Below, piece after piece: positions 1 through 64,000 of a stretch of 64,000 bases of DNA (within the stretch, counting starts at the first letter, position 1; every line of letters starts with the position of its first letter). Below the pieces are notes generated by a model. The model was not told the origin of the DNA, did not search any database, and saw nothing but the letters and a program-made list of their open reading frames with translations. The stretch covers positions 62,001 through 126,000 of the forward strand of contig NZ_REFP01000012.1 of the NCBI RefSeq assembly GCF_003688725.1, read 5' to 3'. This stretch comes from Thermoactinomyces vulgaris. Lineage in GTDB: Bacteria > Bacillota > Bacilli > Thermoactinomycetales > Thermoactinomycetaceae. Made by a program: the position numbers and the translations under genes.

Positions 1-802
1 TTTCAAAAACACCTATTTCATTCGTGGAACCAAAGCGGTTTTTGACCGCACGCAAAACGCGGTATGTGTGATGGCGTTCCCCCTCAAAATATAAAACGCA
101 GTCAACCATGTGTTCAAGCATCCTCGGTCCGGCCAGCGACCCCGACTTGGTCACATGCCCCACGATGATGATCGCAATGTTTTGTTCCTTGGCCCACCGC
201 ATCAATTGTCCGGTGCATTCGCGAACCTGAGCGACACTTCCCGGCGCTGAAGCAATATCCGGATGAAACATGGTTTGAATTGAGTCGATCACCATCAATT
301 TCGGCCGCACTTCGTCCATCAACAATTCAACGGCCGTCAAATCCGTTTCGGATACCACCAACAAACGGTCGCTCAAAGCATCCAGCCGGTCAGCACGCAA
401 CCGGATCTGTTCCGCGGACTCTTCTCCTGACACGTATAAAACGGACAATCCCCGCCTTGCCAGTTCATGCGTCGCCTGCAAAAGCAGAGTCGACTTTCCG
501 ATTCCCGGATCTCCACCCACCAAAACAAAAGAACCCGGCACCAATCCTCCGCCCAATACCCGGTTCAACTCTCTGATCCCGGTGTCAGAACGAGGCTGAT
601 CCAGCTTCTCCACTTGCGTAATCGGAATGGCTTTTTCCCGTTTGCTCTTTCTGTGCATTCCGGTACCGGGAACGGTTGAACTTTCGCTGTTGAGCTCTTC
701 CACCATGGTGTTCCATTCATGACAGCCGGGGCACCGGCCCATCCATTTCGGCGTTTCATAGCCGCATTCCTGACAAACAAACTTTGTTTTTTTCTTCGCC
801 AT
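1..802 (-). CDS. radA: DNA repair protein RadA/Sms (partial, 3' end off the left edge)
   Basis: RecA-like ATPase that helps branch migration and repair of recombination intermediates. Only the first 267 codons are in the window. The N-terminal C4 zinc finger has Cys pairs at residues 10/13 and 24/27, Walker A (GGDPGIGKS) lies near residues 96-104, and the RadA-specific KNRFG motif is at 254-258, so identity is secure. The ATG at 802 is chosen for the GGGAG eight bases upstream. It lies downstream of clpC, as in Bacillus, but the clpC terminator and its own extended -10 suggest independent transcription. The missing part should hold the Lon-protease-like domain. Confidence 0.96.
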
Positions 803-842
803 GGCTTTTTCTCCCACTTACAATGAATCATGATCTTCAAAC

Positions 843-851
843 ATTATAACA
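843..851 (-). promoter_or_regulatory. Extended -10 promoter of radA
   Basis: The minus strand reads TGTTATAAT, a consensus extended -10 element about 40 bp upstream of the radA start. No good -35 is visible at 17 bp, which fits an extended -10 promoter. The rest of the 200-bp gap to clpC is AT-rich with no gene. Confidence 0.55.
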
Positions 852-964
852 AATCACTCTTTAAAAATTTATGGAGACTTTTTCACCGGCAAAATCTCTT
901 CCTATTAAGGAATTTTTTCCCTATACGGGCAAATTTCAACCTCTTTTTTAAAAAATAGTGATAA

Positions 965-998
965 ACAAAAGCACCCGGCCGCTGATACAGCCGGGTGC
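965..998 (-). terminator. Intrinsic terminator after clpC
   Basis: Nine-base-pair GC-rich stem (GCACCCGGC at 971-979 with GCCGGGTGC at 990-998), followed on the minus strand by TTTTGTTT. It ends the ctsR-mcsA-mcsB-clpC operon just after the clpC stop. Confidence 0.85.
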
Positions 999-1009
999 CT
1001 GTTTCTCGA

Positions 1010-3457
1010 TCATTGGGTTGCAGACCGGGACTCTTCTTTTTCGACAACCAATTTTCCTTCTTTCACATCGATGACCACCGAGTTCCCGCGTGCGACATTG
1101 CCGCGCAACAACTCTTCGGACAAACGGTCTTCGATGTTTTTCTGGATGGCCCGGCGCAACGGGCGGGCACCGTAGCTCGGGTCAAATCCTTCTTTCGCCA
1201 AGTAACGTTTGGCTTCATCCGTCAACCGGAATTCGATTCCCTGTTCAACCAGGCGTTTGCGCAATTGGTTCACCATCAGGGACACGATCTCTTCCAGATG
1301 CTCTTCTTTCAAAGGATGGAAAACAATCACATCGTCGATCCGGTTCAAAAACTCGGGACGGAAAGTTTTCTTCAGCTCTTCCATGACATTTTGCTTCATG
1401 TGTTCATAGTCATCTTCCGCTTGATTGCCGCCAACGTTAAATCCGAGGCGTGACGTTTTCTTGATGGTGGATGCCCCCACGTTGGAAGTCATGATGATGA
1501 TGGTGTTACGAAAATCCACCACCCTGCCTTTTCCGTCCGTCAACCGGCCGTCTTCCAGCACTTGCAACAAGATGTTGAAAACTTCCGGGTGAGCTTTTTC
1601 GATTTCGTCAAACAGGACGACCGAATAGGGTTTCCGGCGGACTTTTTCCGTCAATTGTCCTCCTTCTTCATATCCCACGTATCCCGGAGGCGAACCGACA
1701 AGACGGCTCGTCGCATGTTTTTCCATATACTCAGACATGTCAATCCGGGTCATCGCATCTTCGTCACCAAACATGGCTTCCGCCAAAGCACGGGCCAATT
1801 CGGTTTTTCCGACTCCGGTCGGTCCCAGGAAGATGAAGGAACCGATCGGCCGCTTCGGATCTTTCAATCCTGCACGGGCCCGGCGGATGGCACGGGAAAC
1901 GGAACGGACCGCTTCCTCTTGTCCGATGACGCGGTTATGCAGGATGGACTCCATATTCAACAAGCGTTCCGATTCTTCTTCCGCCAACTTCTTCACAGGA
2001 ATTCCCGTCCAGCTTGAAACGACATCGGCAATATCTTCCGCGGTGACTTCGGAATCGGTTTTTCCTTGGTGTTGTTTCCAGGAATTCCGGTTGATCTCGA
2101 TTTCCTCACGCAATTTTTGCTCGGTATCCCTCAAAGAAGCCGCTTTTTCAAATTCCTGGCTTTGCACGGCCGCGTCTTTTTCTTTTTTCACTTCTTCCAG
2201 CTTTTGTTCCAGTTTTTTCAGTTCCGGCGGCATCATGTAAGATTTCAACCGCACTTTGGATGCCGCTTCATCGATCAGGTCAATCGCTTTATCCGGCAAA
2301 TACCGGTCCGTAATATAGCGGTCGGATAATCTCACCGCTTGTTCAATCGCTTCATCGGTGATTTTCACCCGGTGATGGGCTTCGTAACGATCCCTCAAAC
2401 CTTTCAGGATCAACACCGCTTCCTCAGTGCTCGGCTCTTCCACCAAAATCGGTTGGAAACGGCGCTCCAAAGCGGCATCTTTCTCGATGTATTTCCGGTA
2501 TTCATCCAGGGTTGTCGCACCGATACATTGCAATTCCCCACGGGCAAGCGCCGGTTTCAGGATATTGGATGCGTCAATCGCTCCTTCGGCACCTCCCGCC
2601 CCGATCAACGTGTGCAACTCATCAATGAACAAGATGATGTTTCCGGCTTGGCGGATTTCATCCATGATTTTTTTCAACCGGTCTTCAAACTCACCGCGAT
2701 ATTTCGTTCCGGCCACCACCGTTCCCATATCCAGGGTCATAACCCGCTTGTTGCGCAAGGTTTCCGGGATTTCCCCGTCAACAATGCGCTGGGCCAAACC
2801 TTCGGCAACCGCCGTTTTTCCGACTCCCGGTTCACCGATCAAAACCGGATTGTTTTTGGTCCGGCGGGACAAGACTTGAATCACCCGCTCAATCTCTTTA
2901 CTGCGGCCGATCACCGGATCCAGGTTTCCGTCATGCGCAGCGGCCGTCAAGTCGCGGGCCAAGCCGTCCAGTGTGGGTGTATTGACCTGATGATGGGTAC
3001 TGGAGTGGTTGGAGAAGGTTTCGCTGTTTCCCAAGAGTTGCAAAACCTGCTGGCGGGCTTTGTTCAAGCTCACACCCAAATTGTTGAGAACGCGGGCCGC
3101 CACGCCTTCCCCCTCGCGAATCAAACCGAGAAGAATGTGCTCAGTGCCGACATAGGTGTGCCCCAACTTGCGAGCTTCATCCATGGACAATTCGATCACT
3201 TTTTTCGCCCGTGGCGTATAAGCAATGTTTACGGGTTGCCCCTGTCCCCGTCCAATCAAATTCTCAACTTCTTTTTGGATTTTTTCCAATCCCAGGCCCA
3301 AACCGATCAAGGCCTTGGCTGCAATCCCTTCCCCTTCGCGAACCAATCCAAGCAAAACATGTTCCGTTCCGATGTTGGTATGTCCCAGACGCACGGCTTC
3401 TTCCTGAGCAAGGGCGAGAACTTTTTGCGCCCGTTCTGTAAAACGTCCAAACATCAT
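1010..3457 (-). CDS. clpC: ATP-dependent Clp protease ATP-binding subunit ClpC
   Basis: Class I Clp/Hsp100 unfoldase (815 aa) that feeds substrates, including arginine-phosphorylated proteins and CtsR, to ClpP. Two N-terminal Clp repeats occupy residues 1-145, the first AAA+ module has Walker A GEPGVGKT at about 208-215, a UVR/M-domain coiled coil lies near 415-450, and the second AAA+ module has GPTGVGKT. Length and architecture match Bacillus ClpC rather than ClpB or ClpE. It is the last gene of the ctsR operon, 32 bp after mcsB. The start may be this ATG or the ATG immediately following. Confidence 0.97.
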
Positions 3458-3489
3458 AATCCCTTACACCTCACTTATGCATGGATTTG

Positions 3490-4566
3490 TCAGGACTTAT
3501 GTTCCATGGCCAAACGTTCACGAATCAACCGGGCTCTGCGAATGTCCCTTTGTTCGGCATTCAGCCGTTCCCCGGCATACTGTTGCAAAAATCCGGGTTG
3601 AATCATCACCATCAATTCATTCATGACACTGGCCGAAACGCCACGGATAAATCCCAAATCAATTCCCAACCGGACATCAGAGAGAAGGCTCATCGCTTCT
3701 TTGGAATCAATGATGCGGCAATGGGCCAAAGTCCCGTATGAACGATGGACACGGTCTTCCAGCTGAATCAAAGAAACCTCTTGGAGCCGTCCGCGGGCTG
3801 TATGTTCATGTTCAATCATTTGCCGGACAACTCCTTGCAGGTTTTCCAAAATCTCATTCTCATCCAATCCCAGCGTAACCTGATTGGAAACCTGATACAA
3901 TTGGCCCAAAGCTTCACTGCCCTCTCCGTATATTCCGCGAACCGCAAGCCCGACTTGCGTTATCGCCGGCAACAACCGGTTTAACTGCTGGGTCATGGCC
4001 AAAGCCGGCAAGTGAAGCATCACCGAAGCCCGGATTCCCGTCCCGACATTAGTCGGGCAACTGGTCAAATAACCGCACTTTTCATCAAAAGCAAAATTCA
4101 AGTGGCTTTCCAACCAATCATCAATCTCATTGGCCAGTTCCCAGGCTTGCTTCATTTGCAATCCGGGGAACAACACCTGAATGCGGATGTGATCTTCTTC
4201 ATTGATCATGATGCTGACAGATTGGGCTTTATTCAACAAAACGGCGCCATGCCGTGATTCTTCCGCCAACATCGGACTGATCAAATGCTTCTCGACCAAC
4301 ACGCTTTTTTCCAAATCAGACAGGTCCTTCATGCGGATCAATTCAGCACCTGCCAGGAAGGAGTACTTCGACTGATCTTGTTTCAATGCCTGCTCGACTT
4401 TGCGAATCACTTCTTCCGCCTGGGATGCGGTGCTCAGCATGGGAAACGGAAATCCGTCCAAATTCCTTGCGACCCTGATCCGGCTGGAGAATACCACATC
4501 TGACAGAGGACCTTTCACCCGCATCCATTCACTGATGGCATGGTTCATGAAATGTTCGAGTGACAT
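3490..4566 (-). CDS. mcsB: Protein arginine kinase McsB
   Basis: Phosphagen-kinase-like enzyme (358 aa) that phosphorylates arginines on misfolded proteins and CtsR, marking them for ClpCP. The SSRIRVARN block near the N-terminus and the CPTNVGTGIRAS segment with its conserved cysteine in the middle are typical of the ATP:guanido phosphotransferase fold. A GGGAGG site precedes the ATG. It lies 12 bp after mcsA in the class III heat-shock operon and needs McsA for full activity in Bacillus. Confidence 0.97.
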   Translation of the reverse strand: MSLEHFMNHAISEWMRVKGPLSDVVFSSRIRVARNLDGFPFPMLSTASQAEEVIRKVEQALKQDQSKYSFLAGAELIRMKDLSDLEKSVLVEKHLISPMLAEESRHGAVLLNKAQSVSIMINEEDHIRIQVLFPGLQMKQAWELANEIDDWLESHLNFAFDEKCGYLTSCPTNVGTGIRASVMLHLPALAMTQQLNRLLPAITQVGLAVRGIYGEGSEALGQLYQVSNQVTLGLDENEILENLQGVVRQMIEHEHTARGRLQEVSLIQLEDRVHRSYGTLAHCRIIDSKEAMSLLSDVRLGIDLGFIRGVSASVMNELMVMIQPGFLQQYAGERLNAEQRDIRRARLIRERLAMEHKS

Positions 4567-4578
4567 GGTGTTTCCTCC

Positions 4579-5097
4579 CTACTTCTTGAGTCGATCCTGC
4601 AATTCTCGGATTTGGTCACGCAAACGGGCCGCTTCTTCAAACTCTTCAGCCTGAACTTTTTGCGCCAATTGTTCACGCAGCTGTTCCAATTTTCTCTGCA
4701 GTTTTAATTCACCTTTGGCACGGGACGGGATTTTCCCGTTATGCGATGTATGGCCGTGAATCCTTCTCAACAAAGGTTCCAAACGATCCTGGAACGTTTG
4801 ATAACAATCACCGCATCCAAAGCGGCCGACCTTGCTGAATTGATTATAAGTCAACCCGCATGTGGGACAGCGGAGCAAATTCGTTTCATATCCTGTATGT
4901 CCGCCGGAAGAAGAGGAATCAAAATTCAACAGCCCGGACAAAAGTTGATGGAAAGAAAACCCATTGTCAAACCCGGGCATGTGTTCTCCTTTTTCCTGTG
5001 CGCAAACTTCACATAAATGAAACTCGGACTTTTCGCCGTTGACAATCTTGGTGTAATGAATCGTTGCCGGCCGTTTACCACACTCGGGACAGAGCAT
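4579..5097 (-). CDS. mcsA: McsA, zinc-binding activator of McsB
   Basis: Adaptor of 172 aa. Four CxxC pairs are visible (C3/C6, C29/C32, C77/C80, C95/C98), followed by a C-terminal UVR motif (about 135-170) that resembles the UVR segment of ClpC. In Bacillus it activates the McsB kinase and protects against heavy-metal and heat stress. The start lies 6 bp after the ctsR stop, so the two are co-transcribed and probably translationally coupled. Confidence 0.95.
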   Translation of the reverse strand: MLCPECGKRPATIHYTKIVNGEKSEFHLCEVCAQEKGEHMPGFDNGFSFHQLLSGLLNFDSSSSGGHTGYETNLLRCPTCGLTYNQFSKVGRFGCGDCYQTFQDRLEPLLRRIHGHTSHNGKIPSRAKGELKLQRKLEQLREQLAQKVQAEEFEEAARLRDQIRELQDRLKK

Positions 5098-5103
5098 CGG
5101 CCG

Positions 5104-5574
5104 TCACTCTCCTTTGCTGGTTAATAATGTGGTAAGTAAAACTTTCATCATCCTTGACCGCACCGGATCCCGAAGCGGAATCGGCAACTGCAAGGTTTCA
5201 CGGGAAATCAAACGCTTCATGAGCAAAGCTTCCCGCTTTGTCATCAAATCTTCTTCCATCAATCTGGAAATTACATGTTCCGCCGTCATCTGGGTGACGG
5301 CATCCCCGATATATGACAACATTTCATCAAAAATTTCATGACGATTCTTATAACGTACTTTCTGGATGCGGATAAATCCTCCTCCCCCTCTTTTGCTTTC
5401 CACGATATACCCTTTCTCCACCGTGAATCGGGTACTGATCACATAATTGATCTGAGAAGGGACGCATTGGAAAATATCCGCCAATTCACTGCGTTTGATC
5501 TCAATCACGCCGTCTTCGCTTTCATTGATTATTTTTTTTAAATAGCGTTCAATTATGTCCGAAATACTACTCAT
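5104..5574 (-). CDS. ctsR: Transcriptional regulator CtsR
   Basis: Repressor of class III heat-shock genes (156 aa), with an N-terminal winged helix and a glycine-rich wing (KRGGGGFIRI) that senses temperature. The reading frame stays open 36 codons upstream, but the ATG at 5574 is chosen because AGGAGG lies just before it and the protein then begins MSSISDIIERY as in the family. First gene of the operon; it autoregulates through the heptad operator upstream and is itself degraded by ClpCP after McsB activation. Confidence 0.96.
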   Translation of the reverse strand: MSSISDIIERYLKKIINESEDGVIEIKRSELADIFQCVPSQINYVISTRFTVEKGYIVESKRGGGGFIRIQKVRYKNRHEIFDEMLSYIGDAVTQMTAEHVISRLMEEDLMTKREALLMKRLISRETLQLPIPLRDPVRSRMMKVLLTTLLTSKGE

Positions 5575-5588
5575 TCGGACAACCTCCT

Positions 5589-5611
5589 GCTGACCTTGAC
5601 TAACTTTGACC
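5589..5611 (-). promoter_or_regulatory. CtsR operator
   Basis: The minus strand carries GGTCAAA (5605-5611), a 3-nt spacer, then AGTCAAG (5595-5601), with a further GGTCAGC overlapping. This matches the tandem heptad CtsR box. It lies just downstream of the -10, between the promoter and the ribosome-binding site, so binding would block transcription initiation. Confidence 0.85.
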
Positions 5612-5622
5612 TTCTGATATTC

Positions 5623-5651
5623 ATTATAAGAAAAAAGCTTCCATTTGCCAA
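5623..5651 (-). promoter_or_regulatory. Sigma-A promoter of the ctsR operon
   Basis: TTGGCA (5646-5651) and TATAAT (5623-5628) separated by exactly 17 bp on the minus strand, directly upstream of the CtsR operator. Confidence 0.85.
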
Positions 5652-5710
5652 GTCCCCTGCATTTATTTTCAGTATTGACCAATTTTTACCTTGACATGTA
5701 CCGTTTGTTT

Positions 5711-6409
5711 TTAATCCACGCGAACTGATTTTACACCGTCAAGCTGACGGACTTCCTCCACCAATTGGGGAATGGGGACTTTTTCGTGGATGCGGATGGT
5801 AAAAGTGATCTCCAACAGACGGCCCTCATCCTCTTCTTCCTGTTCCTCCATGTGCACCCGCCTTATTTTTCCGCCAAACCGCCCGATCAGCGATGCCAGC
5901 TCGCCCAGTTTGCCCGGTTCATCCTCGGCAATGATGTGAAGCAGACAAAGACGTTTCTTTTTGATCCACATGCTTTCCAACCGGTTTAAAAGCTCCAGGC
6001 TCACCAAAACCAAAATGGTGGTCAGGACGGCCCCGAAGATAAAACCGGTTCCGACCGCCAGCCCGATGCCTGAGACCACCCACAAAGAAGCCGCCGTCGT
6101 CAACCCTGTCACCGATGCACGGTGGCGCATGATCGTTCCCGCTCCCAAAAAACCGATTCCGCTCACCACCTGTGCACTTAACCGGGAAGGATCAAACCGG
6201 ACATTCTGCTCCGCCATATAATCCGTAAAACCATAGATGGAAATCAGCATAATCAAAGCCGAGCCCACACTGACCAAAATATGTGTGCGAAAGCCTGCAG
6301 GATGGTTATGCCGTTCACGTTCCCAACCGACCAACCCTCCCAAAAGTGCCGCCATAAACAAACGAACCGCCACTTCCAGGTAAGAAACCATCCATACACT
6401 TTCTCCCAT
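5711..6409 (-). CDS. MgtC/SapB family membrane protein
   Basis: Integral membrane protein of 232 aa with four to five hydrophobic segments in residues 1-150, the family signature GIGFLGAGTI, and a C-terminal ACT-like cytoplasmic domain (about 155-232) rich in acidic residues. MgtC proteins are linked to growth at low magnesium and to modulation of ATP synthase or membrane potential in other bacteria; the role here is not known. A GAGGGTG site precedes the ATG. It follows the HAD gene on the same strand with a 120-bp gap, so it is probably a separate unit. First gene of the accessory stretch upstream of ctsR. Confidence 0.9.
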   Translation of the reverse strand: MGESVWMVSYLEVAVRLFMAALLGGLVGWERERHNHPAGFRTHILVSVGSALIMLISIYGFTDYMAEQNVRFDPSRLSAQVVSGIGFLGAGTIMRHRASVTGLTTAASLWVVSGIGLAVGTGFIFGAVLTTILVLVSLELLNRLESMWIKKKRLCLLHIIAEDEPGKLGELASLIGRFGGKIRRVHMEEQEEEDEGRLLEITFTIRIHEKVPIPQLVEEVRQLDGVKSVRVD

Positions 6410-6532
6410 TTTTCACCCTCTTTTCTTTCGTGATAACTCCCGGTACAAAAAGAGATTTCCTTCCTTTTGACTTCATTGTTCCCCGACTTGAAAATCAAAA
6501 GGTTGGAAACCTCATCCATCACCTTCACCTGT

Positions 6533-7204
6533 TCACTTTTTTGTTGCTTCGACCACTTGCTTCAGTTCCGGAAAAGAATGAATGATTGCATCAGCTTCGT
6601 CCAGTTCATTTTCTTGACCAAAACAGGGATATCCGGTATAGCGGCATCCAACCGAAAACAGTTGATTCTCCTTGCCGGCTTTGATGTCTGAACTGCGATC
6701 TCCGACCATCAAACCGTCCGTCACCCCGTAATCATTTTTTAAAATGCGGACAAGATCCGATTTATCAGCCGTTTGATACTCTCCTGCTGTATAAATTCCC
6801 TTAAACAGAGAAATTAATCCTTTTGTTTCCAAAGCCGTGCGCACGTAATCACCGGCCCCGTTGCTGGCCACAAACAAGGGCCATCCGTCTTCATAAAACT
6901 GCATCAAGGTTTCCCTGACCCCGGGAAAAATCTCCCCTTTTCCCTGGCGGAACAATTCTAGCTCTTTTTGCAGCATGAACCGATCCGCTTTTTCTTTGAG
7001 GGCACTGTCTGCCCCCGGCAACAAAACCTCCCACAATTCCTGATGCGTCATTCCGAAAACGGATTGAATTTTTTCCTCATCGGGGATGTCTCCTTGAAAC
7101 TTGCCCGTCGTCTGTAAATGGCGAAAAGTTTCCTGAAATGCGGGAACGGCCACTTTTTCGGTTTGAAATAATGTTCCATCCAAGTCAAAGATGATTGCTT
7201 TCAT
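6533..7204 (-). CDS. HAD-superfamily phosphatase
   Basis: Haloacid dehalogenase-type hydrolase (223 aa). Motif I is FDLDGTLF at the N-terminus, motif II includes ASNG, and motif IV is MVGDRSSDI, with a helical cap between them, as in phosphoglycolate phosphatase and beta-phosphoglucomutase relatives (subclass IA). The substrate cannot be told from sequence. The start at 7204 is preferred over a longer in-frame ATG because AAGGGG precedes it and the protein then begins directly at the DxD strand. It is divergently oriented from the histidine kinase gene. Confidence 0.88.
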   Translation of the reverse strand: MKAIIFDLDGTLFQTEKVAVPAFQETFRHLQTTGKFQGDIPDEEKIQSVFGMTHQELWEVLLPGADSALKEKADRFMLQKELELFRQGKGEIFPGVRETLMQFYEDGWPLFVASNGAGDYVRTALETKGLISLFKGIYTAGEYQTADKSDLVRILKNDYGVTDGLMVGDRSSDIKAGKENQLFSVGCRYTGYPCFGQENELDEADAIIHSFPELKQVVEATKK

Positions 7205-7335
7205 GATTCCCCTTCTTTCCAGTGATGTTCTTTTCATTTTACAAGATCGCAAAAAGGATGTTCGACAGTTTGTTCATTTTTTTTCGTTTATTTTCGTGTA
7301 AAGTAAATTTTGAAATGGCTTTTGGAGTGATCCCG

Positions 7336-8160
7336 TTGACTTATAAACAAATCAAATGGCTCATTTTGACAATCCCCACGATCGCGGTGGGGATCTGGGA
7401 ATATATCCGTCATGAATACCTGTTGCCTTATATCTCCATGGAATTGGGCAACTGGCTCACCCCTCTGATCGTTTTGGGGGTCACATTAACCCTCTTGGTG
7501 CATTTATTTGTGATTTATGAAGAAATCCAAGAAGCTCTAAAAAAAGAGCGGGAAGAAAATGCCGTTTTACAGGAACGGGAGCGAATCGCCCGCGAATTGC
7601 ATGACGGCATGGCACAAACGTTGTTTTTGTGTTCGGTGGAACTGGAATCCCTGCGGGAAAAACACCCCGATCCTTCATTAAACCGGGTTCATCAACACTT
7701 GCAACAATTGCACGATGATGTCCGTCAAGCGATCGCCAGTTTAAAAAATCCGGAACACCCCGCTCCTTTTCTTTTAAAGGACAAATTGATGCATTTGTTC
7801 CGCGAATTTGAAATCGATACCGGGGTCCGCATTTCAGCCCGTTTCGAAATGGAAACCGGATCCCTTCTCACCAAAGAAAAAGTGGAACTGTATGCCTGTA
7901 TACAGGAAGCCTTGACCAACGTCCGAAAACATGCCCGGGCCACTTGGGTCCAAGTCTCTTTCGAACCGTTCCGCCAAGGATGGCGATGCACGGTGGAAGA
8001 CAACGGAATCGGGTTTGAAGGCGATGTGTTTTCCTACCCGGACCGATACGGGATGCGCATCATGCAAGAACGGGTAAAAAGCATCGGCGCCGGACTTCAA
8101 TTAACACGACAGGACGGAAAAACCATTCTGACCATCCAAAAAGGGAGGGAAAACGAGTGA
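7336..8160 (+). CDS. Sensor histidine kinase, NarX/DesK (HisKA_3) type
   Basis: Membrane kinase of 274 aa. Two hydrophobic segments near the N-terminus (about residues 6-22 and 42-62) are followed by a short linker, the HisKA_3 box ERERIARELHDGMAQ with phosphoacceptor His near residue 89, and a HATPase domain with the N-box (Asn near 195) and DNGIGF (222-227). The extracellular loop is tiny, so it may sense a membrane or intramembrane signal. The TTG at 7336 is chosen for GGAG eight bases upstream; a weakly supported ATG lies at 7315. It overlaps the response regulator gene by 4 bp (GTGA), so the two form a pair. Confidence 0.9.
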   Translation: MTYKQIKWLILTIPTIAVGIWEYIRHEYLLPYISMELGNWLTPLIVLGVTLTLLVHLFVIYEEIQEALKKEREENAVLQERERIARELHDGMAQTLFLCSVELESLREKHPDPSLNRVHQHLQQLHDDVRQAIASLKNPEHPAPFLLKDKLMHLFREFEIDTGVRISARFEMETGSLLTKEKVELYACIQEALTNVRKHARATWVQVSFEPFRQGWRCTVEDNGIGFEGDVFSYPDRYGMRIMQERVKSIGAGLQLTRQDGKTILTIQKGRENE

Positions 8161-8834
8161 ATCCCCTTTATCGCATTGTCATTGGAGATGATCATGAACA
8201 CGCGCGCCAAGCCATGCGTTTGATTATCAAAAGAGATTCCCGGTTTCAAATCGTGGGCGAAGCAGCCGACGGAAAGGAAGTGATCGAACTCGCCGAATCC
8301 GCCCGTCCCGATCTTATCTTAATGGATATCAACATGCCAAAGATCAACGGCCTGACCGCCACCCGCATCATCAAAGAACAGTTCCCGTCCGTAAAAATTG
8401 TCATCGTCACGGTTTCCGATGATGCTTCCGATCTGTTTGACGCTTTAAAACAGGGGGCTCAGGGGTATCTGCTGAAAAACCTGAAGCCTTCCTTGTGGCT
8501 GGAATATTTACAAGCCGTTGCCGCAGACGAAACCCCCATGCCCAAAGAAATTGCCCGCCGGATTTTGCATGAATTCCATACCACCCCCGTTCCTTCCAAA
8601 CAATCCAATCTGACCCAACGGGAACAAGAAATTTTAACATGGGTGGCCCAGGGTTACAGCAATAAAGAAATCGCACGCCAGTGCCTGATATCGGAATACA
8701 CCGTCAAAAACCATCTGAAAAATATTATGCAGAAACTCCACTTGAATAATCGAGTTCAATTGACCCGTTATGCCTATGAACAAGGATGGATGGAAGGGAA
8801 CGACCGGGGAGAGAATAGCTCCAAAGAGGGATAG
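8157..8834 (+). CDS. NarL/LuxR-family response regulator
   Basis: Response regulator of 225 aa: receiver domain with the acidic pair D11/D12, phosphoacceptor D57 (LMDINMP) and a conserved Lys near 107, then a LuxR-type helix-turn-helix (about 152-215, LTQREQEIL and NKEIA). It begins at a GTG overlapping the kinase stop. Cognate partner of the upstream kinase. The target is unknown; the lipoprotein gene 67 bp downstream on the same strand is the natural first candidate. Confidence 0.93.
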   Translation: MNPLYRIVIGDDHEHARQAMRLIIKRDSRFQIVGEAADGKEVIELAESARPDLILMDINMPKINGLTATRIIKEQFPSVKIVIVTVSDDASDLFDALKQGAQGYLLKNLKPSLWLEYLQAVAADETPMPKEIARRILHEFHTTPVPSKQSNLTQREQEILTWVAQGYSNKEIARQCLISEYTVKNHLKNIMQKLHLNNRVQLTRYAYEQGWMEGNDRGENSSKEG

Positions 8835-8850
8835 TCATTCCTGCCGCTTT

Positions 8851-8859
8851 TGCTACAAT
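8851..8859 (+). promoter_or_regulatory. Possible extended -10 promoter of the YtkA-like lipoprotein gene
   Basis: TGCTACAAT is an extended -10 sequence about 40 bp upstream of the lipoprotein start, in the gap after the response regulator gene. The -35 is weak, which would suit activation by the adjacent regulator, but that is inference. Confidence 0.4.
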
Positions 8860-8901
8860 GAGCATGATACAGACCGGAAGTTACGGAAGGAGTCCGCCAT
8901 C

Positions 8902-9621
8902 ATGAAGCGTAATTTATTCTTTTTTCATTTGGTTCTCTTTATCCTGGTTGCCGCCGGATGCGGACAGTTAAAACCCGAAACCAAGGAACAGCAAAACCTG
9001 CAAACACCGGCCCAGCTGAATATCACTTTCCAATCATCCCCGGACCATCCCGAAAAGAATCAGCCGGTTGAGTTAAGTTCCGTGATTACGGCCGAAAACA
9101 AACCGTTTCCGGATGCCAATGTCGAATTTGAAGTCTGGAAACAAGGGAAAGAACATCAAACGTTCAAAGCAACCCATCAGGCCGACGGAACATATACCGC
9201 AGTACAGAAATTCCCTGAGGACGGGGAGTATCACGTGGTGGTCCATGTCACCGCCCCCGGCATCCACCAGATGACCAGTGGTTCGTTTACCGTCGGATCC
9301 GTCCAAAATGACTCCCACGCGCACCATGATTCCGGGGTGCAAATGCATCTGACGGTCCCGGACAACATTCAGGCCGGGCAAGCCATTGAAGCATCGGCAC
9401 ACATTCAACTGAATCAAAAAGCTTTAAGTGGTGCCGATGTCCGGTTGGAGGTCTGGAAACAAGGCAACGAACAACATAAGTTTGTCGAGGCCTCCGAAAA
9501 GAAACCCGGTGAGTACACCGCCTCCTTGTCCTTTCCGGAAAAAGGAACATATCATTTGAAATTGCATGTGGAAAAAGAAAAGATTCACGATCACCAGGAA
9601 AAAACCGTTACCGTGCAGTAA
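8902..9621 (+). CDS. Lipoprotein with two YtkA/FixH-like domains
   Basis: Exported protein of 239 aa with a signal peptide and lipobox ending VAAGC (Cys about residue 20). The mature part is two copies of an immunoglobulin-like YtkA/FixH module: each contains a near-identical LEVWKQG or FEVWKQG strand, a Y-T-A turn and a G-x-YH-x(3)-HV ending, joined by a His-rich linker. YtkA-like proteins are often found near metal or respiratory genes. GGAAGGAG precedes the ATG; the frame is open upstream but has no better start. It probably depends on the neighbouring two-component system. Confidence 0.8.
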   Translation: MKRNLFFFHLVLFILVAAGCGQLKPETKEQQNLQTPAQLNITFQSSPDHPEKNQPVELSSVITAENKPFPDANVEFEVWKQGKEHQTFKATHQADGTYTAVQKFPEDGEYHVVVHVTAPGIHQMTSGSFTVGSVQNDSHAHHDSGVQMHLTVPDNIQAGQAIEASAHIQLNQKALSGADVRLEVWKQGNEQHKFVEASEKKPGEYTASLSFPEKGTYHLKLHVEKEKIHDHQEKTVTVQ

Positions 9622-9654
9622 AAAAAGGAGCCCGGATCCGGAGCTCCTTTTTTG
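9621..9654. terminator. Bidirectional terminator between convergent genes
   Basis: A near-palindromic GC-rich stem (GGAGC...GCTCC, 9627-9647) flanked by an A-run and a T-run lies between the convergent lipoprotein (+) and site-2 protease (-) genes and can serve both. Confidence 0.8.
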
Positions 9655-9655
9655 G

Positions 9656-10732
9656 TCACGTCAATCCCATTTGGCCGATTTGATACATCATAAAGCCGAT
9701 AAATACGGTCAGCCCCACGTAGACGGTGCCGTAAATCCACCGCAACTTCGGAGGCACGCTGTAATACTTCTCATCCTGTTTAATACCTCCCACACGAAGA
9801 GGCGTATAAGTCCCTTTTAACTTCATTTTCACTTCCGGATCTTCCGGAGAAGGGGGAATCGTCTGTACCAACGTCATCTCATGGATTTGTCCCATCATTT
9901 CAAACTGGAGGATCGTCCCAAGCCCGGGATAACCCACTTCCGCCATTTCTCTCTGGTCTTGGATGAAACAATATTGGCGAAACGGCAAAGAACGTTGGTG
10001 ATATTCACCCGGGATCCACAACCCGGCTTCATCAAAACGCTCCTTTTTCACTCTGGCTTCAATCACAAACTCTCTTTTTTTCGGCTTCTTCTTCCGGTAT
10101 GCCCCCCATAAATCAATCAAAAACATAATGTAAATAATCAACAGCAAAATACTTTTCAAATATATGATCAAAAAAAGCCCCACAATCAAACCGACCACCC
10201 ACAGCCAACGGGTAATCGCCACGACAATCCTTCCGCCATCCAAAGGATGAATGGGGATCAGGTTAAACAAATTTAAAAACAAGCCGATATAGGCGATGGC
10301 GATCAAAAGATCCTGATCAAGCCAAACTCCCAAACCGTAGGAAACAACCGCCCCCAACGTGCCCAAAAGAGGACCGCCCAAAGCGACAAAGGCTTCCGTC
10401 GCCGCATCGCTCGGCTGCTTCTTCATGGTGATCAACGCACCCACAAACGGAATAAAGGCCGGTGCCGACACAGGCAATCCCTTGATCTTTGCCGCCCAAA
10501 CATGTCCCATTTCATGGATGAAAATCATCAAAACCAAACCGATGGCAAATTGATAAGGAAAAAGCAGCGCATATCCTCCGACGGAAATCGCCATGGTGAT
10601 CAATGTGCCGCCAAACTTTCCAAATTTCAACAAGGGCAAGATCGATTTCAACTTGGTTCCGATGCTGACCAAAAAAAGTCCGAGCCAACCCAAATTTCTT
10701 CGATTTTTCTGATTGGACTGTTCCTGCTCCAC
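9656..10732 (-). CDS. Site-2 protease family (M50) membrane metalloprotease
   Basis: Polytopic protein of 358 aa. The zinc-binding HEMGH motif lies in the second or third hydrophobic segment (about residue 73) and the second active-site motif HPLDGG about 90 residues later, as in M50 intramembrane proteases. The N-terminus is basic and cytoplasmic; a soluble domain of about 110 residues follows the membrane core and a last membrane segment sits at the C-terminus. No PDZ domain is seen, so it is not RseP/RasP. It starts at GTG with AAGGAGG eight bases upstream. Substrate unknown; it is single-gene with terminators on both sides. Confidence 0.88.
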   Translation of the reverse strand: MEQEQSNQKNRRNLGWLGLFLVSIGTKLKSILPLLKFGKFGGTLITMAISVGGYALLFPYQFAIGLVLMIFIHEMGHVWAAKIKGLPVSAPAFIPFVGALITMKKQPSDAATEAFVALGGPLLGTLGAVVSYGLGVWLDQDLLIAIAYIGLFLNLFNLIPIHPLDGGRIVVAITRWLWVVGLIVGLFLIIYLKSILLLIIYIMFLIDLWGAYRKKKPKKREFVIEARVKKERFDEAGLWIPGEYHQRSLPFRQYCFIQDQREMAEVGYPGLGTILQFEMMGQIHEMTLVQTIPPSPEDPEVKMKLKGTYTPLRVGGIKQDEKYYSVPPKLRWIYGTVYVGLTVFIGFMMYQIGQMGLT

Positions 10733-10915
10733 TCACAGAGCCTCCTTAACCCGTCTTTTACTATATCTTTCACCGGTTGAATCCGGTCTCATTCCCATAT
10801 CTTTAAGCATATAAAACAATTCCCCTTACAATATACCATGAAACCCGTTCATCAAACAGCCTCGACATTGACAGCATTGTATACAATTTTGCCGCAATTC
10901 CCCTGACAACCCATG

Positions 10916-10955
10916 AAAAAGGCTGTTGACCTACCGGGGTTGTCAACAGCCTTTT
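10916..10955 (-). terminator. Terminator of the pseudokinase-TPR operon
   Basis: Ten-base-pair perfect stem, GGCTGTTGAC (10921-10930) with GTCAACAGCC (10942-10951), flanked by A5 and T5, so it works in either direction. It lies 10 bp after the last gene of the operon. The remaining bases up to 10733 hold no gene. Confidence 0.9.
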
Positions 10956-10961
10956 TGGGTG

Positions 10962-11159
10962 TCACCTTTTTTCAACCTGAATATCCAAAGGCAGAGGATC
11001 TTTCTCGATTTTATCCAATTGCATTTCCAATTTCGGGGTCCGGACGATGATCGGAACGCCGGCTTTTTCATCATCCCCTCCAACCGCCCAAACGACCGCG
11101 CTGATCACAGCGACCACCAGGATGAACGGAATCAAGAGTTTACTTATTGGCTTCTTCAT
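10962..11159 (-). CDS. Small membrane-anchored protein, third gene of the pseudokinase operon
   Basis: Unrecognised 65-aa protein: a basic N-terminus (MKKPISK), one hydrophobic segment at about residues 8-25, then a 40-residue charged tail. By the positive-inside rule the tail would face outward, on the same side as the TPRs of the upstream gene. The start overlaps the end of the TPR gene by 20 bp, with AGGAGG upstream inside that gene, so translation is probably coupled. It may be a partner of the TPR protein; nothing in the sequence gives a function. Confidence 0.65.
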   Translation of the reverse strand: MKKPISKLLIPFILVVAVISAVVWAVGGDDEKAGVPIIVRTPKLEMQLDKIEKDPLPLDIQVEKR

Positions 11160-13107
11160 CTTCCGGTTTTGCCTCCTTATTTTGTGGTGTGGCCTGCATT
11201 TGTTGGGCTTTTTTAATCGCATCCTGATACAAAGACTGGTTCGGATCCAACTGGTATGCGCGTTCAAAAGCTTTCAGCGCTCCTTCTTTGTCTCCCAGCC
11301 CCATGCAGGTGATTCCCAGTTGATAGTGGTAGAGAGGATTTTTCGGATCATATTTGGCGGCTTTTTCCGCTGTCTGATTGGCGGAGATGAAATATCCGTA
11401 CAAATAGTAAGCCATGGAACGGTAATATTGCGCTCTCGGATATTTGGATTCTTCATCCACTGCATCATTGAAAGCCCGGAAAGCAGATTTGGAGTAGCTG
11501 GCAAGTTCTTTTTTCTTCTCTTCGGCGTTCATGTTTTTGTCTTGATAAACTTGTTCCCATTTTTTCAAATAAAGGACACCCAGCGTCACATAATATTCTT
11601 CTTTTTTGCTGCTGGCCAATTTGGCCGCTTTTTTGGCTTGTTCGATCGCTTCATCAATCTTTCCCTGTTTGAAAAGATAAACCGCCAGGTCATGTTGGTA
11701 ACGTGCATTTTTCTTTTTCAAATAGGTGGCAAACTTCAGGGATTGGACTGCTTGATCATAATCCCCCATGGCCCCGTAAATTTTCCCTTGATGGTAATAA
11801 ACTTCTGCTTCTTCACTGGTCAGGGAAACCGCCTGATCCGATGCTTCCTTGGCCAGTTCATAATCCTTCAGATAATAAGCGTACACCGACAAGGCATCTT
11901 GTAACTCATAATCTTTCGGGAATTTATCCGTTGCCGCTTTTAAAATCTGCAATCCGGTTTGATAATCTTCTTTCAATCCGTATAAGTTCGCCAAATGCAA
12001 GAAATACTCTTTTTGTTCCAAATCGGCGCTTAACGCCTTGCGCCCCAGGAGAATGGCCTGATCCAATTGCTTTTGGTCATAAGCTTGTGTCGATTGGCGG
12101 AAGTAATTGAACGCTTCTTGCGGATTTTCTTCCACGGTCGGATCAATCACCCCGGCCAACGTTTCCCGGGTGTTGTCGGCAAACATTTGGATCACCACAA
12201 AAGCCAACACAACGGCCGCTGCCACCAACCCGAACCGCTTCCATCCTTTCCGGCTTTTGGCCGGTTCTTTTTTCTCTTTCTTGGCGCTTTTCGCCTTCTC
12301 TTTTTTATCGGATGCAGCCGGCTTTTTCATTTTCCCTTTCTCTTCCGCCGGTTTCTCCTCCTGATCATCCGCAACCGGTTTTTCATCCAAGGCTTTTGGT
12401 TTTTTCTCTTCATATTGATAGGCCCATTTCCAGAAATCATGGATGCGCGGACGCTTAATGGCGTCATTGGATAATGACCGCAACAGCAGCCCTTCCAATT
12501 GCAATGGCAAATCCGAACGGGAGGAACGAATGGAATCGATCTGCGTGGTTTTGTCGTCAATCCGCTCTTTGGTCAGCATAAAATAAAGTAACTGACCCAA
12601 TTTCTTCACATCTTCGGTCTCTTGGCGGTAGTGACTGAACAAACGGTTGGGGCCCCCGTACAAAAAGCGGAGATGGCCGTCCGATTGCAACACCATGTTT
12701 TGCGGGTCGACCAGGGCAAATTGCTCATCGTCATAACATTGTAACAGATGGCTGGTGATGTTTTTCAACAAGTTGGCCACTTCCGCCATGGGAAGAGGAG
12801 CGGAACGCATCAAATAAACCCCCAGCAAGTCCCCCTCCATACGCTCAAACACCTGATACAGGATCCCGTCTTCGATGAACACATCCTGGACCGGGAAAAA
12901 CACTTCGCTGTTTCGCTTTTTTAACTCTTCCAACTCGTGCTCTTCCGGCTGGTTTTTCAGCTTTACGGCATGAATAAACCGGGTGGTGCCTTCTTCTGCC
13001 TCTTTTTTTACGGACGTAAAATACAAAACCCCTTCCACAAAAGGGAATACACTTAAAACTTCATAACTTCCCCGAATTCGTTCACCTTTCTGTTTAAACT
13101 CACTCAT
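11140..13107 (-). CDS. Pseudokinase-transmembrane-TPR protein
   Basis: Protein of 655 aa in three parts: a kinase-fold domain (1-230), a Lys/Glu-rich linker with one transmembrane helix (about 292-309), and seven or eight TPRs (320-640). The kinase part keeps a C-lobe pattern (LGQLLYFMLT and a final KRPRI) but the catalytic loop reads FALVDPQN in place of HRDxKPxN and the DFG position is LYGG, so it should not phosphorylate. Basic residues precede the helix, so the pseudokinase is cytoplasmic and the TPRs outside. It starts at an ATG with GGAGGAG, overlapping the previous stop by 4 bp. The layout recalls EssB/YukC of type VII secretion, but no such genes are nearby. Confidence 0.78.
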   Translation of the reverse strand: MSEFKQKGERIRGSYEVLSVFPFVEGVLYFTSVKKEAEEGTTRFIHAVKLKNQPEEHELEELKKRNSEVFFPVQDVFIEDGILYQVFERMEGDLLGVYLMRSAPLPMAEVANLLKNITSHLLQCYDDEQFALVDPQNMVLQSDGHLRFLYGGPNRLFSHYRQETEDVKKLGQLLYFMLTKERIDDKTTQIDSIRSSRSDLPLQLEGLLLRSLSNDAIKRPRIHDFWKWAYQYEEKKPKALDEKPVADDQEEKPAEEKGKMKKPAASDKKEKAKSAKKEKKEPAKSRKGWKRFGLVAAAVVLAFVVIQMFADNTRETLAGVIDPTVEENPQEAFNYFRQSTQAYDQKQLDQAILLGRKALSADLEQKEYFLHLANLYGLKEDYQTGLQILKAATDKFPKDYELQDALSVYAYYLKDYELAKEASDQAVSLTSEEAEVYYHQGKIYGAMGDYDQAVQSLKFATYLKKKNARYQHDLAVYLFKQGKIDEAIEQAKKAAKLASSKKEEYYVTLGVLYLKKWEQVYQDKNMNAEEKKKELASYSKSAFRAFNDAVDEESKYPRAQYYRSMAYYLYGYFISANQTAEKAAKYDPKNPLYHYQLGITCMGLGDKEGALKAFERAYQLDPNQSLYQDAIKKAQQMQATPQNKEAKPEDEEANK

Positions 13108-13871
13108 TTTTCTCCTCCAACCTTTTTTTCTAAACGTTCTGCCATCCAATCCAAGAAGTCGGCAATCTCTTCGATATGAGGTCGTTTATGGATATCAAAA
13201 GAGATCGATCGCTGCACAAATTCATCCAGTTCAGCCGGGCAGTCTCGACGGTATTGAGAAACAGAGGGAATTGTGAGTCCTTGTGCCATGGGATTCTTTC
13301 CAGTCAACATCTGATATAACAATGCGCCAACGGTGTACGTATCATAAATCCGGTCCGCGCTGGTGTTTCCCGAAACAGATCCTGCAAATCCTTTGGGCAA
13401 TTCTCCTTTATTTCCCCCATATAAAAACCGCAAAGACCGGCCTGATGTCAGCACCATATTTTGCGGATGGACAAGTGTGAACTGGCCTATTTCATAAAGC
13501 CGGAGCAAATGCTGTATGACTTTGCGGCCTAAATTTACGGTTTCTTTCAAAGACAATGGTGCATGCGTTCCCAGATAATGTGCCAGAAGCGTTCCTTCCA
13601 AGCGCCGGAAAACCTGGAAAAGCAACCCTTTTGTTTCATCGGAAAAAACCTCACGGATTGGGAAAAACACATGTTCATCCCGATGAAGAAGTGACTTCGG
13701 ATCAAAATCAGCATTCACCAATTGAAGGTCAAGGGCATGAACAAACCGGGTATGTACCTCATCCTGACCACAATGATATTCCGTATAGTATAATGTGCCA
13801 ATCACAAATGGAAAACCTTTTAATACACGGTATCTTTCTTTAATCCATTCACCCTCTTGCACTTTCCTCAA
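13104..13871 (-). CDS. Stand-alone pseudokinase-like protein
   Basis: Soluble protein of 255 aa homologous to the kinase-like half of the next gene: shared VFFP, LVxPQNMVL (135-141) and LRFLYGG blocks. The C-lobe resembles Ser/Thr kinases (YTVGALLYQMLTGKNP; RSISFDIHKRP), but the catalytic Asp, its Lys, the DFG Asp and a VAIK-type lysine are missing, so a binding or scaffold role is likelier than catalysis. The start is taken as TTG at 13871, ten bases after GGAGG. First gene of a three-gene operon. Confidence 0.75.
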   Translation of the reverse strand: MRKVQEGEWIKERYRVLKGFPFVIGTLYYTEYHCGQDEVHTRFVHALDLQLVNADFDPKSLLHRDEHVFFPIREVFSDETKGLLFQVFRRLEGTLLAHYLGTHAPLSLKETVNLGRKVIQHLLRLYEIGQFTLVHPQNMVLTSGRSLRFLYGGNKGELPKGFAGSVSGNTSADRIYDTYTVGALLYQMLTGKNPMAQGLTIPSVSQYRRDCPAELDEFVQRSISFDIHKRPHIEEIADFLDWMAERLEKKVGGEK

Positions 13872-13946
13872 TCATTCATTCCCTCCTTCCCTCTGATCCG
13901 TTCTGCTTGCCCATCTGCCATGCACTCGAATTATTTTCTACGCTTC

Positions 13947-13955
13947 ATTCTATCA
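13947..13955 (-). promoter_or_regulatory. Extended -10 promoter of the pseudokinase operon
   Basis: The minus strand reads TGATAGAAT, an extended -10 about 75 bp upstream of the first pseudokinase gene. No good -35 at 17 bp. Confidence 0.45.
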
Positions 13956-13982
13956 TGATTATGAAAAAGAGAGTAGAACCTT

Positions 13983-14006
13983 GACGGATGGATTGCCTGA
14001 TCCGTC
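13983..14006. repeat. Short inverted repeat in the divergent intergenic region
   Basis: GACGGAT (13983-13989) and ATCCGTC (14000-14006) form a perfect 7-bp inverted repeat between the divergent pseudokinase operon and MFS gene. No T-run follows on either strand, so it is more likely an operator or mRNA hairpin than a terminator. Confidence 0.4.
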
Positions 14007-14076
14007 CAAACGTTCAAATTTCTTTCACCGAAAAAATTTTCCTGTGTTGAAATGAATGAAAAAAAAGGAGAAATGC

Positions 14077-15354
14077 ATGAACAAGCAAGCCGTTTTTGGT
14101 TGGGTGATGTATGACTGGGCCAACTCAGCTTATGCCACGATCATTATGACCACCGTGATGCCGATTTTTTACTCGGAAGTAGCCGGAAAACACCTGGCTC
14201 CCTCCGCTTCCACCGCCTATTGGGGATACACGCAGTCCATTTCTCTCATCCTGGTGGTGCTCATCACTCCGGTTCTCGGAGCCATTGCGGACAGCATGCA
14301 CAATAAAAAAAGTTTCCTTGCCTTTTTTACGGGTCTTGGCATCTCATCCACCCTGTGCATGTTCACGATCAATGAAGGGGAATGGTTGTGGGCATCGGTT
14401 ACGGTGGTTATGGGAACCGTTGCTTTTTCCGGAGCCAACATCTTTTATGACGCCTTTTTAAACGACATTGCCCCGGAACACGAACGGGACCGCATTTCTT
14501 CCCGCGGATATCAATTGGGCTATCTTGGCGGAGGCATCTTGCTCGCATTGAATTTATTTCTGATCCAATTTCACAATATTTTTTCTTTTACAAGAACCTT
14601 CGCCACACAGGTCACCTTTTTAACCGTGGCCGTCTGGTGGTGGGTTTTCTCCATTCCGATGTTTCGCCATGTTCAAGAAAAAAAAGCGTTCTTCCCCTCC
14701 CGCTTCCGTCTTCCGCTTGACACGAAAAGGCATCCGTTCCGTCACCGGCACCTTCAAAAGTACAAGGAAATACCCGGAACTCTTGAAATTTCTGATCGCT
14801 TTTTGGTTTTACAGCGACGGGATCAACACCATCATCAAAATGGCAATATTTATGGTGTGGAAATTGGCATTCATCAGACCGATCTCATCATCGCTTTGCT
14901 CTTGACACAATTCGTCGGGATTCCCTGCACGTTCCTCTTCGGGAAACTGGCCGTCCGCCGGGGTTCCAAACCCACATTGATCTTCACCTTGGTTGTTTAC
15001 CTCGTCATTGTCATCTTCGGTTATTTTATGCAAACGGCTCTGCACTTTTATATCTTGGCGGTCATGGTCGGATGGGTACAGGGAGGAAGCCAGGCGTTGA
15101 GCCGGGCCATATTCAGCCGGCTGATTCCCCGGGGGCGGCAGGCGGAATTTTTCAGTTTGTACAGTTTGTCCGGCAAATTTGCCTCCATTTTCGGACCGGC
15201 CGTGTTTGGTCTGGCCGGGCAATGGATGGGATCGGGCCGGGCGGGCATTGCCTCGTTAGTCCTTTTCTTCATCATCGGAATTGTATTGATTTTCACCGTC
15301 AATGAAGAAAAAGGCCGGGCCGAATCTGCATTGGATCCCTCCTTCACCGAATAA
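14077..15354 (+). CDS. UMF1-family MFS transporter with two compensating frameshifts
   Basis: Major facilitator protein of 425 aa related to UMF1/YxiO: the N-terminus has the family block MYDWANSAY, and about ten membrane segments are readable. The middle of the open frame (roughly 14686-14845) reads as His/Arg-rich nonsense, while the +1 frame there encodes the expected family sequence (KYPELLKFL, FYSDGINTIIKMA). An extra base near the A8 run at 14678-14685 and a missing base near 14844-14850 restore the frame. Either two assembly errors or two natural indels. The ATG at 14077 is preferred for AAGGAG; a second ATG lies 21 bp upstream. Substrate unknown. Confidence 0.85.
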   Translation: MNKQAVFGWVMYDWANSAYATIIMTTVMPIFYSEVAGKHLAPSASTAYWGYTQSISLILVVLITPVLGAIADSMHNKKSFLAFFTGLGISSTLCMFTINEGEWLWASVTVVMGTVAFSGANIFYDAFLNDIAPEHERDRISSRGYQLGYLGGGILLALNLFLIQFHNIFSFTRTFATQVTFLTVAVWWWVFSIPMFRHVQEKKAFFPSRFRLPLDTKRHPFRHRHLQKYKEIPGTLEISDRFLVLQRRDQHHHQNGNIYGVEIGIHQTDLIIALLLTQFVGIPCTFLFGKLAVRRGSKPTLIFTLVVYLVIVIFGYFMQTALHFYILAVMVGWVQGGSQALSRAIFSRLIPRGRQAEFFSLYSLSGKFASIFGPAVFGLAGQWMGSGRAGIASLVLFFIIGIVLIFTVNEEKGRAESALDPSFTE

Positions 15355-15368
15355 CAACATTTATCCCA

Positions 15369-15397
15369 TTGACGAAGTAATTTTATTTTAATAGCAT
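15369..15397 (+). promoter_or_regulatory. Sigma-A-like promoter of the small lipoprotein gene
   Basis: TTGACG (15369-15374) and TAGCAT (15392-15397) with 17-bp spacing, 30 bp upstream of the lipoprotein start. Confidence 0.6.
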
Positions 15398-15427
15398 AGG
15401 ACTTAGTCTTAAAGGAGGTTGGGTTCG

Positions 15428-15925
15428 ATGAGGATTGTCCCATTCCTTTTGGCTTCTGCCTTATCTTTGAGCCTGTTAACCGGTTGTGAATCTTCTGCCG
15501 GTGCAGATCCGGTTCCGGAAGATCACATCGATCTTTCAGAGGCACAACCCGCACAGGAAACCTACGAAGAAATTCCTTTTACGTTGATCAATTGGAAAGA
15601 AGGCGAACCCGAAAGACAACCGCATGGAGGCGTATGGGTATATACGAAGGAAAAGCACCCCGCCATGTTTCAGGATACCCTTGATTGGAATAACAAAGAC
15701 ATGCTGTTGGTTCAAATCAAAGACGAATCATACATGGGAAAAGGGCTGAAAATCAAGGCCCTGCAAAAAATCCAGCCCAAGGTGACCCGCATTCTGGTTG
15801 AATTTGATGAGGAGGGCGGAAGAGCCGGAAAAGCACCCCGGCGTTATGCGGAGATTCCCAAAGGCTCCATCGGCCCGCAAAACCAATTCGTCATTCAGAC
15901 CGCCGATGGAAAAACGATTCAATAA
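15428..15925 (+). CDS. Putative lipoprotein of unknown function
   Basis: Exported protein of 165 aa with a signal peptide and lipobox LLTGC (Cys about residue 20), followed by an acidic spacer and a compact beta-rich domain of about 110 residues (IPFTLINWKEG; DMLLVQIKDESYMGKGLKIK). I do not recognise the family. AAAGGAGG lies nine bases before the ATG. It has its own promoter and terminator and is therefore a monocistronic unit between the MFS gene and the Hsp70 gene. Confidence 0.75.
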   Translation: MRIVPFLLASALSLSLLTGCESSAGADPVPEDHIDLSEAQPAQETYEEIPFTLINWKEGEPERQPHGGVWVYTKEKHPAMFQDTLDWNNKDMLLVQIKDESYMGKGLKIKALQKIQPKVTRILVEFDEEGGRAGKAPRRYAEIPKGSIGPQNQFVIQTADGKTIQ

Positions 15926-15934
15926 CGAGACTGA

Positions 15935-15978
15935 AAATCCATTCCCTGGCATCCGCCCCCACGGAATGGATTTTTTCA
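15935..15978 (+). terminator. Terminator of the small lipoprotein gene
   Basis: Eleven-base-pair stem, AAATCCATTCC (15935-15945) with GGAATGGATTT (15963-15973), continuing into a T-run on the plus strand. Confidence 0.85.
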
Positions 15979-15991
15979 TGCCCTTTCCCAT

Positions 15992-16017
15992 AAAAAAAAG
16001 CTTGGTTTCCCAAGCTT
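15992..16017 (-). terminator. Terminator downstream of the Hsp70 paralogue
   Basis: AAGCTTGG (15999-16006) pairs with CCAAGCTT (16010-16017); the minus strand continues as T8. It lies about 80 bp after the Hsp70 stop. The short stretch between is empty. Confidence 0.75.
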
Positions 16018-16098
16018 CATCTTTTCATGAAAGATAAAATAAGTGCTCTTGTCAATCCCATTCTCTGTCTGTTTATTATGTACAAAGATGCCAACCGA

Positions 16099-17622
16099 TT
16101 AACCGATCGCCAGCTTTTTCATCCGCTCTTGTTTTTCCAACACTTCTTCTTCCGTCAGGTTGGACTTCCGCTCGATATTCAATTCCCCCAGCAATTTCCC
16201 CGCTGTGGAGTCAATCACCGAGATATGGATGATTCCATCACTGTCATACTCAAAAATAACCTCGAGGGGAGCGCCTTTGGGGTATTCCGGCAAGTCGATC
16301 ATGCCTTCCCCCACGATTTTTACATAATCCAGATCCATGTCTTCCCCTTCCGTCACTTGCAAATGCAATTGGGACTGTTGATCAACGGTGGTTTCATAAT
16401 GGCCGCTTACTTTGCTGGGGATCACGGTATCTTTTTTGAGTACGATGGAGTTGAATTCTTGCCCGGATTCATCCAGCGCCACAACCCCCATGCTGTGAGA
16501 ATTGACATCCTGCACTTCAACCACCGGGAAGGACTGGCTGAGTGAGAGGTCGGCATTTCCTTCCTTAATCTGCAGGATCGCACCTTGGATGGCAGCTCCC
16601 AAAGCCACCACTTCATCCGGATTGACATCCAATGACGGCTTGATTCCCGTGACACGCTCGATCATGGCAGGAACTTGTTTCATCCGGGTCGAGCCGCCGA
16701 CCAAAAGGACTTTGTCAATGTCTTTCCATTCAATGTTTGCGTCTTCCAAAACGAATTCCATGATTTTTTGGGTCCGGTTCAGGAGAGGAGCGGTTAATTC
16801 ATCAAAAATCTCTCTTGTCAGGGTGATGGATGCGTTGATTCCATTGGCAGACAGGAATACATTGGTGCGGTCACGGACAGAAAGGGTTTTCTTGGCGATT
16901 TCCGCTTTATCACGCAAGTCCTGTTCCAGCATGGGGTCTTCCAACAGATCGATGCCCCCTTGCTTTTGGAACTCTTCATTCAGGTAGTTCATCACCACAT
17001 TATCCCAGTCAAAGCCGCCAAGGTTTTTGGCACCCCCGGTGGACAACACCCTCAATCCGCTTGGAGACAAGTGCATAATGGTCACGTCAAAGGTTCCGCC
17101 ACCCAAATCATAAACCAGAATGTTTTGCTCCATATGCATCTTGTCCAATCCGTATGCCAGTGCCGCTGCGGTGGGTTCGTTAATGATGCGAAGAACATTG
17201 AGACCTGCAATTCTTCCCGCGTCTTGTGTCGCTTTCCGTTGTGCATCGTCAAAGTAAGCGGGGACGGTGATGACGGCATCTTCCACTTTTTCCCCCAGCA
17301 GGGTTTCCGCGTCTTCTTTCAGGCGCCGGAGAATCATGGCCGAAATTTCTTCGGGGGTAAAGTCTTCGTTTTGTTCCGTGGTGAATTTCCATGCCTTGTC
17401 GCCAATCTGTCTTTTCACAAATTGGACAACATTAAAAGGACTTGCAACTGCAGAACGTTTCGCAATACTGCCCACAACCACATCCGAACCATCAAAGAGA
17501 ACGACAGAAGGAGTAATCCGTTCCCCTTCCCGGTTCACCATAATTTCCGGTTTCCCGTATTTATTTACAACAGAGATCGCCGAATAGGTTGTTCCCAGGT
17601 CGATCCCAACGACTCTTCCCAT
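16099..17622 (-). CDS. Hsp70/DnaK-family paralogue lacking the C-terminal lid
   Basis: Hsp70 homologue of 507 aa, about 100 residues shorter than DnaK. The nucleotide-binding domain looks complete: GIDLGTTYSA (6-15), Lys70 in VKRQIG, INEPTAAALAYGLD, DLGGGTFDV (172-180) and VGGSTRM, so ATP hydrolysis is expected. The canonical DVTPLSLG linker is replaced by a diverged stretch, the beta substrate-binding domain is short, and only about 35 helical residues follow, so the lid is absent. Not the main DnaK, which in Bacillus sits in hrcA-grpE-dnaK-dnaJ. Its own promoter lies upstream, and a GrpE-like gene lies 220 bp further upstream on the same strand. Confidence 0.88.
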   Translation of the reverse strand: MGRVVGIDLGTTYSAISVVNKYGKPEIMVNREGERITPSVVLFDGSDVVVGSIAKRSAVASPFNVVQFVKRQIGDKAWKFTTEQNEDFTPEEISAMILRRLKEDAETLLGEKVEDAVITVPAYFDDAQRKATQDAGRIAGLNVLRIINEPTAAALAYGLDKMHMEQNILVYDLGGGTFDVTIMHLSPSGLRVLSTGGAKNLGGFDWDNVVMNYLNEEFQKQGGIDLLEDPMLEQDLRDKAEIAKKTLSVRDRTNVFLSANGINASITLTREIFDELTAPLLNRTQKIMEFVLEDANIEWKDIDKVLLVGGSTRMKQVPAMIERVTGIKPSLDVNPDEVVALGAAIQGAILQIKEGNADLSLSQSFPVVEVQDVNSHSMGVVALDESGQEFNSIVLKKDTVIPSKVSGHYETTVDQQSQLHLQVTEGEDMDLDYVKIVGEGMIDLPEYPKGAPLEVIFEYDSDGIIHISVIDSTAGKLLGELNIERKSNLTEEEVLEKQERMKKLAIG

Positions 17623-17647
17623 CTTTTTTCACTCCTTCGATCACTTA

Positions 17648-17661
17648 TAACCCATGGGTTA
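17648..17661. promoter_or_regulatory. 14-bp perfect palindrome in the leader of the Hsp70 paralogue
   Basis: TAACCCATGGGTTA is a perfect 14-bp palindrome between the -10 element and the start of the Hsp70 gene, where a repressor would sit. It is not CIRCE and not a CtsR box. Operator function is inferred. Confidence 0.5.
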
Positions 17662-17676
17662 CGGGAAAGCTCCCAT

Positions 17677-17705
17677 ATACTACCCTCTTTCACGCAAAAT
17701 GGCAA
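17677..17705 (-). promoter_or_regulatory. Sigma-A promoter of the Hsp70 paralogue
   Basis: TTGCCA (17700-17705) and TAGTAT (17677-17682) on the minus strand with 17-bp spacing, about 55 bp upstream of the start codon. Confidence 0.75.
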
Positions 17706-17793
17706 AATCTATGTAGTGTAAAAAACGGTTGACAAAAAAATGCGTCTTTCACCCCGGTCCCCAAATGCTCATGAAAAGGGTTCAATGATGAAA

Positions 17794-17817
17794 GATTAGC
17801 CAACATCATGGCTAATC
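17794..17817 (-). terminator. Possible terminator after the GrpE-like gene
   Basis: An 8-bp stem (GATTAGCC/GGCTAATC, 8-nt loop) follows the GrpE-like stop on the minus strand, with only a weak T-stretch (TTTCATCATT). It may reduce read-through into the Hsp70 gene rather than block it. Confidence 0.4.
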
Positions 17818-17843
17818 CTCGTTTGTTGTCATATTCCGTTCAA

Positions 17844-18479
17844 TCAGGGATTATATTTTTTTATCACCACTTCTTCAGGTCTGAGAACCACGTCTCCATA
17901 TCTAAAGCCATGGCGGATCATATGGACAACCATATTATCTTCTGCAGGGTTATTGGTGGGAATCACTTCAACCACTTGTTGAATTTTGGGATCAAATTTG
18001 TTGGACGGGGCAACAATCAATTCAACGCCGCGACGGTACAAAATTTCCAGCACTTCATGGCTCAAGGTTTGCAGAATGTCAATTAATTCGGGATTTTGTC
18101 CTCCGACATCCAGCTGATCGTTATAAATATTGTTCATCCGGTCAATCAGCAGAATCAAATCAATGTAAAGCGGACGGAGTTGTTGAAGTTCCTGGTCCTG
18201 CTTCAACTCTTCCATCTCTTTATAAAGGCGGTCAAACGCCATTTCTTTCGTTTTGTCATAACTGAGCCGGTTGGTAACCACATTCAACAGCGATGTGAAA
18301 TTTTGTTGCAATGCACTGAGCATGTTCAAAACTTGTTGTTGGGAACGAGATTCGCTTTTGGTTTCTTTGATCGGACTCGGAGCCACGTTTTCTTTTTTTG
18401 TTAATCCAAAACGCGCTTCAGGAAATGAAAGCTGGTTACCCTGTTCTAAGAATCTATGGTTCTCTTTCCTGGAACCCAT
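17844..18479 (-). CDS. GrpE-like protein, putative exchange factor for the Hsp70 paralogue
   Basis: Protein of 211 aa with an N-terminal polar region, a long helical segment (about 45-125) and a C-terminal beta segment whose end (HGFRYGDVVLRPEEVVI) matches the conserved GrpE tail with LRPA-V. GrpE proteins release ADP from Hsp70. A GGGAGG site precedes the ATG. It sits upstream of a lid-less Hsp70 on the same strand, which is the main reason for proposing a dedicated pair; overall similarity to canonical GrpE looks low. Confidence 0.65.
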   Translation of the reverse strand: MGSRKENHRFLEQGNQLSFPEARFGLTKKENVAPSPIKETKSESRSQQQVLNMLSALQQNFTSLLNVVTNRLSYDKTKEMAFDRLYKEMEELKQDQELQQLRPLYIDLILLIDRMNNIYNDQLDVGGQNPELIDILQTLSHEVLEILYRRGVELIVAPSNKFDPKIQQVVEVIPTNNPAEDNMVVHMIRHGFRYGDVVLRPEEVVIKKYNP

Positions 18480-18787
18480 AGCTTAACCTCCCTGGTGTAC
18501 ACTATTTTCATATTCTGTGATATATATCAAGGCCAACTATCCATCATTCTCTGTATATTGAATGATTTGCCTCTTTTTGTAAACTGAACGGAACAGTACT
18601 GCTCCTACCATTTTACTAATAACCTCATTCATGTCGCAAGTGGATGAATTCAAAAAGAATATCAAATATCTACATCAAAAAATGTTTTTCTCGCCGGACC
18701 AACGAAAATGAAGTAAATCATGCGGTAATGCCGGGAAATATTGCAAAACTTGATAGATTCCATGATATCATGATGCAACCTAGGGCA

Positions 18788-18816
18788 ATTATAGACGTTT
18801 TGAAGTTTTTATACAA
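18788..18816 (-). promoter_or_regulatory. Sigma-A promoter about 300 bp upstream of the GrpE-like gene
   Basis: TTGTAT (18811-18816) and TATAAT (18788-18793) on the minus strand, 17 bp apart. Nothing else lies downstream before 18479, so the GrpE-like mRNA would have a leader of about 300 nt. I see no convincing gene in 18480-18943; two short minus-strand frames of 17 and 31 codons have no ribosome-binding site. Confidence 0.65.
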
Positions 18817-18943
18817 GGCGATTTTTATAAACTATTCCAAGATATTCCCGTTTCCTTTCATTTCTGAAGTTTTTTGGTCCGGCAAAACGCCATGGCTGAA
18901 CTTCCCCATACAACTTCGAAATTGTCCCTGAAAACTCCTTCTT

Positions 18944-18969
18944 CAAAGAAAAATGCCCGTTCAGGGCAT
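18944..18969 (-). terminator. Terminator overlapping the end of the small Cys-rich gene
   Basis: ATGCCC (18964-18969, minus-strand reading) and GGGCAT (18953-18958) form a stem with a 5-nt loop followed by TTTTTCTTT on the minus strand. The stem includes the last codons and stop of the 51-aa gene. Confidence 0.65.
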
Positions 18970-19116
18970 CCGGGTGATAACAAGATTGGTCTTTTTTTTG
19001 TCAGTTTGTTGAAGACATTCGGTATAACACATCCGGCAATAATACTTGCCATTGAATTGAAAAAATTGAATGTATAAGGACTTTGCGCCGCATTTGGCAC
19101 AGGTGCATTTATCCAT
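18961..19116 (-). CDS. 51-residue cysteine-rich (zinc-ribbon-like) protein
   Basis: Short gene encoding 51 aa. Cysteines at residues 4, 6 and 9 (KCTCAKCG) and at 28, 31 and 35 (YCRMCYTEC) form two knuckles 20 residues apart, a layout that suggests a small zinc ribbon. GGGAGG lies ten bases upstream of the ATG, and an intrinsic terminator overlaps the stop, both supporting a real gene. I cannot assign a family; it is not a clear match to Gin/CsfB or other known sporulation zinc proteins. It lies between lysS and the GrpE-like gene. Confidence 0.7.
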   Translation of the reverse strand: MDKCTCAKCGAKSLYIQFFQFNGKYYCRMCYTECLQQTDKKKTNLVITRMP

Positions 19117-19238
19117 GTGCTCCCAACCTCCCTTTTCCTAGCTGTCAGGGTTGTCTATATCTTTCAACACCCAGGCAAAATTTACCTTTTTATTCCTGAT
19201 ATTTATTGATATTTTCTTTATTTGGAAGATCGGGGCTG

Positions 19239-19304
19239 TTTTTTCACAAGTTATCCACAATTCGCACAGGCGTTTGTGTATATTGTGGATAACTTGTGAA
19301 AAAA
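19239..19304. repeat. Perfect 22-bp inverted repeat carrying two consensus DnaA boxes
   Basis: The arms (19239-19260 and 19283-19304) are exact reverse complements of 22 bp around a 22-bp centre. Each arm contains the consensus DnaA box TTATCCACA (19251-19259; TGTGGATAA at 19284-19292). The centre holds a further one-mismatch box, ATATACACA on the minus strand. The right arm ends in the A-run that serves as U-tract of the lysS terminator. A DnaA-binding cluster outside oriC is the best reading; titration or replication control is inferred. No gene is present between 19117 and 19338. Confidence 0.75.
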
Positions 19305-19333
19305 GCTTCTGATTCATAACGAATCAGAAGCTT
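19296..19333 (-). terminator. Terminator of the folP-lysS operon
   Basis: Perfect 13-bp stem, AAGCTTCTGATTC (19303-19315) with GAATCAGAAGCTT (19321-19333), then T6 on the minus strand, starting 5 bp after the lysS stop. Confidence 0.92.
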
Positions 19334-19338
19334 TTCCA

Positions 19339-20853
<1,515 letters not shown>

Positions 20854-20860
20854 TCATCCG

Positions 20861-21877
20861 TTACGCAGTTTCTTGATTGACGGCTTCTTGTTTTTCGCGC
20901 TGACGCTTTTCGTATTCCTCCGCAAACGAAAGCAGGAGATTTGCCATTCCATCCCTGGTTTCTTGTTGATTCACTTTTTCTTTCACCTTGCTGGCACCAG
21001 GCAGTCCTTTGAGATACCACGCCGCATGTTTTCGCATTTCGCGGACGGCAATGTCTTCCCCACGCAGTTTGACAAGCCGGTCCATATGCAAAATGGCAAT
21101 CTCCATCTTTTCCCTCACTTCCGGTTCCGGAAGCAGTTCGCCGGTCTGAAGATAATGGACCGTCCGGTACAACATCCACGGATTCCCCAATGCGCCGCGA
21201 CCGATCATGACCCCGTCACAACCGGTTGTATCAAGCATCCGCTTCGCATCTTCCGGTGTAAAGACATCGCCGTTTCCGATGACAGGAATCCCCACGGCCT
21301 CTTTTACTTTTTTAATCCAACTCCAGTCCGCTTGCCCGCGGTACATCTGCTTCCGCGTGCGACCGTGTACGGAAACCGCTTTTCCTCCGGCGCGTTCGAC
21401 CGCTTTGGCGTTTTCAACCACATAAATATGATCTTCATCCCAACCAATGCGCATCTTGACGGTCACCGGTTTGTCCACGGCTTCCACCACGGCAGACACC
21501 ATCTCTTCAATCTTGTCCGGATCAAGGAGCCAGCGGGCGCCCGCATCGCATTTGACCACTTTCGGAACCGGGCATCCCATGTTGATATCGATAATATCCG
21601 CATTGGTTTGTTGGTCGACAACTTTGGCCGCTTCCACCAGCGTTTCTTTGTCTCCGCCGAAAATTTGCAAACTGAGCGGTTTTTCCCGTTCATCCACATA
21701 AAGCATCTCCCGGGTCCTTTTATTTCCGTGCAAAATGGCTTTGTCGCTCACCATTTCCGCACACACCAATCCCACGCCAAACTCTTTGGCAATGAGGCGG
21801 AAAGCCGGATTGCAGACCCCTGCCATCGGAGCCAACACGACACGGTTTTTTAACGCAATGTCACCAATTTTCAGCAT
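20861..21877 (-). CDS. dusB: tRNA-dihydrouridine synthase (DusB type)
   Basis: Flavin enzyme that reduces uridines in the tRNA D-loop (338 aa). Diagnostic motifs are [13 protein letters not shown] at the N-terminus, MGCPVPKV with the catalytic cysteine, a flavin-binding stretch with PVIGNGDV, and [13 protein letters not shown]. The ATG at 21877 is chosen because GGAGG precedes it; the longer in-frame start would include the Shine-Dalgarno itself. It lies between folK and lysS in one operon. Confidence 0.95.
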
Positions 21878-21900
21878 CGAAATACCTCCTTTCCCCATGG

Positions 21901-22407
21901 TTAAACCGGAATCATTTCCAATTTGTACACTTTTTGTTCACCGGGAATCTCCTTCATCCACTGGGAAATTGTTTTATGCGTCCCCGGGATTTCGATATCC
22001 CCGGCAATTTCAAACAAGGGGACCAAAACAAATGCCCGCTCGGTCATGCGCGGATGGGGCACCACCAGATCTTCCTGCCGGATCACGCGATCTTCATAAA
22101 GGAGCAGATCCAGATCCATGGTGCGCGGTCCCCAGCGGATCTTTCGCACCCGATGTAACTTTTGTTCGATCCGCAAAAAAGCTTCCAACAATTGCCCGGG
22201 AGACAAAATCGTCTGGATTTCCGCCGCCATGTTGTAAAACGGCGGTTGATCGAGATACCCGACCGGAGCGGTTTCATAAATCGAAGAGGTTTGCCGCACG
22301 TGGATTCCTCTGGTGTTGTTCAACAGATGAATCGCCTGTTTCAACTGTTCCCGCCGATCTCCCTGATTGGTTCCCAGTCCCAGATAGGCCGTCACTTTTC
22401 GGCTCAT
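21901..22407 (-). CDS. folK: 2-amino-4-hydroxy-6-hydroxymethyldihydropteridine pyrophosphokinase
   Basis: Transfers pyrophosphate from ATP to 6-hydroxymethyl-dihydropterin (168 aa). Typical motifs: [10 protein letters not shown] at the N-terminus, then [14 protein letters not shown] and [14 protein letters not shown]. The ATG overlaps the folB stop by 4 bp, so translation is coupled. It supplies the substrate for FolP, whose gene is two upstream. Confidence 0.96.
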
Positions 22408-22763
22408 GGCCTTGTCCTTACCACTTCAACCCCGACCGACTCATAGTGTCCCTGAATCGGCGGATTGGGTTTGGTGACGCGGACCCGTACTTCTTCAATC
22501 GGGAAATCAGCCAACAAACGTCCGGCAATTCGCTCTGCCAAGGTTTCAATCAATTTCACCCGGGTTCCGGTCATGATGTTTTCCACTTTCTGATATACCG
22601 CTCCATAATCAACGGTTTTCTGCAAATCATCCGTTGTGCCGGCAGGCCTTAAATCCAATTTCATTTCCAGATCGACATAAAAACGCTGCCCCAGCCGGTT
22701 TTCTTCGGCATAAGCCCCATGATACCCGTAAAAGCTCAGCCGTTTCATAAAGATTTTATCCAC
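22404..22763 (-). CDS. folB: Dihydroneopterin aldolase
   Basis: Converts dihydroneopterin to hydroxymethyl-dihydropterin (119 aa). It begins VDKIFMKRLSFYGYHG, with the active-site Glu in the next turn and a conserved Lys in RVTKPNPP. The start is a GTG at 22763 with AAAGGAGG nine bases upstream; it overlaps the folP stop by 8 bp. It acts just before FolK in the pathway. Confidence 0.95.
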   Translation of the reverse strand: MDKIFMKRLSFYGYHGAYAEENRLGQRFYVDLEMKLDLRPAGTTDDLQKTVDYGAVYQKVENIMTGTRVKLIETLAERIAGRLLADFPIEEVRVRVTKPNPPIQGHYESVGVEVVRTRP

Positions 22764-23607
22764 GGGCCTCCGCCTCCTTTGGCAGAACCCCGTAAAGCAT
22801 CGCATCCATCATCCGGCAAACCCTGGTCATCTCTTTGACATCGTGGACCCGTACGATCCGGCATCCTTGGGAAATTCCGAATGCCACCGTTGCCGCCGTG
22901 CCTTCCACCCTTTCATGAGCCGGCAGGTTCAATGTCTTGCCAATCATGGATTTCCGGGACGTTCCCAGCAACACGGGATACCCCAACGCGGTAATGCGAT
23001 CCAGGTGGCGCATCACGGTTAAATTTTGTTCAAGGTTTTTGGCAAAGCCGATCCCGGGATCCAAAATGATATTTTCATCTTTGACTCCGGCTTGTTTCGC
23101 ATTTTGTACCATCGCCATCAGATCCTGAATCACATCGTCCATCAGCGAATCATAATCAGGTTGTTGCCGGTTATGCATCAAAATGACCGGCACATCCAAC
23201 TCCGCCGCAACCTTGGCCATGTCCGGATCTTTGAGCGTTCCCCATACATCATTGATGATATGCGCCCCGGCCTGGATGCATTGCCGGGCCACCTCTGCCT
23301 TATACGTATCCACGGAAATGGGGCAGTCCAACTCGCGATGCAACACCTCAATCACCGGGAGCAAGCGGGACAATTCCTTTTCCGGCGGTACATACTCCGC
23401 CCCGGGGCGTGTGGATTCTCCGCCGATGTCTATGATATCCGCGCCATCACGCACCAGTTGTTTGGCATGTTCGATAGCCCGGTCCACCGTATTGTATTTT
23501 CCGCCGTCTGAAAAAGAGTCCGGGGTCACATTCAAAATGCCCATCACCAGCGTGCGGCGGTCATAAGACAACGTATACGGACCGGCTTGAATCGTTGAAT
23601 GGTTCAT
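22756..23607 (-). CDS. folP: Dihydropteroate synthase
   Basis: Joins p-aminobenzoate to the pterin pyrophosphate; the sulfonamide target (283 aa). TIM-barrel motifs: GILNVTPDSFSDGG, DIGGESTRPGA, DPGIGFAKN and LLGTSRKSMIG. First gene of the folate-lysS operon. In B. subtilis pabB-pabA-pabC precede it; here they are absent and a leader of about 485 nt with a terminator lies upstream instead. Confidence 0.97.
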   Translation of the reverse strand: MNHSTIQAGPYTLSYDRRTLVMGILNVTPDSFSDGGKYNTVDRAIEHAKQLVRDGADIIDIGGESTRPGAEYVPPEKELSRLLPVIEVLHRELDCPISVDTYKAEVARQCIQAGAHIINDVWGTLKDPDMAKVAAELDVPVILMHNRQQPDYDSLMDDVIQDLMAMVQNAKQAGVKDENIILDPGIGFAKNLEQNLTVMRHLDRITALGYPVLLGTSRKSMIGKTLNLPAHERVEGTAATVAFGISQGCRIVRVHDVKEMTRVCRMMDAMLYGVLPKEAEARG

Positions 23608-24093
23608 GGCTCCAGCTCCTCTCTGATGAATACAAGCGCTTGATGCTGCATCGATGACAAAAAAAGATGGCCGACCGATTCCTTCTGTCAGTGAGCCATC
23701 TCATATCTATCTTTCTTCTTCCGCAGAAGGAAATGGATTTGTTTTCTGAATCCGGTTCTTCAAAATGGTTTTTCATCTCTGCTTTCACAGGGATTCCGGA
23801 TGGGACCGGGTCTCTTTCCGTCGGATTCCGCTCCAATCAGACTGGAAAGCAGCCTGCGCCATGATGACGGAAAAGAGGAATTCCGGCGCCCGACGTTCAT
23901 GCAATCCCCGCAAGGGAACCTTGCAACACCGCTCCCGCTTCTTCTTCAAACGCTTTCGGATCCGACGCCGGTGATTACGCTTGCTTTTCTATTTCATCGA
24001 TGTCCATGGCATCGCTTTTGCTCATCCCGCAAACCAATTTCATGATGATCCAATCCCTTCCCGGCTTTTCCCGACAGGCTCAACTCTTCTAAT
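23608..24093 (-). promoter_or_regulatory. Long untranslated leader of the folate operon
   Basis: About 485 nt between the predicted transcription start and folP, with no convincing gene. It contains a possible 22-codon leader frame near 23980-24046 with a poor ribosome-binding site, and ends with an intrinsic terminator before folP. There is no T-box GGGTGG element and I recognise no other riboswitch class. Attenuation is inferred. Confidence 0.45.
23659..23701 (-). terminator. Terminator/attenuator upstream of folP
   Basis: AGATGGC and GCCATCT (23695-23701 and 23665-23671), extended by partial pairing inside, are followed on the minus strand by T7. It lies 52 bp before the folP start and after any plausible promoter, so it either attenuates the operon or ends a small RNA. 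Confidence 0.7.
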
Positions 24094-24099
24094 CACATC

Positions 24100-24108
24100 A
24101 TTTTACCA
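24100..24108 (-). promoter_or_regulatory. Extended -10 promoter of the folate operon
   Basis: The minus strand reads TGGTAAAAT, an extended -10, located just past the cysK terminator. No strong -35. Confidence 0.45.
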
Positions 24109-24144
24109 CATAAAACCGGGATCTTCATCACAATTTTCCCCGAA

Positions 24145-24182
24145 AGCAAAAGAAGCTATCCTTTCCGATCAAGGACAGCTTC
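24145..24182 (-). terminator. Terminator of cysK
   Basis: GAAGCTGTCC/GGATAGCTTC stem (24152-24161 with 24173-24182) followed by TTTTGCTTT on the minus strand, about 25 bp after the cysK stop. Confidence 0.8.
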
Positions 24183-24205
24183 CAACAGATGTATTTGGTT
24201 TACGC

Positions 24206-25138
24206 TTATGCTTCATCTTCGAAATTGAAAAGAGCCGTGGACAAATAACGTTCTCCGTTACTTGGAACAACAGCGACAACTTTTTTGCCTTCTCCCAACC
24301 GGCGGGCGATTTTCACCGCGGAAGCAATGGCCGCACCGGAGGAGATTCCCACGAGAATCCCTTCTTCACGAGCTGCACGACGCGCCCATTCAAAAGCTTC
24401 CTCGTTATCCACTTGCAAGACTTCATCGTAAATATCCGTATCGAGAATCTTGGGTACAAATCCGGCACCGATACCCTGAATTTTGTGAGGCCCTGGTTTT
24501 CCTCCGGACAAAACGGGGGAATTGGAAGGCTCAACAGCAACCACGTGAACATGAGGATATTTTTCTTTCAAGACCCTGCCGACACCGGTAATCGTTCCGC
24601 CGGTCCCGATTCCCGCAACAAAGGCATCCAATTCACCGCCTGTTTGTTCAACGATTTCTCTGGCGGTGTTTTCAAAGTGTGCTTTCACGTTATCCGGGTT
24701 TTCAAATTGTTGGGGAACGAAATAATCGGGATGTTGTTCATGGATTTCTTTGGCTTTTTGAATGGCCCCTTTCATTCCTTCCGCACCGGGAGTCAGCACC
24801 AGTTCGGCTCCATAGGCCCGCAGAAGATTTCTGCGTTCCACGCTCATCGTGTCAGGCATGACCAACACGGCGCGGTAACCTTTGGCTGCTGCCACCATCG
24901 CCAGTCCGATTCCGGTGTTTCCGCTGGTCGGCTCCAAAATCGTGGAACCGGGTTTCAGCTCCCCGCGTTTTTCAGCTTCTTCAATCATGCTGAGGGCAAT
25001 CCGGTCTTTGACACTGCCACCCGGGTTAAAAAATTCCAGTTTCAAATAAACATCGGCATCCGTCTTTCCAACAATCCGGTTTAATTTCACAAGCGGTGTT
25101 TCGCCAATCAACTCAAGAATATTATTTCCAACCCGCAT
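24206..25138 (-). CDS. cysK: Cysteine synthase A (O-acetylserine sulfhydrylase)
   Basis: PLP enzyme making cysteine from O-acetylserine and sulfide (310 aa). Evidence: ETPLVKLN, the PLP-lysine motif GGSVKDR, the substrate loop PTSGNTG, the phosphate-binding GTGGT, and the SSGAA block. Single-gene unit with strong promoter and terminator. In Bacillus, CysK also partners CymR in cysteine regulation. Confidence 0.97.
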
Positions 25139-25186
25139 GTAGGAAGCCTCCTTATTCCGAGTAAACTCATAGGTTTTGTATTTATC

Positions 25187-25215
25187 ATCATACTAATCCC
25201 GATCCGATTTGTCAA
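25187..25215 (-). promoter_or_regulatory. Sigma-A promoter of cysK
   Basis: TTGACA (25210-25215) and TATGAT (25187-25192), spacing 17 bp on the minus strand. The -35 overlaps the last codons of hslO. The stretch just downstream (AAACCTATGAG and CTCGGAATA) loosely resembles a CymR-box half-site arrangement; that is tentative. Confidence 0.85.
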
Positions 25216-26084
25216 TCAATTTCTTCTATTATAATCCTTTCTAATTCCTCATCCGTAAACAAGTATCTTTCATTGCAAAAATGGCAAACGACCTCGGCAC
25301 GGCCCAATTCGTCCCGGATGGATTCTATTTCCTCCTTGCCAAGCGCCCGCAACATTGCCTTTGAACGTTCCCTGGAACAATTGCATTGAAATTGAACCGG
25401 CGATTTCCCCAGGATTTCCAAATCGTCCCCCATTAAAAAGCGCAGCATTTCTTCCGGCGTTTCCCCGTTTTTCAACCGGTCTGAGATCGACGAAAGCCGG
25501 GAAATCCGTTGCTCCAGGTTTTGAATCACTTCTTCCCCGGCCCCCGGCAAAAGCTGGATCATATACCCGCCGGACGCCAAAATTTCGTTCCCTTTGACCA
25601 ATACCCCCAATCCCACGGATGATGGAGTTTGTTCAGAGGCCGTAAAATAATAAGTAAAGTCTTCCGCCAATTCCCCTGAGATAATCGGTGAAGCGCCTCG
25701 ATACGGTTCCTTCATGCCCAAGTCTTTGATGATGTGAATCATTCCTTTTCCCACAGCGGAAGCCACATCCAGCTTGTTACCTTTGGATTTGCCTTCCACT
25801 TGCGGTTGGTCGACACATCCGCGCACATGGCCTTGCCCGTCGGCATCCACCATGATCCGCCCGATGGGTCCGTCACCTTCCACCCGGATCAATACTTTGT
25901 GGTTCTTCTCTTTTAAAGTCACGCCCATCATCGCACCCATGGTCGCCGTTCTGCCCAATGCCGCGCTGACCACCGGAAAAGTGCGGTGACGTTGTTGCAG
26001 TTCCTGTACCAGATTCGTCGTCCGTGCCGCAAACCCGCGCACGGCCCCGTCTGCAGAGATCGCTCGAATAACATAATCTTCCAT
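25212..26084 (-). CDS. hslO: Redox-regulated chaperone Hsp33
   Basis: Holdase activated by oxidation (290 aa). The C-terminal zinc switch shows CNC (about 234-236) and CHFC about 30 residues later; the N-terminal alpha/beta domain is as in the family. Start by an AAGGAGG site. Lies between coaX and cysK, as in Bacillus. Confidence 0.96.
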   Translation of the reverse strand: MEDYVIRAISADGAVRGFAARTTNLVQELQQRHRTFPVVSAALGRTATMGAMMGVTLKEKNHKVLIRVEGDGPIGRIMVDADGQGHVRGCVDQPQVEGKSKGNKLDVASAVGKGMIHIIKDLGMKEPYRGASPIISGELAEDFTYYFTASEQTPSSVGLGVLVKGNEILASGGYMIQLLPGAGEEVIQNLEQRISRLSSISDRLKNGETPEEMLRFLMGDDLEILGKSPVQFQCNCSRERSKAMLRALGKEEIESIRDELGRAEVVCHFCNERYLFTDEELERIIIEEID

Positions 26085-26094
26085 CAGTGATTTC

Positions 26095-26128
26095 CTCCTT
26101 AAAAAAAGGACTCCTTCGCAAGAAGCCC
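26095..26128 (-). terminator. Possible weak terminator between coaX and hslO
   Basis: An imperfect stem with a bulge (AGGGCTTC with GAAGGAGTCCT) followed by T7 on the minus strand, immediately before the hslO ribosome-binding site. It would allow partial read-through. Confidence 0.4.
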
Positions 26129-26144
26129 TCTGTTTCCCATTCTG

Positions 26145-26924
26145 TTACTTTGCATTCAGCTCATGGATCAACTTTAATCCTTCCAAGGTTAACAGCGGAT
26201 CCACCTTGTCAATCGTCTTGGTATCCTTGCAAATCAATGAGGCATACCCGCCGGTGGCCACCACCGTGGGACGTTGGCGCATCATCTTTTTCATGCGGGT
26301 GACAATTTCATCCACAAGCCCGACATAACCATAGTATATGCCAGCCTGCATGGATTGAACCGGATTTTTGCCAACCACCGAATCCGGTTTGTCAATTTCC
26401 ACCCTTGTCAACTTGGCGGCCCGTTGATACAGCGCCTCCATGGATATACTGATACCGGGCGCAATGGCTCCTCCGACGTAATTTCCCTCTTCATCAATAA
26501 AACAGAAGGTGGTTGCCGTCCCAAAATCGACAATCACCAACGGCGCCCCGTATTTCTCAATGCCGGCCACCGCATTGGCAATCCGGTCGGCCCCGACCTC
26601 GCGTGGATTGTCATACTTGATATTCAATCCGGTACGAATGCCCGGTCCCAAGATTAATGGGGTCAAACCAAGATACTTTTCAGCCATCCGCCGCAAGACA
26701 ATCGTCAGCGGAGGGACAACGGAAGAAAGGATGGCAGCCCCCACATCTTTGATGGACAGGTTGGTATAGGAAAGCAAATCGGCCAATTGCATGCCGTATT
26801 CATCTTCGGTCGCGTGGCGGTTTGTTTGCAAACGCCAATGATGCAACAATTTTTCCTTGCGGTAAATGCCCAAAACGATATTGGTGTTTCCAACATCCAT
26901 GACCAGCAATAAATCCTTGTTCAA
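26145..26924 (-). CDS. coaX: Type III pantothenate kinase
   Basis: First step of coenzyme A synthesis (259 aa from this start). ASKHA-fold motifs: [22 protein letters not shown] and VDFGTATTF. The start is uncertain: TTG at 26924 is preferred for AGCAGGTG six or seven bases upstream; an in-frame GTG lies at 26933 without a ribosome-binding site. It follows ftsH after a bidirectional terminator. Confidence 0.94.
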
Positions 26925-27010
26925 GTTATTCACCTGCTTTAGTGATGTAATCCATTTTACTTATAGAATACCATCCTCCCGGATTGTTTTACATCCATTA
27001 ATTCACAAGA

Positions 27011-27038
27011 AAAAAGAGGCGGAAACGCCTCTTTTTTT
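27011..27038. terminator. Terminator between ftsH and coaX
   Basis: GAGGCG-GAAA-CGCCTC stem flanked by A-run and T-run, immediately after the ftsH stop on the minus strand. Confidence 0.9.
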
Positions 27039-29042
27039 CTACACCGATTGGTCTGAATCCGAATCTTTATCCACCGGATCGTTATTGACAAACGGATTAT
27101 CCTTTGCAGGGCTTTCTGTCCGGTTTGCATCAACCGCCCCGGAATTATCCTGTTTTGTGGACTCTTTATTGGTTTCTTCTTCCTCTTTGGATTGGATGTT
27201 GACTTTCACGGAATCGTCATCATCCAACTTCCCGTTTTCAAGCAATTGTTTGATTTGCCGCTCATCCAACGTTTCTTTCTCCAGCAAGGTTTGCGCCAAC
27301 AGTTCCAATTTGTCGCGATGTTCCATGATCAGGTTTTTCGCCCGGTTGTAGCAGGAACGGATCAAATCTTGCATCTCCGTATCGATCTCATAGGCGATTT
27401 TATCGCTGTAGTTGGATTCGTGTCCCAGGTCACGCCCCAAGAACACCTGTCCTTGCGAACGCCCGAAGGTCATGGTGGCCAACCGGTCGCTCATTCCGTA
27501 TTCCGTAATCATGGAACGGACAATGGAGGTTGCTTTCTCAAAGTCATTGCTGGCCCCGGTGCTGATTTCACCAAACACAATCTCTTCGGCGACACGGCCT
27601 CCGAGCAACCCGGTCACCCGATCCAGCAATTCGTTTTTGGTGGCCAAATAACGATCTTCCTTCGGCAACATCATGGCATATCCGCCGGCTTGCCCGCGGG
27701 GGACGATTGTCACCTTGTGAACCACATCGGCATGCTGCAGGTAATATCCGCACAACACGTGTCCGGATTCATGATAAGCAACAATTTTTCTTTCTTTTTT
27801 GCTGAAGACGCGGCTTTTCTTCTGAGGACCTGCAATCACGCGGTCCACCGCTTCATCAATTTCTTCCATCGTGATTTTCTTCTTCCGGTGCCGTGCCGCA
27901 AGCAGAGCCGCTTCATTCAACAAGTTCTCCAGATCGGCTCCGGAAAAGCCCGTGGTACGCTGGGCAATGACTTCCAATTTGACGTCTTCTGCCAGGGGTT
28001 TGTTACGGGCATGCACTTTCAAAACGGCTTCCCGGCCTTTCACATCAGGACGGTTCACCAGAATCTGGCGGTCAAAACGGCCCGGGCGCAACAATGCCGG
28101 GTCGAGGATATCCGGACGGTTGGTTGCCGCCATGATGATGATTCCGGAATTGACATCAAATCCGTCCATTTCCACAAGCAATTGGTTCAATGTTTGTTCG
28201 CGCTCGTCGTGACCGCCGCCGAGCCCGGCCCCGCGTTGACGGCCCACTGCGTCGATTTCGTCGATGAAAATGATACAAGGCGCATTTTTCTTCGCCTGTT
28301 CAAACAAATCACGAACACGGGATGCCCCCACCCCGACAAACATTTCCACAAAGTCCGAACCGCTGATGGAAAAGAACGGAACTTTCGCTTCTCCGGCCAC
28401 CGCCCTGGCCAACAAAGTTTTCCCTGTTCCCGGCGGTCCGACCAAAAGAACCCCTTTCGGAATCCGTGCCCCCATTTGGGCGTAACGCCGGTTGTCTTTC
28501 AGGAAGTCAACAATTTCGACCAACTCGGCTTTTTCCTCGTCTGCGCCTGCCACGTCATCAAAAGTTACACGCCTTTTCTCTTCATTGTATAACTTGGCTT
28601 TGCTTTTGCCGAAATTCATCACACGGCTTCCGCCGCCTTGCGCCTGGTTTAACAAGAAAAAGAAAAGGAAAAGAATGACGACAAAAGGAATGATGTACGT
28701 AAACAAGGTGATCCAAATCGAGTCACCTTTCGGTTTTTCATAAGTCACCTTGACATTTGCATTTTGTAAATCCTGAAGCACCGTTGAACCGTAGTTCGCG
28801 GGTCCCCGGGTTACAAAAGACTTGTTCGGCTGGTCCTTGAACTTACCTTCAATATGGTAAGTACCCCCATCCAACTGTACCTTGATGTCAGTGAGCTTAT
28901 TCGCCGTCAGCTGTTGCCTGTATTCATTGTAAGCCAGCTGCTGCGTGTCTGTTGCCGGATTGGCAAACATATTGATAACCGCAATGGTTACAAGGATGAG
29001 GATAATATATAATACTCCATTTCTGAGGAAGTAGTTTTTCAT
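27039..29042 (-). CDS. ftsH: ATP-dependent zinc metalloprotease FtsH
   Basis: Membrane AAA+ protease (667 aa; B. subtilis about 637, the excess being an acidic C-terminal tail). Two transmembrane segments (about 9-26 and 110-130) flank an extracytoplasmic domain; Walker A GPPGTGKT, the second region of homology, and the zinc site HESGH follow. Roles include quality control and, in Bacillus, sporulation via Spo0E. GGAGG precedes the ATG. Confidence 0.97.
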
Positions 29043-29071
29043 CCCTGGCCTCCTCTCAGTCCACTTGTATC

Positions 29072-29101
29072 ATTTTAGCATAGCAGGCAAACGGTTCTCA
29101 A
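29072..29101 (-). promoter_or_regulatory. Promoter of ftsH
   Basis: TTGAGA (29096-29101) and TAAAAT (29072-29077), spacing 18 bp, with a TG extension before the -10 on the minus strand. Confidence 0.75.
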
Positions 29102-29119
29102 CAAAACAAAACGTCACGG

Positions 29120-29659
29120 CTAATCCGTATAAACTTCCTTTTTGAGGATTCCTATGTATGGGAGATTCCGATATTTCTCCGCATAATCAAGGCCATAACC
29201 GACAACAAATGCATCCGGAATCGTATATCCGCAGTAATCAGGGCTCAGATCCACTTTACGGCGTTCCGGTTTGTCCAGCATGGTGATGATTTTAACCGAT
29301 GCCGCATTCCGGGCTTTCAGCATTTCCACCAGATAACTGAGCGTCAAACCGGAATCAATTATGTCTTCGACAATCAGGACATGACGTCCTTCGACGGATG
29401 TCTCTAAATCTTTAATAATTCTCACAACCCCTGAGGATTTGGTGGAATTCCCGTAGCTGGAAACATCCATAAAGTCCATCTCAATCGGGATGTCAATCTC
29501 CCTGATCAAATCGGCCATAAAAGGAACGGCCCCTTTTAACACACAAACGCACAGCGGGTTCAACCCTTTGTACTCACGGGAAATGATTTTCCCCAACTCC
29601 TCTACTTTTTCCCGGATTTGCTCTTTGGTAAACAACACTTCCGCAATGTCTTCATGCAC
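29120..29659 (-). CDS. hpt: Hypoxanthine phosphoribosyltransferase
   Basis: Purine salvage enzyme (179 aa). The PRPP loop reads [11 protein letters not shown], followed by a flexible-loop region and a [18 protein letters not shown]-terminal block. It starts at GTG with GGAGG eight bases upstream, 12 bp after tilS. Tight linkage tilS-hpt-ftsH is conserved in Firmicutes. Confidence 0.96.
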
Positions 29660-29671
29660 GGTGGGAACCTC

Positions 29672-31126
29672 CTATCTTTCTTCGGGTGCATCATTTTGAT
29701 CCCACAATAAATATAGAAAACGTTTCGTTGATGCTGTCGCAGGAGCCAGGTCGGACCTCCTCACTCCCGGTATCCAGATGATTTCATCACCGGATCCAAC
29801 CAATGGATAGCGCGAACGCATTTTTTTGGGGATTTTTGCTTCCATCATTAAACTTTTTACCTTTTTTCTTCCGCGCATACCTGAACAACGCATTTTGTCT
29901 CCCGGTTTCCGGGCCCGGACATAAAGCGGTCCTGAAAGAAGATCAAGGTCAAACACAGCATGGCTAAAAACGTTTTTCAATCTATGTATGGGGATGGGTT
30001 GATCTGACTCCAATATTTCCATTCTACCCAAAAACCCCGGTAATGAAGACACTCCATGACCGGGCAACCAGATCATTTCCGGCGTTTCCTGCCTGTCCCG
30101 GGCTTCATCCGGTGTTTGTGGCTTTTTTGTGAAAATCAACTTGGAATACTCTCTTTCTGCAAAGACTCCTTGAAACATCCGGATCATTGCCGACGGATTG
30201 TTGTTTTCAGCCAATTTTCGAACCTGATCCACTTTATCAAGGGAAAGTTCCGTTAAATCTTGGTGGCAAAGATAACTTAATATTAGTTTAACCACTCTTC
30301 TTTGTAAAGCAACCGACAAGTGAAGAAAACTTGAAACATCAAGCGTGTAACAGTTTTCACCCCGTTCGGTGACCACTTCTTTCAATGCCTTTTTCACCCG
30401 GAAATCCCAGTCTCTTTCTTCTTCCCGGATCAGATCGCTCAACTTTGAAACCGCTCTGTCGGCATGCGGATACAGCCTTCTCACCACGGGAATCAGTTCA
30501 TGACGGATCCGGTTTCGCGTATATTCCAGAGAGCGGTTGCTTGAATCTTCACGCGGGGACAGATTTTGTTCCCGGCAAAAAGAAATGATTTCCTCTTTCC
30601 TAAATCCCAATAAAGGCCGGATCAACACGTAACCTTCCCAAGGCCGGGACCAATCCATCCCGGAGAGGCCGGAGATCCCTGTTCCCCGGAACAAACGCAT
30701 CAACACCGTTTCCAATTGGTCATCGGCATGGTGCGCCAACGCCAGCCGGTCTGCTTTTATTTCCTCAGCCACCCGTTTGAATGCCCGGTAGCGTAATGTT
30801 CGCGATACGGCCTGTTTATTCCCACCGTGTTTCTTCCGTTCTCCGGCCACATCCACATGCATGACACGGACGGGGATGTTCCATTCCTTTGCGCGGCACA
30901 CCACATATTTCTCATCTTCATCGCTTTCTTCCCCGCGCAAGTGATGATTCACATGAACGGCAAACACTTGATGCCCCAATGTCTTTTCCAACTGTTTTAA
31001 AGCAAACAGCAAGGCCGTGGAATCGGGACCGCCCGATACCCCGACCAATACGTTGTCACCGGGTCTGATCAATTTTCTCGTTGCAATCTCTTCTTCCAAG
31101 CGTTTCAAAAACCAGGACAATGTCAT
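29672..31126 (-). CDS. tilS: tRNA(Ile)-lysidine synthase
   Basis: Modifies C34 of the CAU anticodon of tRNA-Ile to lysidine (484 aa). The PP-loop is SGGPDST at residues 31-37; the N-terminal ATPase, central linker and C-terminal substrate-binding domains are all present. First gene of the tilS-hpt pair. In B. subtilis yabS and yabT separate it from spoIIE; here only a terminator does. Confidence 0.95.
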   Translation of the reverse strand: MTLSWFLKRLEEEIATRKLIRPGDNVLVGVSGGPDSTALLFALKQLEKTLGHQVFAVHVNHHLRGEESDEDEKYVVCRAKEWNIPVRVMHVDVAGERKKHGGNKQAVSRTLRYRAFKRVAEEIKADRLALAHHADDQLETVLMRLFRGTGISGLSGMDWSRPWEGYVLIRPLLGFRKEEIISFCREQNLSPREDSSNRSLEYTRNRIRHELIPVVRRLYPHADRAVSKLSDLIREEERDWDFRVKKALKEVVTERGENCYTLDVSSFLHLSVALQRRVVKLILSYLCHQDLTELSLDKVDQVRKLAENNNPSAMIRMFQGVFAEREYSKLIFTKKPQTPDEARDRQETPEMIWLPGHGVSSLPGFLGRMEILESDQPIPIHRLKNVFSHAVFDLDLLSGPLYVRARKPGDKMRCSGMRGRKKVKSLMMEAKIPKKMRSRYPLVGSGDEIIWIPGVRRSDLAPATASTKRFLYLLWDQNDAPEER

Positions 31127-31138
31127 CTTCCCCTTAAA

Positions 31139-31163
31139 TAAAAAGGCCCGGGAAGCCCCGGGT
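31139..31163 (-). terminator. Terminator after spoIIE
   Basis: CCCGGG-GCTT-CCCGGG stem followed by a T-run on the minus strand, about 75 bp after spoIIE. A second hairpin (CTTCCCTG/CAGGAAG) lies between it and the stop codon. Confidence 0.7.
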
Positions 31164-31239
31164 TTGTTTCATCCTTCCCTGTACTCATCATATATTTTTT
31201 CAGGAAGGGAAGCAATTTACAACATGGTTTTTGTCCGTT

Positions 31240-33705
31240 TTAATTCACGGGTTCCGGCCGGACGAGCTTTTTGACGCCGGGCAAACGGATCGTCGACCAT
31301 TCGGGGGAATGCTTTTCCACCTTGGAAACGACAATCGTCATATCGTCCATGATCCGTCCCCCGTGATGCCGCACCACTTTTTCCAAAAGGCAATCCGCAA
31401 ATCCCTGCGGATCTTTGGTGTCAATTTCCGAAATCATCCGCGCCATGAAAGCATCTTTGTTGACCGCATGATCCGGTGTGTCATAAACCCCGTCCGTCAT
31501 CAAAATAATCAGGTCGCCCGGCTCCAGCTGCATTTCAATCGGTTCAAATTCAATGTGATTTAAAATGCCGATGGGAGGATTGGCTGCCGACAGCGTGATC
31601 ACCTTTTTCCCCCGCTTGATAAAGCCCGGGGTGGAACCAATTTTCATAAACCGCCCTTCCGCGGTGTTCAAATCCACAATGGCCAGATCAATCGTCGCAA
31701 ACATTTCGTCGGCCGACCGCAAACTCAAAATCGAATTGACCGTATCCACCGCCCGCTCTTCATTCATACCCGCCTGAAGCAAACGGCGCAACAACTTCAA
31801 TGCCGCACTACTTTCGGCTTGTGCCCGTTGTCCGTTCCCCATTCCGTCCGATAAGGCCACGGCATACTTTCCTGTGCCCAAATTCATGTAACAATAGCTG
31901 TCTCCGGAAATCACTCCCCCGCCTTTGGCCGCACAAGAAGCTCCCGTTTTCAGTTCAAAACGCTGTGCCGATCCCAAAATGACAACCGCACCAGGCGATC
32001 CGTCTTTGACCACCTTCCGGTACACAGCCACCGGCTCTCCCAAAATCTCTGTCAACAAGGGAGCCACCAACTTTTTGCACTCTTCCAGCCCGTCCCGGTC
32101 AGCCATCGTAACTTCAATCTCCACTTTTCCTTCTTCCAGGTTAATGATATCCACCCGGTGAATGGACAAGCCCAACTCTTCCAGCGCCTCGTGAATCTGC
32201 TCTTCATGCGCGGACAGCACTTGTGTTTCATGCCGGATTTCCCTGGACAGCTTGGACATCACTTCCGCCATTCCGGTCAACTGGTCGGAAACCAACCGGC
32301 GCGATTCCTGCATTTTTTCCTTCCAATAGATGTTTTGCTCGTAGCGTGCATACTGACGCTGAATTTCGTTTACCACTTTGTCGGGACGGATGCAGTGACG
32401 TTCCCATGATTTTGGAACCGGCGCAGGATTTTGCGGCCCGTTCTCCTCGACACGAGCCATTAAATCCATCATCCCCTGATAAGTTTTCACCACTTTTTGA
32501 TCCCAACAATGTTCAAACTTGCTGCACCCCATGCAAGCCTGATCCATGATCTCGGAAATAAAAAACCGGACCTGGTCTTCATCTTCTTTTTTGTGTTTGG
32601 TCACATCTTCACGGAAACTGAACGCCAACTCCTGAAACAATTCCGTGAATTTCTCCACTTTGCTCGCCGTCACATCCCTGAGCCGTTTGATGTGCTCCTG
32701 TTGCGCCGTATGATTTTCCAACGTGCCGGGAACATACCGGGACAATGCTTTCAACCAACGTTCCGGAGTCAGGAAAAACAAACAGACTGCCAATGCCGAT
32801 TCTTGCATGGAAGGCCAGATGGCCTGGGAACCGCCGTCATATAAGGTCAGGATGGCCGAACCCAACAAAAAGCCGACCGATACGCCGATTTTTTTCCCTT
32901 CTTTGAACAAACCGGCCAGCAAACCGGCAAACGCCAGCAAACTGATCTGCAAAATGGATTTGGGTTCGGAGAGGCTTAAAATCATGCCTGTGACCACCCC
33001 CATGGAGGAACCCAACATTCCCCCACCCACCAAAGCCAGCACCAGAATTGCGTAACGGGAAATAATGTTGACGATCGATAACTGCCCAGCTTCCCACCCC
33101 ATGGTTCCGGTCATCGCGGAACCCAGAAGAATCACCAAACAGACAATTTCCTCCTGACGCAGTGAAACGCGTCTTTTTTTCATGGTGAAAATCGGGAGGG
33201 ATTGGACAAAGATAAACGTCAAGATGAAACTGAGCAGCACATCGATCCCGGCCAACAACAATTCATAAGAAGTCCCGTCTTTCCACCACCACTCAGCCAG
33301 GCGGGCCACGGCCCCCGTGATCCCCACCATAAAAGGAGCAAAACTGAGCTCTCCTTTTCCCAAGGCCGCAAAAATTTTCTGGATAAAAAGGAAAAGAATT
33401 AAACTGCCGGTCATCTTGGCCATCTCTGCCCCGCCCAGGGTGGCCGCACCGAGAATCAGTGACAACATCACCACCGGCCATTGCTTTTTGGCCAAATGAT
33501 ACACCACGGCCAGATAAGCAACAGCAAACGGGGAGATCATCCCCAAGATCGTGGCCCTTCCCAAGAGCACTCCCATCACAACAACCGGAACATTCCACAT
33601 GTTCGCCAAACGATGCATGATCCGTCTTCGCTTACTGCTTTCCCAACCGAACCAACTTCCCACCGGTCGAATCAATAAATTCCGAAAATGAGTTCCCACT
33701 TGCAT
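31240..33705 (-). CDS. spoIIE: Stage II sporulation protein E (PP2C phosphatase)
   Basis: Dephosphorylates SpoIIAA-P to activate sigma-F and helps polar septation (821 aa). About ten membrane segments in residues 1-320, a central regulatory region with helices and a cysteine cluster (CMGCSKFEHC), and a C-terminal PPM/PP2C domain with SDGMGNG and LMTDGVYD metal-binding aspartates. Length matches Bacillus (827). GTGACAAGGG precedes the ATG. Confidence 0.97.
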   Translation of the reverse strand: MQVGTHFRNLLIRPVGSWFGWESSKRRRIMHRLANMWNVPVVVMGVLLGRATILGMISPFAVAYLAVVYHLAKKQWPVVMLSLILGAATLGGAEMAKMTGSLILFLFIQKIFAALGKGELSFAPFMVGITGAVARLAEWWWKDGTSYELLLAGIDVLLSFILTFIFVQSLPIFTMKKRRVSLRQEEIVCLVILLGSAMTGTMGWEAGQLSIVNIISRYAILVLALVGGGMLGSSMGVVTGMILSLSEPKSILQISLLAFAGLLAGLFKEGKKIGVSVGFLLGSAILTLYDGGSQAIWPSMQESALAVCLFFLTPERWLKALSRYVPGTLENHTAQQEHIKRLRDVTASKVEKFTELFQELAFSFREDVTKHKKEDEDQVRFFISEIMDQACMGCSKFEHCWDQKVVKTYQGMMDLMARVEENGPQNPAPVPKSWERHCIRPDKVVNEIQRQYARYEQNIYWKEKMQESRRLVSDQLTGMAEVMSKLSREIRHETQVLSAHEEQIHEALEELGLSIHRVDIINLEEGKVEIEVTMADRDGLEECKKLVAPLLTEILGEPVAVYRKVVKDGSPGAVVILGSAQRFELKTGASCAAKGGGVISGDSYCYMNLGTGKYAVALSDGMGNGQRAQAESSAALKLLRRLLQAGMNEERAVDTVNSILSLRSADEMFATIDLAIVDLNTAEGRFMKIGSTPGFIKRGKKVITLSAANPPIGILNHIEFEPIEMQLEPGDLIILMTDGVYDTPDHAVNKDAFMARMISEIDTKDPQGFADCLLEKVVRHHGGRIMDDMTIVVSKVEKHSPEWSTIRLPGVKKLVRPEPVN

Positions 33706-33738
33706 CCCTTGTCACCTCGCGTTCAGTTTGTGCCACTC

Positions 33739-33744
33739 ATTATA
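33739..33744 (-). promoter_or_regulatory. -10 element of spoIIE
   Basis: A consensus TATAAT on the minus strand 33 bp upstream of the start. No -35 hexamer is visible at 17 bp, which resembles the Spo0A-dependent, long-spacer spoIIE promoter of B. subtilis. Confidence 0.5.
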
Positions 33745-33840
33745 GCGGGGAGGCAAGCGGAAAGTTTGTTGCAATTTCTGAAAAGAAAAATTTTTTTGGC
33801 GACATTTTTCTAACCGGCCGCGATCCCGTATGATTTGCCA

Positions 33841-33931
33841 TCGGGACAAAGAAGGAACGGCAAGGGATTCAGCCAAATGAGCCCCCGGCTTCCTTTGGGA
33901 GCTCACTCGGATCCCGTCTTCCTTTGTCGTT
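33841..33931. repeat. Long imperfect inverted repeat upstream of spoIIE
   Basis: GACAAAG at one end pairs with CTTTGTC at the other, and in between ACGG, GGAT and TGAGC-CCC blocks pair with interruptions, giving arms of about 35 nt around an 11-nt loop. The inner part (TGAGC...GCTCA, about 33879-33911) is terminator-like on the minus strand, but only TTTGG follows. No gene lies in 33706-33999. Confidence 0.5.
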
Positions 33932-33984
33932 TTCTCTCAAGACAAACATGGGAGCGACAAAACTTCCTATTTCTTTTTCCGGTT

Positions 33985-33991
33985 TGTCGAA
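33985..33991. promoter_or_regulatory. Possible Spo0A box upstream of spoIIE
   Basis: TGTCGAA, in the context TTTGTCGAAAA, matches the Spo0A consensus. It lies about 245 bp upstream of the -10, further than usual; weaker TGTCG sites (33925-33931 and the reverse complement near 33955) lie closer. Confidence 0.4.
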
Positions 33992-33999
33992 AATCGGAT

Positions 34000-34488
34000 T
34001 CACCGGCGCCGGGAAGGGGAATCCGTCAACGGATACATCTTGGCCTCGCGAATAAACGAGGGAATCAGCTTGCGATCGGCATGCAAACGGATCATCTGAT
34101 CCAGCGTCCGCAACGCATGCACTTGCTGTCTGCGTTTGATCTGCCTGCGTTCAATGGAATCGGCAAATTCATCAATATCGATCACATGATAATGATCATC
34201 CCGGTCAATGATCAGATCCAACAAAAGATCCACCATCACATAACGCATGCGGCCCACCTGGTGCATTTGCATCACATCGCAATAATAGTAAAGGAATTCT
34301 CCGGAGCGGCCGAACACCTTTGAAATTGTGTATCCTTTGCGCACAAAATAATACGTCAAAAAGATCCGTTTTCCGTCCGGATTGGCATACTGCGTGGAGA
34401 ACAAATGACGCCCCCGCCAATCCCGGACTTTTTCCGTATAGGTTTTATTTATGGTCGTAAACTTTATTTTCTTAATCACGACATTCAC
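34000..34488 (-). CDS. DUF402-domain protein
   Basis: Protein of 162 aa with the DUF402 core: YYFVRKGYTISK, YYYCDVM and DLLLDLIIDRDDHYHVIDIDEF. Members of this family include nucleotide-phosphate hydrolases and RNase-associated domains; the acidic cluster DxDE could bind metal. The role here is unknown. A GTG at 34488 with GGGAG seven bases upstream is preferred over a longer ATG frame. Placed between two tRNA genes and spoIIE, a position not occupied in B. subtilis. Confidence 0.75.
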   Translation of the reverse strand: MNVVIKKIKFTTINKTYTEKVRDWRGRHLFSTQYANPDGKRIFLTYYFVRKGYTISKVFGRSGEFLYYYCDVMQMHQVGRMRYVMVDLLLDLIIDRDDHYHVIDIDEFADSIERRQIKRRQQVHALRTLDQMIRLHADRKLIPSFIREAKMYPLTDSPSRRR

Positions 34489-34536
34489 ACAATCACTCCC
34501 ATGCACTCGCAACTTGCTGATCCTTAAAAATCACAT

Positions 34537-34577
34537 AAAAAAAAGGCGACATTCACCCAATTGGGGAAGCTCGCCTT
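34537..34577 (-). terminator. Terminator of the tRNA operon
   Basis: AAGGCGA (34543-34549) pairs with TCGCCTT (34571-34577), with an inner CCCAATTGGG stem, and T8 follows on the minus strand. Confidence 0.85.
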
Positions 34578-34586
34578 CTCCTACTT

Positions 34587-34663
34587 TGGTAGCGGCGGAG
34601 GGCCTCGAACCCCCGACCTTACGGGTATGAACCGTACGCTCTAGCCAGCTGAGCTACGCCGCC
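34587..34663 (-). tRNA. tRNA-Met (CAT), elongator
   Basis: A 77-nt cloverleaf with encoded CCA. Acceptor GGCGGCG/CGCCGCT, anticodon stem TACGG/CCGTA around the loop TTCATAC with anticodon CAT, and T-arm GGGGG-TTCGAGG. The paired first base and the similarity to the Bacillus elongator tRNA-Met mark it as the elongator. Followed 9 bp later by terminator sequence. Confidence 0.95.
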
Positions 34664-34671
34664 ATATATTT

Positions 34672-34748
<77 letters not shown>

Positions 34749-34781
34749 TCAATTCATCATTTATCACCGCGAACAATCTCA

Positions 34782-34810
34782 ATTATACATAGCCTGTGTT
34801 TCGGTGTCAA
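34782..34810 (-). promoter_or_regulatory. Sigma-A promoter of the tRNA-fMet/tRNA-Met operon
   Basis: TTGACA (34805-34810) and TATAAT (34782-34787) with 17-bp spacing on the minus strand: perfect consensus at both hexamers. Confidence 0.92.
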
Positions 34811-34844
34811 CATCCAATTTCATTTAAAATTGAATTCAGATTTT

Positions 34845-36089
34845 TCACGATGAATAGAGAAGGTATTTTTTCCGTATCCCCTTAAAGTGATTGATTTCTT
34901 TTTTCCATTGTCGGGTGATTTCCCGGGCTGACTTCCCCTGATCCAATTGACGGCGTATTTGGTCCGTTCCAGCCAGCAGATCTATCCAGTATTTTTCCCC
35001 TGATCGGACCCAGGCAAACTGTTCCGGATACAATTTTTTCGTTTTCTCCAAAATCGTGATCCCCGTTAAAACCGGATCAAATTGGTCAACGTCCGTAACA
35101 TGGATTTGGACACCGCCCACCTCTTCCCCTTGGAATTTTGAAAAAGTGGGAATAAAATATGCCTCCCGAAAAACAACCCCCGGCAGACGGGCCCGGTTCA
35201 ACGCCTGAGACAATTCCCAACCGTTGACATAGGGGGCCCCGACCAGTTCAAAAGGACGGGTCGTCCCTCTTCCTTCCGACAAGTTGGTTCCTTCCACCAA
35301 CCCCGTCCCCGGATAGACAAGGGCGGTCAACGGGGAGGGCATGTTCGGAGAAGGCATCACCCATGGCAATCCGGTATCTTCATACCTCTGATCCCGTGTC
35401 CATCCCTCCATATTCACCACGTGCAATTCCGCTTTCGGCGATTGCTGATCATTGATCAAAAGAGCCAATTCCCCCATCGTCATTCCGTGTACGAGCGGAA
35501 TGGGAAACCGTCCCACGGAAGAGCGGAATGCCGGGTTTAAAAGCGGCCCCTCCACCCGTGTTCCGCCAAGCGGATTGGGCCGGTCCAAAACATACAAAGG
35601 CTTCTTTAACATCCCCGCGGCCTTCATCGCATCCGCCATCGTGTAAAGATAAGTATAAAACCGGGTGCCGGTCTCCTGCATGTCAAAGACGAGGACATCC
35701 ACCTCTTGAAAGAGGGAAGCCATTTCTTCCGGCTTTTTTCCATACAGGTTTTCGAAAGGGATTCCCGTTTTGGGATCCACCACCGTCTCCGGTTCCTCTC
35801 CGGCTTGTTCAGCCCCGCGGACCCCGTGCTCCGGACCGAAAACTTTCGTCACTTGAATCCCGCGGGCCAGCATCGCATCCAGCGCATGCTGATAATCCGG
35901 GGTGATACTGGTCGGATTGGCGATCAAGCCCACCCGTTTCCCTTGAAAATCCTCCGGATTCCTCAACACTTTTTCCAAGCCGGTGATCACCTTTTTTTCC
36001 CTGTTTTCCTGCACGTTAAGACGGAAACAACCGGATCCGGCCAAAACCAACAACATAATGCAAAAAAGCCCGATCCACTTTCTCCCCAT
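34845..36089 (-). CDS. NamZ/DUF1343-family lipoprotein (putative exo-N-acetylmuramidase)
   Basis: Exported protein of about 414 aa with a signal peptide and lipobox LAGSGC. The DUF1343 core shows RVGLIANPTS, FGPEHGVRG, DMQETGTRFYTY, VLDRPNP, VHGMTMGE and EGTNLSEGRGTTRPFELVGAP. The B. subtilis homologue NamZ (YbbC) removes terminal MurNAc in cell-wall recycling; same activity is likely. The start at 36089 has GAGGG upstream; an ATG 6 bp earlier is possible. In Bacillus it belongs to a nag/ami cluster, so its place between the tRNAs and divIC is unusual. Confidence 0.88.
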   Translation of the reverse strand: MGRKWIGLFCIMLLVLAGSGCFRLNVQENREKKVITGLEKVLRNPEDFQGKRVGLIANPTSITPDYQHALDAMLARGIQVTKVFGPEHGVRGAEQAGEEPETVVDPKTGIPFENLYGKKPEEMASLFQEVDVLVFDMQETGTRFYTYLYTMADAMKAAGMLKKPLYVLDRPNPLGGTRVEGPLLNPAFRSSVGRFPIPLVHGMTMGELALLINDQQSPKAELHVVNMEGWTRDQRYEDTGLPWVMPSPNMPSPLTALVYPGTGLVEGTNLSEGRGTTRPFELVGAPYVNGWELSQALNRARLPGVVFREAYFIPTFSKFQGEEVGGVQIHVTDVDQFDPVLTGITILEKTKKLYPEQFAWVRSGEKYWIDLLAGTDQIRRQLDQGKSAREITRQWKKEINHFKGIRKKYLLYSS

Positions 36090-36115
36090 CGCCATCCCTC
36101 TTCCTGACACAGATA

Positions 36116-36152
36116 GAAAAATCCTCTTGTTCCCCGACAGAACAAGAGGGAT
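36116..36152 (-). terminator. Terminator of the yab-divIC operon
   Basis: GAACAAGAGGGAT region (36140-36152) pairs with AATCCTCTTGTTC (36120-36132); T5 follows on the minus strand. It lies 5 bp after the divIC stop. Confidence 0.85.
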
Positions 36153-36157
36153 CTGCT

Positions 36158-36544
36158 TCACTCTTTGTTTTCAATGGAGTAAATTTGTTCACCCGGTTTT
36201 CCGTAACCCATTTTATGAGCCAATTCCATCATATAATCTTCCGATTTTAACTTTTGAACTTCCTGCTTTAACGTTTTCTGTTGTTCATAAGCCTGAGACA
36301 ACTGCCTTTGTTTGTCGGCCAGTTCTTTTTCCTGATCCCAGATGCGCACCTGCTGGATGACGCTTTGCGCCGCCGCCCAAACAATAAAGACAACCATGCA
36401 ACCAAGCCAGATCAGCCGGCGCCTTTTGACGGCGGGATGCAAAGGGCGTACGGATTGGGATTTGGATGCGGATTCCGGTTTTTTCACGGGTTTTGCGGAC
36501 CGCTGGATGAAAAGCACATTATCTCTGCCGTGTTGATAAGCCAT
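36158..36544 (-). CDS. divIC: Septum formation initiator DivIC
   Basis: Bitopic divisome protein (128 aa): a basic cytoplasmic tail, one transmembrane helix (about 45-62), and an extracytoplasmic coiled coil ending in the FtsL/DivIC-type KMGYGKPGE motif. It pairs with FtsL and DivIB. The ATG at 36544 lies eight bases after GGGTGA; a GTG 12 bp upstream is less well placed. Last gene of the yab operon, 4 bp after yabQ. Confidence 0.92.
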   Translation of the reverse strand: MAYQHGRDNVLFIQRSAKPVKKPESASKSQSVRPLHPAVKRRRLIWLGCMVVFIVWAAAQSVIQQVRIWDQEKELADKQRQLSQAYEQQKTLKQEVQKLKSEDYMMELAHKMGYGKPGEQIYSIENKE

Positions 36545-36548
36545 CTTT

Positions 36549-37124
36549 TCATTCACCCTTATCCCGGTTTTTATTCCACCATGCTTTGATCTTTCGGACT
36601 TGGGCCTTTCCTTTTTGAATCCTTCGGGAGAGCCAGGGTTCCAACCTGGCTTGAACAGGGCGAAGCAGGAAGAAAAACGGGGACAAAATCAGCTTGATGC
36701 ATGCAGTGGTTCCTTTCCAGATCAGACCCGCCAACCGCCGGCATCCCCTGAACAAGATCCGGGCGGGACTGAATATCAACAGGTGAAACAGCCGTGCGAG
36801 AAAGAAAAAAATCCGTTCCAAGATATGAAACAACATCCGGATTCCGCGAAGTACCAGGCGGCTTGCCCACTTAAAATAAATCAAGAAACCCAGGCACACC
36901 GCAACAAAGAAATAAAAGCGAAGCTCTCCCCAATTGCTCCAAAACAATAAACCAAACACCAAAACGGCCGAAACCATCCAATAAATGAGGTCAATGAGGG
37001 AAATCAACCACTTGCGAATCCGGAAACGGACTGTCAACACCCGGTAAAAATCAAGAATGATCCCGATAAAAAAACCGGATCCGAGCATGAGAAGCATGGT
37101 AAACCATTGCGTTTGCAGCGTCAC
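36549..37124 (-). CDS. yabQ: Spore cortex biosynthesis protein YabQ
   Basis: Sporulation membrane protein (191 aa) with four hydrophobic segments in the first 110 residues and a very basic C-terminus. In B. subtilis YabQ is made under sigma-E and is required for cortex formation. The GTG start overlaps the yabP stop by 4 bp. Confidence 0.9.
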   Translation of the reverse strand: MTLQTQWFTMLLMLGSGFFIGIILDFYRVLTVRFRIRKWLISLIDLIYWMVSAVLVFGLLFWSNWGELRFYFFVAVCLGFLIYFKWASRLVLRGIRMLFHILERIFFFLARLFHLLIFSPARILFRGCRRLAGLIWKGTTACIKLILSPFFFLLRPVQARLEPWLSRRIQKGKAQVRKIKAWWNKNRDKGE

Positions 37125-37408
37125 TTGAAGATCCGGCCCCAGACGCTTTTAACTTTTTCCTGCGCCGGCACAGGCATGTCCAAATAGCTCATGTCTGAAA
37201 TTTGCCCTTCAATGGAAACCCTGCCCTGATCCAAATCCAGTGTTTTGATATGCAACCCTTGCCCTCTGATCCCCAGATAACCGTAATCGGTCTGAAGCAA
37301 AAACTCCTCGCTGTCAAAACTCTCCACCCGGGTTACACCGCTGACATCCAGCGTGTTGCGGTTGGTCATCACGATCTCATGCGGAATCTGGTTAAAGGTT
37401 TCTTCCAT
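37121..37408 (-). CDS. yabP: Sporulation protein YabP
   Basis: Small protein (95 aa) of the YabP/YqfC family, with HEIVMTNRNTLDVSGV and LQTDYGYLGIRGQGLHI as the characteristic stretches. Sporulation-specific, mother-cell expressed in Bacillus. The ATG is preceded by GAGGGGGG. Coupled with yabQ. Confidence 0.92.
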   Translation of the reverse strand: MEETFNQIPHEIVMTNRNTLDVSGVTRVESFDSEEFLLQTDYGYLGIRGQGLHIKTLDLDQGRVSIEGQISDMSYLDMPVPAQEKVKSVWGRIFK

Positions 37409-37453
37409 ATCACGTTCCCCCCTCTTGGTACATGATATGGACAAAATCTCCGT

Positions 37454-37738
37454 TTAGAACTGTTCTTGGGGATCTTTTTGTCCGCTGAGGCTCTCTTCGC
37501 GGATCAGGCTGAACATGCTCCCGGCATCTTCTTTGCGGACGGAATCCTGTAACTTCTCCACACAGACCGTCACCAATTTTTGCCCGAAACGAATCTGGAT
37601 TTCATCTCCCACGTGAAGAACCGTTCCTGCTTTGGCCGTTTTTCCGTTGACTTGAACCCGCCCTTCGTCACACACTTCCTTGGCCAATGTCCGTCTTTTC
37701 ACCAAACGCGACACTTTCAAGAACTTGTCCAATCGCAT
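37454..37738 (-). CDS. rqcP: RqcP (YabO), S4-domain RNA-binding protein
   Basis: Protein of 94 aa with an S4 domain in the first 60 residues (MRLDKFLKVSRLVKRRTLAKE). RqcP works with RqcH in ribosome-associated quality control, adding alanine tails to stalled peptides. Conserved neighbour of mazG and yabP in Bacillus. Confidence 0.94.
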   Translation of the reverse strand: MRLDKFLKVSRLVKRRTLAKEVCDEGRVQVNGKTAKAGTVLHVGDEIQIRFGQKLVTVCVEKLQDSVRKEDAGSMFSLIREESLSGQKDPQEQF

Positions 37739-37803
37739 GATGTCACCTTCAATCTTTTAACGTTTTCTTGAACAAAGGAAAAAATCCTGCCTCGGCTCAT
37801 AAA

Positions 37804-39270
37804 TCATTCGCCTTTTTCCAGACGCTTGGCTTCATCCCACCAGGCATCCAATTCTTCTAAAGAGAAGTCCTCCCAACTTTTTTGGGACATCCTGACTTGA
37901 CTTTCAATGTAGCGAAAACGGCGCTCAAATTTATAACAAGATCCGTGGAGAGCCAGTTCCGGTTGCACTTTGAGAAAGCGGGCGAAATTAACCAAAGCAA
38001 ACAACACATCCCCCAGTTCTTCTTCCTTTTCTTCCTGGGTTTCGGCTTCCGACATTTCTTTTAATTCCTCTTGCACCTTTTTTAAAACTTCCTCTGCATC
38101 ATTCCAGTCAAATCCCGCTTTGGCCGCTTTTTTCTGCAGTTCGTAAGCTTTCATCAAAGCCGGGAAATGTTTGGGCACACCCTCCAGCAACGAGGAAGAT
38201 TCCTCTTGTTTTTTCTCTTTTTGCTTCAACTGGTCCCAAGTCTGCTTCACATCTTCCGCCGTCTCGGCCTTTAAGTTGCCAAACACATGGGGATGGCGGC
38301 GGATCATTTTCGCATTCAAGTGGCGGATCACATCATGAATGTCAAACGTCCCTTCTTCGCTGGCGATTTGAGAGTGCAACATCACTTGAAGCAAAACATC
38401 CCCCAATTCCTCGGCCATTGCGTCGGAATCCTTTTCTTCCACCGCTTCCAAAAATTCATAAGCTTCCTCCAGCAGGTACGGGCGCAAACTGTCATGGGTT
38501 TGTTTGCGGTCCCAAGGACAGCCTTCCGGGCTTCTCAAATGGCGGATCACTGCTTTTAAATACTCAAAGCGCGGGTATAAATCTTCCTCTTTCACAAGAG
38601 GTGGGAGATAAACGGAGGTCAAGTCGCTGAAAAGCTCCTTGCGATCCAATTCATACAAGGGAACTTCGGTGATCTTTTCCAATCCGTCGATCCCGCAAGC
38701 AGTGACAATTTTAACCGGGTGATCATCGGGATAAATTTCCATCAACGTCAATTTGACTTCAGAAGCGACAAACCGGCTGTATACCTGGGCGATCAAAAGG
38801 TGGTTTTCCGGATTCACCTTCCCTGAATCAAAATCCGTCCCGTTGAGCAATTGAAACCCTTCAATGGGATCCACCTGCAAACGGGCAAAAAACGTTTCCA
38901 GGAAACTCACACTTCCTCCCCGGATATCGATTTCCACCCCTTGCCCCTCCCCTTGATCAAGGAGCAACCGGACCGTCCGTTCCGCAACCATCGGGTGCCC
39001 CGGAACCGCATAAATCACCGTGGAATTCTTTTTGGCCGCCTGAAGCAACCGCCCGGCAATTTGATCATAAACCGTATCAAAATCATGATTTGACTCATAA
39101 ACATCATCAAAAGTGGCAAAAGAAATCCCTTGTTGACTCAGCCACCCGGCAACCGGGATTTGCCGGGTCCGCAAAAAAACCGGGTTTTCTCCTTTTAATA
39201 ACCGGAGCACTCCCAAAGACAACGATTCCTCATCGCCTGCACCCAAACCGACAACCACAATTTTTGCCAT
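37804..39270 (-). CDS. mazG: Bifunctional tetrapyrrole methylase-like/MazG nucleotide pyrophosphohydrolase (YabN)
   Basis: Fusion protein of 488 aa: residues 1-220 form a SAM-dependent tetrapyrrole methylase fold (VVGLGAGDEESLS, AVPGHPMVAE) and the rest two MazG modules, the first with the EExxE metal motif (LLEEAYEFLEA, EELGDVLLQ). MazG clears aberrant NTPs. The fused form is the normal Bacillus YabN arrangement. Confidence 0.95.
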   Translation of the reverse strand: MAKIVVVGLGAGDEESLSLGVLRLLKGENPVFLRTRQIPVAGWLSQQGISFATFDDVYESNHDFDTVYDQIAGRLLQAAKKNSTVIYAVPGHPMVAERTVRLLLDQGEGQGVEIDIRGGSVSFLETFFARLQVDPIEGFQLLNGTDFDSGKVNPENHLLIAQVYSRFVASEVKLTLMEIYPDDHPVKIVTACGIDGLEKITEVPLYELDRKELFSDLTSVYLPPLVKEEDLYPRFEYLKAVIRHLRSPEGCPWDRKQTHDSLRPYLLEEAYEFLEAVEEKDSDAMAEELGDVLLQVMLHSQIASEEGTFDIHDVIRHLNAKMIRRHPHVFGNLKAETAEDVKQTWDQLKQKEKKQEESSSLLEGVPKHFPALMKAYELQKKAAKAGFDWNDAEEVLKKVQEELKEMSEAETQEEKEEELGDVLFALVNFARFLKVQPELALHGSCYKFERRFRYIESQVRMSQKSWEDFSLEELDAWWDEAKRLEKGE

Positions 39271-39294
39271 TTTTCTCCTCCTCTTGCGGATTCC

Positions 39295-40932
39295 TTAATT
39301 CCGTTCTTTCTTCAGCCATCCCCATTTATCCAGGAGCGGGACCAACTTTTTCCGCAACTTCGGAACTTTCTCCAGATCCCGCCGTGTCCAGACCCCGAAG
39401 CGGAAAACGGCCCACGGGTAAACCATCACGCCGACAAGCACCGACAATAAGGAAGCAGCCATCATCGCCACTCTGAATTCCAGGAAAGGAACCGCGATTT
39501 GCTGAACCACAACTGATGTCACGTAAACTGCAATCCCCATCCAGACTGCTGCCCATGCGGCAAACAGCTCTTGCCTGGGGATCCACGATTTCCAACCGAA
39601 ATGCTGTTTCATTTTCACCAGTTGCAAAATGGCCGTGCACAAAAAGGCAAGCACCGTTGAAAGGGAAGCCCCCCGGATATCCCAAAGGGGAATCAGCAAC
39701 ACATTGAACCCGACTTTCAAAATCATCCCCAATGCCAAATAAACAGCGGGCAAATATACTTTTCCCAATCCCTGCAAAACTCCTGCCGATACAATCCACA
39801 AAGATGAGAGGACTCCGGACCATGCCAAAACAGCCAAGGCATCCGATCCCGCCGCGTCTTCATACAACATCACGTTGACAGGTTCGGCGATGACCATCAG
39901 ACCGACCGCAGCCGGAAGCCCCAAGCCCCAAGTCAACCGCAAAGCGAGGACAGCTTGCTCTTCAACTTCCTTCACCCTCTGTTTGCTGACCAGATCCGAA
40001 ATGGCCGGAACGATGGAGAGCGCGATCGCCGTGGCAAAAAACGAAGCAAATTGAACCAAAGGTTGCCCCCGGTCAAAAACGCCTTTTAAGCGAATGGCTT
40101 CTTCAGTTTCCAATCCCCGATCCACCAGCAAATTGGCCACCGTGAAAGAATCCGCCAAAGAAAACAAAGGGAGAATGAGCGAACCGATACAAATCGGCAA
40201 TGACAAACGAAACAGGTTTTTCATCACTTCAGCCGGCGGCTCGATGCCGGAAGCAACTGCAAAGCCTGCCTCTTTTTTGGGAAACGGCTGGGCTTTATGC
40301 CAGTAATAGACCAACACAATCAGCGCTCCGACGGCTCCGGTGATGGATCCAAACACAGCTCCCGCACCGGCATAAACCACGCCCATCCCCGCATCCATAA
40401 AATACCAGGAAAGAACAAGAATGGTCACAACCCGGATCAACTGTTCAACCATTTGTGAATTTGCAGTCGGAACCATATTTTGCTGTCCTTGAAAACAGCC
40501 GCGCATCACCGCCAGAAACGGCACAGCCAAAAGAGCAAAGGAAACGGTTTGAATCGGCAAAGTAAGCAAGCTACGGTTTCCCATCCATTCCGCGATTTGG
40601 CCGGCCCCAAAAAACAGGAGCAAAAAGGAAACCGCCCCCAGCAAGGACAAAGCTGTCAAAGAAACACGGAAAATTTGCGCGACTCCCGCCATTTGCCCGC
40701 GGGACCACTTTTCCGAGACCAACTTTGAAATCGCGGCCGGAAACCCGGCGGTGGCCAGGATCAACAAAACACTGTACAAGGGATATACTTGCTGATAAAC
40801 ATACATCCCTTCATCGCCGGTAATATTTTGATAAGGAATTTTGTAAACAGCCCCTAATATCTTCGAAAACAAAGCAGCCCCTCCCAAAATGGCCGCACCA
40901 CGGATGAAGGACTGCCGGCTTTGCTCCATCAT
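39295..40932 (-). CDS. Polysaccharide biosynthesis/SpoVB-family flippase (YabM)
   Basis: MOP-superfamily membrane protein of 545 aa with about 14 hydrophobic segments, starting with the SpoVB-like block FIRGAAILGGAALFSKILGA and the loop PYQNITGDEGM. Family members flip lipid-linked cell-wall or spore precursors. It lies between spoVT and mazG like B. subtilis yabM. Start uncertain; ATG at 40932 taken, with GAGGAG 12 bases upstream. Confidence 0.9.
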   Translation of the reverse strand: MMEQSRQSFIRGAAILGGAALFSKILGAVYKIPYQNITGDEGMYVYQQVYPLYSVLLILATAGFPAAISKLVSEKWSRGQMAGVAQIFRVSLTALSLLGAVSFLLLFFGAGQIAEWMGNRSLLTLPIQTVSFALLAVPFLAVMRGCFQGQQNMVPTANSQMVEQLIRVVTILVLSWYFMDAGMGVVYAGAGAVFGSITGAVGALIVLVYYWHKAQPFPKKEAGFAVASGIEPPAEVMKNLFRLSLPICIGSLILPLFSLADSFTVANLLVDRGLETEEAIRLKGVFDRGQPLVQFASFFATAIALSIVPAISDLVSKQRVKEVEEQAVLALRLTWGLGLPAAVGLMVIAEPVNVMLYEDAAGSDALAVLAWSGVLSSLWIVSAGVLQGLGKVYLPAVYLALGMILKVGFNVLLIPLWDIRGASLSTVLAFLCTAILQLVKMKQHFGWKSWIPRQELFAAWAAVWMGIAVYVTSVVVQQIAVPFLEFRVAMMAASLLSVLVGVMVYPWAVFRFGVWTRRDLEKVPKLRKKLVPLLDKWGWLKKERN

Positions 40933-41000
40933 CTTCCATTTGCTCTCCTCTCCACGCTGCAATTGCTTTTCATTATACAAAAGTGCGGGAGGTTACAAAA

Positions 41001-41025
41001 GAAAAAAGCAGGTACATTCACCTGC
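41001..41025 (-). terminator. Terminator of spoVT
   Basis: GCAGGT-GAATGT-ACCTGC stem followed by TTTTTTCTTTT on the minus strand, 15 bp after the spoVT stop. Confidence 0.85.
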
Positions 41026-41039
41026 CCGACAAAGAATTG

Positions 41040-41582
41040 TTAATGTTCCATTTGTTTGGCCAGAAAAGTGGCAGCCGTGCTGGCCAGTTTTTCTTCCAAT
41101 TCCCCCAACTTCCCTCCTTCTTTCTTGCTGAGCACGATGACTGCACCGATCGGATCGCCTCCCGCATTAATGGGAACAATGAGATAGGACTGATATTCTT
41201 CAGGCATTCCTTTGAATATCTCGGCAGTTCCGGGGTTTGTTTCCAGATAAGTTCTTCTTTGATCCATGCATGATTCCACGATTTCACCAATGTTTTTCTC
41301 CAAATATTCTTTTTTGGATACCCCTGCAATGGCAATTACATGATCCCTGTCACAAATGAGTGTGGGGTAATGCATATTTTCATATAATGCTTCGGAAAAT
41401 TCCTGTGCAAAGTCACCCAACTCGCCGATGGGTGAATACTTTTTTAAAATCACTTCACCTTCTCGGTCCACAAAAATCTCCAAAGGGTCTCCTTCTCGAA
41501 TACGCAGTGTTCGTCGAATTTCTTTCGGGATGACAACACGCCCCAAATCGTCAATCCGGCGAACGATGCCTGTTGCTTTCAT
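41040..41582 (-). CDS. spoVT: Stage V sporulation protein T
   Basis: Forespore transcription regulator (180 aa). The AbrB-type swapped-hairpin DNA-binding domain covers residues 1-50 (GIVRRIDDLGRVVIPKEIRR) and a GAF-like domain the rest. Modulates sigma-G genes in Bacillus. The DNA-binding domain closely resembles that of AbrB encoded at 63.1 kb. Confidence 0.97.
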   Translation of the reverse strand: MKATGIVRRIDDLGRVVIPKEIRRTLRIREGDPLEIFVDREGEVILKKYSPIGELGDFAQEFSEALYENMHYPTLICDRDHVIAIAGVSKKEYLEKNIGEIVESCMDQRRTYLETNPGTAEIFKGMPEEYQSYLIVPINAGGDPIGAVIVLSKKEGGKLGELEEKLASTAATFLAKQMEH

Positions 41583-41692
41583 AGAATAATTTCCTCTCTT
41601 TCTTTATATATTTTTTATAATTTCTGGTTTAATTTGTTTTATCAGCCATAGTATTTATTTTCTTCCAGCAGATTATACAGACCTCCGGACAT

Positions 41693-41736
41693 AAAAAAAG
41701 AGCCCTAGTGCGGCATAACATGCCACGGGCTCTTTT
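41693..41736 (-). terminator. Terminator of the mfd-prsA unit
   Basis: AGAGCCC (41699-41705) pairs with GGGCTCT (41727-41733), with an inner GGCAT/ATGCC stem, and T7 follows on the minus strand. Confidence 0.88.
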
Positions 41737-41744
41737 CCGGCAGT

Positions 41745-42749
41745 TCAGGATCCTTTTTGGTCATTGGAAAGAAGGGACTTAAAGCCTAATTCCTCTTTGA
41801 CCAGTTGATCATACACTTCTTGCCGTTTTTGCATTTTCACTTGTTCGTCCGCTTCGTCCACCGGCTTTTTCCCCCGGTCCAACACTTTTACGATATGAAA
41901 ACCGTAATCGGTTTTAATCGGGTCGCTGATTTGGTTGAGGGGCAACTCCCGGCATGCTTTGGCAAATTCAGGGACAAACTGGTCCGGTGTGCCTTCATAA
42001 ACTCCGTTTGAGTCTTTGGATCCGGGATCATCCGAATACTCCTTCACCAACTTTGCGAAATCGCCGCCGTCATCCAATTTTTTCTTGACTTCCTCCGCGC
42101 GTTTTTTCGCTTGTTCTTCCGTTCGTTTCGGCTGATCTTGCTGCGAACCGTCATTGATGGAAACCAACACGTGCTGTACTTTTACATAGTCATAAGTTTG
42201 CCCTTTTAATTGTTCGTCATAGTATTTGTTGACCCGGTGATACTCCACAAAAAACTGCCGTAATTGCGTCTTGTCAAACCCTTTTCCTTTGATCGCCTCA
42301 TCCAGGGTTTGAGGATTGTTTTGGCCTTGTTCCTGCCCTGCTTGCTGTTTCAGGCCTTCTTCGATTTGTTTGATCGTTTCATCCGCTTGTTTGGCGAACG
42401 ATGCATCATCTTTGATTTTGGTCAACATATACTGGCGGGCCGCATACTCTTTCGCCAATTCCGTTTTTAATTCCTGATTGTCCTTGATCGATGACATCAT
42501 AAACGACAATTGGGGATCCAAATACGCAATGATGTTGATGTAGCGGTTCAAATCCCCTTCAACCACTTTGCCTCCCTTGTATTCGGCAACCACCTTTTTG
42601 CTGGTGGTGTCAAGGGGCTGGAATTCCATCGCCCCGGCCGTCTGCTCTTCTTCTTTGTTGTCTTTTCCCATCGCACATCCGGCAATGGTCGCGGAAAGAA
42701 TCAGCACGAAGGCCAACGTCCCGGCGATCCACTTTTTACTCAGTCGCAT
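41745..42749 (-). CDS. PrsA-like peptidyl-prolyl isomerase lipoprotein
   Basis: Exported foldase of 334 aa: signal peptide with lipobox TIAGC, an N-terminal SurA-like helical domain, a parvulin/PpiC domain (QHVLVSI..., DDPGSKDSNG, DYGFHIVKVLD), and a helical tail. Assists folding of secreted proteins. It starts inside the end of mfd (14-bp overlap) with AAAGGAG, so it is translationally coupled to the repair gene, an odd pairing not seen in B. subtilis. Confidence 0.92.
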   Translation of the reverse strand: MRLSKKWIAGTLAFVLILSATIAGCAMGKDNKEEEQTAGAMEFQPLDTTSKKVVAEYKGGKVVEGDLNRYINIIAYLDPQLSFMMSSIKDNQELKTELAKEYAARQYMLTKIKDDASFAKQADETIKQIEEGLKQQAGQEQGQNNPQTLDEAIKGKGFDKTQLRQFFVEYHRVNKYYDEQLKGQTYDYVKVQHVLVSINDGSQQDQPKRTEEQAKKRAEEVKKKLDDGGDFAKLVKEYSDDPGSKDSNGVYEGTPDQFVPEFAKACRELPLNQISDPIKTDYGFHIVKVLDRGKKPVDEADEQVKMQKRQEVYDQLVKEELGFKSLLSNDQKGS

Positions 42750-45700
42750 GTTGAACGGCTCCTTTCGGTTTGGGAACATCTTTATATTTTATCAGAAACT
42801 GTTCGATCATTTCTAATGCCTGTTTATGAGGCATCCCTTTGGTTTTGAAGATGATCCCGATCTTCTCTCCCGTTGAGAAACGAATTTTTCCCGGGAAATC
42901 CTGAGCAATTTCAAACAATTTCGGGCCGTCGATTTGGTCATTTTGTTCCGGCCGCAACCGGAGAATGATATCCCCGTCTTTCTGCTCAACTGATTCCATG
43001 CCGTACAGAATGGCATAAGCTTTGATTTTGGAAATTTTTAACAGCATTTGCACAGGATCCGGCAAATCCCCGAAACGATCCTCAATCTCTTCTTCCAAGT
43101 CGGTCACTTCATCCAATGTGGTGACGGCACGGATCTTTTTATACAATTCAATTTTCTGTTTCTCATCACCAATGTATCCGGAAGGCAAATAGGCGTCCAC
43201 ATTTAATTCGATGACTGGCTCGGTTTCTTCCTTTGTGGATTTTTCTCCTTTCAGTTCCTCAATCGCTTCCTTCAGCATCTGGCTGTAAAGCTCAAATCCC
43301 ACGGTTGCAATATGGCCGTGCTGTTCGGCTCCCAAGATGTTCCCGGCTCCCCGGATGGATAAATCGCGCATCGCAATTTTAAATCCGGATCCCAGCTCGG
43401 TAAATTCTTTGATGGCCTGCAGGCGCTTCTCCGCGGTTTCGGACAACACTTTATCCCGTTGGTACGTAAAGTAAGCATAAGCAATGCGATTGGAACGCCC
43501 CACCCGGCCGCGCAACTGGTAAAGCTGGGACAATCCCATCTTGTCGGCGTCATAAATGATCAATGTATTCACATTGGGAATATCCACACCGGTTTCAATG
43601 ATGGTGGTACTGACCAAAACGTCGTATTCCCCGTCCAGGAAGTCCAGCATCACTTTTTCCAGTTCGGATTCCTGCATCTGGCCATGGGCCACCGCCACCC
43701 GTGCTTCCGGAATCAAAAGCCGGATTTGGTCGGCCATCTGTTCGATGTTGTGCACTTGATTATATAGGAAATAAACTTGTCCGCCACGCGCCAGTTCCCG
43801 TTCCACCGCTTCCCGGACCAACGCCCCGGAGTATTCCAACACGTATGTCTGCACCGGGAACCGGTTTTCAGGAGGCGTTTCAATAACAGACAGATCGCGC
43901 ACACCCATCATGGCCATGTGCAGGGTGCGGGGAATCGGTGTCGCCGATAACGTCAACACATCAATATTGTGCTTCAGCTGTTTGATTTTCTCCTTGTGTT
44001 TCACGCCAAAGCGTTGTTCCTCGTCGATGATGAGAAGCCCCAAGTCTTTGAATTGGACATCTTTGGATAAAAGACGGTGCGTGCCGATGACGATATCCAC
44101 CGTTCCTTTTTTCAGCCCTTCCATCGTTTCTTTCTGTTCTTTCCGGGTGCGGAACCGGCTCAACACATGAATTTGTACCGGGAAGTCAGAAAAACGCTCA
44201 CGAAAAGTCTCATAATGCTGTTGAGCCAAAATGGTGGTCGGAACCAACACAGCCACCTGCTTGCCGTCCATCGTCGCTTTAAACGCCGCGCGGATGGCCA
44301 CTTCCGTTTTTCCGTATCCCACATCCCCGCACAACAAGCGGTCCATCGGCTGGCTTCGTTCCATATCCTTTTTGATCTCTTCCACTGAACGCAATTGATC
44401 CGGCGTTTCCTCATAAGGGAACATCGCTTCAAACTCTCTCTGGTAAGGCGTATCTTTCGAAAAAGCAAAGCCTTTGGCCTGTTGCCGCTTGGCGTATAAT
44501 TCGATCAAATCCTGGGCGATATCCTGCACCGAAGACCGGACTTTATTTTTCACCTTGCTCCATTCGCTGCCGCCCAGACTGTAAACCTTCGGCGTTTTTT
44601 CCTCGCTGCCGACATACTTTTGCACTTGGTCGATTTGCTCCACCGGCACGTAGAGCTTGTCGTTTCCGGCATACTGGATGTGCAGATAATCCTTGTGCAT
44701 GCCGCCGACTTCCAGCGTTTCAATGCCGATGTATTTCCCGATTCCGTGATTGACGTGAACCACATAATCCCCGGGTTTCAATTCTTGGTAATCTTTGATT
44801 TTTTCGGCATGGTCCATCTTGGCATGGCGCCGGGTCCGCCGTTGCTTTTGCGTGAACACTTCGCTTTCGGTGATCACTGCGAGCCGGACCGGGTTCATCT
44901 CAAAGCCGTTTTGCAGATTGCCCAGGCAAATGACGGGTTTTCCCGGCAAAGGAACCTGGTCGGACAAATCTTTGGCCGCATTCATTCCGTAATCATTCAA
45001 CACCCGTTCCAGACGGTCCATCCGCTCTTCACTGCTGGCCAAAAACACCACACGGTAATTGGATTTTTCCCAACGTTCCCATTCCGCCTTCAAAACATGC
45101 ATTTGCCCGTGAAATTGCTGCATGCTGCGGCACACCATCTGGATCACATTTTGCGGCTTGATTGCCGGAATCTTTCGCATGAACAAGGAAAGATAAATCC
45201 GTTGGTGGTCCTTGTTTTCAACCACTTCATCAAAAGAAAAAGATATTTTCAACCCTGGCAAAAGCTCTCCTTGTTGCAACAAGACGGTCTGCCATTCCCC
45301 TTCTTCCCTTTCCATCTGCCGGGCACTTTCAATGATCCGGTTCGGTTCATCCAAGATGACCAACGTGTCCGAAGGCATGTAATCCACAAGGCTTTGGCAC
45401 TCCGGGTAAATTTGCGAAATATACTTGTACATGCCGGTAAAGTATGTGCCGTTTTTCAATTGTTCAATATCATAACCAATCGATTGATTTAATTTTTCCC
45501 TCAGTTCAGTCTCTTTGGTGACGCTTAACCGTTCCCCCAACCGTTTTTCCACTTTTTCGCCCGCTTGATACAACTCATCTGCCGATGCGAACAATTCTTT
45601 TGCCGGAGGAATGGTCAATTCCTCCCATTTGTCAAAAGAACGCTGATCCGACACGGAGAAAGGACGGATGGAATCCACTTCGTCGTCAAACCACTCCACA

Positions 45701-46278
45701 CGGACGGGATTTTCAAAGTGAACGGGATAAATGTCCACAATGCCGCCACGCACACTGTATTCACCGGGTTTTTCCACCATTTCAACCCGCTGGTACCCCA
45801 CATTCACCAGCTGCGTGAGCAATGAATCAATTTCCTGAACCTGCCCCACCTTCAACGTGGTATAGTTTTTCGCAAACACTTTTTTCGGCAAAAACAATTT
45901 GCGCAAGCCGGAAAACGGGACCACAAGCACCCCGTTGAATCCATGAATCAAACGGGTTAACACACCGATTTTTTCTCCCAGTGTCTCCTGGCCGGCCACG
46001 GCAATTTCGGTGGTGACCAGTTCATTGGCCGGGTACAGCAAAACCTCGTCCTTTGACAAGATTTCCTGCAGGTCTTCGGTCGCTTTTTGCGCCTGATTTA
46101 AATTATGGCAAACCAACAGGACGGGCCGTTTCACTTCCTGGAACAGCGCAGCGACATATAACATGCGGGCGGTGCCTGACAATCCGGCAACCAACTGCTC
46201 TTTCAACCCGGTTTTGATTCCTGTTACCGTTGACTGAAAATCTTTGTCCTGCTTAAATATATGCGTTAACGGTATCAA
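42736..46278 (-). CDS. mfd: Transcription-repair coupling factor Mfd
   Basis: DNA translocase (1180 aa) that removes stalled RNA polymerase and recruits UvrA. UvrB-like N-terminal homology, RNA-polymerase-interaction domain (HVNHGIGKYIGIE), and RecG-like motor with LLCGDVGYGKTEVA, DEEQRFG and TLSATPIPRT; C-terminal TRCF domain. Starts at TTG with GGAGG eight bases upstream. Confidence 0.97.
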   Translation of the reverse strand: MIPLTHIFKQDKDFQSTVTGIKTGLKEQLVAGLSGTARMLYVAALFQEVKRPVLLVCHNLNQAQKATEDLQEILSKDEVLLYPANELVTTEIAVAGQETLGEKIGVLTRLIHGFNGVLVVPFSGLRKLFLPKKVFAKNYTTLKVGQVQEIDSLLTQLVNVGYQRVEMVEKPGEYSVRGGIVDIYPVHFENPVRVEWFDDEVDSIRPFSVSDQRSFDKWEELTIPPAKELFASADELYQAGEKVEKRLGERLSVTKETELREKLNQSIGYDIEQLKNGTYFTGMYKYISQIYPECQSLVDYMPSDTLVILDEPNRIIESARQMEREEGEWQTVLLQQGELLPGLKISFSFDEVVENKDHQRIYLSLFMRKIPAIKPQNVIQMVCRSMQQFHGQMHVLKAEWERWEKSNYRVVFLASSEERMDRLERVLNDYGMNAAKDLSDQVPLPGKPVICLGNLQNGFEMNPVRLAVITESEVFTQKQRRTRRHAKMDHAEKIKDYQELKPGDYVVHVNHGIGKYIGIETLEVGGMHKDYLHIQYAGNDKLYVPVEQIDQVQKYVGSEEKTPKVYSLGGSEWSKVKNKVRSSVQDIAQDLIELYAKRQQAKGFAFSKDTPYQREFEAMFPYEETPDQLRSVEEIKKDMERSQPMDRLLCGDVGYGKTEVAIRAAFKATMDGKQVAVLVPTTILAQQHYETFRERFSDFPVQIHVLSRFRTRKEQKETMEGLKKGTVDIVIGTHRLLSKDVQFKDLGLLIIDEEQRFGVKHKEKIKQLKHNIDVLTLSATPIPRTLHMAMMGVRDLSVIETPPENRFPVQTYVLEYSGALVREAVERELARGGQVYFLYNQVHNIEQMADQIRLLIPEARVAVAHGQMQESELEKVMLDFLDGEYDVLVSTTIIETGVDIPNVNTLIIYDADKMGLSQLYQLRGRVGRSNRIAYAYFTYQRDKVLSETAEKRLQAIKEFTELGSGFKIAMRDLSIRGAGNILGAEQHGHIATVGFELYSQMLKEAIEELKGEKSTKEETEPVIELNVDAYLPSGYIGDEKQKIELYKKIRAVTTLDEVTDLEEEIEDRFGDLPDPVQMLLKISKIKAYAILYGMESVEQKDGDIILRLRPEQNDQIDGPKLFEIAQDFPGKIRFSTGEKIGIIFKTKGMPHKQALEMIEQFLIKYKDVPKPKGAVQHATE

Positions 46279-46393
46279 CAGTTGTTCCTCCCCTTTTTTC
46301 CATCAGTCTACAGGTCAAATAGAAAAGAAGCCTTAGCTATCAACAGCCAAGGCCGTTTTTTCATTATAATCAGAAAAATATCCACCATTATTC

Positions 46394-46624
46394 CTAATGA
46401 AAGAGTGAAGGATACAAAACCCGTTCCGGATCTTTTTCCAATACCTGCTGACATGACTCACAAGTCACTTTCACCACTTGGTTTCCTTCAATATCACTGG
46501 TTATTATATCTTCCCGTTCTTCCGGGGTCAACTGATCAAACCCCAACTGGGATTCGGTTACCCTTGAAGAATCGATTCTTCCGATCGATTTTTGACAATG
46601 TCGGCAAATATAATGTATGGCCAT
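46394..46624 (-). CDS. fin: Anti-sigma-F factor Fin
   Basis: Small zinc protein (76 aa) with CRHC at residues 7-10 and CESC about 45 residues later. Fin (YabK) helps the forespore switch from sigma-F to sigma-G. Position between pth and mfd is conserved. A possible sigma-F/G promoter lies upstream. Confidence 0.93.
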   Translation of the reverse strand: MAIHYICRHCQKSIGRIDSSRVTESQLGFDQLTPEEREDIITSDIEGNQVVKVTCESCQQVLEKDPERVLYPSLFH

Positions 46625-46656
46625 GAAAATGCCTCCTGCCTGTTTATGTTAGTCAT

Positions 46657-46684
46657 AGTATCGTCTTTCAAACAAAAAATATTC
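46657..46684 (-). promoter_or_regulatory. Possible sigma-F/sigma-G promoter of fin
   Basis: GAATA (46680-46684) and GACGATACT (46657-46665) on the minus strand, 14 bp apart, resemble the forespore consensus with one mismatch in the -10. Confidence 0.4.
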
Positions 46685-46724
46685 AACTTCGCTTTGGTTT
46701 CCATGGCCATACCAAATGCAACAT

Positions 46725-47291
46725 TTATTTCCGCACATTAAACTGGTTCATCGCTTGCAAAAAGTCTGACTTCACCCATTCATTCACCGCTTCTTTGGCA
46801 CGGTCAACGGCATCCAGCACCGTTTCCAGTTCTTCTTGGCGAAATGGGGACAAAACATAATCCGGAACCGAAAGATTTCCCGACGGCCGGTCAATGCCGA
46901 TCTTGATCCGCTTAAATTGATCCGTTCCCAAATGGCGGATAATGGATTTCATCCCGTTGTGGCCGCCTGAACTTCCTTTTAACCGCAAGCGGATTTGCCC
47001 GCACGGCAAATCGAGATCGTCGTAGATGACGCACAAATCCTCCAAATCCAGTTTCAACCAGTCCAATGCCGGCTTCACCGACTCCCCGGACAAATTCATA
47101 TAGGTCATCGGTTTCAATAAAATAACTTTCTCCCCGTGCACAAAGCCTTCGCCCACTTCGCCTTTCCACTTTTCTTTCCCCACGGGAATTCCCCATTGTT
47201 CACTCAGTTGATCAATCACCCAAAAACCGACGTTATGGCGTGTCCGCGCATACTGTCGCCCCGGGTTACCCAAACCGACTATTAGCTTCAT
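46725..47291 (-). CDS. pth: Peptidyl-tRNA hydrolase
   Basis: Releases peptides from prematurely dropped peptidyl-tRNA (188 aa; SpoVC in Bacillus). Motifs: VGLGNPGRQYARTRHNVGF with catalytic His20, KPMTYMNLSG, and DDLDLPCGQIRL. Lies downstream of rplY with a terminator between. Confidence 0.97.
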   Translation of the reverse strand: MKLIVGLGNPGRQYARTRHNVGFWVIDQLSEQWGIPVGKEKWKGEVGEGFVHGEKVILLKPMTYMNLSGESVKPALDWLKLDLEDLCVIYDDLDLPCGQIRLRLKGSSGGHNGMKSIIRHLGTDQFKRIKIGIDRPSGNLSVPDYVLSPFRQEELETVLDAVDRAKEAVNEWVKSDFLQAMNQFNVRK

Positions 47292-47352
47292 CCTGTACCT
47301 CCAACTTTCCCTGAACTCATCTCAATCCTTTTTATTTTATCATGGAATCATG

Positions 47353-47386
47353 AAAAAGGCGCAACCGGTAAGGATTGCGCCTTTTT
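47353..47386. terminator. Terminator of rplY (bidirectional)
   Basis: GGCGCAA (47358-47364) with TTGCGCC (47375-47381), flanked by A5 and T5, directly after the rplY stop. Confidence 0.9.
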
Positions 47387-47388
47387 CT

Positions 47389-47991
47389 TCATTCTGTTTC
47401 TTCCTCATCTGTATCTGTATCAACGGCTTTTTCTTCGTTGTCAATGTCTTCACTTTTGGCAGGAGGCACGACCGTAGCCACTGTTGTTTCCGGTTCGAAA
47501 TGAAGCAGTTCCACTCTGTCCGGCACCTTGATATCCTTTAACAACAGGGAATCCCCCACCTGCAGATGGGACACATCCGCTTCAATGGATTCCGGAATGT
47601 CGGACGGCAACGCCTTCACTTCGACCAAGCGGAGATGCTGTTCCAAAATCCCCCCGCTTTTCACACCGGCCGCTTCCCCCGTCAGGTGAACAGGCACCTC
47701 GACATGCAAAGGTTCATTCATTTCCACTTTGAGAAAGTCAATGTGCAAAATGGAAGATTTGATCGGGTCTCTCTGGATGTCTCGAACCATTACTCGATGC
47801 GTCTTGCCTGCTACGTTTAAATCCACAAAACCATTCGACTGAACTTGTTTTTGTGCTTCACTGTAATCAACCGCAAGCTTTACCGGATCCAATCCCTTGC
47901 CATATAAAATCGCCGGAATTTGGCCTTGTTTTCTCAAGGCATTTAAAGATCCGGTTTTTTCTCTTTTCACTGCTGTAATGGCATTCGACAT
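47389..47991 (-). CDS. rplY: 50S ribosomal protein L25/general stress protein Ctc
   Basis: Long (CTC-type) L25 of 200 aa: an N-terminal 5S-rRNA-binding beta-barrel (1-95) and a C-terminal TL5-like domain ending in an acidic tail. The ATG at 47991 has GGGGG eight bases upstream; the ATG at 47997 is too close to it. In Bacillus ctc is sigma-B induced; a sigma-B-like promoter is seen upstream. Confidence 0.94.
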   Translation of the reverse strand: MSNAITAVKREKTGSLNALRKQGQIPAILYGKGLDPVKLAVDYSEAQKQVQSNGFVDLNVAGKTHRVMVRDIQRDPIKSSILHIDFLKVEMNEPLHVEVPVHLTGEAAGVKSGGILEQHLRLVEVKALPSDIPESIEADVSHLQVGDSLLLKDIKVPDRVELLHFEPETTVATVVPPAKSEDIDNEEKAVDTDTDEEETE

Positions 47992-48020
47992 TTCCATATC
48001 CCCCTTCTATAAGAGGGAAT

Positions 48021-48046
48021 ATAACCTTTTTCACCGCGATCTAAAC
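48021..48046 (-). promoter_or_regulatory. Sigma-B-like promoter of rplY/ctc
   Basis: GTTTAG (48041-48046) and GGTTAT (48021-48026) separated by 14 bp on the minus strand, close to the sigma-B pattern GTTTAA-N(12-15)-GGGTAT found before Bacillus ctc. Whether this organism has sigma-B cannot be told from the window. Confidence 0.4.
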
Positions 48047-48109
48047 CTGATTTTGGAAAATCACATTTTGAAAGCCGTTACAAAAAGAAACTTTGTGCCG
48101 GATCCCGCC

Positions 48110-49057
48110 TCAGTCGAACAACTTGCTGACCGATTGCTCATTGTGAACCCGCCGGATGGCTTCACCGATCAACTCCGCCACCGAAAGAACGGTGACCTTG
48201 TCCAGTTGTTTTTCCTTCGAAAGAGGGATGGTGTCGGTCACCACCATCTCGGTGATGTTGGAGTCGCGAATCCGTTCAATGGCCGGTCCCGAGAAAACAG
48301 GGTGGGTACAACATGTGTATACTTCTTTGGCTCCGTATTCAAGCAAGGCATTGGCAGCCAGGGTAATGGTTCCTGCCGTGTCAATGATATCATCAATGAT
48401 GATCGCCGTTTTTCCTTTGACATCACCGACAATGTTCATCACTTCCGCCACATTGGGCTCCGGACGTCTTTTGTCGATGATCGCTATCGGAGATTCCAAC
48501 CGTTCGGCGAGACGACGGGCACGAATCACTCCGCCGTGGTCGGGGGAGACGACCACCACATCCCCCAGATCTTTTTTGATAAAATAATCAGCCAAAATCG
48601 GGACACCCATCAGGTGATCCACAGGGATGTCAAAGAAACCTTGGATTTGTGTCGCATGCAAGTCCATCGTAATGACCCGGTCCGCACCGGCTGTCTCAAT
48701 CAGATTGGCAACCAGCTTGGCGGTGATGGGATCCCGTGCCCGGGTTTTCCGGTCCTGCCTTGCATATCCGTAATAGGGAATCACCACATTGATGGTGCCG
48801 GCCGAAGCACGGCGCAAGGCATCCACAAAAACCAACAGTTCCATCAAGTTCTGGTTCACCGGATTGCATGTGGATTGAATCACATACACATCCGAACCGC
48901 GCACGCTTTCATCCAGCTTTACATGAATCTCTCCATCGCTGAATTTACCCACATGCGCTTTTCCGAGAGGAATATTCAAATGATCGCAAATGGCATGGGC
49001 AAGTTTCGGGTTGGAATTGCACGTAAAAACTTGTAGACGAGGGCTTACCGTAGACAT
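48110..49057 (-). CDS. prs: Ribose-phosphate pyrophosphokinase
   Basis: Makes PRPP from ribose-5-phosphate and ATP (315 aa). Motifs: [19 protein letters not shown], the PRPP loop [10 protein letters not shown]. The ATG at 49057 has GGAGG upstream and gives the family's usual N-terminus. 23 bp after glmU. PRPP serves hpt and purR regulation elsewhere in the window. Confidence 0.97.
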
Positions 49058-49080
49058 AGAAATTTGTTCCTCCAATTTTA

Positions 49081-50466
49081 TCATTTCTTCACACGCTTTG
49101 ATTTAATTTTATCCGCATAGCCGGACTTGTTTGTCTGACGCTCCCGCGCAATGGCCAAAGCTTTTTCAGGCACATCGTCGGTAATGGTGGAACCGGCCGC
49201 CACATAAGCGCCTTGTTCAACCGTAACGGGTGCCACCAGATTCACATTGCATCCGATAAACGCATCATCCTCAATGACGGTTTGATGCTTGTTCACACCA
49301 TCGTAATTCACGGTGATCACACCGCAACCGATATTCACTTTCTTGCCGACTTCGGCATCCCCGACATAAGCCAGATGGGAAATCTTGGTCCCTTCACCGA
49401 TTTTGGCTTTCTTCAGATCAATGAAACAACCGACTTTGGTCCGGTTTCCGAGTTCCGTTTTCGGCCGCACCAAGACATAAGGACCGACTTTGGCCTCTTC
49501 CCCGACCCTGCTGTCTTCCAGGACGGCATAACGGATGTTTGTTCCATCGGCAACCTCCACATCGGTCAGATCTGCTTGCGGGCCAATATGGCAGTCTTCC
49601 CCAATCACGGTTTTCCCTCTTAAAAATGTTCCCGGTTCGATCACCGTATCGGCGCCGATTTTCACATCGGCTTCAATATAGGTGTTTGCCGGATCGACAA
49701 TGGTGACACCATTTCGCATGTGTTCTTTAAGCAAACGCTGCTGCATCCATCGATTGGCTTCCGCAAGCTGGATCCGGTCGTTGACTCCCATTGCTTCCTC
49801 TTGGTCCCCGATCTCTTGTGCACCGATGGTTTCCCCTTGATCGCGCAAAATGGATAATACATCGGGAAGATAGTATTCACCTTGGGCATTATCGTTATTG
49901 ACCAGCGACAAAACGGAAAAAAGCTTTTGATTATCAAAACAATAAGTGCCAGTATTCACTTCACGGATTTGCCGTTCGGCATCCGTGGCATCTTTATGTT
50001 CGACGATGCGATCCACCTGCCCGTCCTCGCGCCGAACCACCCGTCCGTAACCGGAAGGATCATCCATGATGGCTGTCAAAACCGTGGCAGCCGCTTTGGT
50101 TTCCTGATGTTTCTCAATCAATTTTTGGAAGGTTTCCGCTGTGAAGAGAGGATGGTCCCCGTTTAATACCAGCGTGATCCCTTCTTCATTTTCCAACAAG
50201 GACCGGGCTTGCATCACCGCATGAGCGGTTCCGAGTTGTTCCTCTTGTTCCACAAAGTCAACTTGACCGCTCAAGTGCCCTTTCAACGCCTCTTTTTGAT
50301 GCCCCACCACCAAAATAGTTTTTTCAATCGCCAGCCGGTTCAATTGACCGATAATGTGATCAATCATAGGTTTTCCACAAACCGGATGCAATACTTTATG
50401 TTTTTTGGATTTCATACGGGTTCCTTTTCCCGCGGCCAAAATGACTGCATACACATGTTGTTGCAT
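49081..50466 (-). CDS. glmU: Bifunctional UDP-GlcNAc pyrophosphorylase/GlcN-1-P acetyltransferase
   Basis: Makes UDP-GlcNAc for peptidoglycan (461 aa). The N-terminal uridyltransferase has [11 protein letters not shown]; the C-terminal left-handed beta-helix carries hexapeptide repeats and the [16 protein letters not shown] acetyltransferase block. The frame is open 91 codons upstream, but the ATG at 50466 with GGGGG upstream gives the family start. The promoter lies directly upstream. Confidence 0.96.
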
Positions 50467-50503
50467 AACCCAAGTTCCCCCGTTTCTCAAAACTTCCTCC
50501 CTG

Positions 50504-50532
50504 AATATATCCCAATTGGTATGGGATTGCAA
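50504..50532 (-). promoter_or_regulatory. Promoter of glmU with an inverted repeat filling the spacer
   Basis: TTGCAA (50527-50532) and TATATT (50504-50509), 17 bp apart on the minus strand. ATCCCA (50509-50514) and TGGGAT (50522-50527) form a perfect inverted repeat that spans the spacer exactly, like an operator. A second TATAAT lies further upstream near 50580. Confidence 0.65.
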
Positions 50533-50603
50533 CCAATCCCCTTTGAACATCGTATAAAAACAATGCCCATCACCATTATAATCAAAAACCTTTGCCGACA
50601 ACG

Positions 50604-50643
50604 AAAAAATCACCCATTCCCGAAACGGAATGGGTGATTTTTT
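50604..50643. terminator. Terminator of spoVG (bidirectional)
   Basis: ATCACCCATTCC (50609-50620) with GGAATGGGTGAT (50627-50638), flanked by A and T runs, immediately after the spoVG stop. Confidence 0.92.
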
Positions 50644-50944
50644 ATACATCCACTTGCAACGCTTTATTCGGATCGGCTTGAGACTCCATCTCTCCTGCAC
50701 GGTGGTACTCGGCCAGCACAGCGGATTCAATCTTCTCACGGCTCATCGGAGAAATGGGATGGGCAATATCGCGAAACTCCCCGTCAGGAGTACGTTTGCT
50801 CGGCATTGCCACAAACATACCGTTATTTCCCTCAATCACACGAATGTCATGTACCACAAATTCACTGTCAAACGTGATGGATGCGATGGCGCGCATTCTT
50901 CCCTCACGGTTGACCCTGCGAAGTCGAATATCGGTAATTTCCAC
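50642..50944 (-). CDS. spoVG: Septation regulator SpoVG
   Basis: Small nucleic-acid-binding regulator (100 aa), with the family sequence ITDIRLRRV and [18 protein letters not shown]. Affects septation and many post-transcriptional targets. Starts at GTG with GGTGG upstream. It has a sigma-H type promoter like the classic Bacillus gene. Confidence 0.97.
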
Positions 50945-50995
50945 TAGATCCCACCACCTATTTTACAATGATGACTCAATTTGCTTATTTTTACT

Positions 50996-51020
50996 ATTCT
51001 AGGCAGCGGGATTAAATCCT
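50996..51020 (-). promoter_or_regulatory. Sigma-H promoter of spoVG
   Basis: AGGATTT (51014-51020) and GAAT (50996-50999), 14 bp apart on the minus strand, match the sigma-H consensus (AGGA-TT...GAAT). This is the same arrangement as the well-known B. subtilis spoVG promoter. Confidence 0.75.
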
Positions 51021-51054
51021 TCCATGAATGGATAAATTGACCAAATTTTCTTTT

Positions 51055-51435
51055 TTATCTATTTTTCTTTGCAATCACTTCTATTTCAATCAACACGTCT
51101 TTCGGCAAGCGGGACACTTCCACACACGAACGTGCCGGTTGGTGTTCTTTGAAGTACCCGCCGTAAATTTCGTTTACGGTTTGAAACTGGTTCATATCCC
51201 GGAGAAAGATCGTGGTTTTCACCACATGCTCCAAACCGCTTCCGGCAGCTTCAAGAACTGATTTTAAATTTTCCAGCACTTGCCGGGTTTGTTCCTCGAT
51301 TCCTCCCGCGACGAGTTTCCCGTCCGGGGTGAGCGGAATTTGCCCAGACGTAAAGATCCAATCCCCGGTTTCCACCGCTTGCGAATAAGGACCGATTGCT
51401 TGAGGCGCTTTGTCTGTTTGCACTTTTTTCAACAT
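51055..51435 (-). CDS. ridA: RidA family deaminase (YabJ)
   Basis: Hydrolyses reactive enamine/imine intermediates (126 aa). Typical blocks: [17 protein letters not shown], and [18 protein letters not shown] with the conserved Arg. The ATG at 51435 lies eight bases after GGAG, just inside the purR stop, so the two are coupled. The purR-ridA-spoVG order is as in Bacillus. Confidence 0.96.
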
Positions 51436-51437
51436 GA

Positions 51438-52268
51438 TCATCGCTCCTTCCTGTCATCAAAAACATTTCCAACTTCCACTTGAACTTTCCTCTTTTTCAC
51501 ATCAATTTCCGTCACTTTGGCCAGTGACACATATTCATCCACCAACCGGTTCTCAGCAGGCTGTTCCAACATCACTCCGACTCCGACCACTTCTGCTTTA
51601 AATTCATTCAACAAATCCATCAGTCCCCGGACCGTGCCCCCGGCTTTCATAAAGTCGTCAATAATGAGGACACGGGCTCCTTCAGACAAGCTCCGCTTGG
51701 ATACGGATAACTGGCGCAACCGTCTGCTGGAACCCGAGACGGTGTGTACGGTCACGACGGAACCTTCGGTGACGCGGTAATCGTACCGGGCGATGGTGAC
51801 CGGAACCCCCAACAAAGCCGCCGTGGCATAAGCAATGGGGATTCCTTTGGTCTCGACGGTTAACACGGCATCGATGTTTTGTTCCTGAAACACCGTGGCA
51901 AAAATCCGCCCGATCTGATTCAGGAAAAAGGGGTCGCCCAACAGATCAGACAGATACAAAAAGCCGCCCGGCAAAATGCGTTCGGGACTGGATAATTTTT
52001 CGCACAACTCTTGCACGACCTTCCGGGCATGTTCCACGCCAAAACCCGGAATATAACGGACACCGCCGGCCGCACCGGCCACTGTTTCCAATTTGCCGTT
52101 TCCTTCCGAGCGCAACACCTCATCAATAATATCCAAATCTTCACTGATAGAGGATTTTGCCGCTTTATACTTCTCCGCAAAAACGGTCAGAGGAATCAAT
52201 CGATATGGATTGAACAGCAATTGGCGGATCATATCGGTTAATCGTGCACTCCGTTTCCACTTTTCCAT
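51438..52268 (-). CDS. purR: Purine operon repressor PurR
   Basis: PRPP-responsive repressor (276 aa): N-terminal winged helix (1-70) and a phosphoribosyltransferase-like domain with the PRPP loop [13 protein letters not shown]. In Bacillus it represses purine genes and is relieved by PRPP, made by Prs encoded 2.4 kb downstream. Confidence 0.97.
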
Positions 52269-52309
52269 TCACTACCTCCGAAAAATCGAATGATATTGAC
52301 CGAAATATA

Positions 52310-53203
52310 TCACTTCGTTCGCTTTTCTTCAAGCAGCGGAACCTGTTTTTTTCCCAACATTCTCACGGCAAACACTTGCTGGCAAAAGCCTTTTAAACTG
52401 TTTACAATCCGTTTGGCCCTTTGTTCCTGCTTCACCAGCCCGAATACGGTGGGGCCGCTTCCGGACATCAACACCCCGTCCGCTCCAAAGAGCTGCATTT
52501 TTTCTTTTATTTTTTTCACAGTGGGATGCATGTGATGAGTCACCGGCTCCAATACGTTTTCCAGGTTTCGGACAACAGATTCATAATCTTGCCGTTTGAG
52601 TGCCTCGATCATCTTTTCCGTTTGCGGATGATGATCGATTTGGTCCACTTTCAGGTTTTGAAAAACATCCGCCGTGGATACACCGTGTCCCGGTTTGGCC
52701 AAAACAACCCAACAGGGCGGCGGTGCCGGAAGCGGTGTCAACTTTTCCCCTCTTCCTTTTGCCAGTGCGGTGGTGGAATAAACGCAAAACGGAACATCGG
52801 AACCAATCCCGGCCCCGATCTCAGCCAGTTCCTCCAAACTCCATCCCAAATTCCATAATTGATTCAATCCTCTCAAGACCGCCGCAGCATCGCTGCTTCC
52901 TCCCGCCAGGCCGGCAGCAACAGGAATCTGTTTATCGATGTAAATATGTACACCTTGAGAAATCCCCGCTTTTTCCCTCAACAATACCGCCGCACGGTAA
53001 GCGAGGTTCCTCTCATCCCTCGGGACAAATCCGGAACTCGAATCCAGGGTGATTTTTGAGTCCGGTCTCAAAGAAAGATCCACCCTGTCATACAAATCCA
53101 CGGTCGTCATGACCATCTCCAACTCATGATAACCATCCGGACGTTTATATAGCGCATCCAATGTCAAATTAATTTTAGCTGGTGCTTTGACTGATATAAA
53201 CAA
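52310..53203 (-). CDS. ispE: 4-diphosphocytidyl-2-C-methyl-D-erythritol kinase
   Basis: GHMP kinase of the MEP isoprenoid pathway (297 aa). It has the [11 protein letters not shown]-terminus and the ATP-binding glycine-rich loop [17 protein letters not shown], then [10 protein letters not shown]. Starts at TTG nine bases after GGAGG. Confidence 0.95.
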
Positions 53204-53317
53204 GATTGATTCCCTCCAATTTTCACACGGTCGCCATCCGCAAATTCCGGCACATGATTTTACTATTTTATCACGTTATGAGTCCGGACTAGTAGGTGGG
53301 AACAAATATTTTCCCGC

Positions 53318-53352
53318 AAAAAAAAGAGGCTCTCGGGATGCGAGAAGCCTCT
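53318..53352 (-). terminator. Terminator of sspF
   Basis: AGAGGCT/AGCCTCT stem (53325-53331 and 53346-53352) with inner pairing, followed by T8 on the minus strand. Confidence 0.85.
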
Positions 53353-53375
53353 TTAAAAAAGGAATGTCCCCGGTT

Positions 53376-53558
53376 TCACCTTGAACCTTGCTGTTTTAAA
53401 TACTCTTCCGCAAGCTGAACCGCTCTTTTCACCATATTACCGGCATCACGGGTGGTGATTCCACCCCATCCTTCGCGTTTGACCACATCATAAAAGCCAA
53501 GATCTTTTGCCAGTTCATACTTAAAGCTTTCAGACATGATTCCGCGCCGACGAGCCAA
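53376..53558 (-). CDS. sspF: Small acid-soluble spore protein SspF
   Basis: DNA-binding protein of the alpha/beta SASP family (60 aa), with [20 protein letters not shown] and [15 protein letters not shown]. Starts at TTG behind AAAGGAGGAG. A sigma-G-like promoter upstream fits forespore expression. Confidence 0.93.
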
Positions 53559-53615
53559 GCGATCTCCTCCTTTGGTTCAGGGCAAATGGTTCAAGGGCAA
53601 AACACAGGGCTTTCT

Positions 53616-53644
53616 TATTATGCACCAAGCACCCGTAAGTATGT
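53616..53644 (-). promoter_or_regulatory. Sigma-G-like promoter of sspF
   Basis: ACATA (53640-53644) and CATAATA (53616-53622) on the minus strand, 17 bp apart, close to the sigma-G consensus GYATR-N17/18-CATWHTA. Confidence 0.6.
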
Positions 53645-53662
53645 AATCGCTTACAAAGGTAT

Positions 53663-53691
53663 GAAAAAAAAGAACACATTGGGATGTGTTC
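53663..53691 (-). terminator. Terminator of veg
   Basis: GAACACAT-CCCA-ATGTGTTC stem (53672-53691) followed by T8 on the minus strand, 5 bp after the veg stop. Confidence 0.92.
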
Positions 53692-53695
53692 ATAG

Positions 53696-53977
53696 TTATT
53701 GCGCAGATCTTACATATTTCACAGGTATTTGTTCATTTTCCCCGCTGTAAACCGTCAATTCAACGGATTCCGTCAGTATATCTGCATAGCTGTATGAAAC
53801 ACGGCTGAAAGCGTGATCCTCATCCAGCTTGACAACGAACACAGAAGGATATGTCTCTTCTAAAATGCCAGTTCGCTCAATGGTCTTACGGCGTCCGCTA
53901 TTGGCTTTAAGGCGAATTTTTTGCCCGATAAAACCATCCAGAGTGCATTTGATTTCAGATAAAGCGTTTTTGCCCAT
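53696..53977 (-). CDS. veg: Veg protein
   Basis: Abundant small protein (93 aa) with the Veg fold start [16 protein letters not shown] and [10 protein letters not shown]. In B. subtilis it stimulates biofilm formation through SinR. Two tandem near-consensus promoters precede it, consistent with very high expression. Confidence 0.96.
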
Positions 53978-54002
53978 TTTACGACCACCTCACTTATAGT
54001 CG

Positions 54003-54031
54003 ATTATACTACAAGCGAAGTGAAAAGTCAA
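54003..54031 (-). promoter_or_regulatory. veg promoter P2
   Basis: TTGACT (54026-54031) and TATAAT (54003-54008), 17 bp apart on the minus strand. Confidence 0.88.
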
Positions 54032-54038
54032 ATTTTGT

Positions 54039-54068
54039 ATTATAGCAAGGGGACAACAATTTTGTCAA
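54039..54068 (-). promoter_or_regulatory. veg promoter P1
   Basis: TTGACA (54063-54068) and TATAAT (54039-54044), 18 bp apart on the minus strand, just upstream of P2. Confidence 0.85.
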
Positions 54069-54099
54069 TAATATTTTCGCATATTTATTCCTTTTTTTC

Positions 54100-54573
54100 T
54101 CATTTGGTAAACCGGTCGGCCACCGCGCTGGCGGCGTAAGATTCCGGTTTGATTTTCGCTGTATATCCAACGGATGTCACCCATCCGACCACTTCTTGAA
54201 TCAGCTTCCTCGTTTCCCCTTGTTGTCCGACATCGAGATGGATTTCCATCGGGATATCCACAAAGAATCCAAAGAAGCCGTTTTTCTTCAACGTTTCAAC
54301 GGCTTTCAAACTGTATTCCGTTTCCCGGTAGATCCGGTAACGCAAGTCACGAATGGCGGCATGGCGATATTTCGTGTAAAAGAAAATCGCCCCTTTGCCA
54401 ATCCGCTGCACGATGAGCGCCGTGACAAAGATCGTTTCATTCTCCCGGGTTTGCGAATCGGTTCCGATCACCACTTTATATTGGGCATCCGGATCCTCTT
54501 GCAGATATCCCCGGATATCCATAATCATTTCATTCAGGCTTCTTCTACCTTTTCTCGGATGATAAAATTTCAC
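54100..54573 (-). CDS. YkuK/DUF458 family RNase H-like protein
   Basis: Protein of 157 aa with the DUF458 signature VVIGTDSQT and a later HLDVGQQGETR, an RNase H-like fold by family. The biochemical role is not established. It starts at GTG seven bases after GGAGG. It sits where yabG (coat protease) is found in B. subtilis, which is not in the window. Confidence 0.85.
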   Translation of the reverse strand: MKFYHPRKGRRSLNEMIMDIRGYLQEDPDAQYKVVIGTDSQTRENETIFVTALIVQRIGKGAIFFYTKYRHAAIRDLRYRIYRETEYSLKAVETLKKNGFFGFFVDIPMEIHLDVGQQGETRKLIQEVVGWVTSVGYTAKIKPESYAASAVADRFTK

Positions 54574-54622
54574 GGAACAACCTCCATCGACTCAGGATAT
54601 GGTTGATCCGAGACTCCGTTGG

Positions 54623-55501
54623 TTAAAACGATATCTTTTTCCGATCAAGCACTTCAGCCAAGACTGCAAATTCTTCCAAATCCAATGTTTCGGCGCGTCG
54701 TTTCGGATCAATTCCCGCTTCAGACATCCATTTTTCCAGTTCTTCTTTTGAAACGGAAGACAACAGATGAGAATGAAGCGAATTCAACAAGGTTTTCCGA
54801 CGCTGATTAAATGCGGCCCGGACCATTTTGAAAAAGGCTTGTTCATCCGGAACCCGCACCTTCGGCTCTTTTCTAAGCGTCAAACAAACCACCTTGGAAT
54901 CAACCTGCGGCCGCGGAACAAACACATGGCTCGGAACCCGCCCCACTTCTTCGACTTCCGCATAATACTGCACAAGAACCGACAAAGAACTGTAATCTTT
55001 GGTTCCCGGTGCCGCTTTCAGCCGGTCCGCCACCTCTTTTTGGATCATGATGACAATATTTGTAAGCGGCAGCCGTTCTTCGAGCAAGCGGACCAAAATC
55101 GGTGAAGTGACATAATAAGGCAGGTTGGCCACCACATGAAGGGAGCCGGTATCCCGAAAATGTTCTGCAACCACTGTTTTCAAATCCACTGTCAGTGCAT
55201 CTGCATTTATTATTTCCACATTGTCATCATTTTGAAACAAATCTTCCAAAATCGGGATTAACCGTTGGTCGATCTCGATGGCCACCACTTTTCCCGCCGC
55301 CTGTGCCAAACGCTCCGTCAAAGCCCCGATTCCCGGTCCGATTTCAATGACCCCGGATTTTTTGGTCAGCGAAGCCGCATGGATAATCTTGTCCAATACA
55401 TGGGAATCGGTTAAAAAATTTTGTCCCAGGCTCTTTTTCAGTTGGATTTGGTGTTCACTGAGCAATTTTTTCGTTCTTGCTGAAATCGGCTTTTCTTTCA
55501 T
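54623..55501 (-). CDS. rsmA: 16S rRNA (adenine(1518)-N6/adenine(1519)-N6)-dimethyltransferase
   Basis: KsgA-type methyltransferase (292 aa), with SLGQNFLTD, IEIGPGIGALTERL, and the NLPYYVTSPIL catalytic loop. Dimethylates the two adenines near the 3' end of 16S rRNA. The ATG overlaps the rnmV stop by 4 bp. Confidence 0.97.
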   Translation of the reverse strand: MKEKPISARTKKLLSEHQIQLKKSLGQNFLTDSHVLDKIIHAASLTKKSGVIEIGPGIGALTERLAQAAGKVVAIEIDQRLIPILEDLFQNDDNVEIINADALTVDLKTVVAEHFRDTGSLHVVANLPYYVTSPILVRLLEERLPLTNIVIMIQKEVADRLKAAPGTKDYSSLSVLVQYYAEVEEVGRVPSHVFVPRPQVDSKVVCLTLRKEPKVRVPDEQAFFKMVRAAFNQRRKTLLNSLHSHLLSSVSKEELEKWMSEAGIDPKRRAETLDLEEFAVLAEVLDRKKISF

Positions 55502-56058
55502 TGTGTGCTTCCTTTCTCCTTCAGATAATCCAGCGCTTCTGCAATTTCTTCCCTGGTGATGCGCAAAACATGCAACCGCCGGTAAAATTGTTTGGCATTG
55601 GCGTAACCGATGCCAAGCCGTTCAGCCACCTGCTCCCGCAGTTTCCGGGAACCGGCATCACCGGCAAATCCCAAGTCCATATATTCTTCCCATGTCAGCG
55701 GAGGCTGCACCGTATCCTCTTTTTGGGCCGTACGGACTTTGGCCAAAGCTTCGATGATATCCTCCGCCTTGGCATGTTCAATTCCGATTTTGCGGTTTCC
55801 TTTCGCTTTTTTGGGGGATAAAAAAGCATGTTTGGCCCCGGGCACTTCCCTGGCAATTTTCTTGCGGATCTGTTCGCCGGCATAATCCGGGTCGGTAAAG
55901 ATAATGACTCCCCGTTTCTGTTGGGCCCGTTTGATTTCAGCCAGCACATACGGCTCCAATGCCGAACCCTGTGTCTCAATCGTATCGGCTTCGACCGCTT
56001 TTTGGATCGCGATCGTATCATTTTTTCCTTCGACAACAATCACTTCATACACTTTCAC
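55498..56058 (-). CDS. rnmV: Ribonuclease M5
   Basis: Matures 5S rRNA (186 aa). The Toprim domain shows VVEGKNDT and TDPDYAGEQIRKK, followed by the C-terminal DUF4093 region. Starts at a GTG behind GAGG. Adjacent to rsmA as in most Firmicutes. Confidence 0.95.
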   Translation of the reverse strand: MKVYEVIVVEGKNDTIAIQKAVEADTIETQGSALEPYVLAEIKRAQQKRGVIIFTDPDYAGEQIRKKIAREVPGAKHAFLSPKKAKGNRKIGIEHAKAEDIIEALAKVRTAQKEDTVQPPLTWEEYMDLGFAGDAGSRKLREQVAERLGIGYANAKQFYRRLHVLRITREEIAEALDYLKEKGSTQ

Positions 56059-56090
56059 ACGTTCTCTTCCTCTCGCTCCACATTTTCCGA

Positions 56091-56126
56091 AAAAAGGCCA
56101 ATGAGGAATGCACCTTCCCATTGGCC
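56091..56126 (-). terminator. Terminator of tatD
   Basis: GGCCAATG (56096-56103) with CATTGGCC (56119-56126), then T6 on the minus strand, 16 bp after the tatD stop. Confidence 0.85.
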
Positions 56127-56141
56127 CGCAAAAACATTATT

Positions 56142-56921
56142 CTAATTTCCTTCATCAATTCCAAAAAGGCGAAAAGCGTTTTGCATGGTGATTTGAGCGA
56201 GCTCTTCCAAAGACATCCCCCGGATTTCGGCGATTTTTTCGGCAACGAGCCGGACATAGCCGGTCTCGTTTCGTTTTCCCCGGTAGGGATGGGGAGCCAA
56301 ATAAGGACAATCGGTTTCAATGAGCAGACGGTCCAAGGGAACATGTTCCGCGATTTTTTGGGGAAGCTTGCCGTTTTTAAATGTGACAGGTCCTCCCAAA
56401 CCGATCATGAAGTTCAAGTCAAGACATGCTTCCATAACCGAAAGGTCTCCGCCGAAGCAATGCATCACGCCTCCGACTTCTTCGGCATGTTCTTCCTTTA
56501 AGATCCGCACCACGTCCTCATCCGCATCCCGGTTGTGAATAATGATAGGCAATCCCGTTTCTTTGGCGATGGCGATTTGTTTGCGAAAAACCGCTTGCTG
56601 CATATCTTTGGGGGAGGTGTCCCAATGGTAATCCAATCCGATCTCCCCCAACGCCACCACTTTCGGGTGCCGGGTCATCGACTTGATCCACTCCAAATCC
56701 TCCGCGGTGCAATCCTTCGCCTCGACGGGATGCCAACCGACGGAAGCATAAATGAAGCAATAAGTTTCCGCCAGCTGAAGGGTTTGCCGGATGGTTTCCC
56801 GGTTATACCCCACATTCAACATATATTTTACGCCGTACTCCTCTCTTGCCCGCTCAATGACTTGTTCCCGGTCTTCGTCAAATTTCGGATCATTCAAATG
56901 GGTATGTGTGTCAAACAACAT
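56142..56921 (-). CDS. TatD family metal-dependent hydrolase
   Basis: TIM-barrel DNase-like enzyme (259 aa) with FDTHTHLND (metal ligands), GEIGLDYHWD, IIHNRDADED, MHCFGG and ETDCPYLAPHPYRGKRNE. The ATG at 56921 has GAGG six bases upstream. Equivalent of B. subtilis yabD. Confidence 0.94.
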   Translation of the reverse strand: MLFDTHTHLNDPKFDEDREQVIERAREEYGVKYMLNVGYNRETIRQTLQLAETYCFIYASVGWHPVEAKDCTAEDLEWIKSMTRHPKVVALGEIGLDYHWDTSPKDMQQAVFRKQIAIAKETGLPIIIHNRDADEDVVRILKEEHAEEVGGVMHCFGGDLSVMEACLDLNFMIGLGGPVTFKNGKLPQKIAEHVPLDRLLIETDCPYLAPHPYRGKRNETGYVRLVAEKIAEIRGMSLEELAQITMQNAFRLFGIDEGN

Positions 56922-56942
56922 CACACGCCTCACCCTTTCCGG

Positions 56943-57488
56943 TTACTGCTTACTCTGCTGTGTCAAAAAATGCATCCGGTCCAGCGGCCATATGATCAAA
57001 TCGGCACGGCCGACCACCGCATCGATGTTCACCGGGCCGATTCTGCGGCTGTCCTTGCTGTTGTTTCGGTTATCCCCGAGCACATAAATATGTCCTTCGG
57101 GCACCGTGACTTCCTCTTCCATGTTGAAATTCATGGGCTCATAAATATAAGGTTCTTCCAACGGTTTTCCGTTTCGAAACACCTTGCCGTCCTTTATGGC
57201 AATCTGGTCCCCGGGCAAGCCGATCACCCGTTTAATAAAATCCCGCTGTTCATCGGTATGGAAGACCACGATGTCCCCGTAATCGGGCTGGTCAACACGG
57301 TATATCAACTTGTTGACGATCAACAGCTCATCACCTTGCAAGGTGGGTTCCATGGATGCCCCGTGCACCTCATAGGGTACAAACAAAAAGGTGCGGATGC
57401 CCGCAGCGATAATCACGGCCAAGGCAATGGCCGCAACCCATTCCAACACCTTGTACCACTCATTGGACGAACTTTTTGTATCCGCCAT
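56943..57488 (-). CDS. lepB: Signal peptidase I
   Basis: Membrane-anchored serine/lysine protease (181 aa): one N-terminal transmembrane segment, catalytic Ser in GASMEPT, Lys in RDFIKRVIGLPGD, and GDNRNNSKDSR. Removes Sec signal peptides. Its place between metG and tatD differs from B. subtilis. Confidence 0.95.
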   Translation of the reverse strand: MADTKSSSNEWYKVLEWVAAIALAVIIAAGIRTFLFVPYEVHGASMEPTLQGDELLIVNKLIYRVDQPDYGDIVVFHTDEQRDFIKRVIGLPGDQIAIKDGKVFRNGKPLEEPYIYEPMNFNMEEEVTVPEGHIYVLGDNRNNSKDSRRIGPVNIDAVVGRADLIIWPLDRMHFLTQQSKQ

Positions 57489-57528
57489 CCGATCGTCCTC
57501 CTATCCCTGTTGCGGAAGGCATGCCGGT

Positions 57529-59520
<1,992 letters not shown>

Positions 59521-59545
59521 TCAAATCAGACTTGGTTTCTATGGA

Positions 59546-59819
59546 AATAAAAAATCCCGTCCACGTTGGGACGAGATCCGGTCTCGCGGTACCACCCAAT
59601 TTGGCTTCATCGCACAAGAAAAGGCGATCACCCACTCTGCTCCCGTAACGCGGGAAAACGTTCTCTCCTACTTTGGGACAACGGTCCGGTTCAAAGAGAA
59701 TACTCGGGGGCCATTTCATCGGCTTCCGCTATGCCGGCTTTCACCTGTCCCGGCTCTCTGTCCATAGCTTCCACCCACTACTCATCCCCGTCATCGAATC
59801 GGCAAGTGTTTAATTTGTC
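59546..59819 (-). promoter_or_regulatory. T-box riboswitch (Met specifier) upstream of metG
   Basis: The minus strand shows the conserved T-box sequence GGGTGGTACCGCG (59585-59597), an AGAGAG block with GGTGAAAGCC apical loop (Stem I, about 59735-59760), an AGTA motif, and an ATG codon (59717-59719) in the specifier position. A terminator stem ATCTCGTCC/GGACGGGAT with T6 (59547-59576) follows. Uncharged tRNA-Met would promote read-through. Confidence 0.93.
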
Positions 59820-59824
59820 ATTTA

Positions 59825-59853
59825 ATTATACATCACAAAAAAGACCTTGAAAA
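59825..59853 (-). promoter_or_regulatory. Promoter of the metG T-box leader
   Basis: TATAAT (59825-59830) with TTTTCA (59848-59853) at 17 bp on the minus strand; the -35 is weak. Confidence 0.6.
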
Positions 59854-59884
59854 GCTCCGGTTCCTGTCTCATAGTTTGAACCGG
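59849..59884 (-). terminator. Possible terminator after herA
   Basis: CCGGTTC/GAACCGG 7-bp stem with a 14-nt loop (59857-59884), then AGCTTTTC on the minus strand; short T-tract. It overlaps the -35 of metG. Confidence 0.5.
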
Positions 59885-59895
59885 ATCCTCTCTTT

Positions 59896-61752
59896 TTAAA
59901 CTTTCAAACCTTCTCCGCGGTCGTACCGGACTGCAAAAGGCGTTTCATGTTTCGTCAATTTTCCGGATTGGGAAAGACGTTCCAGTTCCTGCTTCAGCCG
60001 GTGCACATCCCAATTCAGCCCGCATTCCTGATTGACCCGGCTCAACACTTGCATCAGGTCGGTTTCAAACACCGGCAAAGATTCCGTCAGCGTATCCAGC
60101 AATTTTTGGTCTTGTTGTGCGGAAAACCGTTTCAGCTCGTCAAACGGATTGGCCAAATGGGGACTTTGGGTGTAGGCGGCACGAATCCGGATAAACACCG
60201 TCCGCCCAAAAGCGGCTGACGAAACAAAGGTGTCCCCCGAGCGCAAATAAGGAAGCCGCTTCCCTTCTTCCGGGGTCAAATCCGTTTCTTCCCGCAAAGT
60301 GGCAATATCCGTGGCCCGAACGGTCCGGAATACGAATTTGGTGTTCAGCTGGGCGGTAATGGTCTCATCCAGCAATGTCGGGCGTTGCGTTGCCAGGAAC
60401 AAAAAGACACCGTATTTCCGCCCTTCCTGCGCGATTTCCTTTAAAATCGACTTCGCCGGGGAATCGAGCGATTTGGGGGCAAAATTGTGAGCTTCATCAG
60501 TCACGATGACAAATGGCGGAAAGAAATGCCCTTCCTCCCCGTTCATTCGCGCATCTTTATACTCACGGCGTTTCCGGTACAGCGTACCGGTGACATAAGT
60601 GGCAAAAACTTGCAGGATCCAGGCGTTCCCCTGGACGACCACCAGCTTTCCTTGCTCCAGTCCCTGTTCAATGGACCGGATATCCCGCTGGAACAATCCG
60701 GCTTTGTCCAGACGTTTCAGACGCCAGTCCACTCCTTTGACGGAAGAAGGCGGCAAAGAACCGTATTGCTGCAACAATTGCATCAATTCCTGAATCCGTT
60801 GGACATCCATCGGTGTCAAATCTTCTTTCTTTCTTAACTGTCTTTCCAAACCTTGTTTCCCTTCATCGAGGGCTTGCACCAAATTGCCGATGCGATCGCT
60901 GAACGTTTCAAAACTGTCCCGGGGCCGGTGCAACATCTGGATCACATTCACCATGGAATCGGAAAGCTGGCTTCCGGCGGCCCGCAACAGTTCCACCACA
61001 TCCCGCGTTGACAAATCGGAAAAAGAAATCCCCACTTCTTTGCCGATTTGCACCGTTACAAAAAGATCCCGAAAATCCGGAGCCTGGTTCGATAATCCGG
61101 GAGCCGGGTCGGAAAAGTCCATTTCAAAGTGCGGATCAAACACAAGCGCGGGAATCCGGAGTTTCATCAATTCTTCCAACATCACCCGCAAGCCGAATGA
61201 TTTTCCCGATCCGGATCCGCCAAAGATGCCGACATGCGGATACTGTTGCATCGATTGAATGTCAAAAATGAAGGGAACCCCTTCTTGTGGCCTCAACTCG
61301 CCGTGCTCCATCATCACAACCCGGTCTTTTAAATCATCAGAAATCGTCCCCGCCATGGATTCCGTTCCCCGGATTTCCCCCAACGTCATTCCTTCATCCG
61401 GGGACGTTTTGACAAGGAGATGGCGCACTTCTTCAAATGAAGGCAAACGGACGGGACACCCGGTCCGCACCGGATGCGGGGCTTCCTCATACAGACGCAG
61501 CTTCGCCAGATTGATTTCATCCGATTCAATGTCATAGCCGATTTGTTCCAATGTATCAATCACTTGCCCGTCCACCAACGATTTATCCAGCCCCATCGGA
61601 ATCAGGCGGTTGTACGACATGGTTTCCACCACTTCTCCCTGCGGATGGTTCAATGCAGGGTCTTCAATGACCAGAATTTCGTTGATGCGGAACTTCCGCT
61701 CCCGGGAGACAACATAAACTTCCTGTTGAGTGGTGACACCTACCACTTGCAT
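59896..61752 (-). CDS. herA: HerA-type DNA translocase/ATPase
   Basis: ATPase of 618 aa with an N-terminal HAS-barrel (about 1-60), Walker A GGSGSGKS (178-185), a helical insertion (about 270-350), Walker B VIVTDEAHN (415-423), and the HerA block QEGRKYG...ATQRP. HerA works with the NurA nuclease in DNA end resection, well known in archaea and in some bacteria. The ATG at 61752 has AGGAGA upstream. It is co-transcribed with nurA, 27 bp apart. Confidence 0.88.
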   Translation of the reverse strand: MQVVGVTTQQEVYVVSRERKFRINEILVIEDPALNHPQGEVVETMSYNRLIPMGLDKSLVDGQVIDTLEQIGYDIESDEINLAKLRLYEEAPHPVRTGCPVRLPSFEEVRHLLVKTSPDEGMTLGEIRGTESMAGTISDDLKDRVVMMEHGELRPQEGVPFIFDIQSMQQYPHVGIFGGSGSGKSFGLRVMLEELMKLRIPALVFDPHFEMDFSDPAPGLSNQAPDFRDLFVTVQIGKEVGISFSDLSTRDVVELLRAAGSQLSDSMVNVIQMLHRPRDSFETFSDRIGNLVQALDEGKQGLERQLRKKEDLTPMDVQRIQELMQLLQQYGSLPPSSVKGVDWRLKRLDKAGLFQRDIRSIEQGLEQGKLVVVQGNAWILQVFATYVTGTLYRKRREYKDARMNGEEGHFFPPFVIVTDEAHNFAPKSLDSPAKSILKEIAQEGRKYGVFLFLATQRPTLLDETITAQLNTKFVFRTVRATDIATLREETDLTPEEGKRLPYLRSGDTFVSSAAFGRTVFIRIRAAYTQSPHLANPFDELKRFSAQQDQKLLDTLTESLPVFETDLMQVLSRVNQECGLNWDVHRLKQELERLSQSGKLTKHETPFAVRYDRGEGLKV

Positions 61753-61779
61753 GATCGATCTCTCCTGTTCCATCGGATT

Positions 61780-62733
61780 CTAAATCATCCGTTCTTTTCT
61801 TTTGCTTTGCAACAGCCGGTAACGCAGTTCAGGATCAATGTACTGTTCCACCATGGTTTCCACCAACGGGTCGGTAACCCTCACCTGATTGTCCACAATG
61901 TCCAGCCAGTAAGGGATGCCCCGTCCCTGCTCCGGCGTCAAGCTGTAAACCAACCTTGCCAGGTTCCACCGGTCTTCCCACTGGGACTTCAATCCGTCCA
62001 GTCCAATCGGTTGCGGGCTTTTGGAAGTCCGAAAAGCCATTTTCCACATGCGGCTTCCCGACGGGCTCCACGCTTCCCATTCAAACGCTTCCCCTTCTTG
62101 CAGGACCCCGTACAACAAATCACGGTCGGTCAATGCCGGATACTCGGGAAAAAAGGCATGAACCAAGGTCCGAGTCTCAATTTCCTCTGAAACCCCAACC
62201 AGAAGCGAATTTTGGCTTTCCGCCATTTGCGCCACTTGTTCCCAGCTTTTTGCATCCGATATATAGAAGTGCAGCAAAGAACCGTCCAACATCACGACCC
62301 GTGGAGCCCAGTCTTCCATCGCCTCCATCGTGACCTGCATTTCGAGACGGGACAACAGATCTCCTCTTTTGCGGGCTTCGCTGGCCGCATTGCCCTCTTT
62401 GGTTTCATCTCCTTTTAAAAGCGGCGTATACACATCCGCTGCCCACTTTTCTTTCCCGTTGGTGGCTTTGGCCAATGCCTGGAAAACGGACAAGGTGCGG
62501 GTTTGCGAGCCTTTGGTGGAGTTTACCGAACCATCGACACCGACCAGAAACCGTTCTTGGAGAAAATCTTTGATCTCTTCGCCGCTCCATTTTTCAATGG
62601 AATAAAAAGCGCCTGCTTCTTTCAAACGTTTCCGTATGGCGGATTTATCGAGGGATTGCAAAGGAAAAGCTTGTTTCAATGAATCATTCAACCATTCCAA
62701 TTTCCTCTTCAGTTCAACGGATACGGGTAACAA
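61780..62733 (-). CDS. nurA: NurA domain nuclease
   Basis: Protein of 317 aa with the NurA core: FLVGVDGSVN (Asp near 67, metal ligand), VVMLDGSLLHFY (Asp near 150), and a C-terminal helical region. NurA is a 5'-3' exo/endonuclease driven by HerA. Start at TTG 62733 with GGAGG seven bases upstream is preferred; a GTG lies 6 bp before. First gene of the nurA-herA operon, divergent from abrB. Confidence 0.85.
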   Translation of the reverse strand: MLPVSVELKRKLEWLNDSLKQAFPLQSLDKSAIRKRLKEAGAFYSIEKWSGEEIKDFLQERFLVGVDGSVNSTKGSQTRTLSVFQALAKATNGKEKWAADVYTPLLKGDETKEGNAASEARKRGDLLSRLEMQVTMEAMEDWAPRVVMLDGSLLHFYISDAKSWEQVAQMAESQNSLLVGVSEEIETRTLVHAFFPEYPALTDRDLLYGVLQEGEAFEWEAWSPSGSRMWKMAFRTSKSPQPIGLDGLKSQWEDRWNLARLVYSLTPEQGRGIPYWLDIVDNQVRVTDPLVETMVEQYIDPELRYRLLQSKRKERMI

Positions 62734-62878
62734 TCCCACCCCTCCTTATATGGGTTGGCCGCCAATCTTCCGGCGGTTGCTGGTTATCGCCAAGCTGTCA
62801 TTTTCTATCATCTATTTTTGTAGAAATCTTAGAAAACAACAAGACTTATCATAAATCGGCGCGATATTAACAAAATAA

Positions 62879-62943
62879 ATATTTATAGATAGATGTTAAA
62901 CTTTTTTCTATCTAAATATATTTTATCCTTAATATTATTAAGG
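62879..62943. repeat. AT-rich inverted repeats between nurA and abrB
   Basis: Two repeats in an AT-rich tract: TAGATAGA (62886-62893) with TCTATCTA (62907-62914), extendable to about 13 bp with a two-base gap, and CCTTAATATTATTAAGG (62927-62943), a 7-bp perfect hairpin. They lie just upstream of the abrB promoter. The rest of the 62734-63086 intergenic stretch holds no gene. Confidence 0.5.
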
Positions 62944-62971
62944 AATTTTCTATAAAAATCCTCTAGTTATA

Positions 62972-63000
62972 TTGACTGTTATGGGAATCGTTGGTATGAT
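62972..63000 (+). promoter_or_regulatory. Sigma-A promoter of abrB
   Basis: TTGACT (62972-62977) and TATGAT (62995-63000), 17 bp apart. Confidence 0.85.
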
Positions 63001-63010
63001 GAACTTAACG

Positions 63011-63021
63011 TCGATGTCGAA
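63011..63021 (+). promoter_or_regulatory. Spo0A box downstream of the abrB start site
   Basis: TCGATGTCGAA contains the consensus TGTCGAA (63015-63021) about 8 bp after the predicted transcription start, where Spo0A-P represses abrB in B. subtilis. TTTGACGTCAA follows and may be a second, weaker site. Confidence 0.7.
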
Positions 63022-63086
63022 ATTTGACGTCAATTCAAAGAGAAAAATTTCCCAAAACCAGATTTCGTTGAGAGGAGATTCGGAAA

Positions 63087-63359
63087 ATGTTAAAATCTAC
63101 GGGCATTGTACGTAAGGTAGACGAACTTGGCCGTGTTGTTATACCTATCGAATTACGTCGAACACTGGGAATTGGCGAAAAAGACGCCCTGGAAATTTAT
63201 GTTGACGGTGAACGGATTGTTCTGAAAAAATATGAACCCGCTTGCATTTTCAGTGGCGAAGTGGAAGACACCGTTCGCTATAAAAATAAAGTTGTCAGCA
63301 AAAAATGTATCGAAGAGATGTATCAAATGATCCATGGTGAAAAAGTCTACGCAGACTAA
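63087..63359 (+). CDS. abrB: Transition-state regulator AbrB
   Basis: Global repressor of post-exponential genes (90 aa). The swapped-hairpin DNA-binding domain occupies residues 1-50 (GIVRKVDELGRVVIPIELRR) and a multimerisation tail follows. GAGAGGAG precedes the ATG. Leader contains a Spo0A box, so the classic Spo0A-AbrB circuit seems conserved. It resembles SpoVT in the N-terminal domain but lacks the GAF part. Confidence 0.96.
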   Translation: MLKSTGIVRKVDELGRVVIPIELRRTLGIGEKDALEIYVDGERIVLKKYEPACIFSGEVEDTVRYKNKVVSKKCIEEMYQMIHGEKVYAD

Positions 63360-63583
63360 GGAAAAATTTGTTATAAACAAAATCATTTCCTTCCCTCTCG
63401 ACTCACGTGCTTTCCCGCTTGAAGGATAGAATTTCACTTTTTTGTTTCATTTTAGCAATCATCATCCGACCACATACATATAAAAAATACAGGGTTACGG
63501 AAATGATTTCTTTGTTGTTCCAAAAGTTTGCCAATTGCATGTCACAATTCATTTCGCATGAAACTCTTCTGCACGCTCAAGAT

Positions 63584-63618
63584 AAAGCGAGGCTCATCAG
63601 TTGAACCTCGCTTTTTTT
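63584..63618 (+). terminator. Terminator between convergent abrB and PTS genes
   Basis: AAAGCGAGG (63584-63592) with CCTCGCTTT (63606-63614) and a T-run on the plus strand. The 220 nt between abrB and this stem contain no gene that I can support. Confidence 0.8.
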
Positions 63619-63625
63619 ATGCCGG

Positions 63626-64000
63626 TTATTGCTTTTCCTCCGGTTTTTCCCCGGTTTCTTGCTGCTCTTCGGCTTGAATCCATTGTAAGATCCGGTCCTT
63701 CAATTGTTCGGATTTGGTTCCGAAAACGGCTTGGAAGTTCCCGGAACCTACTTTGATCACTCCGGAAGCCCCCAGTTTTTTCAATTGTTCCTCATCCAGT
63801 TTGTCTTCATCTTTCACCGTCATCCTTAACCGGGTGATACAAGCATCCAATTGGTCGATATTCTCTTTTCCACCGATGGCTGCCAAAACCTTCCTGGCCA
63901 ATTCGTCTTCATCGGATCGGGCCTGTTTTTGTTTCTCCGCGCCGTCTTCCGTTTCATCTTCACGTCCCGGCGTTTTCAAATTCATCCAACGGATTAACAA
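63626..64000 (-). CDS. PTS glucose/N-acetylglucosamine-type EIICB component (partial, 5' end off the right edge)
   Basis: C-terminal 124 residues of a PTS permease. It begins in the end of the IIC domain (LKTPGRED, typical of NagE/PtsG) and continues into a complete IIB domain with the phospho-cysteine motif DACITRLRM and GVIKVGSGNFQAVFG. A 15-residue Glu/Gln-rich tail ends the protein; no IIA domain follows. The substrate (glucose or GlcNAc) cannot be decided from this piece. Confidence 0.88.
   Translation of the reverse strand: MLIRWMNLKTPGREDETEDGAEKQKQARSDEDELARKVLAAIGGKENIDQLDACITRLRMTVKDEDKLDEEQLKKLGASGVIKVGSGNFQAVFGTKSEQLKDRILQWIQAEEQQETGEKPEEKQ

Follow-up and report, generated by a model that had tools for sequence, protein, structure and literature searches.

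A conserved pseudokinase family of one bacterial order, with a candidate envelope scaffold of the YukC/TraF kind in Thermoactinomyces vulgaris

We analyzed a 64,000-nucleotide stretch of the Thermoactinomyces vulgaris genome (assembly G000, 2.56 Mb), hereafter the window. Three of its genes, all on the minus strand, follow each other closely: two pseudokinase genes (pkA and pkB, which with their relatives we denote pk) and a gene for a small protein. The overlaps are 4 bp (pkA/pkB) and 20 bp (pkB/small-protein gene), in agreement with an earlier sequence-only reading of this DNA. The start codon of pkA is TTG, behind AAGGAGGG. The locus comprises the following features:

13104..13871, minus strand: pkA, a soluble cytoplasmic pseudokinase of 255 aa, with an HPQN region for HRDxxxxN and YGG for DFG
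11140..13107, minus strand: pkB, a protein of 655 aa with the predicted layout pseudokinase, transmembrane (TM) helix, extracytoplasmic TPRs
12406..13107, minus strand: cytoplasmic pseudokinase domain of pkB (aa 1-234; from model, alignment, and 41% identity to pkA)
12184..12240, minus strand: TM helix of pkB, spanning about aa 290-308 after a Lys-rich linker (from model, hydropathy, and charge)
11203..12123, minus strand: TPR solenoid of pkB (aa 329-635), about eight helix pairs and a cap (from Pfam TPRs, model, and Foldseek)
10962..11159, minus strand: small exported-type protein of 65 aa, with a signal-peptide-like N-terminus and a TPKLEM...PLP stretch
10916..10956, unstranded: intrinsic terminator, an inverted repeat with A/T flanks, between the pk operon and an M50 peptidase gene

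The terminator region (10905-10962, minus strand) folds at -28 kcal/mol (z -5.3, with none of 200 shuffles equally stable), and its hairpin has a T tail. A simple terminator scan did not list it, as its loop of about 11 exceeds the 8 which that scan allows. Beyond it lies the M50 peptidase gene, at 9656-10732. The stable hairpin after the small-protein gene suggests that the M50 gene is probably outside the pk transcript. We rejected the M50 peptidase as a functional partner: the terminator cuts it off, it is present in five pk-free genomes of at least 97% completeness (G019-G022, G032), and it is missing in four pk genomes (G031, G033-G035).

The pk family was detected in 34 of 42 genomes of the order. 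This count drops G029 (1.7e-4, no match at 1e-12), with which it would be 35 of 42. Also not counted as members are the weak rows of G040 and G011, and a fragment of 53 residues from G038 (1.7e-6). No member outside the order was found in a 398-genome sample of the class; family matches went down to 130 bits, and the best match below them, from a genome outside the order, had 65 bits. The first look of this search was limited to six scored candidates per genome. In a 398-genome sample of the phylum only G000 passed 1e-20, and the sole relative in a named genome collection was from Thermoactinomyces mirandus. The family is real, conserved, and observed only in one order among the genomes sampled. 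A phage or plasmid origin was considered and rejected, with no relative in viral contigs (searched with the pkB profile) or in plasmids (searched with pkA).

Relatives' stretches of up to 20 kb were taken from 30 of the 33 other pk genomes (leaving out G005, G016, and G025, whose genera were represented). All pk genes in these stretches, together with those of the window, form a set of 54: 31 of the TM-TPR form and 23 soluble. On a midpoint-rooted tree of the 54 rows, the soluble/TM-TPR label changes at least three times on well-supported branches; long branches lead to rows of L057, L053, and L070, the second L053 gene being a short pkB-type. Within the f3 family, soluble forms branch among the TM-TPR ones, separately from the main soluble clade, which has 17 rows. 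The soluble form thus seems to have arisen repeatedly, with a direction of change that depends on the midpoint root.

The kinase-like domains of pkA and pkB align over 246 residues. The AlphaFold model of pkA (mean pLDDT 91.8, pTM 0.89) has the bilobal kinase fold of the protein kinase superfamily. When the model was compared with known structures (VIA-align), the top match was PknB (2fum; Z 20.1, 227 aligned, rmsd 4.3). The best 50 listed spanned Z 17.8-20.1 and were kinase entries by title save 8ej4, an NLRP3 inflammasome complex in which the matched chain is presumably NEK7. The structure-prediction check proposed in the earlier reading therefore returned a kinase-like protein. At the sequence level, pkA matched S. 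aureus PknB/Stk1 at 8.9e-8 (1.3e-15 by profile); the Pfam Pkinase model gave 15.3 bits, below its cut-off of 31.7. The best NCBIfam row for pkA was MAD6 of a defence system, at 39.5 bits against a cut-off of 460 and over part of the C-lobe. We rejected a role as a defence kinase, and took this match as general kinase likeness.

Activity in Ser/Thr kinases is marked by the Asp of HRD together with the Asp of DFG, and across the 54 family rows neither is found. The HRDxxxxN stretch is mostly FTLVHPQN-like (F[TA]x[VI][HD]PQN), with Asp in 0/54 rows at the HRD-Asp column and the Asn kept in 54/54. The DFG Asp is likewise present in 0/54; YGG occupies its place in 48/54 rows, and the first Gly of YGG is kept in 53/54. 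The Gly-rich loop is FPFVxG-like. The HRD register is uncertain, as a profile alignment, by deleting four residues, pairs the His of HPQN with that of HRD. An Asp does replace the HPQN His in 15/54 rows, including the window's pkB, and lies three residues ahead of the Asn, not five. An HRD motif arises in no register, and so the normal catalytic residues that might have surfaced in another alignment, and spoken against two pseudokinases, did not appear. The Asp columns are lost throughout and their Asn and Gly neighbors are kept in nearly every row, so the dead site is itself conserved, which argues against decay. The claim of two pseudokinases is borne out by the modeled fold and by the missing Asp residues.

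The pkB model (pLDDT 85.9, with the linker 236-290 poorly predicted) places a TM helix at 290-308, followed by a TPR part of about eight helix pairs and a cap. TPR_2 scored 66.4 bits (cut-off 27), eight other TPR models also exceeded their cut-offs, and the solenoid matched the designed TPR superhelix 8chy (Foldseek E 2.0e-14). The flank on the N-terminal side of the TM helix is the more positive one in 31/31 TM-TPR forms, which by the positive-inside rule puts the predicted TPRs outside. Both the model and this charge pattern are as expected from the earlier proposal of seven to eight TM-linked extracytoplasmic TPRs. Groove conservation was dismissed as a sign of peptide binding, since TPR groove positions were not significantly more conserved than the rest (385 of 5000 permutations as high).

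We then considered the neighbors of the pk genes. A small ORF (51-71 aa) lies directly downstream of 13 of the 31 TM-TPR genes. Their products begin with a basic, hydrophobic segment, contain AxA-like sites, and include a short part in which one stretch resembles [KR][TS]PxLEM....PIP. The 12 relatives of the window's small protein share its Sec-like N-terminus and the motif that follows, making it more likely that the protein is exported, with a cleavable signal or a signal anchor. Of the "small membrane protein" named at first, the small protein stands, and export appears likelier than a membrane protein. A profile of these proteins gave strong matches (1e-13 or better) in 15 of the 42 genomes, all at pk genes; 13 of the 15 had built the profile, the new ones being G005 and G025. 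None of the strong matches in the 42 genomes lay away from a pk gene, where five weak ones (0.005-0.1) were seen.

A second kind of neighbor is rich in Pro or Gly and ends in an LPXTG-like tail; such a protein lies within 2.6 kb of 11 further TM-TPR genes of the 31. In five of these 11 cases a sortase also lies within 2.6 kb, and in two (L050, L055) an MFS gene lies in between. The one LPXTG-type protein tested against the Pfam Gram_pos_anchor model scored 19.6 bits, just under the 20-bit cut-off. Seven of the 31 TM-TPR genes have neither a small protein nor an LPXTG-type neighbor. None of the 23 soluble pk genes adjoins a partner of either type; for the 13 paired soluble genes this is partly by construction, as pkB mostly takes the neighboring place. 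Where no second pk gene lies within 1 kb, an exported partner is found at 16/19 TM-TPR genes versus 0/10 soluble ones (Fisher p 1.4e-5, which is optimistic because the rows are related). A motif common to the small and LPXTG-type proteins was sought and rejected, with 89 of 100 shuffles scoring as high or higher.

The earlier reading had also pointed to a likeness to EssB/YukC. The layout fits: pkB follows the YukC/EssB order of pseudokinase, TM helix, and outer helical domain, with its topology taken from charge. Seven YukC-like proteins of the order (7 of 10 proteins over the PF10140 cut-off) carry a similar signature, FxPxNFFV...LYRG..LMP, and as a set match EssB 4ano (E 3.7e-5). The pkB domain matched the profile of this set at prob 96 with a score of 64 (maximum 24 in 60 column shuffles), and pkA at prob 85-92. 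Active kinases matched the same profile at prob 23, the kinase profile being less diverse than that of pk, which lowers its score. This PrkC-type set contains 9 of the 10 loci selected for having HRD and DFG; the motif filter removed L137. The match of the pk domain to these active kinases was stronger still (prob 99.5-99.7), as expected where much of the C-lobe is preserved. A single canonical YukC sequence reached only prob 1-2 against pk, and only 60 against the YukC-like set itself. Given the stronger active-kinase match, the single-sequence result, and the differing profile diversity, common descent with YukC following a loss of catalysis is not proven. The pk family thus appears to sit between active kinases and YukC-like pseudokinases, in a comparison of profiles that differ in diversity. 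PF10140 gave no row for pkA or pkB at E 1. EssB was not among the best 50 structure matches listed for pkA, which excludes nothing.

On balance, we lean toward a reading in which the pk operon makes an envelope scaffold of the YukC/EssB/TraF type that stands alone and uses its outer TPRs to dock the exported product of a neighboring gene. The pseudokinase domains would not phosphorylate, and presumably would not bind ATP; they would serve as cytoplasmic modules for protein docking and dimerization. pkB may pair with itself, with its soluble paralog pkA, or with both, and its single TM helix would join the cytoplasmic pseudokinase to the outer solenoid. There the TPRs would dock the exported product of the adjacent gene, the small TPxLEM-type protein here and LPXTG-type Pro/Gly-rich proteins elsewhere. 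A complex of the three products is plausible, and such an assembly could hold together or gate a cell-envelope process.

Several other readings deserve consideration. The genome has a type VII secretion system of its own, and pkB (with pkA) could supply its missing subunit of the EssB/TscD type. The sequence-only reading had noted an absence of type VII genes, which is true of the window, where no EssC, YukD, or WXG100 was seen among the neighbors of pk. It is not true of the genome: a single gene run on contig C3 of G000 (~333.9-338.7 kb), unlinked to pk, encodes a YukD-like protein (38.2 bits, cut-off 27), EssC (1363 aa; TIGR03928 1271 bits, cut-off 778), and WXG100. Two weaker WXG100-like matches (L147, L148) were seen in G000. 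The genome has no match to YukC (PF10140), leaving a vacancy that pkB might fill. This EssC reaches its first hydrophobic stretch after only ~40 residues, too few for FHA domains; PF00498 (FHA) found none in G000, a result that says little as the model was also silent in a B. subtilis control. The FHA domain is the known contact of YukC in the ATPase, according to PMC9600267, and the lack of room for one counts against the scaffold reading favored above. PMC11217815 describes FHA-less EssC in T7SSc, T7SSg, and T7SSh, a kinase-TM subunit (TscD) in T7SSc, and a kinase with predicted TPRs in T7SSj. The lack of linkage speaks against a shared system, however, and it extends to the relatives, as EssC, YukD-like, and WXG100 gave no match in 40 relatives' pk stretches (tblastn, E 1e-3). 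Nor are pk and YukC associated across the 42 genomes (7 with both, 27 with pk only, 3 with YukC only, and 5 with neither; p 0.37). We regard this reading as unlikely.

A role as an envelope signal receptor is more doubtful. Here the signal sensed by the outer TPRs would be a peptide or a surface protein, and the pseudokinases would modulate an active PrkC-type kinase by hetero-dimerization. Two PrkC-like kinases are encoded in the same genome, and the closest solved relatives of pk by sequence and fold are the Stk1/PknB kinases; the pk loci themselves, in which many genes are unlabeled, hold no recognized kinase or phosphatase gene.

Finally, the hub might serve the assembly of Tad pili or LPXTG proteins, as part of a pilus or sortase-linked surface structure. 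TadE/TadG-like, vWA lipoprotein, sortase, and LPXTG-type genes recur near pk, the pk, LPXTG-type, and sortase genes are co-directional in L046 and L048, and TadE and pk show a weak association in occurrence (p 0.045). Yet in syntenic loci the Tad genes lie past a divergent MFS gene, and sortases are found in 42/42 genomes, so only local linkage counts. A Tad pilus as obligate partner was rejected, as Pfam TadE was missing in 11/34 pk genomes, namely G000 and 10 of the 33 others (though clustering does find TadE-like proteins in at least one of these, G040). Overall, this reading seems very unlikely.

Returning to the scaffold that we favor, its confirmation would make the hub of pseudokinase, TM helix, and solenoid a reusable envelope module, not bound to T7SS or T4SS. 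The minimal trio would also make the purpose of catalysis-free YukC-type pseudokinases testable with three genes. A bolder version, to which we give little credence, would be a third way of using the YukC/TraF design. In it the hub resembles a receptor: the TPR solenoid outside would recognize a short peptide that is encoded in the operon and secreted, and the paired dead kinases inside would relay or gate a step of export. Such a hub might be the pseudokinase arm of a type VII system that lacks FHA and has been split, with this arm detached.

How does the pk system compare with known ones? The outer part of the PrkC/Stk1/PknB kinases consists of PASTA repeats. These kinases share the fold and give the strongest sequence match of the pk domain; pk differs in lacking the catalytic Asp, the DFG, and the Gly-loop, and TPRs replace the outer part. 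PknG is a soluble protein that combines a kinase-like domain and TPRs in one chain. The M. tuberculosis structure (2pzi) matched pkB at Foldseek E 1.9e-9, with an rmsd of 24 over 710 columns and hence a different arrangement. Membrane-linked pseudokinases that have lost all three motifs are a known class in the review PMC12599244, in the text of which the terms tetratricopeptide, TPR, and Thermoactinomyc are absent. Literature searches returned no description of a stand-alone pseudokinase pair with an exported partner.

The earlier statement that no described system has this form was nevertheless too strong, since YukC/EssB, TraF, TscD, and TsjD share the layout. As described in PMC11217815, TscD/TsjD of T7SSc/T7SSj likewise have an N-terminal kinase-like domain, a TM helix, and a helical outer part, which in TsjD (T7SSj) is also a predicted TPR domain. 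TscD keeps its kinase active site and sits in the EssC cluster, whereas pk has lost this site and is encoded apart from EssC. TraF of pIP501, from a Gram-positive T4SS, is presented in PMC13037476 as a structural homolog of YukC: a pseudokinase with a TM helix and a helical outer domain that resembles TPR proteins. Unlike for TraF, no conjugation genes were recognized near the pk operon, where many locus genes are unlabeled. The two YukC-like proteins tested of the seven (L077, L083), which occur in the order separately from pk, adjoin a TraG-like coupling protein, in line with PMC13037476. YukC/EssB of type VIIb is, by PMC9600267, likewise a cytoplasmic pseudokinase without kinase motifs, with one TM helix and an all-helical outer domain; YukC forms a dimeric hub that is unable to bind ATP and contacts the FHA domains of the ATPase. 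The pk system differs in its recognizable outer TPRs, its extra soluble paralog, and its exported small partner, and has neither a PF10140 match nor linked T7SS genes. Experiments have shown YukC and TraF to be interaction hubs (PMC9600267, PMC13037476), and pk, while not a PF10140 member, most likely works as they do.

The pseudokinase-TM-TPR gene is accompanied in two relatives' loci by genes for an LPXTG-type protein and a sortase:
L046 8947–12582: pseudokinase-TM-TPR gene, LPXTG-type Pro-rich protein gene and sortase gene, co-directional
L048 6836–10153: the same three genes, co-directional
These genes likely form an operon in each locus. TadE-like genes were also seen near the pseudokinase genes in L037, L042, L053, L061, and L064, some of them accompanied by TadG-like genes and vWA lipoproteins; the L053 protein, the one long-kind TadE-like case tested, is a fusion with an M23 peptidase.

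A further relative's stretch encodes a larger protein with a motif like that of the small proteins:
L070 2003–3103, plus strand: secreted-type protein, 366 aa
Past a signal-like stretch, the early part of this protein contains TPKLEIE, resembling the motif of the small proteins encoded 3' of the pseudokinase-TM-TPR gene. Its match to the small-protein profile was weak (E 1.8), and Pfam gave no match to it.

Three neighbors lie in the window:
9656–10732, minus strand: M50 peptidase
16099–17622, minus strand: second, short DnaK-like protein (507 aa)
17844–18479, minus strand: divergent GrpE
The peptidase had matches in 36 of the order's 42 genomes, and its presence was independent of the pseudokinase genes. 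Between the two in L038, L042, and L053 lie DUF169, Yip1, HlyD-like, ABC ATPase, and MacB/FtsX-like permease genes (Pfam was applied to four L042 proteins). The DnaK-like/GrpE pair is followed in L051, L054, L071, L072, and L074 by one further gene family, whose L054 member is a J-domain and TPR protein.

Type VII genes do occur elsewhere in the same genome:
L146 (G000:C3:329500-348500) 4361–9209: YukD-like, EssC and WXG100 gene run
This EssC leaves no space for FHA domains, and the YukC/EssB profile (PF10140) had no match across the whole genome. YukC-like proteins were found in L077 and L083; because their genes lie directly 3' of a TraG/VirD4-type coupling protein gene, they are probably TraF-like subunits of conjugation systems.
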